Positions 1 through 64,000 of a stretch of 64,000 nucleotides of DNA are shown one piece after another (positions within the stretch are counted from its first letter, which is position 1; each line of letters opens with the position of its first letter). The notes below the pieces were generated by a model, which did no database searches, had not been told where the DNA came from, and saw only the letters and a program-made list of their open reading frames with translations. The position numbers and the translations under genes are program-made. This stretch comes from Protoeuglena noctilucae. Its lineage: Eukaryota > Chlorophyta > Pedinophyceae > Marsupiomonadales > Marsupiomonadaceae. Location of the stretch: positions 434,001 to 498,000 of the forward strand of contig OY253669.1 of the NCBI GenBank assembly GCA_958009085.1, written 5' to 3'.

Positions 1-3000
1 GTCGGTGGCGGGGGGCACCCCCCGGGGTACGGGCAAGGGGACGGTGGTGGTGAAGCCGCCCGTGCCCCTCGCGATGCTGGCGGAGGCGCGCGACCGCCTG
101 CACCGCCTGCACGCCGTGCTGGCGCAGAGGTGCGTGGGGCAGGGCCAGAGAGATGGGCACCGGCCCTGCCACCTTGGGTGCAAGCCATGCGGAGAGTCAT
201 GAATGCCTGGGTTTTGTTTCATAAATCCCATGATCGCCAAGATGGCTCCGTCGCCTGTCCATTGCTCTTTTCTGACCCCACCGCAGGGAGTCTCCGACGT
301 TCTGGAAGGTGCAGAGCCTGCTGCGAATGGATGGGGACGGCGCGCATTTGGGAAAACGCAAGGGATCTCCGGGGATGTTGTTTGGTGGGGCGGAGGACGC
401 GCTGGGGCGGCAGACGCCGGGACTGCCTGGGTCAGCCTACAAGCGCATGCGTGGGGCGGACGGCGAGCGTGTGGGGTTGGGCCGGGGGGGCGAGGAAGAT
501 GCGGAGGCGGTTGAGGAAGAGGCCATGGCGTCTTTGCAGGCGCTCGTGGCCAGGGCGGCCCAGGTAAGGGGCGCGAGTGCCTCAGTTGGAGGTACCATGG
601 GTGCCTAGTTGGTGGTGGTGGGCAGTGGCCACAGCAGCGTCCCACTGCTCCCCATGACGCCGTCTCATGCCTCTATGCCCACCCACTGTCTCTCCCAGGT
701 CCTCTCCCTGCTCATCCTGGCATCCCGCCAGCGTCTGAGCCCCATGGAGGCACCCACCGTGGATCTGCTCACGCGTTCCACCCTTCGCGCTTTGGTGGTG
801 GAGGAGGCGGGGGAGCAGGCGCTGCGGGCCGTCATCCACGCCATGCAGCCGCAGGAGGCGGACGATGCACTGCGACAGGCGCTCGGGGCCGAGTGCCCGT
901 CCTTCTTCAAGGCGAGTGGGCGTGGCGAGCGGTTGTGCTGCGCTGGCCGGCGTGCGGAGAGAGTGGCAGCCGCAGCCCCCTCGCCGCTGGACGAAGCACA
1001 CGGTGGGCATTTCGGGGCTGAGCGGAAAGTAAGTATGTCAATGCCCATGTGAGAGCCGCGCGGGTGCCTGGCGTGGCTGTGTTTAGCACCTGCATGCGTT
1101 GGCACCGACAGTGCGCAGACTCACTGCAGCATCTGCACCCGAGCGCAGGAAGAGGATCAGAAGGCGCTTCTGGCGACCAAGGCCCTGGCGGAGGCGGATC
1201 GCATGGCAGAGGGGCCGGACAAGCAAGACCGGGCCGCAGCTGCACTGGCGCTGCTCCTGGAGCTGCCGGGCTCGGTGGACCTGGGCGCGGCCGTGCCGAT
1301 CCTGGCGCGCGTCGGGATGATCGACGGATGCGTGCAGCTGGTCGCGAGGCGAGGGATGCTTTGAGATGCTGGACTACTATTGTAGATGTGACGCAACGTG
1401 GGCCTCTGCAGGAGACCAGTGCGCTCAGCTGCGAGTGCCCTGGCCCCGCCCCGCTCGCAGGGCTGCGCATCTTTCCGACCCGGAGCAGCTCGCGGGCCGC
1501 CTGGGCCCGGAGGGAGAGGCGGCGCGGGCCCGCCGCCACCAGTCCTACCGCCACCTGCTGTCGGCCGTGGTGGCGCTCGGCAAGCCGGCCATCGCCAAGC
1601 TCCTCCGGTCGCAAGCCGCGGCCCAGGATCCCTGGCTCGCGGACTTTACGTTCGAGTACCTCGCCGCGGCACGCCAGGGCGACGTGCTGCTGGCCCAGGC
1701 CCCCGCCTCGCGACTGGAGGACTTCTTCCTTCGTGCCGGCGGCATCGACGCGGACCTGACCAGGCCGCTCCCGGCGCTGCTGCCGGCGCAGGAGCAGTGC
1801 TTGCTCCTGCTCTCCGACCTGTACGTCCGGCAGGGGCGGTCCGAGCGGGCGGCGCGTGTGCTCGAGGCGCTGGCGAGGAGGGACGGCCTGGGCATCGCAG
1901 ACCGGAGGGCGCTGCTGGGCCGCGCGAGGTCCGCGGCGGAGTCTGCGGGGGTTCCTAGCGGAGAGATCGCTAACTTGCTAGAAGTGCTGGACCTGCAGGA
2001 GGACGTGCTGCGGCGCGCGGAGCGGGCGGGGGCGGGGCGGGTGTCCCAGGCGAGGGCGTGCGCTGACATTGCGTGCGCTAAATGATGATGCCTGCGCTGA
2101 CTGAGGATGCGCGCCAGCACGTGCACTGGGTTCTCTTATCTCCGCCCAGCAGCGCCTTGCGTTTGCTGCGCCCGCAGGCGACCCTCACGGCGCTGTCTAC
2201 CACGCTCATGACCCTCTCGTCCCTGTACAACGACGTGGCGCACCCGCTGCACCTGTGGGACCTGTGCCTGCGGATTTTGGACGCCTCGGAGCTCCCGGAG
2301 GCGCACGCTGAGGTGGCGCTGGCGCTGTGGACCAACCTGCTCGTGCACCCTGGGAGTGAGGAAGCGGCGGGCGAGCAGGAAGGCGCGCAGTGGGTGGGGC
2401 TGCAGGAGGCAACGGAGACAGTGGTGGGCGTGGGACGCGCGCTGCGGCTTGGGGGGCCCGCGCTGCCGCTGGCTTTCATCGCCCGGCAGGTGACACGCGC
2501 GATGGGTGCACTTTGTCGCTACGCAGGGCGCCTAGCGGCTGGGCAGTGATGGTTGCCTCGTTGCGTTGCACGTGTACACATGTGACGGGCCGCGTCTGCG
2601 TCGCAGCTGTTCGAGGTGGCGGGCGCGGCGCTGGGCGAGCCCGAGTGCGTGAGGATCGCGGAGGCACTGCGGGCGGCGTGCGAGCGCGAGGGAGGCACGG
2701 CCCTGGCATCCGCGGCGCCCGCCATGGCCGCGCTGACGGACGTGGCGCACGCGACGGCGGACACGGGGACGCAGGAGGCCGCACTGGTGGCCGCCGCGCA
2801 TTTGGCCAGGTGAGATGCAGTGCAGCGGCAACAGGTTGCGACTTGCGTGGCTGCTGACGCTGACGGGGGCTAAGCAGAGGAGCTCGTTGGTACTGACGTA
2901 CGTGACCATCGTCGGGATGCGTGGGTTATCTGCTTCTACATTCGCTGCCCCCGCAGTGCCGTCAGTGCTGAGGCGGCGGGCGTGCCTCAGGGTAGCGCGG

Positions 3001-3158
3001 GCCTGCGGGAGCTTGCGGCTCTCCGCGACGCGTGCCAGCGACTGCGGTCCGGCGCTGCCCGTGCGATGTCTGCCGAGCTGGCGGAGGTGGCGGCGGGGGC
3101 GGCCAATCGTGCCATCGCTGCTTTGGACCGGATGGGCCGGGTGGGGTTCCGGGGCTGA
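1..3158 (+). CDS. NUP155: Nup155/Nup170-type nucleoporin, C-terminal part (5' end outside window)
   Basis: Structural scaffold nucleoporin of the inner ring of the nuclear pore. The 5' end lies before the window. Eight or so exons can be followed, ending with TGA at 3156-3158. The alpha-helical C-terminal domain is recognisable from the run ERAARVLEALARRDGLG (near 1837-1895) and from LYNDVAHPLHLWDLCLRIL (about 2223-2280), both typical of the Nup155 C-terminal domain. The exon at 282-563 carries the low-complexity linker. Three introns start with GC instead of GT (912, 1349 and 2050); the frame stays open across all three. It faces the convergent kinase-like gene that ends at 3403. I am fairly sure of the family; the exact borders of the first two exons are less certain. 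Confidence 0.78.
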
Positions 3159-3370
3159 TCTCTCGTCCATATCACTACTGAAACCTCGCCGCTCTGCTCT
3201 CGCATTGATCGTTGAGCATCTAGACTTCGCCATCACCTGACGGGCAATGAAACGTTCGGCACAGCACGTTGCACTGTGCTCGGAAGCAATGGCACACGCC
3301 CCCGTGCACGAAGCTACTAGCGGCTATCAGCATCATTCCCATCTTCATCCATCCACGTGCGACGAGTATG

Positions 3371-3421
3371 TCACGTCCGCAGCTTGACCAGCACTTGCAC
3401 CGTCACGTCCGCAGCTTGACC
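3371..3421. repeat. Tandem copy of the kinase-like gene's stop region
   Basis: The 19-base string beginning tcacgtccgcagcttgacc occurs at 3371-3389 and again at 3403-3421, a 32-base tandem duplication. The right copy holds the last codons and stop of the minus-strand kinase-like gene; the left copy lies just after the stop. It resembles the exon-end copies seen in introns elsewhere in the window. Confidence 0.85.
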
Positions 3422-6400
3422 GACGCATGCATGCGGATGGTCGCGCCGTGCGCGGGGTCCTCCCCCGCAGCCCCCCGCGCGTCAATCACCATCGTGTCTT
3501 CGTACCTCGCCGCCACCATCTGACGGTGGTACCCCGCCGTGGGTCCACCTGCCGATGGCTTGGCCGTCAGCGCCCAGCGGATGACGCACCGCCAGTGGTC
3601 CTCCTCACCCTCGGCAGGCTGCAGTTTGGGATAAGAGATGAGCCAGTTAGATAAGATACACATCGTGTGAGACATGGCAGTGTGAGTTGTGGAAGAGAGG
3701 GAGCAGAGGGCAGTGGGCAGGCAGGACGCTTTCAGTGTCCATAACCCACCCTCGCTCTCACCTCGACGATGACGCCCGTCACCTCCTGGCGCATGTCCCG
3801 GTTCTGGCACCGCGTGACGCCCAGCTGAGGGCAGACGAGGATGCGACATGTCGGTGGAAACGCAAAGCGCATGGGTGGAGGCATGTGAAAGCAGAGAGGT
3901 AAGGGGAGATAGATGCATGGCATGACACGTTGTTGAGACAGGACGCCTCTGGCGCTGGTTGCAGAGGTGCGCGGCATCGCATCGTTGCTCAGTGTGTCAT
4001 CAGGTGTGACCTATGTCACCTGGTGGAGGGCCTGTGCGATGTCGCCTGCGGTGCGGGAGAGCTCAGCCCCATCCACGGCCACCAGCGCGTCTGGCGCGTA
4101 CATGTACCCTGCCGTGGTCAGGCTGTCCGGGGAGAACATGTGGACGAGGGAGTAGAGGCGGTTGAAGACCTGCGGGTGATGGAAGAGACGTGGGTGATAT
4201 GAGTGACGTCACAGGTACAGGCTGAGGCCCTACCCTAAACGAGTTCGCCATTGGGCTCGTCAAGCACACAAACGACAACGTACAACAACTTGTTGTCTGC
4301 CGTCTGCGGGTACCACCCACCTGTACGGCCTGCATGCCACCGAACTGCCCCACGCCCGGCATCACGGCGCGCACGGACGCCCGAAAGAAGTCAGAGAGGG
4401 CCTCGGGGGTGGAGTTGTAGCGGCGCATGAGGGGGTGAGCTGCAAGGGTGCAGCGAGGGGGCGGTGGTATCAGGCGTGAGCATCACAAGATGGTGCCCAA
4501 GACGGCGCCATATCAGATGCTCTCTTGCATCCATCTCAGCATTAACGCTCGTGCATCTGTCTCAGCAACATCCCTGCGCGTCACGGGTGCCCAGCTCGTG
4601 CCGCCCCTCACCCAGGAGCTCTGCGGCGGTGGGCCGGGCCGTGGGGTCCCGGGCGAGGCACCTCTCCATGAAGTCTCGGAGCTCAGCCGACACGTGGAGA
4701 TCGTCCAAGTGGATCGGCAAGTGCCGTACCATCCACTCGGCTGCGGGGGACGGGTGACGGAGGGACGTGGGCGTAGCCAGGCAAGCCACGCGCAGAGCAG
4801 CTGTTCAGCGACGGCTGACATGGCACATCGCAGCTCCTGATCTGAATAACCGACTGCGCGTGGTGTTCAGCGACCCAGTTTGATCGCAGGGCAGGGCATG
4901 TTCGTGCATAGCTGACAATGGGGCGCTTGAGACGTCACCCACACATCGCAGGCGAGGCCTCACTGGACGGCCCGTCAGATCCTCGGAACGGCGACGCCCC
5001 CCGCACGCATTCCAGCAGCGACGCCCCGAGTGCCCAAATGTCCGCAGCCATGGCCGCCGCGTCCGACTTGGCGGGACCCACCAGCAGCTCAGGCGCGCAG
5101 TAGAGGGGCTTGGCGGCGCCCACATGCAGGCCCAGCTCACGGTACGTTCTGCGGCCGAGGAAGCACAGTCCTCGCGCGTCATGTGAAGCGTGATTACTTG
5201 GAGGCCATGCGACGACACCGCCAGCACCGTCTACGTCACGCACAAGGCACGAGAAGATCATATGATATGAGATTCTGACCCGAGCAACGTCAACCAGACT
5301 GGTTGACGCACGCCATCACAGAGCCACTCCCTCACCCGGGCCCGTCCACGAGCACACGGCCATTGTTGACGTCGATGAGCAAAGCACGTGGCGACAGCGA
5401 CCCGTGGGCGCGGCCCGCCCCGTGGAGCGAGTGCAGGCCCTCCACAGCACCCGCAGCCACCGCCACAACCACGTCCTCCTCCAACCCCGCCCGCTGCGGC
5501 CGCGGGCCCTCCGCGCTGTGCCCCTGCGCCTGCCGTGCCTCGCCCAGCTCTCTCGGGAACAGCTTGGACATGCCCGCCCCCTGCCACTCCACGCCGTTGT
5601 CGAAGCGGCCCCCCGAAGCCCCAAGCGTGCCGTCCGCCGGCCCTGCCGCCTCAGTCCCCGCCTCCGCCTTTGCCAGAGACGCCGCCTGCGCAGAATAACA
5701 GAGAGCACAGGTCCCGGGAGGTGAGCTGCCACTCTCATGCTGTTCACTATTATGGCACGTCGACAGCCCAGTGACGGTGCGCGGCTGCTGGTGACCGGCG
5801 CACGCATGGATATCGAGGTATCGTCACCCTCACCCACGGAGTGTAACACGTGCAAGGCTGGCTGCAGATGGCTGGCGCACGTACGCACCTCCAGCAGGTC
5901 GTCAACAGAGCGGGCCTCGTAGTAGGGCTGCAGGACACACAGGTCCCCCGTCTCCTTGCTTTTGAAGCACCCGAGTGTCGGCGAGACGCCGTCCATGGCG
6001 CGGTATTCCAGGGATGACACAATCTCAGCCACCAAGGCCTTGCGTTGGTCCTTGTTGCACCTGATGCTCTTCATCAGCAGAAACTGGTTGACGTCGGGGC
6101 AAAAGACTCGCCACGTGGAGCCCGACGGACCCTGCGCTACCAGCTCCTGCGGCCAAGCGGGGGCGCTCCCGGCCATTTGGCAGGGAACTGCGCTGGCAGG
6201 GTTGCGCGACCGCCTGCCCACCTGCGGGAGGATACATGCGAGAGGAGGGGACTGGACTCACCTTGAGATAGAAGTCTGCTTCGCTGCATGGGATGATGGA
6301 GAATCCGTCCTCGGATCGGTCCACTCTAAACCCTTGAACGCCCACCGACACGGTCCCCCACGACTGCTTGCACACCAAAGCCTCTTTGACCTGCGGAGGC

Positions 6401-6465
6401 CAGAAACCGGAAACAAGATATTTCAATGCGTCCTGCGGGAGCTGGGCAGGGCGTGGTTCCCGCAT
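3403..6465 (-). CDS. MKK3-like protein kinase homologue (probable pseudokinase) with C-terminal NTF2-like domain
   Basis: Kinase-fold protein in the order N-terminal extension, kinase-like domain, NTF2-like domain, which is the architecture of plant MKK3. Visible parts are a YLVSG stretch (about 6415-6434), the VAIK-type lysine in FLLMKSI, the helix-C glutamate in ALVAEIVSSLE, the APE motif in PLYCAPELLVG and DIWALGASLLEC of subdomain IX. The catalytic loop reads HGSLSPRALLI where HRDLKPxNLL is expected, and the DFG position reads DGP. The catalytic Asp, Lys and Asn are therefore replaced. After the kinase domain, GYMYAPDALVAVDGAELS fits an NTF2-like fold. Stop is at 3403-3405. The exon at 6434 follows a good acceptor, so the true start probably lies in an unresolved upstream exon; 6465 is only the first in-frame ATG. 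MKK3 is my best family guess. Confidence 0.6.
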
Positions 6466-6989
6466 CGGGGCCCGTTGTGAGCTCGCAGGTCTGCAAGGCC
6501 ATCATCGCGGCTGCCGGCGTCGCACCATGCCATAGGTGATCCATTCCAGATCCGAAGCAGGCTTGATGCGGCGAGTGTGCACCGTCTTGACCTCCCGTAG
6601 CGGCTTGCTCGTCCAGGCCTGCGCCCGCGGCGCACCGCCCCACATTTCGCGAGTCCCGCGCAAGCAGCCGCGTCAGCAGCGATCGTGATATGCGCGCCCA
6701 GACTGAAGCAGTCCAGATGCAGGAGCGTGAGCTGAAAACAAGCCTGGAAGAGGCTGCGATGGGAAGTCAGACGGGGGCTTTCCCTGCTCCCCGGTCAGCC
6801 CGGTCCGGGAAACCATCCTGCACGCATCCAAGCTATGCAGTTAGTTCTATCTATGATTCTCAAACGCTCGGTGCCCCCCATCTCTGAGGCGGCCGCTCCG
6901 GCGCGAGCAGCACCTTGACCTTTGCAGCCACGACAGCTGAGCCCGAGCTGAAGCGGGCTGAGCTCCTCCGCGCTTTTCGAATAAGCGAC
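6466..6989. other. Intergenic, divergent promoter region
   Basis: Lies between the kinase-like gene (-) and the subtilase-like gene (+). It probably holds the unresolved first exon of the kinase-like gene and both promoters. I see no other coding or RNA signal. Confidence 0.4.
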
Positions 6990-9117
6990 ATGTCAGCCAT
7001 GATGCGGAGCCTGGTTGTCATGCTGCTCATCGCTGCTGTGGCTTGCAGCGCCGTCTGCACGGGCACCCTGGCCTTCTCCAAGCGCATTCTCGTCACCCTG
7101 AGTCCCACGTGACCCGCAAGTGTCTGCTCATGTGGCAGTCAGATTCCCTCAGGTTCTGAACTCTCAATGCGCCACTCTCTGACCCAGGGACCGCGGAGCT
7201 CCAAGCCACGAGTCGGTGTGCGAGCAGCTGCACATCGTCGCAGCCGGGCACCTCGGGAGCATCACCCTGTGTTCCGGTAAGGATAAGATGCCTACATGCT
7301 GCAGGGAGCGGATGCGTTGAGCAAGGTGGAGCCAAAGAGTTTGCCCACACTGCTCGCAGCTACCCTGGGTGTGGCTGTGATCGAGGCCGCAGCCAGACTG
7401 CCCGAGGCGGCCGTGGAGGACTTTCGGCGAGTCTCGGGCGTGGTATTCGTGGAGCGGGATTCTCTGGGTGGGTCCTCGCTGTTCCAGCCTGCACAGCGAT
7501 GCATCGTGCCGGGTGCTCATCAGCGACCAACCTGGCGCCCGCAGTCACTAGCTACGGAGCCCGGGTGGCCAACGTCCACCCGCTGTCAGTCGTGGTCGGT
7601 GGGCCTGAAGCAGAGGCCCGGTCGCCGCCTCCAGCAACCGGTTCGGTGGGTGCCAAACCTTTGCCACTTCTTGGCCCCTCGCGTCCACCTTGGCCTAAGT
7701 TCAGTCCCTGCTGCCGTCACAGGGCACGGAGAACGCGAGCAGAAGATATCGCGGAGCACGGCTGTGCTTCCCGGACGGCCAGGTGGACACATCCCACCCG
7801 GCCCTGCACCGCGCCCACGTCGTGCACTTCGCGCCAACACAGACTCAGAACGTCGGGGACGCCGGCGCCCTCAGCATGTTGATCGCGGGAGTCATCGTCG
7901 GTGAGCGCCGCGCCAAAGGCGTGCCTCATATTCCCTGGCCCGGCCTTTGCTCACCAACGCCGTTCTTCTCCCGTGCCCCGGCAGGTGACGCTGTGCCCGG
8001 TGCCCATCCGGCCCTCGCGGGCTTGGCTCCGGACTCCGAGATCCTCAACTGCGCCTTCTTGTCCCTGGACCGCGTGGGGGCGCTCTCTGACGCCCTCGCC
8101 TGCCTGGCATGGTGCACCGACCTGGGTGCCACCGCGGCACTCGTCACATGGGGGGCACCGGACCGCAGCCCCGCCCTCAGCGCCGCCATCGCATCCCTGC
8201 AAGACATGGTCGTCGTGGCCGCCGCGGGGGACCAGGGCACAAGCCTGAAGGCAGCCCCACGGTACCCGGCTGCCATGAGCTGCCCACCGCCGCTGCCCGG
8301 GTCTCCAAGCGGGTCGGCAGGCCTCTCTTCCGACTGCGCGACCCACGTAATCTCCGTGGGCGCATTAGACACCGCGGGTCAGCTGCTTTACACGAGCAAC
8401 CACGGCGCAGCGGCATGGGGGCCAGACGGGGCGGGGCGGCCGGGCGTGGACCTCCTGGCGCCTGGCGAGTCGGTGATCGGTCCGGGAACCCAGCACCGCT
8501 CCGCCGCGGCCTCGGGAACAGCTGTGTCAGCTGCGGTGGTCGCCGGGGTGGTGGCTGCTCTGCAAGGACAGGGCGGGGCGGCTGCCGCGAGCGAACCGTC
8601 GCCGGCCGCCTTGCGCGCGTGCCTGTTCGCCACGGCTGCCCCCGCGGGGCCAGGGACGCTGGGGCAGAGGCCGGCGCGGTACGGTCGGCTGGATGCTGAG
8701 GCGGTGATGCGCGGCTGGGGCGAAGACGACTGCCAAAGCGTGGAGGTGCGGGTGGTCAAAGAAGGCCTGCACGGAGCTGTTGAGGTGCCTGTGAAAAGCG
8801 AGCGGCCAGCGCAGGGAGAGGCGGGGCCCGCAGTGTCATCCTTGCTGTGGCTGGTGGCGGTGGGTGGCGGTGGGTTCTTGGGGTGCGCGCTGACCTTGGT
8901 CGTACTGGCGGTAGCAAAAAGCCCCGGGCGCGGGCGCATCCAGTCGGGCATTCTCCCGAAGACGTCGCGGTCTCTGCTGATGCCACCGCATGCGCACGCG
9001 CACGTCCCCATCGCGCACCTGCCGGGGCTCAAAGAGGAGCCTGAGGAGACCGACCACGCCCACGGCCACCACGCTGCCAGGCCGCCGAGTCGACTGCCCC
9101 AGGTGACACCCTCATGA
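6990..9117 (+). CDS. Subtilase (S8)-like type I membrane protein, catalytic residues lost
   Basis: Secreted or membrane subtilisin-fold protein. The ATG at 6990 opens a signal peptide (RSLVVMLLIAAVACSAVC). An I9-like propeptide region follows (EQLHIVAAGHLGSITLCSG, then RVSGVVFVERDSLGG near 7420-7470). The S8 core spans about 7765-8600: VDTSHPAL carries the Asp, GLAPDSEILNCAFLSL is typical of the fold, and HVISVGALD and VDLLAPGESVI are further core strands. The His site reads GALSMLIAG instead of GHGTHVAG, the oxyanion site reads AAAGDQG instead of AAGN, and the Ser site reads SGTAVSAAVVAG instead of SGTSMATPHVAG. A transmembrane helix (SLLWLVAVGGGGFLGCALTL, about 8840-8900) and a His-rich tail end at the TGA at 9115-9117. 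The joint near 7283-7300 is unresolved. Confidence 0.65.
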
Positions 9118-10074
9118 TGCATGCTGCGCTCATACGTGTGACGCAGCACCTAAAACGTCTCTCAGCCCTCGATCGCCCGCAGCTGATTAGCTGGGTGAGC
9201 TTCAGAGGCGCCGACAAGGCCCACGAGGCGCGAGACGCGGCAGCGGCACCGCAGCGGCCCAGCGACGGTGACGGCGACGACCACGGAGGGCCCAGGGCCC
9301 CGGCAGTCCCGAGGATCACCACGGCGCGGAGGCGGAGCTCCGAGTTCGTGACGGGTGCGTCGAGCCCTGTCGCTAATCGACGGCCCAGGGTCGCAGGGGT
9401 CCCGGTGGCTGACCTGGAGCGATGCACGGGCAGCCCACCGCCTCCGCAGGAGACCGCCGTGCCGTGCGCACCCACCCGTCGCCCCCGCCTGGCCCGGCGC
9501 CTCCGACGGGCCGCCGCGTGTCGAACGAAGACCCCGCGCAGGGGCAGGGCGCTGCGACGCATGGCACTTTGCGGCGCAGGGATTCTCGGGCCATGGACCG
9601 CGTATGACGCTCTTGCGGGGCACGTGCGGGGCCGCTTCTTGCTTAAGCTCCGGTTGCCACGCTCTGGCCATTGGAAAAGGCTGCGCGTGTGGGATAGGGC
9701 ACTGGCAACGTTTAGGGTTCAGGCCCAGTGCGCCCAGGCAAAACACTGAACGAGGCTGCGGCGTGCGAGACACAGTTGGGGGTTGCAGTTAGGGGAGACG
9801 AGGTGTGTTACTCAACGCTTCCTGCCGCTCCAGAGCGCGGTGGGACATCTGGTGCAATCTTGGGGCTCGCGCTCCGCCTTCCGTCGCGCAACGCGCGTGC
9901 CCTCCAGGTGATTGATCGATGCGATGGAAAGCTATGCGTTGCAGGGGGGATGGTCCCCGAACATCCCGCGGTTCGTCTGGGCACTGTGGCGCTGCGTTGC
10001 ACTATGCTGTGCATGCTGCGCACTTGATGCCACCGCTATCGGCGTCGCCGCTGCCCCCAGACGATCTCTGCACC
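9118..10074. other. Stretch without a clear gene
   Basis: A minus-strand open frame at 9029-9562 starts with an Arg-rich, mitochondrial-presequence-like segment (MRRSALPLRGVFVRHAAARR) and includes a short hydrophobic run (LRAVVILGTAGALG). It overlaps the end of the subtilase-like gene and matches no family I know. It could be a small gene or chance in GC-rich DNA. Nothing else is visible. Confidence 0.3.
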
Positions 10075-10446
10075 ATGAACACCGACGTGGAGGTCACTGC
10101 GGGGACGGTCCTGAACGCACACCGTGCCGTCCGCAACAAAGCGAGGGAGCGCCGCAAGACGATCCAAGTCCGTCTGCTGTCCCGGCTGACTTTCAAGAAA
10201 GCCCGCAGGGGTGTGGGGTCGGGTGTCAAGTACCTCCGCGCTGTCATGCGGTCGCGGGCCATCCCCTTTGCGTCCCGCGAAGTCCTCCGCGACGCAGGCC
10301 TCCCTATTACGGCGGAGGCGGTGCGCATCACAGACCTGCCCAGGCTGCTGCAGGCCATCGAGCAGGTGCCCGACCATGCCTGGGCCCGCGTCATGTCCAC
10401 CCCCAGCATGCCTGTGCATGGCACCTGTGTCATGCTTGTAGTGTAA
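10075..10446 (+). CDS. Small basic hypothetical protein
   Basis: Uninterrupted frame of 123 codons from the ATG at 10075, which sits shortly after an acceptor-like CCCCCAG, so an upstream exon is possible. The N-terminal half is strongly basic (RNKARERRKTIQVRLLSRL, then FKKARRGVGSGVKYLR). The second half looks amphipathic (ITDLPRLLQAIEQVPDHAW). I do not recognise a family. The codon pattern is more protein-like on this strand than on the opposite one, but a chance ORF cannot be excluded. Confidence 0.35.
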   Translation: MNTDVEVTAGTVLNAHRAVRNKARERRKTIQVRLLSRLTFKKARRGVGSGVKYLRAVMRSRAIPFASREVLRDAGLPITAEAVRITDLPRLLQAIEQVPDHAWARVMSTPSMPVHGTCVMLVV

Positions 10447-10876
10447 CCTGACGCTGATAGGCGTTGATGCACGCAGGACGCCGCAGAGAGGGGCGTGAAC
10501 CTGCATGCCTTCATCTGAAGACGGCGCCAAAACAATGCGACCGGACCACAGAAAGGGCACGCCGGAACGGCGACGCCAACCCCGCCCCGGCCGCTGCGCC
10601 TGCACACCCTGCCGCGGCCGCAGCTGCTGGCCGCGCCCCGATCGCTGCGCCTGCCGACCCCACCATCACAGCAGGCAACACGGCTGGCGCAGCAGTGAAC
10701 GGACGCGGTGGAGCACGGCAGTTTTTGAAGCGACTCGGGGGCGAGCGACGCCTAAGCATATACAGTACTAGCGCCGGCATATAGGGATAGAAAGATTACG
10801 TCACACAACATGCGCACATATCGCGTGCCAACTCGCATCTCTGCGCACTTGGCTTGCGCGTGAGCGGACGGCGTCC
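10447..10876. other. Intergenic, convergent 3' ends
   Basis: Ala/Pro-rich open frames on both strands here look like GC-rich noise. I see no gene, repeat or RNA signal. It probably holds the 3' untranslated region of the carrier gene. Confidence 0.4.
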
Positions 10877-12628
10877 TCATCGCACTCCCAAGGTTCCTTT
10901 CAGGACCTCGTAGCAGAGCCACGACACGGCCGTACCTGGCGCAAGGGACGCCACGCGCGCCCCCACCCCCTGCGTGTCACAATGCGGTGCCGACCAGTCG
11001 CACAAATGCTTAAAAGCACCTTCACGCTGCGCATCTCGCATCTCGCGGCCACTCACCCGCCACACCCACCGCGCCCCGTCGCTCCTCCGCAGGTCGCCCA
11101 CAATGCTCGCCACCGTCACTGGCCCCGTGCTTGGGAGGGCCGTCAGCACCTGCACCCACCGAGGCCCCGGCGATCGCTGACCAAACCCTTGGCAGCCAAG
11201 CCAGCCCCTGCGCATTAGCTGCGAGCCCTCCGTCGCCCCTCGCCTGGTACCGGGTCTTAACGATGTCGATGGGGTTGGTCAAGGCCGCCGCCACGCCCCC
11301 CGCCGCCGCCGCCGACGCCGCCACCGCCCACGCCGGCAGAGGGTCCACCGCGGTGCCTGATGCCCCACCATGGCTGCCCAGCAGGGCTGCCAGCGCCCGC
11401 TTGCTGGCCTCATACCCTGCAGCAGCTCAGAGAGACACGTGTCATACGCCCTTGTGTGGCCGCCACAAGCAAGTGAAGTCAGCGGAGTTAGCAGAACGGC
11501 GAGGTTCTCAGCCTCTCTGGCAGCGGGGGTGCAAGCCATTGCCACCAACCCATCCCACGCTTGCACCGTCCCGCCATTCGCACAACACACGGGAGCAGCC
11601 TCACCTGTGACGTACAGGGCGTTCCAAGGAATCCACACAGAGTTGGTGAGCCAGTACCCGCGGAACAGACCCAGAGGGCCATGCTGGGCCACGAGGCTCC
11701 GCACCACAACCCCTGCACTCCCAAAGGAGGCGCCCCTCAGGAAGCCATGCATCTGCGGGAGCCACCCACTGTTTTGTAGACAACGACGAGGCCCTTGAGA
11801 TGCCGTTGATGGCATCTGAGCAGTCCAGTGCACTACTCTTGCGCCCGCCCTCGCCTGCATACGCTCCTTCACCACATCCATCGGAGTGTACAGCAGCCCC
11901 GCCGTCATCTGAGCCACGGCACCTGCGAAAGCAGGTAAGGCAACGCACTGCGTCGCCTCCCTCGCCCTTCCGCACCCGCCACGCTCAGCTGCAACCCTCG
12001 ATGTGATGCGTTGCGTACCTGTGGTGAGGTCCGCTGCTGCGTCGCTGGCACCATCCCACAGCAGCAGCGGCGACGCGCGCTTGCCGACCTCGTACCCCTG
12101 CGTGTGGTGTGTGCGTGTGGTGTGCGTAGGCTGTGGCGCCCATGGGAGCTGCAAAGGCGTACACGCACAGCCAAGCGCCGAGGCACTGACCCAGTAGTAG
12201 GCCATGGTGCCTGGAAGTGCCCCTGCCAAGACGGGAACGATTCCGCGGTACAAGCCTGCAGGGCCCTCGACGCGGAGGACGCATCGAAGGGCATGATGCG
12301 CGGACCGGTACGTCGCCGAGGCCTCCCCCGCGCCCTGGACCTGGATGCGCGCTTTGATAGTATCGGCTGGGTACGTGACGATACGAGAAATGCTTCCTGC
12401 ATTCAGAAAGGCGCGGGAGCGGGGCCATCGGCTGCAGTGAAACCCCACTCTGAACTCCACCCCTCCTACCATACCAGCGTAGCGCTATCTCCGCACTGCC
12501 TTACCGGATACGGCACCGAGGACCAATACGCGCCACTCGGGAAGAGTGAGGGCTCCTAAATTCGATCCTTGGGGCCGCACTGCCTTCACGGCATGGCCGT
12601 CACAGCTCTCTACGCCGGCCTCGGCCAT
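10877..12628 (-). CDS. Mitochondrial carrier family (SLC25) protein
   Basis: Six-helix inner-membrane solute carrier with three repeats. Each repeat shows the family signature: PADTIKARIQ (repeat 1), PMDVVKERMQ (repeat 2) and PIDIVKTRYQ (repeat 3). Exon 1 runs 12628-12505 and ends ..WRVLVLGAVSG; it splices to exon 2 at 12396 to give LGAVSGSISRIVTYPADTIK, the usual opening of helix 1. Later joints give MAYYW-GYEVGKRA and ARWVWR-GVGARVASLAPG. The protein ends ..SWLCYEVLKGTLGVR with TGA at 10877-10879. The intron after KTRYQ starts with GC (11243). The substrate cannot be read from the sequence; the YEVGKR and YEASKR motifs do not settle the subfamily. It diverges from the telobox gene. Confidence 0.88.
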
Positions 12629-12980
12629 GACCGCCCAAGTGGCGCCCGCTGTCGGATCCTGTTCACATAATCGCGCTCATGAGACGACGAGCGGCTGCAT
12701 CGGGAGTCGAGCGGGGTCTCGCTGGCCACTTCTGGCCATGAGGGAACTTCAAGGGACCCTCCCATCCAGCGCGCCCCAGGCCCTTTTGAAGTCTTCAGCT
12801 GTCAAATTGGGCACACCACGCGGCAAACTGCCGCGCCACTGGCCCCACCCCAGGTGTTAGGTTTAGGTTTCGGGTTTGCCAGGGCAGGGTTGTCGAGGGT
12901 TGTGTTTGGCCGCGTGCCACTCGCAAAATGGCAGTCTGAGCTGCCTTCCAGGTCAGTGGGGAGGCTTAAAGTCCCCGAGA
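12629..12980. other. Divergent promoter region
   Basis: Lies between the carrier (-) and the telobox gene (+). I see no coding signal. Near 12859-12895 there are GGTTTAGGTTTCGGG-like strings resembling short telomere-type (TTTAGGG) repeats, discussed in the findings. Confidence 0.4.
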
Positions 12981-15900
12981 ATGGCCGGGCACGTCGATCC
13001 CGGGGAGCTGGACGCGCTCTTCGGGGCGCTGAGCACGATTTTCGTGCTGTCGCCCAGCGCCATGGCCCTGGCCCTCAATACCATGCTCGGTGACAAAGTT
13101 CTGGACGGAAGCATGCTCTCCCCCGGCCCAATCCTGGAGTACTACCTCGGCTCCCTCCATCGGTGCGCGGTGGACATCACTCAGGGCAAGATATCGGGCG
13201 ATGACTTCAGGAGCCAGGCAAGGGTCGAGCCACCGCCCGCCCTCGGCCCTCCGTCGCGCCTTTCCGCCCTCGGCACCGCCCCCGCGCTATGCTGAAACCC
13301 TGCCCGCCGCCGCAGGCCTACGCGATGCAAAGCATGAGAGAGTCTCTGGAGAGCATCTTCAAAGCCACGCAGGAGGTCCCCAGAACGCCCCAGATGCGCC
13401 ACCTGCTGGACTCCGTCGCCTCCCCGCATGTCCCCTCGCTCCAGGTGCGCTGGGGCCCCACAGCCGCACCGCCTCATCTATGCAATGGGTTAGAGTTTCA
13501 GAAAGAGATGCGATGGAGCCAGGCTGGGCTGAGCTGGCCCCGTCTACTGGCCCTAGCCCCCGTGACGCAGGCGCCCCTCGTGCACGCCGTGGCCGTGGCC
13601 GAGGCCGCATTCCAGGCGCAGGTGGATGCGCCTGATGCGTTCAGACGCCTCTCAGACTGGTTCAAGCCTCACCTCGTGGTGCCGGACAACGTCAGGTGGG
13701 TTAGGGCTGGCAACCCACGCCAACCCAAAGGGTACCGCGCGGCGTGTCCGCTCGCCGCCGTGCCTGCGATGCGCGGCCGCGCCCTGCACAGATTATGTAC
13801 AGAATGTCCTGTTTCGGTTCCGCGCGCGTGAATATGACGGCCGCACGCGCCCGCGACGTCAAGAGCTGCATGCTGACAACGGACCGCTCTCACCTGCAGG
13901 TCCCACGTCCAGCAGCTGCGCCAGAGCCTCGTCGAGAACAAAGCCGTTCCGGCTTTCATCCTCGCCAGCTACAACGCAGGCGCGCTCGCCAGAGAGGTGC
14001 CACCCTTCGCCGCGCCTTCCACCATGGCGGTCAGCTGCGGTGCCCCCGTGATGTCCGGCCCGTTCCGCGCGCAGGCCCTGGATTACGTGGACCGCGCACG
14101 CCGTGCCGTCAAGGCGGGGATGCGTGGGCCCAGCGCCCCTGCCAGCGCTGCGGTCGTGGCCCTCCCTGCGCCGTCATACGCTCTGGCACCGCCCCGCCCA
14201 GCGCCCTCGTACCCTCTCGTGCCGGCTTACCCCGTCTCCGCGCCTCATCATGCCCTGGACACGTCCACGCGCGCGGTCCCCATCGTGCAGGCGTTTGCAA
14301 CCCCAACCAGGCCCGGGTGAGCCCGCGCCCGCACCCTTGCCATCCGACCACGCCGGCCCCGTGAGGCGCTCACCTCCCTGCTGTCGCGCTTGACGCCCGC
14401 AGTGCGGCAGCCGGCGCCGCCCGCGCGGCCACACCGCCGCATGCGGGGATGCCATCCCACATCGAGGTGACACGGGGTGCAAGCGGCGACCCCCAGGTGC
14501 ACGTGAGGCGGCAGGCAGCCCCACTCGCGCCGCCCCTCCGCTCCCCGCAGCACCGTCAGCCCCAGACCTTGTTGCAAGAGATGGAGGCGCTGAAGAAGCG
14601 CCGGGTGGAGAAGGCCCGGGCCCCCAAGGACCATGCTGAGTTATGGGAGCTGGAGCAGGCTTTCATGAAGCCCTCGGTGCGCTCCCAGGTACCCTCTCAG
14701 GTGCCTTCCCAGCCGGACGTGTGCTTGCAGCATCCCTTCCGCCAGAGACCATCCCGGCCCTCAGCGCCGCGGTCAGCGACGGCCCGCTAATGACTGGGAG
14801 TGATGGGTGCGAATGGCCCGCTCTCGGCACTTCCCCGCAGGCCGCCACCCCCGCGCGTGGGCGACTCGTCGCGCCGTCTGCGGGGCCGTCCCCGAGCCCA
14901 GCGCACAGGGACAAGCGCTTGCGTGTGGGATACGGGGCTGAGCAGGACACCGACAATGAGGGTGAGGCGTGGGGCCGTGGAGGCGGCGCAGGTTGATGGC
15001 TTGGGTGGCACCCGAGCACACCGGCATTGCATTGCTTGTGACGCGGCGCGTCGGTTGGCACGGGAGCCTTACCACCTCGCCGAACACCCGCAGGTACACA
15101 GCAGCTCATGCAGCCGGTCCAGGATCTGGCGAGGATGAGCAAGGCGCTGGCCAGGGGGGGCGCGGGGCCGAGCACGGGTGCGGAGACGGTTGAGGAGGGC
15201 GAGCCGGGCAAGAAGGCTGCGGCGGAGGTGGCGGGTGACGAGAGGAGGGGTGCTGGCGAAGCGAGGGAGGAGGAGGAAGAGGAAGCGGTAGAGCATATCC
15301 AGCTGCCGCACCACAAGAGGCACAAGATCCAGCCACTCAAGGGCAGCGGTCGGGTCGGGGTGAGGGCGCGCCTGGGGAGCGGTGGGGTTTGCAATTCGGC
15401 ACAGGGGCCCCCTCCAGGCAACTGTCGTGGAGGAGATCAGTCTAGTGACCTCGATCGCACATTCTCGCGCGCAGAGGGCCGTCCCAGACCGGGAGCCCGC
15501 TGCAGCCCAAGAGGGCCACTTGATGACGGCGGCAGAGGACCAGGGCGGGGCCGAGGGTGCCGCTGCCGATGGGGCGCCGGGCCCCGCGAGTCAGGGCGCA
15601 GGCGCGGGCGCGGGCGCGGGCGGGGCTGACGGGTTCTCAGGGCTATCCGCGATCAATCGCAGGCGGAAGCGTCTGGCGTGGGTGCAGGCAGAGACGAACG
15701 AGCTGAAGAAGCTGCACGAGAAGCACGGCAACCAAGTGAGTCGGATCGCAGTCGCAGTTGTGGGCGGGATGGGACGGGCGGGTCCCATGGCACATCGCAT
15801 GGCGCTGCAGGTGCTGCCGGGCGGGCCCGTGCGTCCCGCACATGCGAGCGTGGAACACATCCTTGTGTGCGCAGTGGCATGAGATCCTGGAGAAGGGCAA

Positions 15901-16015
15901 GGAGGTCTTCCATCCCAGCCGGACCTCAGTCGACCTGAAGGACAAGTGGCGCAACCTGATCCTCGCTGCGAGGAAGCGTGGCGAGGACTTAAGGGCGTCC
16001 TCAGATGCGGAGTAG
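12981..16015 (+). CDS. Telobox Myb protein, TRF-like telomere-binding candidate
   Basis: Putative double-stranded telomeric DNA-binding protein. The C-terminus carries a single Myb repeat (RRRKRLAWVQAETNELKKL, then WHEILEKGKEVFHPSRTS) ending in the telobox motif VDLKDKWRNL (about 15928-15959). TAG is at 16013-16015. The N-terminal part (12981 to about 14150) is alpha-helical with no Myb. It contains LRQSLVENKAVPAFILASYN and ALDYVDRARRAVKAG, reminiscent of the last helices of the TRFH dimerisation domain. The middle is Pro/Ala-rich and acidic. About ten exons are joined by standard borders, except a GC donor at 13218. The start ATG at 12981 opens the first helical segment. The telobox assignment is firm; the TRFH reading is an inference. 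Confidence 0.72.
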
Positions 16016-16216
16016 GCGACGGCTCCGTCTCAGCTGCTGGAGCTGCGACTGCAAGCGTGCAAGGCGCCCGGTTGCACTGGTGGGGCATGATGAGACCAGC
16101 AGGGTTAGGGCAGCACGCTCTGGCGTGTCATTGCACCCGTAGTGCGTTCGCGTGAACCATATTCGAAATGAGAGCCAAGTCACGCACTCGTTTGCTATCC
16201 AAACCTACGTGCTCTC

Positions 16217-17148
16217 TCAACCCTGCGCTGCCCCTCCCTGTGCTGCCCCTCCTGCGGCCCCGGCCCCGCCTCCAAAAATCTGCACAACGTTGAGCGCCAC
16301 CATGACGCCGATGGCCACGTAGAGCCAATTCCTGGAGAACCAGCCCCGCTCGTCCTTGGCTGTCTTGGCCTCCGGCGCACCCTTGCCCTGCACAGCACGA
16401 TACACGACTACTTGGGTTGCTGCGACCGCCTCTGCAAACGCCGCAAGCATGCGCAGCAATCACAGTGTCTAAGAAAGCGGAAGGCAACGCCATCGCACCT
16501 TGTCGCTCGGCGCAGTAGCCGGAGTGGCGGCCGCGGGCACGGCGGTCGGCATCGGGGCGTCCTGTAGCTCAGCGACGGCGTCTCGAGAGGGCACGAAGGC
16601 GACGATCTCGGGCGCAGGTCTTGGCCTGACGGTGGTGGGGTGCCAGCTAGCATACTCGCTCGGCAGCTTGGCCAAGTCCGTAGGCACGTTGCACCCCTCG
16701 CCCGTGAGCACACTCAGCCCCGCAGGTCGCCCGTCGCTACCGCTGTACACCTCCACCTTGATGTCCCGGCCCAGCTGGATCATGCCACGAATGCACGACG
16801 CCTGCGCGAGGTGCGGAGAGACCGCTTTGGCTCGACGAGCCGCACGTCATCGACGAAAGAGCCAAGGTTTGCGCTGCAACGCACCTTCGTCACCCCGTAC
16901 AGGTCCCCCATGCGGACCCGGACGATCTCCTCGGGTTCCGTTAGCTTGCTAGCCACTTCATGCGGGGTGAATTGCAGAGTCCTGTGCCCGTCAACGCTGT
17001 CCCCGTAGTCCCCCTCCATCGCGAGCCAGAAGGGCCCGTTGCCCACCGCCACCTCAATCTGCACATCCTTCCGCTTCCCCGCTGCGCTACAAAGCAGCGC
17101 CAGAGGCCCTGCCAGCAGCACGGCGGCCCAGAGCGTGTGCACGCCCAT
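16217..17148 (-). CDS. EMC10: ER membrane protein complex subunit 10
   Basis: Subunit of the EMC, the insertase that places tail-anchored and multi-pass proteins into the ER membrane. From ATG 17148: signal peptide MGVHTLWAAVLLAGPLALL, a lumenal beta-rich domain (VQIEVAVGNGPFWLAMEG, then VRVRMGDLYGVTKVRC), and a Pro/Ala linker. The C-terminus is WFSRNWLYVAIGVMVALNVV followed by a Gly/Ala tail, very like the FFAKYWMYI-type anchor and Gly-rich end of EMC10. An intron of about 46 bases is likely between FVDD and ASCIRGMI (near 16790-16835), and a second separates the lumenal part from the anchor exon. The stop is at 16217-16219. The N-terminal half is divergent, so the call rests mainly on the tail. 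Confidence 0.72.
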
Positions 17149-17375
17149 TTCCTCCCTTCCCGATGACCAATCGTGCAAGGATACTCTCTGATGATCGCCG
17201 TGCGGCCTGCAGCGAACCTCTCCGCCACGATGAAGGAGCGACTGCTGCTAACTGTGGGCCCAGCAATCTGGCGTTTTGGAGTGCCAGAGGGGAAGCCCGG
17301 GGCCGCCCTGACCTCCCAAGGTCGGGCCTCGCGCGCGGATGCTCGCAATCGCGTCGGTGGAGGACACCGCCGCGG

Positions 17376-18011
17376 TCACTTTGCCGAGCTACCAAGCCGG
17401 GGCGAGGTGGGCTGTTCGAATAGGTTTTGAAAGTTCTCGACCGCCGGCTGGTCGAATCGACTAAGGGAGCACCGCAGAGAGCTGACGCTCGCCAAGCAGT
17501 CCTGCTGGCCTCGCACCAGCCAGGCCACTTGCGCGCTGCAGCTCCTGCGGCTCTCCTCGGCGTGCACGACTCGGTGACCCTTAGCGTCGTCGAGCGCGAA
17601 GGTTCCGGGCCCTCAAGGCGGCGGATGCTTTGCTAGAGAGGACGCGATGCCGGGAAACGCATCACGGAGGGGTGGCCCAGCCCACGGGTCCCGCTCGGGG
17701 CTCACCGACTTGACAAAGTGCGTGGCTCGAGCGCGGGCGCGCCGCTCGCATTGGCCCATCCTGCGCTGCCATGAGAAAGTGCACGAGAATGCCGTGCCGT
17801 GCGTCGCGTGCCTGAACCAAGGCGTGTGGTCGTTTCTCGCAGCCGAGAGGGCGCAGCCCATGGCCCCAAGGACGCTCACCAGGCCCTCCGTGACCGCATC
17901 CGCGGTCAGATCAACGCCTTTATAGACGGTCGTCTCCCGCTCAAACCATCGATCGATGTGCGGCCCTCGCACGAGGTCGTGGAAGAGGTGACGAGCTGCA
18001 GGCGACGTCAC
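17376..18011 (-). CDS. Unrecognised split gene, minus strand (tentative)
   Basis: An exon of convincing protein texture starts after acceptor-like CGCCTGCAG near 17994. It encodes LFHDLVRGPHIDRWFERET and then TVYKGVDLTADAVTEGL before a GTGAGC donor near 17890. A second piece (RRMGQCERRARARATHFVKS, about 17700-17765) lies between an acceptor and a GTGAGC donor. A third possible piece ends ..NLFEQPTSPRLGSSAK with a stop at 17376. No family comes to mind. The first exon and promoter would lie near 18020-18160, next to the coiled-coil gene. Exon chaining is my inference. Confidence 0.35.
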
Positions 18012-18170
18012 GCACGCACCCTGGCGACACTCGCCCCTCGTCTAACCTGGCAGTTCCCGACCAACCCGCAGGCGGCCCGCGTCGTCCGGCGCGCTCTGGG
18101 CACGGCGCGGCCCGTGCCGCCCTTGCGCCCGGCGCCACCCCGTCCCCTGCGCACTAACCTGGAGGACCGG

Positions 18171-19157
18171 ATGAGCCGCGCCGACACCGTGCCTTGCACC
18201 GGCGCTGGGCAACCCCTCGACGGCCCCGCTACAGAGGACCCCTTGGCGACCGACAGCTCCTCGCTGGGCCTGTCCGAGCTGCTGACGGTGCAGCAGGAGG
18301 TGGAGGCCCTATTCACAGCTGTCGAGGCGGCATCTCAGGAGGCCATGCTGCCGGAGGTGGCAGCGCCGGTGGGGGAGGAGCTGTTCCTGGCCAAGTGTGC
18401 GGCGCGGCTGGCCCAGCGGAGGCTCGAGGAAGCGCTGGCTGCCGCCCAGGAGCTGGCGGGACTGGCGGAGGGGCGGAGGGAGGCGCTGGTGCGGGCCGAG
18501 GAGGACGTCCGGTGAGACCCTCAGCTACCCGGGTGCTGGCAGCGAGTGTGCGGCAAGTGGCATGCCTCAATCGCCGCTGCTGTCGGTGCTGCCCCACAGG
18601 TCCGCGTCGCAGTGGCAGCGGGCGGCGGAGGCGGCTCGGGAGGAGGTGGCGTCGCTGACATCGGCGCTGAAGGACGCCCGGTGCGAGGCGGCGGTGGCGC
18701 GCGCGCAGGCGGAGCAGCGCACGGGGGAGGTGGGGGCCGCCCGTGCCGAGACGGAGCGGCTGAGGCGGGCGCTCCTCGACACCGAGCTCGACCTGCAGCG
18801 TGCCGCAGGGGAGCGGAAGGCCACCGAGCAAGCGGCGCAGGTGCGGAAAGCGACTTGGCACCCTGCGATAATCTGCGTCTTGCCACTCTCTCCTTGTATC
18901 TTGGAGGCTGAGGGCTGAGGAGGCTGACGCTGTGGCTATGGCTTTTGTCACCCATCCGGGCGCCAATGTGCACACAGGAGATTGAGGACGCACGCCGTCG
19001 GCAGCTGCACGCGGAGCACCGGGTGGTGGCGGCCGAGGAGGCGGCGCGGCGGCACCAGGAGCGCTTCCGATTGGTGGAGGGGCAGTTGAGCGAGGCGGCA
19101 GCGCAGGCGGCATCGGCGGGGCGCAGGGCCGCGCTGGCGGAGGAGGAGCTGCGGGGC
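18171..19157 (+). CDS. Coiled-coil protein, cut by assembly gap
   Basis: The ATG at 18171 starts a Glu/Ala/Arg-rich protein with long heptad-like stretches: LSELLTVQQEVEALFTAVEA, AARLAQRRLEEALAAAQEL, then ASLTSALKDARCEAAVARAQ and ARAETERLRRALLDTELDLQ in the second exon. The third coding piece, IEDARRRQLHAEHRVVAAEE onward, runs into the N gap at 19158. Exon joints are at about 18511/18601 and 18840/18979, both GT-AG. The sequence after the gap (19358-19773) stays open in more than one frame and loses the coiled-coil pattern, so the C-terminus cannot be assigned. Such composition fits golgins, centrosomal or other tether proteins; no specific family is visible. Confidence 0.6.
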
Positions 19158-19357
19158 NNNNNNNNNNNNNNNNNNNNNNNNNNNNNNNNNNNNNNNNNNN
19201 NNNNNNNNNNNNNNNNNNNNNNNNNNNNNNNNNNNNNNNNNNNNNNNNNNNNNNNNNNNNNNNNNNNNNNNNNNNNNNNNNNNNNNNNNNNNNNNNNNNN
19301 NNNNNNNNNNNNNNNNNNNNNNNNNNNNNNNNNNNNNNNNNNNNNNNNNNNNNNNNN
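19158..19357. other. Assembly gap (200 N)
   Basis: Exactly 200 unknown bases. The round number suggests a placeholder length, so the true distance is unknown. It interrupts the coiled-coil gene. Confidence 0.99.
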
Positions 19358-20485
19358 GCGCGCCCGCCCGCGCGGGCTCCTCGCGGCGCCAGGAGCCCTC
19401 CATCACGGGCCCCATGGCCGCCCCGGTCCCAGAGGGCCAGCGAGCGAGGACCCCGCAGCGCCGGCGGCGTCTTCCGCGAGCCTCACAAGCCTCACAAGCA
19501 ATTCAAGTCGGCCTCTGTCGCGTGCCTGCGCGCGGGGCGGCGGGGGGACTCAGCAGGGGCGGGGTCGCGAAGCGAACTCCAAAGAAGGGCGCCGAGCCCC
19601 AGGCAGCGGGCGTGGTGGAGGCCGCCTGCAGCTCCGTCCACGACGCGACCCTCTCAGAAAGCCGGGGGCACCAGGGGACAGGTGGGGGGCAGATCGATAC
19701 CGGGGTGACGCGCGGCGCCGCTCAGGCGGGCAGCGAAGGGAGCGTTCCCTCGCGCAGCATTATTCGTGAGTGATGCGAGGCCCAGGCGCCGACGCGCGGG
19801 GCTGGCTCTGGCGCACCTGGTCGATCTTTGCGCGCTCGGAGCCAGCACCGGCGATGCCGACACACGGTCAGCGCCGAGATCATGCAACGCGGAAAACATC
19901 GCGAGTTGCGGGCGCCTCGGGCGGCAGGGGCGAGGAGTTTACCGGCGCGCCAGCAACGAGGGTCAACCGGCGCGGCAATTTCGACGTCGCCCGGGCAACG
20001 ACGTGACCCAGAAGAGCGAATTCGCGACACCGCGGTGGTCGTCACTGCAGTGATTGCTTCGTCCGTGCCATCGGTTGCGGCCAAAAGCGTCTCGTTCTCA
20101 CAGGTGATTGCTAGCCGCGTTGCCTGGTGGACCTCGGTGGTTCACGTGACCTCCCGAGAGCGGCGAGAGGCGCCCTCGTGCGCGCGGCTGCTTCGGTGCT
20201 GCTCTTCTCGTGCTGCACTGCGAGCAGCGGGACTATTTGGGCTCCCCAGTGTCACGGGGGCACTAGAATGTCCTCGTGCGGTTGACTCCGTTCCTTTGTG
20301 GCGTGGCCGAGCGCCCCGATGGCGGGCAAAGCACGCCTGGGGCACGCTGGTGACCCCCATGTCGAAGGACGCTCAGCCAGTCGCAGGATGACGTCCCCGC
20401 TGCTGCATCGTGTCCACAGATCACCGCGGCGCCTCTGGCGTTCTTCAGGTCGCGCGCCGTGCGCTTGGGTGGGGGGCGAGAAACG
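19358..20485. other. Post-gap tail and MBF1 upstream region
   Basis: The first 400 bases may hold the end of the coiled-coil gene. From about 19780 to 20485 I see no convincing exon on either strand. It probably includes the MBF1 promoter. Confidence 0.4.
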
Positions 20486-21093
20486 ATGCCGGTTGGAGGA
20501 AACATTTCGGGGCAGGATTGGGAGCCGGTGGTGTTCAAGAAGAAGACGGGTGGCGGCGGTGGTGGGGGTGGCGGGGGTGGCGTCAACACGCAGGCGGCGA
20601 GGGCAGCAGGGGCGGGGGTGAGTGGTGTCCGGAACATGCCCTGGCCCGGGCGCTCTCGCGCGGCCGCGGAGCAGATGCCCATGGTGCCCGCGACGGGTCG
20701 CTTTCTCGCAGGTCGCCTCCGGGTTAAAGTTCGGGGCGGGGGCCAACAAGCAGCACCAGACGCATCTCAACACCAAGGTGCTGGATGAGGACCACGAGAA
20801 CCTCAAGCACAAGAGCGTCAGCGACAACATGAAGAAGCAGATCATCGAGGCCCGCCTGGCCAAGAAGTGGACGCAGGTCGGTGCCACCCCCGCCGCACCC
20901 GGCTCGATCCGTTCGTGCCTGTTGGGGCCTTCTGACACCCCGTTGCCACTCCTCCGCGACGCAGGCCCAGTTGGCCCAGGCCATCAACGAGCGGCCTCAG
21001 GTCGTGCAGGAGTACGAGCAGGGGAAGGCCATTCCCAACCCCCAAGTCATCAACAAGCTCAGCAGGGCACTGGGCGTGCAGCTGCGCCGCTGA
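20486..21093 (+). CDS. MBF1: Multiprotein bridging factor 1
   Basis: Transcriptional coactivator linking gene-specific activators to TBP, present across eukaryotes. Three exons fit exactly: 20486-20617, 20712-20876 and 20965-21093, giving 141 residues, the usual family length. The N-terminal MBF1 domain shows QDWEPVVFKKK. The middle has LDEDHENLKHKSVSDNMKKQ. The HTH (Cro/C1-type) domain contains KWTQAQLAQAINERPQVVQE and [20 protein letters not shown]. The only oddity is a run of eleven glycines after KKKT, not normally seen in this family. The 3' end is convergent with the PDI-like gene and may overlap it slightly. Confidence 0.96.
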
Positions 21094-22416
21094 AGGGGAC
21101 GTGGAGTTGCTGGGGTTCAACACTGCATGCTACCAATGGGGGACGCGGCTGCCAAGGGGGGAGCAGTCCATGTCTACACGGCCGTCGACGGGGCTTGCTC
21201 CTGGGGGCTCGCTGGGTTAAAGCTCGCTCTTGCCCTATAGGGGTGAGAAGGGCGGAGATGGACATCGTCACGGTCGCTTCTTCCTGCCATTGAAGCGAGC
21301 GTGGCACAAGCTTGAGCGGATGTTGCCGGCGTTGCAAGCACGGAAGGTGCCAGCAAGCAAGAGACAGCGGCGGCGGGGTCGTCACCGTCTGGCTCTTGAT
21401 GAAGGTCGTGAACGAGGCCACGTCACGCGCGCCGCTGTAGCGAGCCACCTCCGCGCCGTTGGCGAAGAACTGCGGAGGGCCGGGGAGCACCGCTGAAGTG
21501 GGCGCTCAGTGGTGCTCTGCCGCCATCTGCCCATTGAGATAGCACCCTCTTTGGCCCCCGGCACACCTTCAGCGTCGGGTAGCCCGTGATACCGTAGGAG
21601 CTGCACGTGTTGCGGTACTTGTCGCAGTCGATCTGGGCGATTGCCACGGTGGGGTCGTTCTGCGTGCGGCCGGTTTCGTTGCGGTCTTCTCCTACCCGGC
21701 CGCCGCGGATGACGCGACGATGGCAGGCGCCTACAGCCGATCACGCGCGCAGCAGCCCATGCGTGCACCTCCCCCGGCATCTCCATCCCTACTCGCCTGG
21801 TACTGCTGGCCCAGGGAGCCCCACGCGGGCGCCATGGCCTTGCAGTGCCCGCACCACGAGGCGTAGAACTGTCAGGCGGGATGGAGGAGGGAGGCTTGGA
21901 AGGTGGCGAGCAGGTCACAGGCAGTTACAACGACAGGGACGTGGAGTTCTGCCGGCGCCGCGTCAGCGGGGCAGATCGGGGGCCGACCCGCGGTCGCCCG
22001 AATCACAGGAAGGCGCCGCGATGCTGCTCGAGCGCGGGGAGCTGCCGGTCGATCGGCCAGGGCTGGGCATCTCTCAGAGAAAGCCCCACCTTCGTGAAGA
22101 CGTAAGGGTTCGACTTGAGGAAGTCGGAGATGGTCGAATCCGTCAAATCCTCGACGCCGGCATGGCTGAACATGCCGTTGGCGCCGGCGGGGACCGAGAC
22201 GTACAGCAGGGTCCCCAAAACGGCGAAGAAGGCGACGACCATACCCGCGATCATGGCGAGCTCCTTGTCGACCATCACGCGAAGCGCGTTCCAGCTTCTG
22301 CGCGGGGCGTCGGGGCCGGGGAGCGTGAGACCCGGGACGGAGTTTCTGGCACGGTGGGCAAGCGCCTCGTCCGGGCCGGCGACGCCTGCATGGACGGCAG
22401 AGTCGGACGCACCCAT
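21059..22416 (-). CDS. Membrane-anchored thioredoxin/PDI-family protein
   Basis: Single thioredoxin domain behind one transmembrane helix. The exon starting at ATG 22416 encodes [20 protein letters not shown] and then [20 protein letters not shown]. It splices to the active-site exon, [16 protein letters not shown] (about 21820-21870). The remaining domain follows as [29 protein letters not shown] with the cis-proline, and [16 protein letters not shown]. The CGHC motif predicts oxidoreductase activity, probably in the ER lumen as for TMX-type proteins, although a thylakoid location is not excluded. The intron after the active-site exon starts with GC (21796). The C-terminal end is uncertain: the open frame continues to 21059 and would overlap MBF1's last exon. 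Its start lies only about 120 bases from the sigma-factor start. Confidence 0.75.
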
Positions 22417-22539
22417 CAGCAACTCGATACCCGCACTGCTCGTCTCGCGCGCGTAGGATTTTTGCTCGGAAGCAAATCGCGGGTGCCCTCCCCTCGCCCG
22501 CCCCGCGTGGATTGCGCTTGCATCGAAATCGCGGTGCCG

Positions 22540-24782
22540 ATGAGCCGCGTGGACGTGGCTTCCCCCGCCTCGTGCTCGGCGCGGTGCGCGGGAGCGGTGG
22601 GGACGGTGGTTTCCAGGCGCCTGTGCTCCGTGCGCTCGCTCCTTCATAGCGGAGCGTCCCGGGACGTGGCCGCGGGCGGGGTCTCGCGCCGGCGCGCCTC
22701 GGCGCAGGTCCACGTCCTGAGCGTGGCCGAGTCGCCCCGCGCGCCCGCATCGCGGCCCGTGGAAGGCCTGGCCGCTGAAATCCGTTATGGCCAGCTGCCC
22801 TGGATGTCCCGGAGCGACGCCGTGCCGTCAGGTGAGGGACCGGATGTCGAGCCTGAATCTCGGCCCCCGGGAGCCGGCCAGGGGAGATTCCGGGGGGTAC
22901 GGCGCTCGGGAGTCCCCACGTTGATCGTAAACGCCCCCCGCGCGACGTCGCGACCCGCCTGACGGGCCGCGCGATCCAACCGCAGGGCAAGAGCTCCAGG
23001 CCGGGGGCGCCGACGCGCGGGCCTCGCTGGAGCGCACGTGGCGGATGCAGGAGGTGCAGACGCCCGGGGTGCGGCCGGGGAGCCGGAGATCGGAGAGGCT
23101 GCGCCCGCGGGAGGCCGCGAAGCCCCTCGTGGACAGGTAGGGATGCGTGCTTTCGTCCCGCCCCGCCGCGGCCGCGCCCGGAACCGCTCTCGCCATGCAG
23201 CGGATGGTTAGCCTTGAGCCGCGCAGCGGCACCGTCCCCGAACCTGCCGAGGCGCCCCGCACGGCGGGGGGGCCCATGTCTCGCACGCACGAGCGAGGCA
23301 ACGCGCCGCTCCTCGCCCCACGCCTCCGCAGGCCGCCCCGGCGCCAGGCCCGTTCGTCTCCTGCGAGCGCGCTGAGGTCCCTGGACCTTCAGGGCTACCT
23401 CCGAGAGACGGCCGTTCCCCTCCCGGAGGGCCTGGGCAACGCGGTGACGCCGGACATGGAGTACCTCATCGACCGGAGGCTTGTGCTGGAGGAGGGGCGG
23501 TTCGCGGCCAAGGCGCTGCGCGGGGGTTCGCGGTCGGAGGGGGCCCGGGCCCCGGCGAGCCCACGGGACTCGATGACCATGTTCATGGCGACGCTGGGGA
23601 CCAACCCTCTGCTGACGCGGGAGCACGAGGGGCGCTTGATGGCCATGGTCAGCCGATGGCACGAGCTCCAGCGGAAGGCGCGGGAGCTGCAGGCGGCGCT
23701 GGGGCGGGAGCCGACCCGGGCCGAGTGGGCGGCTGCGGCGGGGCTGGGGCCGCTCGAGCTGGCGCAGCAGGAATGGTGCGGGCAGGAGGCGCGGATGCTC
23801 ATGGCGCAGTACAACATGCGCCTGGTGCTCCACATCGCCAAGCGGTACGTGAACCGGGGCGTGGAGCTCCCGGACCTGGTGGCCGAGGGCATGGAGGGCC
23901 TCCTGCGCGCGGTGGACAAGTTCGACCACCGCCGGGGCGTCAAGTTCAGCACCTACTCCCACTGGTGGGTCCGCCAGGCCATCACGCGGGCCATCACGAA
24001 CCAGTCGCGCGTCGTGCGCCTGCCCGTCCATGTCTGGGACCTGGCCCACAAGATCCTACGCGTCGAGCAAGAGATCACGGTGAGGCGCTGCGCCCGGGCA
24101 GCGCGACCTGGTGGGCGCCGCACGCGCAAGCCGCGCCCTGACCCGCCGTGCTCTCCTGCTGCAGGCGGCCCGGGGCCTCGAGGGGCGCCCGTTGCCCGAG
24201 GAGGTGGCGGAGGCGATGGGCCTGCCCGTGGAGCGCGTGTCGCAAGTCCTCAAGCTGGCGCGCGTGCCCAAGTCGCTGGACGGCCCCGCCTACACGGAGA
24301 GCCGGATTAAGAAGACGGAGGACGACGTGAGCGCTCTCGTCGACACCATCGCCGTGTACCCGGAGGACCCGGCGGTGCAGGAGGCCAAGGATGAGATCAT
24401 CCGGCAGGACGTAAACGCCCTGGTGAGGCTCAGGGGGCTCTGCTCGTGTCCTGTCGGGGGGCGGTGGCAGCTGGCAGCGGCTCTGGTGGCAATTATGGCT
24501 TTTGCAGGGCCTGGTGGGAGGCGCATCTGACGTTGCGCCGCTCCCCTTCGTTTGCAGCTGTCGACGCTCCCGCCCCGGGAGCGCAACATCATCCGGATGC
24601 GCTATGGCCTCGCTCGGGAGGACGGCCGGGTCATGAACCTCAGCGACATTGGGGCCACGTACGGCCTGACGCGGGAGCGCATCCGGCAGATTGAGGAGAA
24701 GGCCCTCCGCAAGCTGAAGCGCCCCTCGAGCCGCCGCATCCTCCGCTCGCACCTCTACACGGTCGCAGACGCGTCCGACTAA
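22540..24782 (+). CDS. SIG: Plastid RNA polymerase sigma factor (sigma-70 family)
   Basis: Nuclear-encoded sigma subunit that directs the plastid-encoded RNA polymerase to -10/-35 promoters. The N-terminus from ATG 22540 is Ser/Arg/Ala-rich, as expected of a transit peptide. Region 1.2 shows [17 protein letters not shown]. Region 2 shows [38 protein letters not shown] and [17 protein letters not shown], the last being the -10 recognition helix. Region 3 follows ([20 protein letters not shown]), then region 4 ([20 protein letters not shown] and [20 protein letters not shown]). TAA is at 24780-24782. Introns fall at about 24079-24165 and 24423-24557. The first two 5' exons (to 22831 and 22988-23139) are my reading and less sure. 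Chlamydomonas has a single such factor; whether this genome does is unknown. Confidence 0.93.
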
Positions 24783-24925
24783 GAGCACTTGCCATGCCAC
24801 GTTTGGATGGCCTGCCAGTCAGCCATCGCCGCGCTGTGTTGCCCGCTTTTTTGTCTACGGCCGGTTTTCCTGGACGGCCGCACAATCAGTCAAACTCATT
24901 CCTACATTGAACGGTGACATTGCCT

Positions 24926-25997
24926 CTATCCCAGCGGCCCCAGCCCCAGCCGATTCTCACACTCGACCTTGACGACGCGTAACCCCTCCTCGTCAAGCTC
25001 CCTGCAAACCACAGGGCAGGCTCAGAGCAGGTCGTGGGTGCCTCAGACGCGCGCCTCGGGAAGCGATCAGATTGGCCAGACCCAGGGTGAGATCCACGGC
25101 ATCACCCAAGCACCCGTTGCGCACCTCAGGAGCGCCATGACGGCGTACAAAACGTTCATGCTGCCCGTCGTCGCGCCATCGACCCCCTCCTCTGCTGGTG
25201 TGCCATTCACGGTGCGGGATTTGCTCGGCGCAAGGCCGCTGACCCCTGCCGCCACAGGGCTGACTTGGCTCGCTGCAGGCGGGGCCAACGCGAGACATGA
25301 CACCCGCGCCACGCCCAGGCTCGCGCAACGCCAATGGCACAAACAGCACCCACCTGACCGCCGGGCCGGGCCATTGACCGCCACCGCCACATCCTGGCCG
25401 TCGAGCTTGACTAGGCTGGGGAGGCTCGCGAGGACCTGCTCCCGGTAGTTGGGGTGGCTCGCGCAGGGGTTGTCCGTGAGCCAGAGGACCTTGAGCTGCG
25501 GCAGGTGTTGCAGGTGGCGAATCTCGGCGAGGTCGGCTAGGGCGTTCTTGCGGAGATAGAGCTCCCGCAGCATCGTGCATCCGGTGAAGTCACGCAGCGA
25601 GGAGATGCTGTTGACCGACAGGGACAGCACCTCCACGTTTGGTAGCCTGCGCAGAGGGCGGACAATTCAATCTTATATCAACTCAACTGGCATTGCAAGC
25701 AGCAGCTGCCCCGAGGGCTGTGACCTTGCTCCAGGCTGGAGCACGTCTCTGGAAGGCTCCGGGCGCTTCACAGCGTCACTTGCCTCCGCAAAATCGAGAC
25801 ATCTTCAATGGAGTACCCGCATATGTTGAGCTTGAGCACCTCCTCCAGAGACTTGACCCCTGCGAGTGCCGGCAGCTGCTCCTCTCAGCCCCCCGTGGCA
25901 TGGAGGGAACCACGGCGGAAAACTGTCCGGGTCAGCATCATGGACGTGCCGGCTCACCGGTCTTGGCGAGGATGAGCTCCTCGGTGAGGCTGGCCAT
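24926..25997 (-). CDS. CFAP410: Cilia- and flagella-associated protein 410 (C21orf2-type LRR protein)
   Basis: Small leucine-rich-repeat protein; the human homologue acts with NEK1 in ciliogenesis and DNA damage response. Start ATG at 25997 gives MASLTEELILAKTG. The next exons give GVKSLEEVLKLNICGYSIED, then LPNVEVLSLSVNSISSL, CTMLRELYLRKNALADL and LPQLKVLWLTDNPC, followed by the LRR cap YREQVLASLPSLVKLDGQD. The C-terminal helix is rebuilt by joining MNVLYAVMALLR to ELDEEGLRVVKVECENRLG, the typical family ending. TAG is at 24926-24928. The intron at 25783 starts with GC. The match over the LRR and the tail is close, and the order of segments is that of the family. Confidence 0.87.
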
Positions 25998-26902
25998 GGC
26001 GCCAGCCCCCCCTGGACGTCCTGCGGGCTCTGATGGGACCCGGAACGCCAAGAGCTCCCTCCTTGCCCGACTACCACGGCAACAGCGAGCCTGCTGGGAG
26101 CGGAGAGCTTTCCCTGCGAGCCAACGACCAACTGAGCCGAGCACAGCCAATGTCAAAACGCTAGGCCCCACCACCGACACATCTGACGCGATACCGCGCT
26201 TGCCTGGCCGCCAACTCGTCCCGGTCAAGCCCGTCACGTTTCGGGCGTCAGGAAACTCGCCTGTGATTTGCTGGCTTCCCCTCCGCGGCGCTGCAGCCGT
26301 GCAGAACGCACGTTCGTGTGGATGCGGCCGCCCTCGGCGCCTGACGCATTGCGGGACAGCTGGGTTTGGGTGGGAAATGGCGTGGTTTATGCCCCAGGTG
26401 AGGTTTGGGGTGTTACAAGCACTTCAGAGGTAGTCACAGATGGGGGTCGGTCGTGTCGGATGGCGGCAGGGGCAGCTGGCTCCGCTGGGGCCCCTGCGGC
26501 AAGCATATGCGGCTCGCCCGAGCTCCCGGCCGGGTCCGATACCGCTCTGCTTGACGTGCCGCGCAATATAATGGCTGACCTAACGCAGGCTTGATTGCAT
26601 CCGGCCCGTATGTCCCGCCTGCGCCCCTCTGCCCGGTGGCCATGCTTCCGACCTGCACGCGGCCCGAGCGCCGAGATGCCTGGATGCCCTTCGTTTCCGG
26701 GGGTCCGCACGCACCTTTTCCCAAAGCAGCAGCTCCGTGGTCGCGCCCGCCTCACTGGGGGCGAGTCCCCTCCGCTGCCTCGTACCTGGCCGTCCCATGG
26801 CGCTGCTCCGACCCCGCCCGCACGGGCCGCCGCGATTCCTCGTCGCATCGCGCGCTCCCTGAACTGATTCTCTGTTGATTCTGCACCGCCTCGCGCCCGC
26901 AG

Positions 26903-28480
26903 CTCAAGACCGACCTCTCCCCAGCGGGCAGGGGCGGCCATGTCATGGTGTCTCTGGGGACTAAGGTCGTGCTCTACGGCGGCGCGGACCGGGCCCCGAC
27001 GCCATTCGAGGGTGCGCGCCCGCACGCCTCGCCGCCGCGTGCGCCAAGAGCCCCCGGGACGCTCCCACCCCTGCATTCGCTCGCTGCGTCGGCGTTGGAG
27101 TCCCGATGGGCGCGGCCCGCCGTCCCCGCAGACCTCTGGGTGCTGGACACGGAAGCCGACATCTACGCGTGGACCAAGATTACCCCAGAGCCGTCGGAGA
27201 TCGATCCTCTGCCCCGGGGGGGCGCCACGATGACGGTGGTGCAGGGCCGCATATGGATGTTCGGGGGCCAGGACCCTTTGTCAGGAATATCGTTCGCGGA
27301 CTTCGTGGTGTTGGACCCCTCCACGTGGTCCTGGAGCCGGCCGCAGATGCGCGGGGAGCCCCCACCGTCCCGGCACTCGCATGTGGCCGGGGTGTGCCGC
27401 GACCGCCTGGTGGTCGTGTACGGGGGCGCGGGGACGATGGGGACGCTGGGGGACGTGTGGCTCTTCGACACGGAGGCGCTGGTGTGGAGCCGGCCCTCCA
27501 TCTCCGGGCCGACCCCGCCGGCGCGTGAGATGGCGGCCGGGTGCATGCTGGCGGGGGACCGCCTCTTCGTGCACGGGGGTCGCGGGGCGCAGGGGCAGGT
27601 GCTCTCCGACGTGGCCATCCTGGACCTGGAGCAGATGCGGTGGGTCGTGCTGCAGCTCACGCCCTACCCCCGGTGCGCCCACACGGTGGTGGCGCTCCAG
27701 GTGGTGTACGGGGACGAGGAGGAGCAGCAGGCGGAGAACGGGTCGCATTCGCGGAGTCAGGACAGGAGCCACGAGACGGGGTGAGGGCTGGGCAGGCGGG
27801 GCTGTGGAGGCACCGCAGCGTCGCACCCCCGGGGGCGCAACAGCTCCGGGCTTCTGCGGCGCACCGCAGCCAGCGCCTTCGGCTGCTCCCGCAGGCACGC
27901 GGAGCCCTCCGGGCGGCTCGAGACGCAGGGCAGCAACCGTTTCATGCATGGGGCGGCGTCCCACCGCTCGTCGCGCGTGAGCGCCGCGAGCCGGCTGCTG
28001 GCAAGCGAGGACATGACGCCGCCCTTGGACATGGGAGAGGGCGTGGTGCTGTTCGGGGGCTTTACGGGGGAGGAGGTCACGGGAGATGTGGTGGAGATGG
28101 ACCCTGACTCGTTCCTGAGCGAGACGGCGCACTCCACCGCGGGGTTCCATACGCCGCTGGGAACCCAGCACGCGCTCAAGCAGCCCGCGCCGCGATTTGC
28201 GCACGCCTGCGTTGCCGTGTCGGACCCAGGTGACTTGAGGGCGGGCGCGGGGCGGGCGCGGTGGGGATGCAGTGGGGGGTAATATTGCGTGGCATGGCGC
28301 GAGCGGGAGCGTTTCTCAATTCCCGCAGCGTCGCCGGGGACTATGATGGTGGCATTTGGGGGGGTGAATGCCAAGGACGACCTGCGGGACGTGTGCGTGT
28401 GGCGGTACTCGTGGCCGGAGGACGAGAACGAGCACCACGACGCCGTTGACGCGGCTGCGACGCTGCTCAATCTCTTGTGA
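26903..28480 (+). CDS. Kelch-repeat protein (5' exon unresolved)
   Basis: Beta-propeller protein with at least five kelch motifs. Seen are GGHVMVSLGTKVVLYGG, RGGATMTVVQGRIWMFGGQ, SRHSHVAGVCRDRLVVVYGG, AAGCMLAGDRLFVHGGRG, MGEGVVLFGGFTGEE and, in the last exon, GTMMVAFGGVNAKDDL. The double-Gly and Trp spacing (WSWSRPQMRGEPPPSR) is characteristic. It ends with TGA at 28478-28480. The first secure exon begins at 26903 after CGCCCGCAG. The start codon must be upstream; MRPPSAPDALRDSWVW (26319-26395), followed by a GTGAGG donor, is one candidate. The function of kelch propellers is protein binding and cannot be narrowed here. A long loop (about 27000-27120) separates the first two blades. Confidence 0.8.
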
Positions 28481-28725
28481 CGAACCTTGCCTCTCGCGCT
28501 GGGCCCTGGCATTGGGATGTCAGTCACTGGCGAGGTTATCAGAGTCAGGCAGCGCGTCTTTTGAACAGACGGCGACAACTTTGTGACACTCGATCTGCTC
28601 GCGTGCAGCTGCTGCATCGGCCGCGCTTGATTCGCGCGCCTGGCCGCACGGTGGGGTCGCCTGAGCTGCAGACGGGCAGGGGCGGGTCGGGGTGGCTCTG
28701 CGGCCTTAGCTGAGCTGTCGCGACC

Positions 28726-31700
28726 ATGTTGAGAGCAAGAAGGCCCGTCCTGCGCGCTTTGGAGGCCATCCGTGGCGCCGGTGAGGGCGTTCCATCGCTT
28801 CATGCGTTGTACTGGGGTGTGCCGGCATCCGCCGTTCCCGCGCGCGGATCTCCGATGCGCTTGCTCCGGTGCATCCGCGATGCACGCTTCTGGCTCGAGC
28901 GATCCTGCGGCCTCGCAGCGGCGCTGTCCGCCGCGCAGGACGCCCAGGGCAGCCATTTGCGGTTCAAGGGGGCCGTGCGTCCCGAATCCGGCAGATGTGC
29001 GACCCCTCTTGGGCCCGCTGCTGTCGTTGCAGAGAAAGTTGCGTGGCGGTGCCGCGGGGACGCGAGCGGGGATTTTGGATGGGCGGTCCTGGCGATCCGC
29101 GGCGGCCACTGCTGCTTCTCAGGTGCGCGCGCCGCGGCTCGTGCGCCCGAGTCGTCGCCCCTGCATGCTTCGCGCCCCTGAACTCGCCGACGGCCCGCGC
29201 GGTCCGCTGCAGCGTCTGCGGCCACGCGCCCCGCCACGGAGGACGAGCGCCGCGCGATGGAGCACGTCCGAAACATCGGCATTTCGGCGCATATTGATTC
29301 GGGCAAGACGACGCTGACGGAGCGCATCCTGTTCTACACGGGCCGTATTGACAGCGTGCACGAGGTCAAGGGCAAGGACGGCGTGGGTGCGAAGATGGAC
29401 TCCATGGACCTAGAAAGGGAGAAGGGCATCACCATCCAGTCCGCCGCGACCTACTGCACGTGGAAGGAGAACCACATCAACATCATCGGTGCGCCGGCAG
29501 CGGACCCGGCCCAAGGCTGGGGCCAGTGGCACGCTGCCCCTTGAGCTTGGCCAATCCACCGCAACGCACGGCCCGGTATTTTTCGTTTCCGCAGACACCC
29601 CGGGCCACGTGGATTTCACGATCGAGGTGGAGCGTGCGCTGCGGGTGCTGGACGGGGCCATCTTGGTGCTTTGCTCGGTGGGCGGGGTGCAGTCGCAGAC
29701 CATCACGGTCGACCGGCAGATGCGAAGGTACAACGTCCCTCGCCTGTGCTTCATCAACAAGTGCGACCGCGTGGGGGCCAATCCGTGGAAGGTCATCGCC
29801 CAGATGCGGGACAAGCTCAGGTGACCTGAGGGCGTGAGCAGGGTGCATGCCACGGACATCTCTCGGCGCACTGCCGGAGGGCATTCCTTTACCTACGAAG
29901 AAAGCGAGGGGCTGGGTATGCTGTAGCAGGGATTGCCTGGCGGGTAGGTTGAAGCAAGGGTCACTTTGCCTTCGTTGTGAGTGCAGGCTGAATGCGGCGG
30001 CCATTCAGGTTCCGCTGGGGCTGGAGGAGCGGCACATGGGGGTGATGGACTTGATCCGCAACAAGGCGTTCGAGTTTGACGGGCCCAACGGCGTCATCAT
30101 CAAGGAGGTGCCCCTGAGCGCGGTGCCAGAACACGTGATCAAGCTGGCGGCAGAGAAGCGACAAGAGCTCATCGAGAAGGTGAGGACGCTGGGAGGTGAT
30201 GGGGCGCTTATGTGCTGAGTGCATGCGAACCCGGAGAACACCCAGCATAACCCCACGCACCCCACGCACCCTACGCGCCCCACGCACCTCACGCACCCCA
30301 CGCCCGCCAGCTCACGCAAACATGCCGGGCGTGGCATCCGTCGCAGGTCGGGGAGGCCGACGAGGGCATCATGGAGAAGTATCTCCTGGAGGAGGAGGTA
30401 TCTGCGGAGGAGCTGCTGGCCGCCATCCGCCGCGCGACGCTCGCCCGGACCTTCGCGCCCGTGCTCATGGGGTCGGCGTACAAGAACCGCGGCGTGCAGC
30501 TGCTGCTGGACGCGGTGGGGGACTTCCTGCCGAATCCCCTCGAGGTTCAGAACGTGGCTCTGGATGCTGCGGCGGGGGAGGAGCGCGTGGTGCTTTCGGG
30601 GTCGCCGTCGGCCCCGCTGGTGGCCTACGCATTCAAACTGGAGGAGGGGCGGTTCGGGCAGCTCACGTACATCCGGATGTACTCGGGGACGATGCGGAAG
30701 GGCGACACGATCCTCAACACGTCGACCAACAAGCGCGTGCGGGTGTCTCGGCTGGTGCGCATGCACGCGAACGAGCTCGAGGACGTGGACAGCGCCCAGT
30801 CGGGCGACATCGTGGCGCTGTTCGGGGTCGAGTGCGCCTCGGGCGACACCTTTACGGACGGCTCCGTCCGGCTCACCATGACGTCGCTGCATGTGCCCGA
30901 GCCCGTCATGCGCCTGGCGGTGGCGCCGACCAAGAAGGACAACATCCAGAACTTCTCCAGGGCGCTGACGAGGTTCCAGAAGGAGGACCCGACGTTCCGG
31001 GTGGAGAACGACGACGAGACGGGTGAGGGGTGGGGACGATGGGGCGGTTGAGGGGTGGGGACGAGGTGAGGGGCAGTGATGATGGGACGGGTGAGGGGCA
31101 TGGGGCATGGCTTGGAGGGTCGATACAGGAGGGCCAAATGGGACATTGCTGGGCTGAGAGGAGGCTATAAACAAAGAGAGTGAGAGGAACACGTGTCAAT
31201 GTGCATTGGCTCTGCTTCGACCGCAGGTCAGATGCTCATTTCCGGCATGGGCGAGCTGCACTTGGAGATTTACCTGGAACGCATGAAATGCGAGTACGGG
31301 GTGGAGGTGGAGACGGGCAAGCCCCGCGTCAACTTCCGCGAGACCATCACGAAGCGGAGCAAGTTCGACTACATCCACAAGAAGCAGACGGGAGGCCAGG
31401 GGCAGGTGAGGTGGCGCTGGTGGCGAGGGTGGTTGTGCGACGGTGCACGCTTGTGCAGGCTAGGCCGGTGGGGTTGTGCTAGCAAGGCCAGCATCTGCGG
31501 AGAGGGCATCACAATGGGCTGGCATAAGATTGGCTAGGAAGCGCTTCTAGTGACACTGAGGTCCGTGGCTGGGCCTCCTACCTCCACTGCCTCGCCCTAC
31601 CCTCGCAGTACGGTCGCGTGATGGGGTACATCGAGCCGGTGGAGGAGGGCGGCCCGACGTTTGAGTTCGCCAACGAGATGGTCGGCAACAACATCCCGCC

Positions 31701-32631
31701 CAACTTCATCCCCGCGATTGAGAAGGGCTTCCAAGAGGCCTGCCAGGCGGGGGCGCTGATCGGGCACCCCGTGGAGCGCGTGCGGGTGGTGCTGCAGGAC
31801 GGTGCGGCACATCTGGTGGACTCGTCCGAGCTCGCGTTCAAGCTCGCGGCCACGGGGGCCTTCCGCCAGGCGTTCGAGGGGGCCATGCCGGGCGTGCTCG
31901 AGCCCATCATGGCCGTCGAGGTCCGCGTGCCGGTGGAGTTCCAGGGGCAGGTCGTGAGCGGTGAGCAGCGTGTGCAGGGGGGGTGGGTGTGGTGAAAAGT
32001 GAGAAGGGGTGGTGGTGTGGTGACAGGTGAGCAGGGGTGGTGTGGTGTGGTGACAGGTGAGCAGGGGTGGTGGGTGTGGTGAGAAGAGAGTGGTGAGCAT
32101 AGCACTTGGTCTTTGCCGTGCCCAGGTCCGACTGGGGGAGCCCCCCTATCGCCCCTTTACACCTAACACGACACCATGCCCGCAGACATGTCGCGTCGCC
32201 GTGGGACGGTGGTGAATTCGACGCAAGAAGCCGACGATGCGGTTCTGATGGTCCACGCGCCCCTGAACGAGATGTTCGGGTACTCGACGGCGCTTCGGAG
32301 CATGACGCAGGCGCGTGGGGGGGTTGGGGTGGCGGGGTGGCACGGTGGCGGTAGCTAGCAGAACGAGGGGCATGCCGGGACTGGCTGTGACAAGCCACCC
32401 CGTGGTTTCCAATTACCCATTGTGTTCCCTGCCAACACACGCCTGCGTCTCGCTTGATGTTCGTTCAACCCCTCAACCCCTCACCGTGACCCTCGGCTGG
32501 TCCCCTCGCTGCAGGGCAAGGGGGAGTTTGCGATGGAGTACTTACGGCACGACCAGGTGCCACGGGAAGTCCAGGCGCAGCTGGTGGCGGAGGAGGCGGG
32601 GAAGCAGGCACAGGCCAGCCGCGCCCCATGA
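28726..32631 (+). CDS. GFM1: Mitochondrial translation elongation factor G1
   Basis: GTPase that translocates tRNAs and mRNA on mitochondrial ribosomes. The ATG at 28726 begins an Arg/Ala-rich likely presequence ([19 protein letters not shown]). The exact 5' exon chain is unclear until the exon starting near 29207. G-domain motifs are [19 protein letters not shown] (P-loop), [11 protein letters not shown]-type switch I as [33 protein letters not shown] and NKCDRVGA. Domains II to V follow, including [36 protein letters not shown] and [15 protein letters not shown]. The last splice joins MTQ to [12 protein letters not shown] across a GC-AG intron (donor at 32311), fixed by the conserved sequence. 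TGA is at 32629-32631. The match is to the mitochondrial EF-G1 group rather than chloroplast EF-G. Confidence 0.92.
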
Positions 32632-32890
32632 AAGGTAGCTTCATCACTGCTCCATGGATGTCCACCCCTGCTGATGGTAGCCTATTGCTGCCGGACCGAG
32701 TAACCCAACCCTTGCGCTGAGCTGTCGAAACGGCACACACTTCAACGGCACACCAACCCACACGTCCACCACGCATACAGCGCTGCAGCCTCGGCCGCAA
32801 TGCGACCCTGCCGACGGCACCCGTCGCCACCACGTGTCGCCACCACGCTGCTCTTGCACGGCGGCCCCGCCCGTTGCACCTCCTGCCGCC

Positions 32891-33328
32891 TCACTGCTCC
32901 TTCTTAGCCTTGATGGTCTCGCTCACGGTCGACACCTTGGAGAGGGAGTCCAGGCCCGCATACCGCTTCTTGAACTTGTTCACCGCACCCTCGTCCACCA
33001 CGATGGCGGACGTGACGCCCTGGTAGAAGGGGTGGTTCCCCGACCACAACTCCACGTAGTACTCCTTCTTCGTGCCCCCGACGGTCAGCACCTGCTCCCT
33101 GCGTGGCAGGAAAGCGGACGGCGCAGTGTGCGTGCCCCGGGCGGGTGGCGCAGGGCGGAGGGGCGGCCCGCAACGGTCGCAGATGCGGGAGAGGATGGCT
33201 GGCGATATGTCACGCGTGCCGCACCCGTTGCAGTAGACCGGCGCCTCCTCGAAGAACTCGGGATGGATGCCCGGCCTCATCATCGTCCTCCGCGCCCCGT
33301 TCGAGACCTGCAGGCGCGTCGGCGGCAC
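32891..33328 (-). CDS. RPL31: Plastid 50S ribosomal protein bL31
   Basis: Large-subunit ribosomal protein of bacterial type, here nuclear-encoded and presumably plastid-targeted. The exon joint removes an intron so that IHPEFFEEAPVYCNG continues as EQVLTVGGTKKEYYVELWSG. This is followed by NHPFYQGVTSAIVVDEGAVN and KFKKRYAGLDSLSKVS, a good match to bL31c. The stop is at 32891-32893. The first core exon begins after CGCCTGCAG near 33311. The transit-peptide exon must lie upstream, and MRAVACASAQPAARVVKV (near 33800) is a possible but unproven source. Convergent with EF-G. Confidence 0.9.
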   Translation of the reverse strand: MPPTRLQVSNGARRTMMRPGIHPEFFEEAPVYCNGCGTRDISPAILSRICDRCGPPLRPAPPARGTHTAPSAFLPRREQVLTVGGTKKEYYVELWSGNHPFYQGVTSAIVVDEGAVNKFKKRYAGLDSLSKVSTVSETIKAKKEQ

Positions 33329-34364
33329 GCATGAGGTTCTTCATGCCAAGAGGTGCCCAATCGCAGAGCGCGGCGGGCTATCCCGGCCGCGTCGCGGAGG
33401 AGGGCGCGGCGCAGAGCGCGTGGCCGACGGCGAGCTGCCCGCGCCCGCGGGACGGTCAGCAGATGGCCCCGCCGGTGCCCAAACAGGACCGTCTACGTCA
33501 CTTGGAACCAAAAGACGTCGGCATGCCCATCCCAGGCTCTCTCAAGCCGGGAAACCCCCTCGACAAGGGCTGGGCAGGAGGGCGGGGCGGGGCCACGCTC
33601 TCTCGGGACGCGCCCGGCAGTTTGTGGAAAGAAGCGGCGCGGTAGCGCGTCCCCGCGACAGCCCAAAATGCCGTGCGCGAACCGATAACCGAGACCGCGC
33701 CGGTCCAGGCCCCGCCGGGCTCGGCGAGGGACGCCAACCCTCTTCTCATCTTCGAGGGCGGCAGTCACCTTCACGACCCGCGCAGCGGGCTGCGCCGAAG
33801 CGCAGGCGACAGCTCGCATGCTCTCAACCCAAGAAGCCCCCAAAATACAGTCTCCAATACACGTGAGGTGCAAACTTTGCAACCAATTAGCTCAGGGGGG
33901 TAGGGGAGCCTCAAGGGGACAGAATGCACTTGCTGAAGGTATAACCTGCCAGTGGCGTCAGGAACAGGGCCTTTGTCCCTCGATCGCCCTCCAGGTGCGT
34001 GATTGGTCAGAACGGCGACGAGGCGCGACGTGCAGGAGCCGCTGTGCAGCCCCTTCACTTCAGGTGGCCGGCCGCTCCGTCCCTCGCCGCACCCCAACCG
34101 CTTGGCATTGCTTGCGAGAGTTAACGGAAGTTGCGGTGGATCCGCTGCTGCCATCGCCCGGGGCGTCGTGCAGGGGGCTGGCGGGAAGCGCGATTGCGCC
34201 CGGATGCCATCCCCGACGCCCCTCTGACGACGCTCCGTAGATTCTTTCTCCAGTGACCGCGGGAAAGGGGTGCCGGCGAGGGGGGAGACTCGCGAGGACT
34301 CGGGGACGCAGGCCTGGCCTGGCCTGGCGGAGGCACGCGCGCATTGGGAGAGCCGGGAGCGAAG
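33329..34364. other. Divergent upstream region of bL31 and SERRATE
   Basis: Must contain the missing first exon of bL31 (minus strand) and both promoters. A tRNA-like string at 33888-33910 fails the folding test (see rejected items). No other gene is visible. Confidence 0.4.
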
Positions 34365-36871
34365 ATGGATCGGGACGGTAGCCCTCATGCCTACCGGGAC
34401 CGCTCCCGGTCGCCACCACCCAGGTTCCAGAGCGCGCGGCGTGCCATCGCTTGGGCGCGCGCACCTGCCGCCTCGCTGTCCCCGCGGCCGACGCCTGCCT
34501 CCTGCATGACCTGCGAGCGTCGCTCCGCGGCCCTGGGTTCCCCCATGGGCCCCCGGGGCACGCCCATCCTGGAGCGCGGCGATGTTGCGTGGACGCTGGG
34601 TTTCGCCCTCGCGCTCCTGCCCCGCGCTCCCGCTCCCGCCCTCGCTCGCGAGTTGCGCCGCGCTTCGACGCCTCCGCGCCCCCGCCGGGTCCCGCGCGCA
34701 GGGGATCTCCGGATTACCGCCGCGGGCGGTCGCCGGAGAACGACGACTACTACGGGGACTACGGGCGCGGGCGGAGGGGCCGCGGGCGGTGGAGGGGTGA
34801 CTTCCGCGGTCGTGGGCGCGGGCGCTGGCCAACTCGGGGGCGGGATCGGTCCCCGTCGCCCGGGCGGGGCTCCCCGACGTATGGCCGGCGGTACGGGCAC
34901 GAGTACCGGGACAGCCGCGGCTACGATCGGGATTACGATGGTCGCGGGCGCTACGACGACCGCCGGGAGGCCTCGGAGGAGCGCCGCGGCTACGGGCCCA
35001 GGTCCGCCGTTCGCTCGCATGGCGCCCCGCCTGCCCCCCTGCGCTGCCCGTCCCCCGCTCGCCAACGCGCGGCTCCCCGCCCCGCAGGCCCGACGGTCCC
35101 CGCGACGGCGCGGGCCCGCTGACCTTCAAGGAGTGGATGCTCCGGCAGGTGAAGGATTTGACGCCAACGGAGGCCCAACAGCGGTACGAAGAGTACCTCG
35201 CTCCCTTCCTGGACACCGAGGGCCTGGGCATCTACCGCGCCAAGTTCCAGTCGGTGAAGGACCTGGCCGAGTACCGCGTGCTGTTCCACCCCCTGGAGAT
35301 CCAGCGGGTGCTGGAGGAGCGGCGGGAGGCGGTGCACTGGGGTGCCGAAGAGTTCTTTGCGGCGATGCGGGAGGGGCGGGTGGACCCGCGGGCCGAGGGG
35401 TGGGAGCAGGGCAACGGGCCGTGGAAGGCGACGGACGAGGCGGGGAGGGAGGCGCCCCCGCCGGCGCCCGCGAGCGCGTGGCTTGAGGCGAGGCTCGACG
35501 CCGACCTGCAGGTGGCGATGGAGCTGGCGCGGAGCTTCGACGAGGAGCGGGGGGTGACGGGGAACCCGATGCTGCGGGGCGGGCGGGAGGGGGCGGGCGC
35601 GAACGGGGGGGATGACGTGGAGATGGACGGTGGGGCCGCGGGGGCGGGGGCGGGTGCGGATCCGGAGGTGTTCCAGGGCCTGTCGACGGCTCAGCGGCTG
35701 GACCTGGTACTGACGTACTTGTGGCGCGTGCATGGGGCGGACTACTACGGGGCGCACGAGCTGGTGCCGGGGAGGTTTGAGGACCGGCGTCGTTTGCCCC
35801 GGGCGGTGCGTGGCCCGCAGCCGTCCGGGGCGAGCACGGAGGGCGCGGCGGAGCTGGAGGCGGTGGCCGGGCGGTGGTCGGAGCGCGCACGCACTGGCGA
35901 TCCGCTGGTGCAGGGGGCGAGGGAGCAGGACCTGCAACAGCGGCTGGATGCGTGGGTGGCTGACCAGGTGGTTCGCCACGACGACGCGGTGTGGGGCTGC
36001 ACGCTGTCGAACAAGAAGTTCCGGGGGCAGGAGTACGTGCTCAAGCACATCAAGGGGAAGCACGCCGAGCGGGTGGAGGAGGAGCGCCTGCGCATCGCGG
36101 ATGAGTTGTACGAGGACAACTTCGTGACGATGCACAAGCGGAGGGACGAGGAGGCCGCGGAGGAGCAGCGGAGGGTGATGGAGGCGCAGGCGGCCGGGCG
36201 CGGGAGGGGGCGCGGGGGGCTGGCGGGGCGGGCGGCACGGGGGGCGGGGCGCATGGGTGAGGGATGGATGAGAGCGGAGCGGGAGATACTCAGACTGAGC
36301 GGCGTCGCCCGCGTGGCCCATCTCTCTTCGCACGGCTGCAGACTTGGCTCTGATCGCGCCACGCCCGCTCGCAGGGTTCATGCCGGTGGGCGGGATGGTC
36401 CCCATGCCGATGCCGATGATGGGGCCGGTGGGGATGATGCCCCCGGGCCCCATGATGGGCGTGCCGGGGCCGATGGGCATGCCTATGCCCGTGGGGTTAC
36501 CGCCGCCGGGCATGATGGCTGCCATGGGCAGGTGACGACCCTTGTTTGATGCCAGATGCGCCAAAGCACATTCCGCCCTTCTTGCGCTTCACACACGCTT
36601 CCCACTCTCCCTACGCATCTTCCCAAGCGCAATCCACGCTCCTTTTCTCCCTTCCCAAGGTTCCCTTCCCACTCATGCTCTCATTCCCTCTCTCGCACTC
36701 ACCCACCTAGCACGCCGCACCTCTCTCCGCCCGTCGTCCACCCCGTGGCGCGGTGCACGTCACCCTCGCAGGGGCATGCGGGGGCGAGGACGGGGACGGG
36801 GGTTCAAGGGATACAGAGACCACGACGCCCCATCCAACAACCGCGCGCTCCTCGACTACGGGGACTTGTGA
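34365..36871 (+). CDS. SE: SERRATE/ARS2 RNA effector protein
   Basis: Nuclear scaffold that couples the cap-binding complex to miRNA processing, splicing and RNA turnover. The ATG at 34365 starts MDRDGSPHAYRDRSRSP, followed by an Arg/Gly/Asp/Tyr-rich region (about 34700-35010). The conserved N-terminal domain shows LTFKEWMLRQVKDLTPTEAQ, QRYEEYLAPFLDTEGL and EYRVLFHPLEIQRVLEERR. The middle domain has LVLTYLWRVHGADYYGAHEL. The zinc-finger segment reads WGCTLSNKKFRGQEYVLKHI, then KGKHAERVEEERLR. After a Gly/Arg stretch comes a Met/Pro/Gly-rich exon (about 36376-36534). The last exon ends ..RALLDYGDL with TGA at 36869-36871. The join between exon 1 (to about 34423) and exon 2 is not settled. Confidence 0.88.
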
Positions 36872-37518
36872 GACCACGGCCTCGCTCGGCCCTGGGTTGC
36901 ATGACAGCCCATGTCGCCAGCCCAGGATGAGTGTCATGTGGGACTTGTGTGGCTTGTGGGGGGGTTACGACGCAAGCGCAGAGGGTCCCCGGCGGGTGTT
37001 TTCGGGGCTTGTGCACTGCGCGATATGCCCGTGAGGGCAGGTGGGAGGCTGGGGCGGTCAATCAGCGTCGCTGTGTCTCAACCAGCGACCCTGGCTGGCC
37101 TTGTCGCCAAGGGTGGGGTGGGAGATGGATTGCTAGGGGATTGCCATGGTACATTTGGAAGGCTGGTGGTCGATAGCGGGTTTGGGTGGAGTGACAGGGG
37201 TATGGGGGCACGAGCGGGGGATAACCGATGCGGCGATGGGCCATGTTGAAGCGTCTGACACCTTACATGCTTCTTCTGACCAGCCATAGTGGACACACAG
37301 GAAGAACTCGTAATAAGAAATCTCGGTGACATCGAACCGGGCTCGCGTGGTGTTGGTAGCTTTGGATAACGAGAGGGACAGGAGGGGCACTGATGACAGC
37401 GAAGTGCGCGAGCTGTGCGACCTATCTAACGCGCGCGTCGCTCCCGCTGATTAGGCGAGAGGTTTCCTTGAGGTCGGCGCCGCGGGTCCCCCGGGCGGCG
37501 TCCCGGGGAGGTGGGACG
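36872..37518. other. Intergenic between SERRATE and Ap4A phosphorylase
   Basis: Short open frames only. An in-frame ATG at 37393 lies upstream of the chosen Ap4A phosphorylase start and would add 42 residues (possible targeting peptide). Nothing else is visible. Confidence 0.4.
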
Positions 37519-38930
37519 ATGGCCACGTCCGTCTTTCCGCAAGGCGCGCAGCTCTGGGACCGCATCGTGACGGTGTACAAGCAAGCAGGTCCGTGAATTC
37601 GACCGTCTGGAGCGCGACGCGCCGTGATATGCGATTTGCAAACTCACGCCGCGTCCCCTCGGCTGCACCCAGGGGAGAAAGGGGCCGCGTACCAGATGGA
37701 CACGCAGCCGCGCACGCTGCACGACGGGGGCGTGGACTTTGTGGTGCGGGTGGCCACGTCGCTGCAGGACAAGCCCAAGGCCCCGAAGAGCGGGGACACC
37801 AAGTGAGCGACGGGCGACGGTGCGCTCCCAAGCGAACCCCGCACCTCGGGTGCGACCTGCAGCGCGCTCTGCACGCTCTGCAGGAACGTGAACCCGTTCC
37901 TGCCCTACGAGGAGGATCTGTGGGTCGCGCACCTGTCCGAATCGCACACCATGCTCCTGAACAAGTACAACGTCGTCGACCACCACGCCCTGGTCGTGAC
38001 ACGGGCCTTCGAATCCCAGGAGGACCCCCTTAACGCCCGGGACCTGGACGCCGTGCTGCGGGCTGTCTCGTGCTACCCGACGGGAGCCCTGGCGTACTAC
38101 AACTGCGGGCCGGTTTCGGGGAGAAGTCAGCCCCACAAGCACCTGCAGGTTGTGCCATTGCCCATGGCAGGTGAGCACAGAGGCACAGAGTGAGGGCCGC
38201 GGCTGGCATGCGAAGGTGGGTGTCTGTGTCTCTGTGGCCTGTGCTAGTAATCGCTAGTCGCCATGGATGGGCCGCTGCTGTGGCGCCGCATGCAGTGGGG
38301 GGCAGCCCCGACCACGAGCCGCCCATCGCGACGCGGGTGGTGGCCGCGATGGGTGCGGGGCGGGAGGGGGAGGTGACGGAGGTGCGCACGTTGCCCTTCC
38401 AAGCGTTCGCGGTGCTGTTGGGGAATGGGGACCTCACGGGGGCCAAGCTCCAATCTCATTGGTGAGTGGCGGGCACTGGCCAGCTCTAGTCGATGTCAAT
38501 CACCATGCCATGTGTATTGTCCAAAAAGAGGGCGGTTCTGGGTCCTTGCGTTGCAGTGACGCCCTGTTGGAGCGGTGCGAGGCTGCGTCCCGGGCGGCTG
38601 GGCTGCCCAAGCCCTCCTACAACGTCGTGTTGGCGCGCAATGCCGCGCACACGTTCGTGATGATGGTGCCCAGGTCCCAGGTGAGGGCCAGAGGGCAGCA
38701 CGTTCCTGGCAGTGCCGCACCGGTGTGTCTGTTGTGGAGAGAGGGTGTATGATTAGGACATTTGGGAGCCTTGCCACGAATGCTATCCACCGCAGGAGAC
38801 GCACGGGCCCCTGTCCATCAACTCGCTGGGCTTCGCGGGGACCATGCTGGTGCGGACGACTGAGGAGCTGGACTTCCTGCAGCGCGAGGGCTGTATGGAG
38901 GTCCTACGGTCCGTGGGCATCCCTTGGTGA
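37519..38930 (+). CDS. APA2: Diadenosine tetraphosphate (Ap4A) phosphorylase / ATP adenylyltransferase
   Basis: Cleaves Ap4A with phosphate to ATP and ADP; HIT-superfamily nucleotidyltransferase. Exon 1 gives MATSVFPQGAQLWDRIVTVY. Later exons show NVNPFLPYEEDLWVAHLSES, HTMLLNKYNVVDHHALVVTR, and the active-site region GRSQPHKHLQVVPLP, which carries the HxHxQ-like motif (here HKHLQ). Further on are YNVVLARNAAHTFVMMVPRS, INSLGFAGTMLVRTTEELDF and the end EVLRSVGIPW. TGA is at 38928-38930. An alternative upstream in-frame ATG at 37393 exists. Five introns, all GT-AG as read. The segment order and spacing match the yeast APA1/APA2 type. Confidence 0.9.
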
Positions 38931-39080
38931 CACTGCTGGATAGCAACAAGCGATATAAACGAACTCCCATTGTGTCTGGGCCGTGCTATCTGTGACTCCC
39001 GTCGCGCGATTCAATCCCTGCGCGCCGCCTGGCAAGCCATGCGAGCAAGGGCCCCGCGTCGGCTTCCGCATGCCACCGGC

Positions 39081-39687
39081 TCAGTCGTCCTGGAGCGTGA
39101 CCTCGACGTCGACGCCGGGGTCGATCTGGCAAGAGTCGGAGATCTTGCGCACGATGTCCTGGGGGCAGTACAGGTCGATGAGGCGCTTGTGGATGCGCAT
39201 CTCGTACCGGTCGAACGTCTGCGTACCGTTACCCGACGGCGCCTTGCGGACCGTCAGGCGGAGGATCTTCGTGGGCATGCGGACCGGGCCCTTGACCTGC
39301 GAGACGAGGCGGCGAGGGTGGGGTCGGGATGGTTCGGAAACCGACAGTACAATCCATCACCGGGGTCGGGCAGTCCACCGTGCAGCGCGGTATGGCGTAC
39401 AGAAGTGGTCACACGCACCTTGAGCTCGTCGCTCTGGGGGTGCATCCGGTAGAGGTCCTTGGTGGTGCGGATCCAGTCGGCGCACGACTTCTCCAGGGAG
39501 CGGACGTTCCGCGAGGAGAGCGTGATGCGGATGCGCGACTTGTCGGCTGCGAGGGGGCGCGGGGCGGCGGATGAGGCGGAGGAGCGCCCGGCGAGGCGTC
39601 CCGGCAGCCGCTGCAGCGACCACACGACCCCCCCGCCGACGGGCCCTCACCCGAGGGGGCCACCAGCTTCGCGGCGTCCTTGCTCAT
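39081..39687 (-). CDS. RPS20: 40S ribosomal protein S20 (uS10)
   Basis: Cytosolic small-subunit ribosomal protein. Three exons: [12 protein letters not shown] (start ATG at 39687), then [20 protein letters not shown] and [20 protein letters not shown], then [20 protein letters not shown] with [20 protein letters not shown] and [12 protein letters not shown]. Stop at 39081-39083. Splice joints keep the frame (TCG G / CC GAC) and give about 120 residues, the family norm. The match to eukaryotic uS10 is close throughout. Confidence 0.96.
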
Positions 39688-40363
39688 GGTTGGTGCAATT
39701 GGGTGGGTCTGAGCGTGTCCTCCGAGTCAGCGCCTGGAGGCAAGGGGGAAAGAAAGGTTTTGAGGCTAGAACCTGCTGCATCCCTGCCGCCAGGCGGCCA
39801 GCAGCTACGAAAGAAAGCTGCGCGAATGAGGGCAGCAGCTCCGGTCGCTGCCGTGGCGCGGGCGACGCGCTGGACGGCGGCGACGGGCGGGAGGGCTCAA
39901 GAGAGGTCCTCGCGGGGCGCGAGCGCGGGCGCTACGGCGAGTATGACGGTAGGCAGGTCGAGGTCCCGATCCTCGGCTGCCTGGCTCGGCGGAGGCGCAG
40001 GAAGCGCGCGGGCTCACCTGCTGTGGGCAGGCCTGGGCGAACTGAGAGGACAAGGCACGCGTGGACGACCTGAGGAAGGGAGGGGGATCGTCGGGCCGGG
40101 GATGATGAGCGGGAACTGGCCGGGTTTTCTGGCGTGGGTAGGGCTTTCAGGGCCCCTGCGTGTCTTAACTTCCTTGGGTTATCATTGATGAAAATGCGTG
40201 GGAAACACTGGCGGCGTCGCATGCTCCCGCGCCGACCTTACGCGCATTGAAAGCTCACAACCCCACGGGGTCCGCTTTGAGCGCCCTCCAGCTCACCTTC
40301 GCGTCGTCTTAGAGCTGAGATCGCGTGCCCACCCGGGCCGCTTCGGGAAAGGCACCGGCCAGG
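39688..40363. other. Divergent promoter region of uS10 and FOP
   Basis: Open frames here are Arg/Ala-rich and look like noise. It probably contains both promoters and 5' untranslated regions. No gene is visible. Confidence 0.4.
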
Positions 40364-42548
40364 ATGGAGAGGCTCGGCGAGCTCAAGGAGGTGAGTTTGA
40401 AAAAATTCGGCAGCACCGTTAGCCCCTGCTCCCGCGCGCTGCACCCGCTCGTTCATGTTAGCGTCTGAATCGATGTTCGTCATCGGGTGGGTTGTTCGCC
40501 CCTTGCGCTCGCCGCGGCGCCCCATGGACGCTGCATCTCTGTGCGTCCCGGCCCCTTGCGCAGGCCGTGGTGCGGGTGCTGGAGCGCAAGGGCGTTCTGG
40601 CGCAGATTCGCGCGCAGCTGCGCCACGAGGTATTCAAGGCCATCGACGACGAGGATGCAGAGGACAGCAACTCCGGGTGACCCGCTGCATCGACGCGCTC
40701 GCTGCGCCCGGCGGCTCCCCGCGCGTGCGGACGTCTCACATTGTTCGACAGCTCTCCTCCTCCGCAGGGACGAGGGATGGTCGCTGCGGAGCGTGCTGCG
40801 CACCGAGGAGGGGGCGATGGCGATGGCGCTCGTCAAGGAGTTCCTGCAGTGGGCGGGCTTGCGGATGACGGCGAGCATTCTGGCGAGCGAGTCGGGAGAC
40901 GCGTCGGAGGGGTTCGACCGGGAGGACCTGGAGGGCCGGTGCGGCGTGGATGCGGGGCCGGGCCCGGTGCTGGCGGCGGTGGCGCAGCGGCTCTTGGCGG
41001 GTGGGGCGGGGCCCTCCGGCGCAGGCGGGGCGGTGCAGGCCTCCGCGGTGGCCCGCCCGGCGAGCGCCGCGACGCGCCCGGTGTCCGCGGTCGGCGCCGG
41101 CACCCTCGCCAGCGCTGGGGAGGCAGCAGAGGGCATGGCCGTTGTCAAGGAAAGGAGTTACGGACCAGAGGATACGTCAAAAGATGATTTCCAGCAGCCA
41201 TCCGCTGGGGCGTCTGAGGAGGATGTCTTGGAGCTGGACGAAGAGGGAGAGAGGGGTGCCGGGTCTGAGGGCGGCGGTCGCGGGGGCGATGGGGATGATG
41301 GGGATGGGGCTGGCTTGGAGGCGGAGGTGTCCAAGGGTGCGAGTGCGAGCGGAGTGGTCCCGGCCGGAGTCGAGGCGGCGGGGTCGGCGTCGCGGGAGGG
41401 GTCGGGCCTGGAGGAGCTGGCGTCTGAGGTGGGCAGGGGCGCTGGGGGCTGGGTGGCCTGTTGTGCGTTGCAGGAAGAGGGGAAGAGGCTGCAGGCTGCA
41501 GAATGTTAGACAGTGTTTTCGGAAAGGTGCCATTGGCTTCCAGCTTCACATATGGGCACCTGTCTGTGTGATGTGTAGGTGGAGGACGAGGTCGAGTACG
41601 ATTTTGATGATGAGGAGGAGGCGCCTGAGGGAGAGGCGCAGGAAGAGGGGCGCGCGGGGTCCGAGGGATCCGAGGTGCGAGCCGGGAGGGGCAGGGGCGG
41701 CGCACATGAGGCTTGGCGCTCATAACACAGACTCAACCACCAAGCCACTCCACGCCCACGTACACCCCGCCTCGCCCCCTCCCCGCAGGGCCCCCCTCCC
41801 CTCGAGGCCGCCTCTCATCGCAGCCACTCCGCCTCTGCCTCCGCCTCCGCCTCGCCGTCGGGCTCGTCCAAACACGACGAAACCCCCACCGCCCCCGCCC
41901 CCATCTCTCCCAGCGCCAACCCACTCCTCGACGGCACCCTCCCCCCGCCGGTCAAAGCCCTGCCCAGCCTGGGTGCTTTGGCAGAGGCACGCAAGCCCAG
42001 CACCCTCGCGCCCCTCCGCGGCAGGGGTCTGCCTGCCATCCCCGCGATGCGCGCGGGGCCAGGGACGGGCGCGGAGTCAGAGACTGGCGCCGATGGGACG
42101 CCGGCCTCGTCGCCGGGCGCGGGGGCGAGCGGCGACGTTGGCGCGGGGCTGTATGGGCAGCGTGACGGGAGGGTGGCAGAGCGGGGCGATGTGGGGGGCG
42201 GGTCAGGGCCTGAGGGTAGCGGGGAGATGTCTGGGGAAGTGTCTTACACCGGATTGGGTCGCTCGCTTCGTGGAGAGGGAATCACTGGTCAGGTGGAGGG
42301 AGAGGAGGACGCGGGGGTTGAGGTCGAGGAGGGTGGGCTCGTGTTGGAGTACAGGTGAGGATAGTGTGGTTGGGGGTTATGGTGGGGTCGTGGATGGGAG
42401 TTGCATATGTAAGCTACAATCTCCATGATGTGGGTTCGTTGATTGTTTGTGGATGACTCTGTGCTCGACTTGTCTTTGCAGTGATGTCGAGGGGACGCTC
42501 GAGGACATCCCTCACATGAGGTTCGTCGAGGCGGCGCGCACTCCGTGA
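40364..42548 (+). CDS. FOP: FOP/CEP43-TON1 family centriolar protein
   Basis: Family of centriole/basal-body and, in land plants, preprophase-band proteins (FGFR1OP/CEP43, TONNEAU1). Exon 1 (40364-40390) is MERLGELKE. Exon 2 (40564-40676) gives AVVRVLERKGVLAQIRAQLR and HEVFKAIDDEDAED. Exon 3 starts at 40768 with SLRSVLRTEEGAMAMALVKE and FLQWAGLRMTASILASESG, the LisH-like dimerisation motif typical of the family. The rest is acidic and low-complexity (VEDEVEYDFDDEEEAPEGE), then KALPSLGALAEARKPSTL and LAPLRGRGLP. The end is LEDIPHMRFVEAARTP with TGA at 42546-42548. The N-terminal 100 residues carry the assignment; the long tail is not conserved enough to judge. Confidence 0.83.
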
Positions 42549-42893
42549 CATTTGGCGGGGGTGGTTAAGCCGAGTTAAAGCCCTGTCTGGGTTCGGGTGT
42601 ATTCCTGACCCTGAAGGACAGCCGTGTCTCTCGGGAATGGTGCTGTGACTGTATGGCCTAAGACGCTGAGCGTTGTGTGAGGCATCGCTAGTATTCAACC
42701 ACGTGTTCAGACCCCGAGACGGGACGATCATCGACTATCAAACACGCACGCCACATCGGGCAATGCAGTGCCCGGACCAACGCATGGCAAACACCGATCC
42801 CACATGCTGGGCGCAACGACGCAACCCCCAACCGCCACCCACATCCCACACGCTTGCAGCCGCGACCCAGCCCCATCCGCCAGGTGCGCCTCG
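42549..42893. other. Convergent 3' region of FOP and Cactin
   Basis: No gene seen; likely the two 3' untranslated regions. Confidence 0.5.
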
Positions 42894-45800
42894 TCACCTC
42901 CGGTACCCCGTGCGTTTGAAGTTGAAGTAGAGGTGCAGGATGCCCCTCTCAAACACGCACTTGAAACCCCTCTTCGCCGTGTACTCCCACTCCTTGTTGA
43001 CGATGCGGAATGCGATGTCCTCGTAAGGCGCACCCGCCTTGAATCGAATCATGCACGTTGAGCCGTCCGCCGACTCCGGGTCTCGCTCGAGCACGTACGT
43101 GGGCGCGGAGGACTTGTCGATGAGGTCCGGGTAGAAGATGTTGAACTTGTAGCCCTGGACGACCTTGGGCGGCATGTTGTCGCTGTCGAAGTGGGCCTGC
43201 GTGGGAGTGGGGTGGGAGGGGGCAGTGACGGGCGGGTGGAGTGAGGCTGCGTTGGGGTGCATGCAGTCACCCGGTTGTGCTTGCTCCATTCAACACTCAG
43301 CCCGACCCCAATCAGTCACTCACCCGGTTGTACTTGCTCCACTCGCACCCAACACACACTCACTCACCCGGTTGTACTTGCTCCACTCGAACCCCGTGTG
43401 CACGCGGTTGAAGTACTTGGGCTTGCGCGGCTTGTACTTGTCGTGCCACCAGAACACCTGAGAGTCTAGCGCCACCTCCGAACGAGAGGACAGGTCCAGG
43501 TCTGGGGGCGGAGTCGGCAGGCGTGGGTGGAGGGGCGACGCGTGGTGCAACATGAGCAAGCGGGACCTGGGTATTATAGGTTGACAAGCCATAGGACGCA
43601 ACATCAAGTGCCTTCAGTCAAACAAAGGGAGTGTCACATTGCAGCAGCAGACGACGCCCCGATCGCTCCCGCCCGCCCCGCTCTAACCCCCGCCCTCGCT
43701 CACCTGCTCCCGTGTCGCTTTCCATCATCTTCATCGCCAGCGCCCACAGCGCCTGCGACTGCCGGTCCCCCTCCTCCTCCGCGCCCCGCACCAGGCCCCG
43801 CAGCCCGCCCTTGGCCTTACCCCGCTCCTTCTCCTTCCCCTTGCTCGGCGCGGGCGCCGCCATCGCCGCCGCCGCCGCCGCCGCCCGGAAGCGTTGGATT
43901 GCCCGGAAGCGCACCTGGGCGCGCAGATACTCGAGCTCCCGCGCGTCGTGCGCCCGCAGCACCACCTCTGCGTCTGGCGGTATCGGCACCCGCGGGGGCG
44001 ACCACCGGCCAGGCTCCGTGCGCGGATGAGCTGCAGGAGCGGGCGCGGGGCCCACGGCGAGCCCATCGCCGCCCCGCTCTCCCTCCCGTGCACCCCCTGC
44101 ATCCCCTACACCTCTGTCCCCAGCGCCACTCGCGCCCCCGCCCCCGTCCCCATCCCCGTCGCCCTCTTCCTCGTCTCCGATGTCGATCTCCTCGGCGTTC
44201 GCCAGAAACTCCCCAGGATCCGGAAGCGGGAACTCTTCCTCCCCAACTGCCCCAGACACACCCCCAGCATCGGCATCGGCATTGACAGCGCGGGCGCCGC
44301 CACTTGCGCCCCCGGCTTCGCCACCCTCTTCGTCGTCGAGAGGGATCTCTTCGGCGTTCGCAGTCGTGCCGGGCAACGGCGGCGGCGGAGGCAGCGCGAC
44401 CTGCGATGCTGCGGCGTCCAGGGCCACCCTGCGAGGAGGACAGGGAACGGACCGACAGTCACCCAGGGTTGCCTGGAAGTAACCACACAGCCCAGTTAAC
44501 CACATCCAATGACCCACGCAGCCGCGGTGTCAAAGGCCAACGACGGCCCCACTCTCCCATTCAGCCACGCAGCTAAGCCTCCCGAATTAATGCTGCAGTG
44601 CGCATGCGTTGCCCAGCGCCGCCCTCGCCTCTTCTCCCTCCTCAGCGCCCCCAGGTCCACGACTGTGTCGGCCCCCGCCCCCGTCCTCGCGATGTGACGG
44701 TCCAGAATGTCCGCGTGAATCTCCCGCACGCGCGCCCGTGCCACATGCACCGTCAGCCGGTGCAGCACCGCTCCCCAGTACTCCGGGTCGTCCGCCTCCC
44801 CGCTCTGCAGCATGCCCTGCACCTCCGCGCGAAGGCCCTGCGAGAGAGGCCAAACGAAGGTTTCCGTGTTCAGGCTCAACTGCTTGGATTGAACAGCTGT
44901 GCCGATTGTCCCAAAAACAGCTGTGGCACCTCCCCTGCGGCTCGGCAGACAGCCTCCCCTGCAGCTTCTCACCTGCAGCTCTGCGAAGTTCTTCCCCTGC
45001 AGCATCTCCTGCACGTCCTCCTCTACGCCTGGCGCCAGGGCATCCCCGCGCGGCGCCTCCACCGCCGTGCCCCGGATGCGCGCCTGCTCCTCCGCCTCGA
45101 CCCGCCTCTTCGCCTCCAGCTCATGATCCGCGACTGCAGGAAAGGAAGGGAAGGATCGCAATAGGCCATCGCCAACCGCAAGCTTGCCCAGGTCCCTGAC
45201 GCCCAGCGTCGTCGGCACCTGTGGACAGCGCGGACCAGTATTCGCGGTGGAGCGGATCGTCGGTGTCGAGTTCCACGAACTCGCGGATCTCGTTTCGCAG
45301 CTCCTCCGTCTCCTCGGCGTTGAGCTCATCGAAAACTCGGTAGGGTGCGGACGTGTCGACGCCCAGGCGCTCTCCGAGCAAGATGTTCTTCACCAGCACA
45401 TCGATGGGCTTCGGACGCTGCTCCGACAGGCGAATCTGCAGGGCCAAACGGCGGGGGGAGCATGAGAAGTGTGGTGCAGCCAGGATCCACCAGCACTTCG
45501 CGCCTCCGAGGAGACCGCGCCACCGTGGCAGTGCCTGCGCGTCCGCAAGCTGCAGAAGCGAACGCGGCCTCGACTTCGCACCTCGGAGCGATCGACGGCC
45601 GTCTTGAGATGGAAGAGCGTCTCCTTGCGGTCCAGCTCCGCGGCTTCCGCGCGAGCTTTCTCGCGGTTCAGCAGCTCCTTCTCTATCTCTCGCTCCTGGC
45701 GCTCCCGCTCCCGCTGCTCCTGGAGCTTCTTGACCTTCTCGATCTCCCGGAGGCGCTCCTCCATCCGCCGCTGCTCGGCGTCCGCCTTGAAGTCCTCCAC

Positions 45801-46340
45801 GCGCAAACCGCGCTCCACAATGTCCCGCTCAATCTTCTTTGCCCACACGAAGCGCTGTCGCGGCGCGTCCGGGTCTCCCTCCTGCTCCTGGTGCTCCTCC
45901 AGACGCTTCGCCAGCTTCTGCGCGAGCCGGCGCTTCCTCTCCCGCTCTCGGCTGTCGTCCCGGGCAGATTCCGGAGACCCGCCGCGAGACCGATCACTCC
46001 GCCGGTTCCCACGTTCGCGGCCGCGCGACGGGCTGGGCGACCGCGAGCGCTTTCGTTCACGGTTCCGCCCCCTGCGGACGCGGGGGTTGGCTAGTCGTTG
46101 CGCAGCATCACAGTGCCTACATGAACGTCAGCAAACACGCGGGTGGCGTCACGGGCGAGGAATCTGCGCAGAATGGCCATCAACGCCGAGGCAGGGGAAG
46201 CACACACATTTCCAGTGCAACTGGCCTCTGAAAATCCCAGCCCGCAAGCAAACAAAACTGTGTCATCTTCATTCGCACCTGTTGCGCTCCCGGGACCCCG
46301 ACCTCGACCTCCGGCCCCGTCCATCGTCCCCGCGCCCCAT
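42894..46340 (-). CDS. CACTIN: Cactin, splicing-associated protein
   Basis: Nuclear protein bound to the spliceosome (with SDE2) and first known from Drosophila NF-kB signalling. Start ATG at 46340 gives MGRGDDGRGRRSRSGSRERN, and an RS-rich exon follows. Then come FVWAKKIERDIVERGLRVED, a long charged coiled coil (EMEERLREIEKVKKLQEQRE-like), and the mid domain IDVLVKNILLGERLGVDTS with ETEELRNEIREFVELDTDD. After an acidic, poorly conserved region, the C-terminal domain reads FWWHDKYKPRKPKYFNRVHT, PPKVVQGYKFNIFYPDLIDK, FRIVNKEWEYTAKRGFKC and VFERGILHLYFNFKR. Stop at 42894-42896. The intron before the last exon contains extra copies of the preceding exon end (43267-43388). Confidence 0.95.
43267..43388. 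repeat. Three copies of a Cactin exon end with its 5' splice site
   Basis: The 25-base string tcacccggttgtacttgctc.. occurs at 43364-43388 (the real exon end plus donor, minus strand) and again at 43320-43344 and 43267-43291 inside the following intron. Copies are exact or differ at one or two bases and each keeps the GTGA donor. Spacing is 44 and 53 bases. Confidence 0.9.
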
Positions 46341-46775
46341 CGCGGCCCCTCAGACGCGCATAGGACACCCGGTAGGGCACAAGAGACGAGGCGATGATGA
46401 ATTACTCAGTAAACTGTCGGGGACGGTGCTGCAAGGCATCCACGGATGGGGTAGGGGCAGGCGGAGAGGTCATGAGCCACGGGGACTGCCTAAAGCGATG
46501 CACGTGGTAGGAACGTCGTGCGGGTTGCTGCTAGAACAAACATCTCGACGTCGGGATGGCGAATGAGCATTTACATGGCCCAGGGGTGTCGGGGGGGGGG
46601 GGACACGCTTGCGTGCCACCTGACATGGGTATTGCGATTGAATCTACGCGGCAGTGGGGCTGTGCAGTAACTGAATCTACGTCCACATACCCCTGGTGTC
46701 TCGACTTCCTGGCTTCCCAGCCTCCGCGTGCTTCCAATACGTACAGAGGCAACGGCTTTATCCGAAGCCGATGAC
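46341..46775. other. Divergent promoter region of Cactin and the BTB-PHR gene
   Basis: No coding signal. Probably two promoters and 5' untranslated regions. Confidence 0.45.
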
Positions 46776-48394
46776 ATGAGCGCTTCGAATCGCAACCGCG
46801 GACGTCTGGCCTCCCCGACGTCCGGTAGCGCAGCGCCACAGCCCAGCCAGTCCGCCCTCGAGCCTACACGGGGTGGCCCAGACACGGGCGACCCCGAGGT
46901 GGCGGAGGATGTCGCGGCCTCGGGCGAGGAGCGGAGGTGCGTGGCATGAGCGTCAACTGCAGGCGGATCCCGCTGCTGCGGGAGACCTGGCGATGTGGGG
47001 GCACGTCGAGACGAGACCGCTCCGTCTTGCTCCCGTTCCTCCCAGGGAGGTGCACGAGTCATTGTCAAGCTTTGTGACGGGCCTCGATAGCCTCAAGGGC
47101 TTGGCGGCGAAGGCGCTAGAGGCGATACGGGAGGAGGAGAAGCGCATGCAGGAGGAGCGAAGGGTGCTGGAGGTGGAGCGCGAGGCTCTCCGGGAAGAAA
47201 AGGAGCGCATGAGTCAAGTATTTCGGGACTCGGAGCAGGTGCTGGTTCAATGGATATCGTGCGTGAGCTGTATGGTACCGCCCGCATGCCCCGTGCGGTC
47301 CCATTGTGAGCCTGGCGACAGCTAGTGCAGCTCTGCCGCGGCTGAGGTCAAAGCTGGTCTATTGTCCCATCCCCACAGGTCCATCTGAACATCGGGGGCC
47401 ACTTCTTCACCACCACCGTTGCCACGATGCGCAACGCACCCAGCCCGAGCCTTTTCTCTGCGATGTTCTCTGGGCGCCACACGCTCAAGCCCGACCGGGA
47501 TGGCCGCATCTTCATAGACAGGTCAGGCCAGACAGCCCCGGGACACCTGCTTGCGAGGCCGCCGTCAGAGGTGGCCGGGGCAGGTGCCGGTGCTGCTCAC
47601 ACTCGCACAGCGCCGTGGTCAGTTTCATCTCTCCCCGCCTCTGCTGCTTCGCAGGGACGGCAGGCTGTTCCACGACATCCTCAACTGGCTCCGCGACAGC
47701 CACTTCAGCTACCCCAAAGCCGAGGGCCCAGAGGCGTTCAAGTATCTGTTGGACCTGAGAGCGGAGGCTGAGTACTACGGCCTGGTGGGCCTGGTCGAGC
47801 AGATCGACCGCCAGCCGTGGGGCCTCTCCCGCGTCCGCCGGTGCCTGGAGATGCGCAACGGTGAGGCGCACGGGCACGCATGGGCTGCGCTTGCCGCTTG
47901 CCGCTTGCGGCGAACCATCCGCATTTGCGTGTCGCGCAGAGGAGAGTTGGATTTACGAGGACGGCCCCGACGAGCTCATCTTCACCGTAGACCACCCGTG
48001 CCAGCTCCTGGGCGTTGGCCTCTGCGCTCCCCGGCAGTGGTACAACGTGCGATTGGTGGTCTCGACCGTCGACCCGGACAACTTTGTCGAGACGGTGTCG
48101 GTGCTGCAGACGATGACACAGACCTTCACGTCTGCAGACGCCACGGCGTGTGTGTGTCGCCTCGACCTGCCCCGCCCCGAGGTCCTCCAGCCAGGCTCCA
48201 CCTACATGATCTCGGCGCTCATCAAGGGCGGAGAATCCCTGTGCTGCGATGACTGCCTCCCGCAGGTGGTCGAGCGGGGCGTCACGTTCACGTTCATGTA
48301 CCACGAGAGCCCCAACGGCACGAGCGACGAGCGGGGGCAGTTTCCCGAACTCTACGTGCGCGTGCTCGAGGGCGGCGCGCTCCACTCGGCCTGA
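46776..48394 (+). CDS. KCTD-type BTB (T1) protein with C-terminal PHR domain
   Basis: Likely substrate adaptor for a cullin-3 ubiquitin ligase, inferred from the domain family. From ATG 46776: a short disordered start, a coiled coil (LEAIREEEKRMQEERRVLEV and EREALREEKERMSQVFRDSE), and a T1-type BTB domain (VHLNIGGHFFTTTVATMRNA, SLFSAMFSGRHTLKPDRDGR, FIDRDGRLFHDILNWLRD, LDLRAEAEYYGLVGLVEQI). Next is a PHR domain: ESWIYEDGPDELIFTVDHPC, LLGVGLCAPRQWYNVRLVVS, VLQPGSTYMISALIKGGES and MYHESPNGTSDERGQFPELY. TGA is at 48392-48394. Animal BTB-PHR proteins (BTBD1/2/3/6) have a non-T1 BTB plus BACK; here the BTB is KCTD-like and no BACK is visible. Confidence 0.85.
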
Positions 48395-48811
48395 CGCTGC
48401 GACTGGCGGCGCGCTTTGCGCATTTGCATTGCTCGGCCATGTGGATTCAACCAAACAGCTGTTGCTACGCGAGGGCATGTGTGGACAGCTTGTGGGGAGG
48501 GAACTGGAAAGAGTCGGCTAGAGACCTGGCTGAGCGTCGATCTCGAGGAACAGCGGGACGGAGAGACGAGAGTGTAGAGTGGCGGCCTTGGGAGCTGCGA
48601 CGCGAGGCACAGCCGTGCTGCGCGGGCGACCCGCTGTGCAGGCTCAGCAGCCACGCACGCCGCCGCGAGGCGTTCGCAGCTGTCGCCGCCCCTACTCCGT
48701 GTCCACTTCCTCCAGGTCTTTGAGGCCACTGCGGCGGTGAGAGCAGCGGCGTTGCTGTCGCCAGGGCCACCACCGTGCTGGCCAAGACTCTTACAGCACA
48801 CGGTTTGTCCC
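48395..48811. other. Convergent 3' region
   Basis: Between the BTB-PHR gene (+) and Yippee (-). No gene seen. Confidence 0.5.
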
Positions 48812-49543
48812 TCACCCGAGGTGCTGGACAGCGTCCACCATCTTCTCTCGCTCGATCACCACCTTCCCCACCTGCCAATGGCACAGGGATGGGGTCAGGT
48901 GGGTCAGACCGACCAAGCGGCCTCCGATGCGACCGCAACTCAAAACCCTGCTTTCTCGTACCTTGTACCGCTGTGACTCCTCGTAGGCGTATTCGTACCG
49001 CCAGCCGAGGTTCTGAGCGCACACCCGGCAGAAGATGTCCGACACGGTGTGCTGCGGAAGCGGGGCAGTGGGTGGGGAGGTCCGTTGCTGTGCACTGACG
49101 AGACCTGCTCAAAGCACCTGCCGCCGCCGTAGCAAGCAACTCATCGTTCCTCGTCACCCCTTCTTCATGCCTCACCGCCAGCAGGCCGCTCACCCTCCCC
49201 ATCACCCCTTGACTATCACTCGCCACCAGCCTCTGCGCTGCCTCCTACTATTCCCACTCACCAGCCCCGTCACCATCCGCCGGTCCTCTGGCGACCCGCA
49301 CGAGATGTTCACGACCATCCTGCGCGCCGAAAGGGACGGGGTCTGTGTAGTACAGTGGCACAGGCATTGCGAGCAAAGGGCCCCACTCGCCCCTGCGCTC
49401 GCCCCGCACCGAAACAGATACGCCTTGCCGTTGCGCGAGTGGAACTGGCGCGACTCGATGTCGGAGTGGCGGGCGAGGTGCGCGTTGCAGTGCCGGCAGA
49501 CGTACACCCGGCCCTCCAGGCGCTCCTCATGTAGCCGGCCCAT
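48812..49543 (-). CDS. YPEL: Yippee-like zinc-binding protein
   Basis: Small conserved eukaryotic protein with a beta-tent zinc fold. Start ATG at 49543 gives MGRLHEERLEGRVYVCRHCN and AHLARHSDIESRQFHSRNGK with the first CxxC (CRHC). Middle exons give VNISCGSPEDRRMVTGL and HTVSDIFCRVCAQNLGWRYE with the second CxxC (CRVC). The end is YAYEESQRYK-VGKVVIEREKMV, and the stop is at 48812-48814. Four short exons, GT-AG as read. Family assignment is firm. The precise role is unknown even in animals, where YPEL proteins associate with the mitotic apparatus and with GID-type ubiquitin ligases. Confidence 0.94.
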
Positions 49544-50770
49544 CAGAGTGAGGGGACACCGCCCACGACCTCCCACCGGCGGGACCCCAGGACACCGGGA
49601 AGAACCGAGGCTCCTGAAAGCCTCCCTGGAGCCACACGATACTGCGGGTAAGCCGGGGCGACGGGACGGCGTCAAGGATGCGTCGCTGGGCCCAAGACAT
49701 CCGGGGTGCCTAGGTCAGGGTCGGAATGTGAGCCCGCGAGGGGAGGAGAGTCGACCACGCATTGGCCCAGCGGACATAATCTATGCACGATCACTCGGGG
49801 ATGCCTGGCTTGGCGCGTGCCGTCCGCATCGAGCGGGGCCAACGAGGCATCTCGTCGTTCCGCGCGCACGAAGGCCGAGGCCCCCCGAGAAAGCACCCGC
49901 TGATTTAAATGTCAAATATCGAGCCGTCGTGATGGTCGACGCCGCGTCGCGCTCGCGGAAAATCGATATCCACGGCGAGCCAGCCCGTCTGGGCGAGGAG
50001 ATGCGCTGAAGCCGGCGAGAGCTGCTCGGTCGCGACTCACCGTGCAACAGCAGCGGGCTCGGGGCGGGCGAGGAGCAGGTCCTGGCGAGTTGAGCTGAGA
50101 AGGTCGAAACCGGTCGTTCCAGAGGCTGAAAACGATTGTGCGACGGTCGAGACTGCACCGTTTTGCTTGTTTACGAACAAATGATTTCCGGTGGCCCCTC
50201 AGCGCCTCTGGTTGCGACGGCATGCAGCGACTGGCGCGCGGGCATTCCCCACAGGCCCGTGCGCACCGGCCGGGGCATTCCATCGACATCTCATTCGCGA
50301 TTCCAGAAGTTTCAATCGAATGTGACGGCTGGAGCGAGTACTCAGTGCCTCAGATTGGCAATGGCGTCTAGACCGGCACCTCGGCTCGTGGGCCGCCTGG
50401 CCCTCCAGCTGCGCCACCCAGGCAGTGGGAGTGGCTCGTGGGTCACCAGTAAGGGATTAGCGACTCTCCAGGCACGTTGTTGTTGCCTAGAGGGCGATTT
50501 TCATCCACGCCACGCTTCCAGCCCAAACGACAAACAGGCGTCCGTTCCACACGCCGTCCGCAGATTCTGGGTATTATTGCAGACGGCGCGAGGTGCAATT
50601 TGACGCTGGCGGGGCGCGCAGTGCTGTCTTACGCACCGTGGAGTGGGGCCGCCTGTTTCTGCCTGCGAAGCGCGGGTTTCCTGCTCCTCGCGTCACTGCA
50701 GGGATCTCACAGGTGATGGGACGAGCGAATAGACGCGTCCGTTGAGCTCGGCGTCGTCTCGCGCGGCCGA
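49544..50770. other. Long stretch without a clear gene
   Basis: About 1.2 kb between Yippee (-) and the hypothetical gene (+). Open frames on both strands are Arg/Pro/Ser-rich and break the usual codon pattern of the neighbours. An AT-richer spot near 49900-49975 stands out from the GC-rich surroundings. No gene, RNA or repeat found. Confidence 0.4.
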
Positions 50771-51362
50771 ATGAAGCCCATCGCCCTCGGCGCCCCTCCG
50801 TGCAGTGGGCCGTCCAAGTTTGCGCTCCTGTGTGACAACGACCAAGAGCAAGAGCTCCTTGGCCTCTCCCGTGCGGTCGGCGGGCGCGTTCTCTGGCTGA
50901 CGCCACGCGTGGTCACAGGGCCTGCGGCTCCCCAGGCACCCATGCCTGCCTTGCAAGAGCCAACCAGGGGCCAGGTTGGCACTGCGGAGGCAGTGGGTGC
51001 GGGAGCATCGCAGCGGGGCGCACCCGACGCGGGGGATGCTGCGGTATCAGCGCCAGCTGGCGCGCCGACTGAGGGACCGGGTGTTTTGCAAGGGGAGGCC
51101 GCGGCTGGCGTCACGGCCCACGAGGACGTTCATCGCATCCTCCAGGTGACGGGACTTGCGTTGCAATTTTACATGGTTACTAGTTTGATGCCCTGCCGTC
51201 ATGACTGCGGGCTGCTGAACAGCACAACCTCCCTTGGTCCCAACACAGGAGTACGCTGGCGACCCCTCCTTCCAGCAACTGGTCCGCCGGCTATCAGAGG
51301 AGTACAAAAGTGCCCTGCTCCGCGCGGCTGGCATACCCGAGGGCGCTGCGTGGTGGGATTGA
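50771..51362 (+). CDS. Hypothetical protein, two exons
   Basis: The ATG at 50771 starts MKPIALGAPPCSGPSKFALL, then CDNDQEQELLGLSRAVGGRV. A disordered Ala/Gly/Pro middle follows, with EDVHRILQ before a GTGACG donor near 51147. The second exon begins after CCAACACAG and reads EYAGDPSFQQLVRRLSEEYK then SALLRAAGIPEGAAWWD, with TGA at 51360-51362. The C-terminal helix looks genuine, because it is charged and evenly patterned and the splice joint keeps frame. No family recognised. It is tail-to-tail with gamma-COP, whose stop is at 51528. Confidence 0.5.
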
Positions 51363-51527
51363 CGACACGAGCTGGCAGCGACATGCAGACGTGTGCAAGG
51401 GGCCACCTCCCGTCACAACATGAACCAGCAGCGTCGTCCCGTTTTTATTCCGACCGAGTAGCACCTCGCGTGGAATCGCTCGTGATTCAAACAGCCTAAC
51501 TTGCCAGCCTCTGCGGCGACCGCCGCG

Positions 51528-54500
51528 TCAGCTGGTGATGATGTCGTGGACCATCTTGGACACGTCGGTCGTGTCGCCGCGGGACGTCACGTGGATGGCC
51601 ACCTGCCCGGCCCCGTCGACCCCGAACCGCACGCGCGCCAGCACCCGCGCCTGCCCCACCACGTTGCCCGACAGCAGCAGCGTGTGCGACCGGGCCGTCA
51701 CGGGCACCACGTCCGTCCCCTCGCACGGCCGCATCCCCAGCGTCGCCGTCACCGCCGCCACCGCCTCCTCCAGAGACTCCCGCGCCCCGAGGCCGTACTC
51801 CTCCGCAATCTGCGAAGCAAGGCGTTGTTACTCCTTTGCTGCCCTGTCCCGCTCACTCGACGACGCCAACAACCATGGCGATGGACGCAGCACCCGGCCC
51901 TCTCCTATCTCTGGCATGACACGGCATACCAGCATCACATTGTGCAGTGACGTTCGCGCATTCCCGACTCACCTCCGACTCGGAGGGCAGCCCCTCCCAC
52001 GCCTTGCGGAAGTTCCCCACGCTCTCGCGCCGGATGTAGTCCGCGGGCGTGATGTGCACCTCCTCCAGGTTGTACTCGTCCTGGTAACCCTCCTCCTGGG
52101 TACAATAAACCAACAGGCGCAGATGGTCGCCTTGGAAAGCACCCCGCATGCACCGCCGCGCACTGCGTCGGTGGCCAACCATGCAAGATGGCAAGACCAG
52201 CGCTCGCCCTGCCACTACGCCCCCAGTCTCACCTCGACCTCCCCCGAGTTGGGGTCGACCTCCTTGAGCGTGAAGGAGAGGGTGCAGCCGACGGCCCCCA
52301 CGCAGAGCGCCCCGGGCGCCTTGCTAAGGCACACGAAGGTGAGCCCCGGCTGCCCCGCGCCCTCCAGCGGCATGGCCGGGAGCGGGATCGCGAACTCCTC
52401 CGCGAGCTCGTCGGCCGCGGACAGGTCCACCACCACGCGCACGTTCTCCAGCACCTGCTCGCGGATGGTGTTGACGCAGGCGAACTGCAGGAGCACAGCA
52501 CGCTCGAAGACGTGCTTCACCAACGACACGCGGTACTCCATGCCCTCCTCCAGCAGCGGCGTCTCCGGGCTGCTGTGCAGCACGGGGCCCAGCGCCGCCA
52601 GTTCTGGCACGGACGCCAGAACGTCCGCGTACCGCGACGGCCCTGCCTCCTCGGCTGCCTCCTCCGGCGCCGGCGCTGCGTCCGCGGAGTCCCCCGCCGC
52701 CGCCACGACGCCGCGCACGGCGGCCGCCAGGGTCGACATCCCCGTCCCGCCCTTGGCCTCCGGGATGGCTGCCAGGTCGAACGGCTCTTGGGTGTCACCC
52801 GCCACGTACTCCTTGAGCTGAGACTCGAGGACGTCCAACGGGAGCTTGCGGGTGGCTGCAAAAATGAAGAATTGGGTGCTGTGAGACTTGTTGCTGGGCT
52901 TGGGTGCGGGAGGCCGGCGTTTGGCTCTAGCAACCGAGACCCCCTGTCGGCCCCACAGGACATCGCCCTTCCACAGCGCTCACCGGTGGCCTTGAGGAGG
53001 TCGGGCGACATGGTCTCGAGGACGCACAGGGCGAGGGCCACCCGGTCGCGCACTTCGTCGTCGTTGTCGTTGACGGCCCTTCGCAAAAGCACCATGACGC
53101 TGGGGCGGACGGCGTCGACGGCGCGCGCGAGCTTGAAGAGCGCGGAGACGGCGGCGGCGCGGACGGCGGCGTTCTCGAGGATGACGCGGTTGAACATGAA
53201 GCGGATGTAGCGGGAGGGCTCGGCCGAGCGCGGCGCCTCCTCCCCCAGCAAATGGAGGATCTGGGCGGAGAGGTAGGGGAACTCGCAGTCCTCGATGAAC
53301 TCGCAGAGGTGCGCCATCCCCGGCTCCTTGGCCTCCGGGATGGCCTCGACCAGGCTCAGGATCGACTCCACCAAAGCACGCTTGTAGTCGAAGCCACCCT
53401 CCTCCCGCAGCGCCCCGGCCAGGAACGTCATCAGCGCGCGGTGCTTGTGCGGGAACTTGAGGCACAGGACGCGGATGGCCGAGACCACGACCACTTTGAA
53501 GTCGTCACTGATGCCGGCCATGAACGTCGACAGCTGCTTGAGCAGCCGGTCCACGCTGGCCTCGGTGCCCGTGCGCAGCAGCGTGGTGATGGCCACGGTG
53601 GCGATGGAGCGGTTGGGGCCCGACACGAGGTTCTCCAAATCCACGTTGCAGGGGGCGATGGCGTCGGGGGACCGCACCGCCACGCGCCCGAGGATGCGGA
53701 CCGTCGCGAAGCGCACCACGGGGCGCGGGGAGGACAGGAACATCTGCAGCGCCGTCACGGCCGGCTTGAGCTCCTGGGGAGAGACGTTGTTGAGGGATGC
53801 AATGGCCCGTGCCGCCTCGAAGACGACCATCTCCGACCGGTGGCGCAGGGACTGCTCCAGGAAGGGGTAGTAGGGGCGCGGCTCGCCCTGCGTGCCGGGC
53901 TGCGGACGCGGGGGCGAGGGGCGGCGTGACGGCGTGGCGGTGGGAATGGGTTTGTGCCTGGTTAGCAAGTGGGGCCCGGGGAAGGGTCGCGAGGCGCCCC
54001 GATACTTCCCTCGCTGTGCTCTCTGTCCTAGATCACCCAGTGGTATCTCCGTGACTGGTTAAAGCATCTTGCCGCCACGCCACTCGCCTGGGAATCCTTG
54101 AGGACCTCCGCCACGTACCGCACTTGCAGGACACTGGGCATGGGGGCGCGCGTGCCGGCCTTCTGCAGGGACGCGACGAGCTTGGACACGGCCTGCCTGT
54201 CCTGCGCCCAGAGCGCGTGCTGCAGGGCAATGGAGAGGAACTGCACGGAAGCATGGGCGCTCTTCATCCCCTCCTGGATCTCCGGCAGCCACCGCCGAAC
54301 CGTCTCGAGGCTCCCGCGCTCGGCGAGCTTGTACGCGGACGCCAGGGCGCTCGACGCCACCGCCGGGTTGCGGTCCACCACGGCCTGCTTGAAGTAGCGC
54401 TCGACTTGCTGCAGCATTCCCGGGTCGATGATCGACGACAGCACGCGGATCGAGTTAGCGCGGTACAGGTCGACGGGGGAGTTCATGTCCTTCATCAGCG

Positions 54501-55457
54501 AGGCGATGATGATGATCACCTCCTCCGGCTGGGCGCTGCGGGGAGCGGGGGAAGTTGGGCGGGCGGTTGGGAGCAGGCGTGGCATCCCGGTGCATGACGC
54601 GAGCGTGTGCACCGCGACCGACCCCGGCGCCACGGCCTCCGCACGGGGACTGTGAGTATCATGACTGCGCGACGGGGATTCGGCGAGCATCTCGCCTGAA
54701 CTCTTTCACCAGGAGGTAGACCAGGCGGCGGAGGTGCTTGTTGGCGAGCTGGAAGAGCTTCGTCGAGGCGAAGAAGACGTCTGTGGCCTCTCGCTTGGTG
54801 AACATCTCGCCCTGGCACTTGAGATAGAGGAGCTGGACGATGACGGGCAGGCACTGCGGGGAGGGAAACGGCTGGGCGGGATTCTGCGCCGATGGACCTC
54901 CCGCGGCGCGCAGCGGGGCGCGCGGCCGGCCCGGGCGGCTCTTCACCTTGCTTGCGGTCACGTCCCGCTCGCCAAAGACCCGGGCGCCCTGCAGGGCCGC
55001 GGCTTTGTCGATGCCGTAGAAGGGCGAGTACATCGCTGCGCAGGGTGGAGGACAAGCGCGCATGTTACGGCACGGATGTCGAGCAAATCGAAAAGATAAG
55101 CAAATGGCCGCGTGAAAAGGGCTTGATGGGGATTGAAAGGGGCAGGCACACAAAGGGGGCAGAGAGAGGGAGGAAGCACGCAAACTCGGCGCTTTGCCGC
55201 TCAAAAGAAGCCAAACTCTGGACAAATGCCGATCTGTGCTCTCGATGAGTGCATCGCAAGCGAGGCATGAGGCCCCCGCGCGCGTAAGATCGCTGGGAAG
55301 TGCAGGTGGCGCAGCGAGGGGCGCCGCTGCCCGCGACGAGGGCGACGGGGCGTGCGGTGAGCGCACCCCGATGCGCAGGCTCACCATCCCCTTCCAGCTC
55401 CTCCTTCTTGCCCCCGCTGCGCAGCGGCGCCTGGTTGTCCTGGGCTGTCGTGGCCAT
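51528..55457 (-). CDS. COPG: Coatomer subunit gamma
   Basis: Gamma subunit of the COPI coat for Golgi-to-ER and intra-Golgi vesicles. Exon 1 from ATG 55457 is MATTAQDNQAPLRSGGKKEE, and exon 2 starts MYSPFYGIDKAAALQGARVF. The alpha-solenoid follows with CQGEMFTKREATDVFFASTK, SLMKDMNSPVDLYRANSIRV, SIIDPGMLQQVERYFKQAVV, RSEMVVFEAARAIASLNNVS and a long exon through FVMLLRRAVNDNDDEVRDRV-like sequence. The appendage domain begins near TPLLEEGMEYRVSLVKHVFE and continues with LTFVCLSKAPGALCVGAVGC, then GYQDEYNLEEVHITPADYIR. The end is SHTLLLSGNVVGQARVLARV and DVSKMVHDIITS, with stop at 51528-51530. The full family architecture is present. Confidence 0.95.
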
Positions 55458-55917
55458 GATGCCCCGCTCCCCCACCCGTCAGCGCCTTGCGCAGATCCGC
55501 GCTCCCGACCCTGCCAGCTACGACTCCGTAGACCCCTGTCGCCCCGGGAGGCCGCTGAGTAAGGCGCCGGGGCCCACCCCGCGCTGGACGTGGGCCGAGG
55601 GGTATCGCCGAGCGATCCAGATGCGAGGCCGATGGATGCGATGCTTGCGACCGGATCCGCAAACGCAGGATCGAGCGCAGCGGGGCCGGGTCAAAGCGCT
55701 GGGGGGCGTGTCAGACAGGGCATCCAACGGGCGTCAACAGCCCAGCCGGCAGCGCCGCGTGGCCGGACTGCGAGTGCTGCACTGCGTCACCTCCCGCGGT
55801 CGACGGCCGCGCCCCGAGATAGGGAGAGAGCCCCGGATTTGGCCGCGGGCCCCGCTGGAGCTCCTCCCCCTCGTCCTCACCCCGCCGATCGCCCGCCAGC
55901 GTATGACATGGGTCTCA
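55458..55917. other. Divergent promoter region of gamma-COP and the RmlD-like gene
   Basis: A plus-strand frame starting MPRSPTRQRLAQIRAPDPAS (near 55455-55515) has some protein texture and could be a leader exon, but no clear splice links it to the reductase. Otherwise nothing. Confidence 0.4.
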
Positions 55918-57785
55918 AAATCCTCATCGCCGGCGGGAGCGGGTACCTGGGCCAGCACCTGTGCCAGCACTTGGCCAGCCATGGGCACAAGGTGCGCAGG
56001 CCTTGTCCCGCGCGCTTCCGGCTCGTTGGCACTCGGCCTCGCTTTTTTGCGAGACGGAGTCCGCATGCGCTGGCCCAAGCACGGCGCTCCCGCTGCCGCA
56101 CGCTGGTTCCCGCGATCTTTGTCATGCGCGAACGGCACACCATCTCTCGGCCACCCTGCGCCGCGGACACCGGTCGCGCGGACGAGTGCTCTCGCGGTCG
56201 TCGTCGCCCCGCTGTCAGCTGCACACGGGCAGCCTCCCGCCCTTTGGCCCAAGCGACCCTGCTCGGATGCGCAGGTTCGCTACACGTTCAACACCACGGA
56301 CGCCGCGGAGCTGGAGGAGGCCACCAAGGAGAATCCTGTGAAGGGATACCAGGCAAATTTCGGTGAGCAGTCGATCGTCGCCGCGCGGCTGCCGCGGGGA
56401 CCAGCGGAGGGATGCGGTCGCAGCACACGGCTTAGCGCGGCTTCCCACCACAGCCACGGGGGAGGGCCTGGACGTGATATGGTCAAAGTGCAAGGTGTTC
56501 GACGTCGTTATCAACTGCGCGGCCGTGTCCCAGCCGCGGCAGTGCGAGGCGGACGAGGAAGGAGCTCTCGCCATCAACGGTGCACACGCTGCCCGCGCAG
56601 GCCCGCGCCGCCGCCGCCGCGCGCGCCGCGCTTTCCAAATTCCTCTCTCCTTTCTCCCGCAGTCCCGCGACACCTGGTGGCCGCGTGCCAGCGGCAGCGG
56701 GAGGAGGAGGGCCTGGCGCCGCTCTTTGTTCACTTCTCGACCGATCAGGTGTACGACGGGAGCAGCAAGCCGGGGGGCGCGTGGGCGGAGGGCGATCCGA
56801 CCGGGCCAGTGAACGCGTACGGGCGCACGAAGCTCGCGGGGGAGCGGTTCCTGCAGGAATCGTGGGACAACCACGTCATCCTCCGCTGCAGCCTGATCGT
56901 GGGCCGCCAGCCACCCGTCCCCGTGTCCCGGCCCCTCTTCGCGCAGTTTGTGGAGGAGGCTCTCCGCGAGCGCAGGCCCACCGAGTTCGCCGCTGACGAG
57001 TACAGGCGAGCGAGCAGTCGTGGATGCGATGGGTCGCTGGCGGCGTGCGGCTCATGAGATAGCCTGTGAGCCTTAGGCTATCTGTGAGATACCTAGGCCC
57101 TTGATGGACTCGATGTAATTCGAACCGTGACCTGCTCTTTTCACAGGTCGCCCATCTTCGTCCAGGACATCTGCCACACCGTCAACATGCTGCTGGTGCG
57201 GGCGGGCATGGCGAACCACACGCCCCTGTCTGTCAGGGACGACTGCAGCTGCCCGCTGGGGTTCAGCCGCCTGATCAACCTGGGGGGCCCGGAGCGACTC
57301 AGCCGCCTCGACATGGCGCTGGCGGTGGCACGGGCGTTCAACTACGATACCGACTCCGCCGTACCGTCCACCAGCGGGGCACTCGACAGGTACGGGCGCG
57401 CGACATCCGGGGCAGTGGCGTTATAAGAGAGTGTTGTCGGTGCTCTGATTATGGATGGGAGAGAAGGGGTGGATGCTGCAGGGTGGTTGTAAGATGGGCT
57501 GGTGAGGGTCCTTGTGTGTTGACGCGCCCACGTGCTCTCCACCGCCCGCATCGCAGGGGCTACGCTTCGCCGCTGGACATCTCGATGGACGTGTCGCGTC
57601 TGACGTCAGAGATCAAGATTCCCCTGACGAGGTTCGAAGATGCCCTGCGCCGCATCTTCAGCATGCCGGAGTCGCCCCCCAGGGACGAGCCGTCCGGGGC
57701 AGGGGCGGGCGAGGGGGCGGGGGCAGCGAACGGGGCGGCTGACGAGAACGGGGGCGGGGCCGCATGTGCAAAGAGCGGCACGTGA
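55918..57785 (+). CDS. RmlD/MAT2B-like NAD(P)-dependent sugar reductase-fold protein
   Basis: Extended short-chain dehydrogenase of the dTDP-4-dehydrorhamnose reductase family, the family that also includes the regulatory beta subunit of methionine adenosyltransferase. Exon 1 from ATG 55918 gives MGLKILIAGGSGYLGQHLCQ with the GxxGxxG motif. Then come VFDVVINCAAVSQPRQCEAD, LFVHFSTDQVYDGSSKP and NAYGRTKLAGERFL with the YxxxK pair. Following are RCSLIVGRQPPVPVSRPLFA, YRSPIFVQDICHTVNMLLV and FSRLINLGGPERLSRLDMAL. The last exon gives GYASPLDISMDVSRLTSEIK, and TGA is at 57783-57785. The intron at 57006 starts with GC, fixed by the conserved YRSPIFVQDI join. A catalytic role is possible because the YxxxK pair is intact; the substrate is unknown. 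Confidence 0.84.
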
Positions 57786-58747
57786 GGGGGCGCCCTTGGG
57801 AGAGAGAGAGGGCTGTCGGGATGGTGACGTCGTTGGGGTTCGTAAACCCTGTGGTCCCATCTGCGGTGCTGTCCGCTTGCCGGCCACCCGACGGACAATA
57901 TCACGGCCCACACAAGCGCAGGCGAACTCGGCTGCTGTGCGTTCGCATGTGCAGCCCTCACAGTGCTGCTGCGCATGCGCCCTGCAGGCTGTTCCTCACT
58001 CCCGCTGCCCCGCGCCACAAGCCGGCCCTGCCTTGCCCCCCCCCTTTCTCGCGAGCAGTTTGCGTGTGTTACTCGTCACTCTCGGGATGCCTCGCCTGCC
58101 CCTGTCCGTCGTCCACCGCTCTTGTGCCGAACCCTTTGCTGCCTGCGTGCCTGCCACCCCGCACGTCAGACACATGTCAGACTCGCGCACTGACGCAGCG
58201 GGCGGGTGTCACGTGCCCGTCGCCCTAGTGACGCACGGCGCGGCACCCGCCCCGTAGTAGAGCAGAGAAGGCATGCGCTGCGGGGGTGGGGTGGGTGCCC
58301 ACTCCCACCGCCCCAGCGCCGCCGCATGGCTAGCGCAGTCTGCCCCACTCCTCCCACGCGCCTTTGCGGTGGGCCATGGCCCCGCTCGCTTGTGGTAGCT
58401 GTCACGGTGTAACATCGGCGTGGCCAGCTATCACGGCGCCCACCGCTGTATATGTTGAAGGCGCGCGTGCGGAACTGCCTTGTTCATATCAGCAGCGCTA
58501 TCACGATCGATCTTTCGCATACGACGCTACACACAGCCGCTGACTACCCTCCTGGACACCTCCACTTGCCCGAAAACACAAATTGCTTCCTTCCCCAAAA
58601 GTGACCGTCGCCAATTATCGCAAACAACCTCGACCACCTCCCACTGCATCCCCCACCCTGCTAGACCCCCCGCAGGCTCCTTGTTAATCGCCCTCCCTGC
58701 TTCCTTCATCACCCCCTGCTCCATACCTCAACCCCCTCCCTCTTATA
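57786..58747. other. Convergent 3' region, pyrimidine-rich
   Basis: Between the reductase-like gene (+) and the dynein-stalk-like gene (-). The last 250 bases are C/T-rich on the plus strand. No gene seen. Confidence 0.45.
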
Positions 58748-61700
58748 TCACCCCCCCATCCGGAAACTCGCCTCCCCTCGGTCCGGGCTGGTCCCGGCAC
58801 TCACCGCCCCCACCCGCCCGTCCCCATGCCCCACCGACGGACTCACTCCGGGGCTCAAGGCGTGCGCCCGCAGCGTCCCCCCCGCACTCTCCGCCCCCCC
58901 ACCACCACTTGGCGACAGTCCCGCCCCAGCCCCCTCCCCCGCACTCCTCGTGCCAGCTGCCACAGCGGCACCCTCGAACTCGTGACTCGCACCACCCGGC
59001 GACGGCCCTGCGTTGTGGGCCACCCCCGAACTGTGGGCTGCCCCCGTATTGTCGGCCGACGTCGGCCCAGCCTGTGCCACGGTCGCAGCCGCGTCCCTCG
59101 CGCGCGCCAGGTGCCGGGGTGTGAGTAAATCCGCGAGTCGGAAGACGGTCTTACGCACCGCAGCGGCGGCGGCGGACGCGGCGGAGGAGAGCGTGGTGGC
59201 CTGGGTGGCGTTGGTGGCGGTGCGGTGGGGGCGGTCGCGGGGGCTGCTGTCTACGGAGCCTGGGGGGAAGAGGAGAGAGAGGGAGAGGTGGGTGGGTGAT
59301 GCGTGGCGTGAGGTGCGACAGCTCCTGAGCTTGTGGGTGTCCCCAGGTGGTAAGGGTGTGTGTGGTCATTTGGTCAAGGCAGGCACCCGTGCACATACAT
59401 GACAGTGCATACACAGGACCATGCATCTCTGTGCTAAATGCATTTCCTCCACACGCATGTCCCCCTCACCGTCGTCTGCGTCCCTGGGCCCCTCCATCTT
59501 GGCCACCCCCCGCTCCCACACGTCCAGCACCCACCGCGTCATCCCCACGGCCGCACGGCTGCACGCGCCCACTGCGGGGTTGACACCGGGGAACGCGGTC
59601 ATACGCGGGTCATGGGTCAAGCGCGTCATACGACTGTCCCTCTGCTGATATGTCCCTCTACTGCTATGACGGAGACCTCGTTGCAGCATGCACTCCCAGC
59701 TGAGTGCCTCATGCAACTTTCCCCTCTCATCGCCCTCTCACCGATGTCCGGATCAAACATGGGGCTCTGCGCGATGTCCCTCATAGCATACATAGCAGTC
59801 ATACTTATCACACATATCATGATTAAAGTCAACCATTGTCATGCAATTCTCATAACCCCCTCACCGATGTCCGGGTCGAAGAAAGGGCTCTGCGCGATGT
59901 CCCGGAGCTTGCGCCACTTGGTGGGGTGCAGCGTGGGCCGCAGCTGCCGGCACTGCCGCATCTGCTCCAGGAAGTCGTCCACGCTGAGCATCGCGCGCAC
60001 GCACGGGGCCCAGTAGTCCTCCTCCATGCGCCGGTTGTAGAAGTCGTGCGTGCGGACGGGCTCTGGGGGGGAGGGGTGTGTGTGGGGGGGGTTGGACCGG
60101 GGGGGTTTGGGGGGGGCTGGGGGGTATGGGGCGTGGGGCATCGGCGTGGTGCGGAGGTAGCTGGTGCCAGCAGTCGGAGTTGGCTCCTGTCGGGAGCCCT
60201 ATTACACGTCAAAAATGTGAATGTCACCCATGTGACACGAAGTGCTGTGGTACCGTCAATATACCCCACTCACCGATGCCCAGCAGTACGACCACGGCGG
60301 ACATGACCAGTTGTGACAGACACGAGACAGTAACACTAGTACAGCCCCACTCACCGATTCCCAATAAAATGGCCACGGCCGACATGACCAGTTGTGACAT
60401 ATACATGAGCTATTACTGCTACTAGTACTATTGACACCATGACCATACTCACCGATGCCTAGTAAAATGGCCACGGCCGACATGACCAGCCGCACGGCCT
60501 TGTCGGGGGAGCGGAGGCCGCGGAGCTCCACCACGTCGTTGCGGGAGACGAACTGCGAATGGAGGGAGGTGAGACGCAATCAGTGTACATCATATACATC
60601 ATAGTTATGAGTTATGGATACCTATGATGACCAGTAGGTGTCCCAGGTACAGTGCCATACATACATCGCTCGATGCAACTACGCATCGCATCTGACCTCT
60701 TCTATACAAATACATCACGAGTACATCCTAATCAAGTGCTGTCAACAATCATACGTTCATCTCATCAGCACCCGTTCCCCTCGCCCCTCGCCTCGATGTG
60801 GTGGACTAGTGGTGTTGACAAGCGTGCATACGCATCATCGCATCAGCACCCCTCATACATCCCCTCGCCTCGATGTGGTGGACCTTCTTGGAGATGCTCC
60901 TCCCATCGACATGGGGCGTGACCATCTTGAGCGCCTTGCTGCTGGTCGTGCGCATGAAGTGGGGCCGCAGGTCGCCCACGATGGCCGGGCTGCGGTACCG
61001 GGAGCTCCGCATGCTGGTGACGCCGCTCTGCCGGCTCTCCACGCTCACCACCGACTGCACATCGCCGTCGCTGCTCAGCGTGCGCGCCTGGCTCATGCGG
61101 CGGCGGCTCGACTGCGATGGGGGAGGGGGGGGGGAGGGGGTTGGTGGGTGAGTGAGTGAGTGAGTGCCATGGCTCATGCGGCGGCGGCTCGACGGGGGGG
61201 GAAGGGGGGGCGGGTGGGTGGGAGTGATGGGGGGTTGCTAGGTGAGTGGGTGGTTGTGGTGGGGGTGCAAGCAGTGACGCGAGCGGTGAGGTGCCGATGC
61301 CAATGCTACTGCCAAAGCCGGTGCTCATGCTCATACTCATGCACATATACCAATGCCAATGTTCATCCCCCCCCATCTCCCAGGTCACCTGCGTGGAGAG
61401 CATGAAGTGTCGGCTGCCGTTCTCCACCGAGTTGCGGCCGGGGGACGAGGCGGCGTCCCTGGGGGCAGGGTGGTGGGGGGCGTGAGGTGCGTGGGAGATG
61501 GTGGTTTTGTGCAAGCGGGCATGTTTGTGAGGGGGAAAGGCCAAGTTCACCTCCTCCCGGCAGATGGAGAGCCTTGCATCTGTCTACAATATCACGACCC
61601 ACCCATCTTGCACTGTATATTCCCCCCCCACCCCAACAATCCCCCCCACCACCCCCCCTTCCCTCGCCTGGCCAGTGACCCCTGCCGCGACCTCAGTGGC

Positions 61701-64000
61701 CCCCTCCCCCTCCTCCCCACCGCACTGCCCGCGTCCGAGTCCGAGTCGTCCAGCGTGCGGGTGCGGAAGGAGGCAGTCGGGAGCATGTACCTGTGGGGAG
61801 GTGGGGAGAGATGGAGGGCGAGGGTAGCATAGCAGCAGGATTGGGCACACGCTGCCAGGGGTGGGAGCGTGCAGTTGAGCAGGGCTGTCGGTGCCTAGTG
61901 CCTACTATTCGCATCTTGCCCGCAACAGCGTCCCAAGCATGCCCCCCTTGCTCGCCTGGGAATGGTCCCATCGCCCCGCGAGTCAATCGATGACATGCGC
62001 GATATCTGAGACACGGACCCCGGTCCGGGGGAGTCGTTGTCATCCGCTGGAGTGGCCTTGAAGGAAGAGGACTTGGTGGGGCGCATGTACCTGGGGGGGG
62101 GGGTGAGGGTGAGGGGGGTGCAAGGCATGGCATTACAGCACGGCATTACAGCACGTGCGAGCATGCAAACAGAGGAGTGGGGTGCCAAAGCCAGAGCAGG
62201 GCGTGGCGGATTGAGGCATACACCCGCTCGCCCTCTCTCGCAATCAATAACAAGAGCGACAGTCGCAACAATCACCCATCCCCATCCCCTCGTCTCTCAC
62301 CCCGGCGTGGGCCCCGAACTGGCCTCCCCCCTCAGGTGCGAGGGGTTGTGCACGCGAGCCTCAGAGATCGCCGTCAGTCCCCCCAGGGTGGGCGCGCTGG
62401 GGCCCGCGGCGGATGCGGCGTCGTAGACCCTCTTGGCCCACACGGCGATGCCCGCAGCGGCCAGGGACACCGTGCGCAGGCTCTGGGGGGGGGGGGTTAC
62501 GGGGTGTGGAATGCGCTGAGGTGCATGAGAAACCGTACGCAGGCTCTGTGTGTGGGGGGGGGGGGGGGGGGGGAGGAGTTAGAGGGAGGGAGAGGTGGGA
62601 TGGTGGGGTGTTGACAGCGCTGAGGTGCATGAGACACCGTGCGCAGGCTCTGAGGTGAGGGGAGAGGGGTTTAAGGGGGGTAGAGATGGGATGGTGGTGC
62701 TTTGAAGGTGGTGTTGACTGCGCTGATGCTCACTAGACACCCAAGTCACCCTATACATGCATGGCACTCCCCCCGCATCGCCATCACCCTCATGCACTCC
62801 TACATACACTCCAACCACCCCAAACTCTCCCTCCCCCGCCCAAACCACCCACCTCCGGCTCCAGCGCCCCCCTCTCCAGCAGCACCCCCACCCTGTGCAG
62901 CGCCTCGGGTGCAATGCTGAGCTTGTCCGCGTCGTTGTGCAGGATACACCGATCGGCCACGTCCTGTAGCCTATTCAAGAACCGATTGACGTCGTGCATC
63001 ATCGATAGAGCCGTCTTCCACCAATCGGGGGCGTGGGTCTTGCCCTTGGGAGTGGCGTTGCGTACGGGAACCATCACGGGGGACTGCCCCAGCAGCAAGC
63101 TCACGGCCTCAAACACCGGGATGACGGCGGGGGAGGGGGTGCGGAGGGCGCGCAGCATGGATATTTCTGGCTTGGAGATGCCCAGCAAGGCGATGTCAAT
63201 CATGCCGGTGTCGTCGGCCTCGGGGGCGGGGGCGGCCGGGGCGGACTCGGCGGCGGGGCGGGCGCGGGCGGGGGTGTCGGAAGCGCGCCTGGGGGGGGAG
63301 GGGGTTGGGGGGTGGATGTGGATGGAGAGGGAGAGGGATGGGGAGGAGGGTGGGGTGGGGTGGGTTTGGAGGGAGGGGGTGTGTGAGTGGATAATAAGGC
63401 GACGGAAGTGGGGGTGTTTGAGGCGCTCCTGGGGGGGGGGGGTTGAGAGGGGTGGGGTGGAGTGGGGGGGTGAGGTGGATGGGTGGCTAACGTGTGGGTC
63501 ACGAGGTGCATGTTGTACAGGGGCAGTTGCGTAGGGATCGACGTCCCGCACCGCACTGCGTTGTGTAAAGGCCGCAGCGAGCACAGGAGGGGTCACCCAA
63601 GCAACCATGCACACGACCACGCCTCGCTCTGTGTATGGCATGCCTAGGCAGGTAGCATGTATGTAGCATGCGTGTCCCTCACTTGAGTTTCTCGATGAGG
63701 GCGGGCTGCGTGGCCTGGTTGAGGCTCCAGATGCCGATGAGGACGGCGTGGAGCTTCTGGATTTCCGGGCCGGCCGTGCGCACCGCTGGAGGGGGGGGGG
63801 GTTGGAGGGCGTATGAGTGAGTGGGCATGTGGTGATGCATACTGCGACAAACGGTGGCTGGCATGACATGGTATAACGTGTGTAATGGAGAAAGACACGA
63901 GAGCCGCAGCGACGGGTGGTGCGGCACCGTTGACGTCGTCACCCCCACGCACGGCTGCACTCCTGCTGCCACCCCACCCCCACCCATACCACCCCCTCAC
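58748..64000 (-). CDS. Stand-alone protein with repeated dynein-stalk (MT)-like units, 5' end outside window
   Basis: The window edge falls on a donor, so only the C-terminal part is seen. Eleven exons chain in frame. Unit 1: IQKLHAVLIGIWSLNQATQP, then PVFEAVSLLLGQSPVMVPVR, DWWKTALSMMHDVNRFLNRL and, after splicing, SLRTVSLAAAGIAVWAKRVY. A Ser/Asp-rich linker with YMRPTKSSSFKATP and YMLPTASFRTRTLDD follows. Unit 2: HVDGRSISKKVHHIE-FVSRN, ELRGLRSPDKAVRLVMSAVA, EEDYWAPCVRAMLSVDDFLE, then VGACSRAAVGMTRWVLDVWE. Both units follow the dynein heavy-chain stalk pattern: a hydrophobic helix ending LLG, W-W/Y-W, a FL..L helix, then an S-A-A...W-V-type helix. A Gly/Ala/Ser-rich tail ends at TGA 58748-58750. 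No AAA module follows unit 2. Confidence 0.68.
59738..59904. repeat. Tandem copy of a dynein-stalk-like exon end with donor
   Basis: The exon end at 59861-59904 (tcaccgatgtccgggtcgaa..) recurs at 59738-59782 within the downstream intron with a few substitutions, keeping the GTGA donor. On the minus strand it re-encodes the RDIAQSPxFDPDIG ending. Confidence 0.85.
60270..60489. repeat. Three copies of a dynein-stalk-like exon end with donor
   Basis: The real exon end at 60449-60489 (minus strand, LVMSAVAILLGIG plus GTGAGT) recurs at 60351-60390 and 60270-60310. The two intron copies also share flanking ccagttgtgaca and gccccac/accccac strings, so they look like one later duplication of about 81 bases. 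Confidence 0.88.
60764..60882. repeat. Tandem copy of an exon end with a GC donor
   Basis: The string cccctcgcctcgatgtggtgga, holding the exon end and its GC donor (60868), occurs at 60861-60882 and at about 60784-60805. Both copies are preceded by catcagcaccc, giving a tandem duplication of about 77 bases. Confidence 0.82.
61090..61193. repeat. Tandem copy of an exon start in the dynein-stalk-like gene
   Basis: The 23-base string ggctcatgcggcggcggctc.. occurs at 61090-61112 (coding start of an exon, minus strand) and at 61171-61193 in the upstream intron, 81 bases apart. Confidence 0.85.
62465..62652. repeat. Three copies of an exon start with its acceptor
   Basis: The string accgtgcgcaggctctg (minus strand CAG|AGCCTGCGCACGGT) occurs at the true exon start (62465-62485) and, with slight changes, at about 62528-62548 and 62631-62652. 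The two intron copies share a longer unit that includes gcgctgaggtgcatgaga. A run of about 18 G follows the middle copy. Confidence 0.85.

Follow-up and report, generated by a model that had tools for sequence, protein, structure and literature searches.

The window analysed here is a 64,000-nucleotide stretch of the Protoeuglena noctilucae genome (26.3 Mb, 26 contigs), positions 434001-498000 of contig OY253669.1, hereafter C2. It ends in a split minus-strand gene whose eleven exons, from 63785-63683 to 59259-58748, chain in one frame to a stop codon at 58748-58750, as had been predicted from the window alone. The same prediction had left room for further units upstream, and extension past position 64000 indeed yielded two more in-frame exons. 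The joined chain is 864 residues long, contains no start codon and carries three units, at residues ~21-165 (unit 0), ~193-339 (unit 1) and ~553-688 (unit 2). Of the two dynein-type units originally predicted for one gene, the repetition therefore stands and the count rises to at least three, as exon 1 belongs to the upstream unit 0. The features are the following, in window numbering extended beyond 64000:

64728-64504 (C2:498504-498728), minus strand: exon A, unit 0, outside the window
64168-64001 (C2:498001-498168), minus strand: exon B, unit 0, outside the window
63683-63785, minus strand: exon 1, C-terminal part of unit 0, placed by in-frame joining and by the PDB phmmer and HMM scores of unit 0
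62853-63288, minus strand: exon 2, short linker 0-1, then helices H1-H5 of unit 1 with the H2-H3 flap insertion
62301-62482, minus strand: exon 3, helix H6 of unit 1 and start of linker 1-2
61956-62090, minus strand: exon 4, linker motif copy 1 (YMRPTKSS), then GC donor; joins 3/4 and 4/5 matched by the homologue P0001
61668-61790, minus strand: exon 5, linker motif copy 2 (YMLPTASF), then GC donor
61389-61458, minus strand: exon 6, linker; motif copy 3 begins (FMLSTQ/SS)
60869-61111, minus strand: exon 7, linker motif copy 4 (FMRTTSS), start of unit 2, then GC donor
60453-60552, minus strand: exon 8, helices H1-H2 of unit 2; 76% identity with P0001
59865-60062, minus strand: exon 9, flap and helices H3-H5 of unit 2; 62% identity with P0001
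59470-59571, minus strand: exon 10, helix H6 of unit 2; 55% identity with P0001
58748-59259, minus strand: exon 11, C-terminal tail with conserved helix VRKTVFRLADLLTPRHLARARD, conserved end SPDRGEASFR and stop codon

Of the ten introns that part the eleven window exons, those after exons 4, 5 and 7 begin with GC instead of GT, and these three donors form AG/GCGAG at window positions 61955, 61667 and 60868. Several introns hold partial copies of the adjoining exon edge together with its splice site (window 60264-60502, 59725-59903, 62470-62663 and 61089-61221; repeat families D3, D5, D6, D9 and D11). By eye, similar features occur in an Mtr4-like helicase gene of the same contig: AG/GCGAG sites at L012 ~3731 and ~4712, and intronic exon-edge copies at L009 ~9119-9400.

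A gap of 200 N (C2:498912-499111) begins 183 bases upstream of exon A and hides the N-terminus or first exon(s). The piece behind it, C2:499112-521440 (L009 9112 to L012 2041), is bounded on its far side by a second gap, C2:521441-521640. This piece is probably inverted, because the Mtr4-like helicase gene changes strand between its two ends: minus-strand DNA beside the first gap encodes the 5' part, plus-strand DNA beyond the second gap the 3' part. Joined with 36 X, the two parts align in order to human MTR4, in which a similar number of residues lies opposite the X. If the piece is inverted, the gene of the window may start at the ATG just before C2:521440 (MAPAGSLSRLGALP...).

Judged by sequence, each unit is of the dynein microtubule-binding domain (MTBD) type, the head at the tip of the stalk, and not a coiled-coil stalk. 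The Pfam MT profile (PF12777) matches the whole chain with E 2.3e-14, unit 2 with 2.2e-7, unit 1 with 5.9e-5 and unit 0, not significantly alone, with 0.13; both originally predicted units are thus recovered, unit 2 (30.7 bits) over the curated cut-off of 24 and unit 1 (22.7 bits) just under it. The matches cover positions 89-159 (unit 0), 97-204 (unit 1) and 99-206 (unit 2) of 344. The description of the units as stalk-like was not borne out: neither this coverage nor the alignment with dynein MTBDs contains a long antiparallel coiled coil, the rows of the units show no counterpart of the long dynein helices CC1 and CC2, and the stalk is reduced to stubs. A Pfam match to CCDC154 is weak and far under the cut-off (chain E 0.22, unit 1 alone 0.04).

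Searches of the PDB with phmmer gave best E-values of 2e-17 for unit 2 (Chlamydomonas DHC9, inner-arm dynein-c, 2rr7), 1.2e-8 for unit 1 and 7e-4 for unit 0, and in each search dynein heavy chains fill at least the first nine rows. An MTBD HMM built from 15 dynein MTBDs, 13 of the same genome and two PDB stretches, gives unit 0 27.1 bits, unit 1 65.8 and unit 2 62.9, against 5.9, 8.3 and 5.7 bits for the best of 1000 shuffles of each and -1.7 bits for the C-terminal tail; it reported no match in the linker. A chance match is ruled out for units 1 and 2 and highly improbable for unit 0, given the dynein top rows with their E-values and the distance between the units, at 27-66 bits, and their shuffles, none of which exceeds 8.3. 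The proline following H1 and the tryptophan of H3 are invariant in the 14 MTBDs aligned; an H2-H3 insertion resembling the flap of many axonemal dyneins is present in units 1 and 2 and absent in unit 0. Structure comparison finds the MTBD helical fold in the units. Taken by themselves, the Foldseek E-values are modest, with E <=0.001 reached three times by the P0001 model and once by unit 1, and the fold assignment rests on the top rows, of which the first 41 (P0001 model) and the first 21 (unit 1) are all dynein, together with VIA-align. The module cores are basic, with pI 9.25 (unit 2), 9.36 (unit 1) and 10.25 (unit 0). Dynein MTBD cores of the same genome have pI 5.09-8.68 in twelve of 13 cases, all lower than those of the units, and 9.59 in the remaining one; for the two PDB rows the values are 8.76 and 8.67.

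Units 0 and 1 are separated by ~27 residues only, units 1 and 2 by ~213 residues of basic, low-complexity sequence (pI 11.4, net charge +13). The long linker carries the motif [YF][ML]x[PSTA]T..S (also written [YF]M.[PST]T.SS) four times, in exons 4-7 (62090-60869), a pattern formulated after inspection of the repeats. They are possible docking or phosphorylation repeats. The corresponding linker of P0001 is modelled mostly at pLDDT <50 and is probably disordered according to this model, in which residues 471-488 form the C-terminal helix with low confidence.

P0001, of 570 residues on a contig of 1772 bases, is the one homologue found in 5.8 billion predicted proteins. Chain residues 1-700 and the unit 2 region, used as separate queries, both returned it alone; the former search scored only the 7,995 candidates with most shared words, and longer or intron-split relatives would escape both, so that rarity is not implied. 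It is 64% identical to unit 2 over 92% of the searched stretch and spans the second half of unit 1, the linker and unit 2 without interruption, ending like the gene of the window; this supports placing these two units in one gene, as predicted, and not in separate ones. The alignment is free of gaps across six of nine joins (2/3, 3/4, 4/5, 7/8, 8/9 and 9/10); joins 5/6, 6/7 and 10/11 fall in poorly aligned sequence that is uninformative. The four linker motif copies, the C-terminal helix (VRKTVFRLADLLTPRHLARARD in the gene of the window, VRKTIFSLAAMVTPRSLKKARD in P0001) and the terminal SPD...SFR are all kept. Because the gene of the window has nine introns over the same span, P0001 would most simply come from a transcript or from an intron-poor relative.

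Motor modules were searched in six frames across the genome. AAA5 (PF12781) gave 18 matches and AAA4 (PF12780) 17, each at 13 loci, and PF12777 gave 17 matches at 14 places, namely the same 13 dynein loci and C4:745465. The genome therefore holds at least 13 dynein heavy-chain loci, and all 13 found carry both AAA4 and AAA5. On C2 these intron-blind searches found neither AAA4 nor AAA5; as the PF12777 search of the same kind missed the gene of the window itself, this absence is good and not strict evidence. The joined chain, which ends after unit 2 as P0001 does, contains no AAA domain according to Pfam. The predicted lack of AAA5 and AAA6 after the last unit is accordingly upheld (AAA6 was covered by the Pfam search of the chain, AAA5 also by that of the genome), and the idea of a stand-alone, possibly non-motor protein gains support as probably non-motor. 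Of the AAA modules that the prediction had allowed ahead of the first unit, the AAA4 search showed nothing on C2, but the gap lies close upstream of exon A.

The fourteenth place is a mini-gene at C4:745294-745963, minus strand, encoding ~163 residues with one MTBD unit and short CC1 and CC2 stubs. It is complete from ATG to stop in three exons (ATG GCG GAC / ... GACTG / G GTG ACG ... TAG), with splice joins deduced by reading. Its closest PDB match is DNAH6 (E 2.1e-12), it scores 70.5 bits against the MTBD HMM, and the six-frame genome searches show no AAA4 or AAA5 match near it. A protein search with it returned one protein, P0002, whose near-identity points to the mini-gene's own unspliced frame. 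A single-protein genome search for further AAA-less MTBD genes, which intron-split copies could escape, gave 14 matches: dynein loci, the mini-gene itself (two rows) and a weak one at C4:271968 (E 0.47). The mini-gene makes the array of the window look less like a single accident.

Within the genome, the best matches of the units lie at different dynein loci (unit 2 at C17 and C5, unit 1 at C14, unit 0 at C9), which would fit, at the level of sequence, separate captures of the units from different dyneins. A maximum-likelihood tree computed for 19 MTBDs from 116 of 171 alignment columns is dominated by long branches, and its one starred branch of 16 unites unit 2 with P0001; an AU test does not reject a single clade of the units (p 0.313), so the tree does not decide serial capture.

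We propose, with a probability of roughly 0.6, that the product of this gene is a non-motor, multivalent microtubule-associated protein. In dynein, the ATPase controls the affinity of the MTBD by way of the stalk. According to PMC7042235 the head changes between weak and strong binding as the stalk helix CC1 slides, and PMC6629372 describes most of the head as rigid and 'permanently primed' for microtubules, H1/CC1 being the only part that moves much. Each module would dock on the surface of a microtubule in the manner of a dynein head. Because the stalk is missing, the heads could not be switched by its sliding and would escape ATPase control, so that binding would either be constitutive or depend on phosphorylation or partners. 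A basic chain with three heads would bind by avidity, multivalency making the attachment firmer. By its length the linker of ~27 residues could span one 8-nm tubulin step between neighbouring dimers, and that of ~213 residues could let unit 2 reach another protofilament, doublet or second microtubule. The most likely job would be that of a cross-linker or scaffold of microtubules, in the flagellum or among the cortical microtubules of this flagellate green alga, where the motif repeats of the linker or the helix of the C-terminal tail would recruit partners. The genome also encodes light-harvesting proteins (PF00504), and one frame, in L037, resembles by eye an LHCII of the green lineage; together with the Chlamydomonas match of unit 2 this points to a flagellate green alga.

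Modules of the same fold might instead compete with or brake axonemal dyneins, by occupying their landing sites on doublets or by titrating MTBD partners such as LC1, and so tune beating. Unit 2 is closest to an inner-arm dynein MTBD of Chlamydomonas (2rr7, E 2e-17) and the axonemal flap is kept; the LC1-MTBD complex 6l4p is among the structural neighbours, and the genome has at least 13 dynein heavy-chain loci. An inhibitor, however, has no obvious need of three divergent modules and a long basic linker, and we regard this role as unlikely, although it shares the docking step with the proposed cross-linker and sequence cannot part the two. Co-option of the fold as a protein scaffold for a non-tubulin partner, with microtubule binding lost, seems to us distinctly improbable. 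It would fit unit 0, which has lost much of the pattern and within the whole chain matches HMM positions 5-70 only. An H1 glutamate is said in PMC12706001 to contact tubulin in dynein-1 and dynein-2; placed by eye, it appears to survive in unit 2 alone, but it is also lacking from several of the genome's own dyneins. Loss of tubulin binding is at odds with the close conservation of unit 2 in P0001, with the invariant H1-end proline and H3 tryptophan and with modules more basic than most dynein MTBDs of the genome.

It is very improbable that the gene is the C-terminal part of an unusual dynein whose AAA1-AAA4 are hidden in the upstream gap and whose AAA5 and AAA6 are lost. The three gaps seen are all of the standard 200 N, a length that does not reflect their true size. 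Yet neither AAA4 nor AAA5 was matched on C2, the 183 bases between gap and exon A contain nothing AAA4-like by eye, AAA5 and AAA6 are missing after unit 2 in P0001 as well, and a dynein has one MTBD per heavy chain, not three. That the gene is a pseudogene derived from a dynein, or a set of open frames chained by chance, is hardly credible. The low-complexity linker, the duplicated exon edges in introns and the GC donors could be read in this way; the frame, six of nine joins, motif copies, tail and end conserved in P0001 make a pseudogene or false chain very unlikely while supporting an end free of AAA5 and AAA6, and shuffled sequences come nowhere near the scores of the units.

If the non-motor reading of the array is correct, it would add a class of microtubule-associated protein, and PF12777 matches unaccompanied by AAA modules need not be annotation fragments. 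A multi-head protein devoid of stalk and motor would show what the head does alone and would offer natural material for testing whether the coiled coil is needed for affinity switching. The domain itself is known. We found no description of an array of dynein heads freed of stalk and motor, or of any non-motor MTBD protein, in the accessible parts of the literature searched, a weak result as most subscription papers lay outside its scope.

The nearest solved relatives of the units are dynein heavy-chain MTBDs (PF12777) of Chlamydomonas DHC9/dynein-c (2rr7), human DNAH7 (6rza) and human DNAH1 (8i3j). Common to both are the fold, the proline at the end of H1, the tryptophan of H3 and, in units 1 and 2 only, the flap. 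Unlike dyneins, the gene of the window has at least three heads per chain, stubs in place of the stalk, no AAA match seen and an additional, motif-bearing linker. The C4 mini-gene resembles it in having an MTBD with no AAA module nearby, and differs in its single unit with short CC1 and CC2. A possible precedent, similar by fold at 4% sequence identity, is chain 9ya2_L of the Toxoplasma intraconoidal microtubules. Judged by PMC12819142 and PMC10774369 this chain is probably ICMAP2, whose resolved domain makes up ~10% of a 1,678-residue protein, though it might instead be ICMAP4; in the available text of PMC12819142 'dynein' occurs twice, both times in one reference entry. It is an evenly balanced proposition that dynein MTBDs have been freed from the motor and reused as static adaptors, as an array of at least three heads and a one-head mini-protein here and, by fold, as an intraconoidal-microtubule protein in Toxoplasma. 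If true, these would represent an overlooked class of non-motor MAPs derived from dynein MTBDs, hidden by intron-split genes or taken for dynein fragments.
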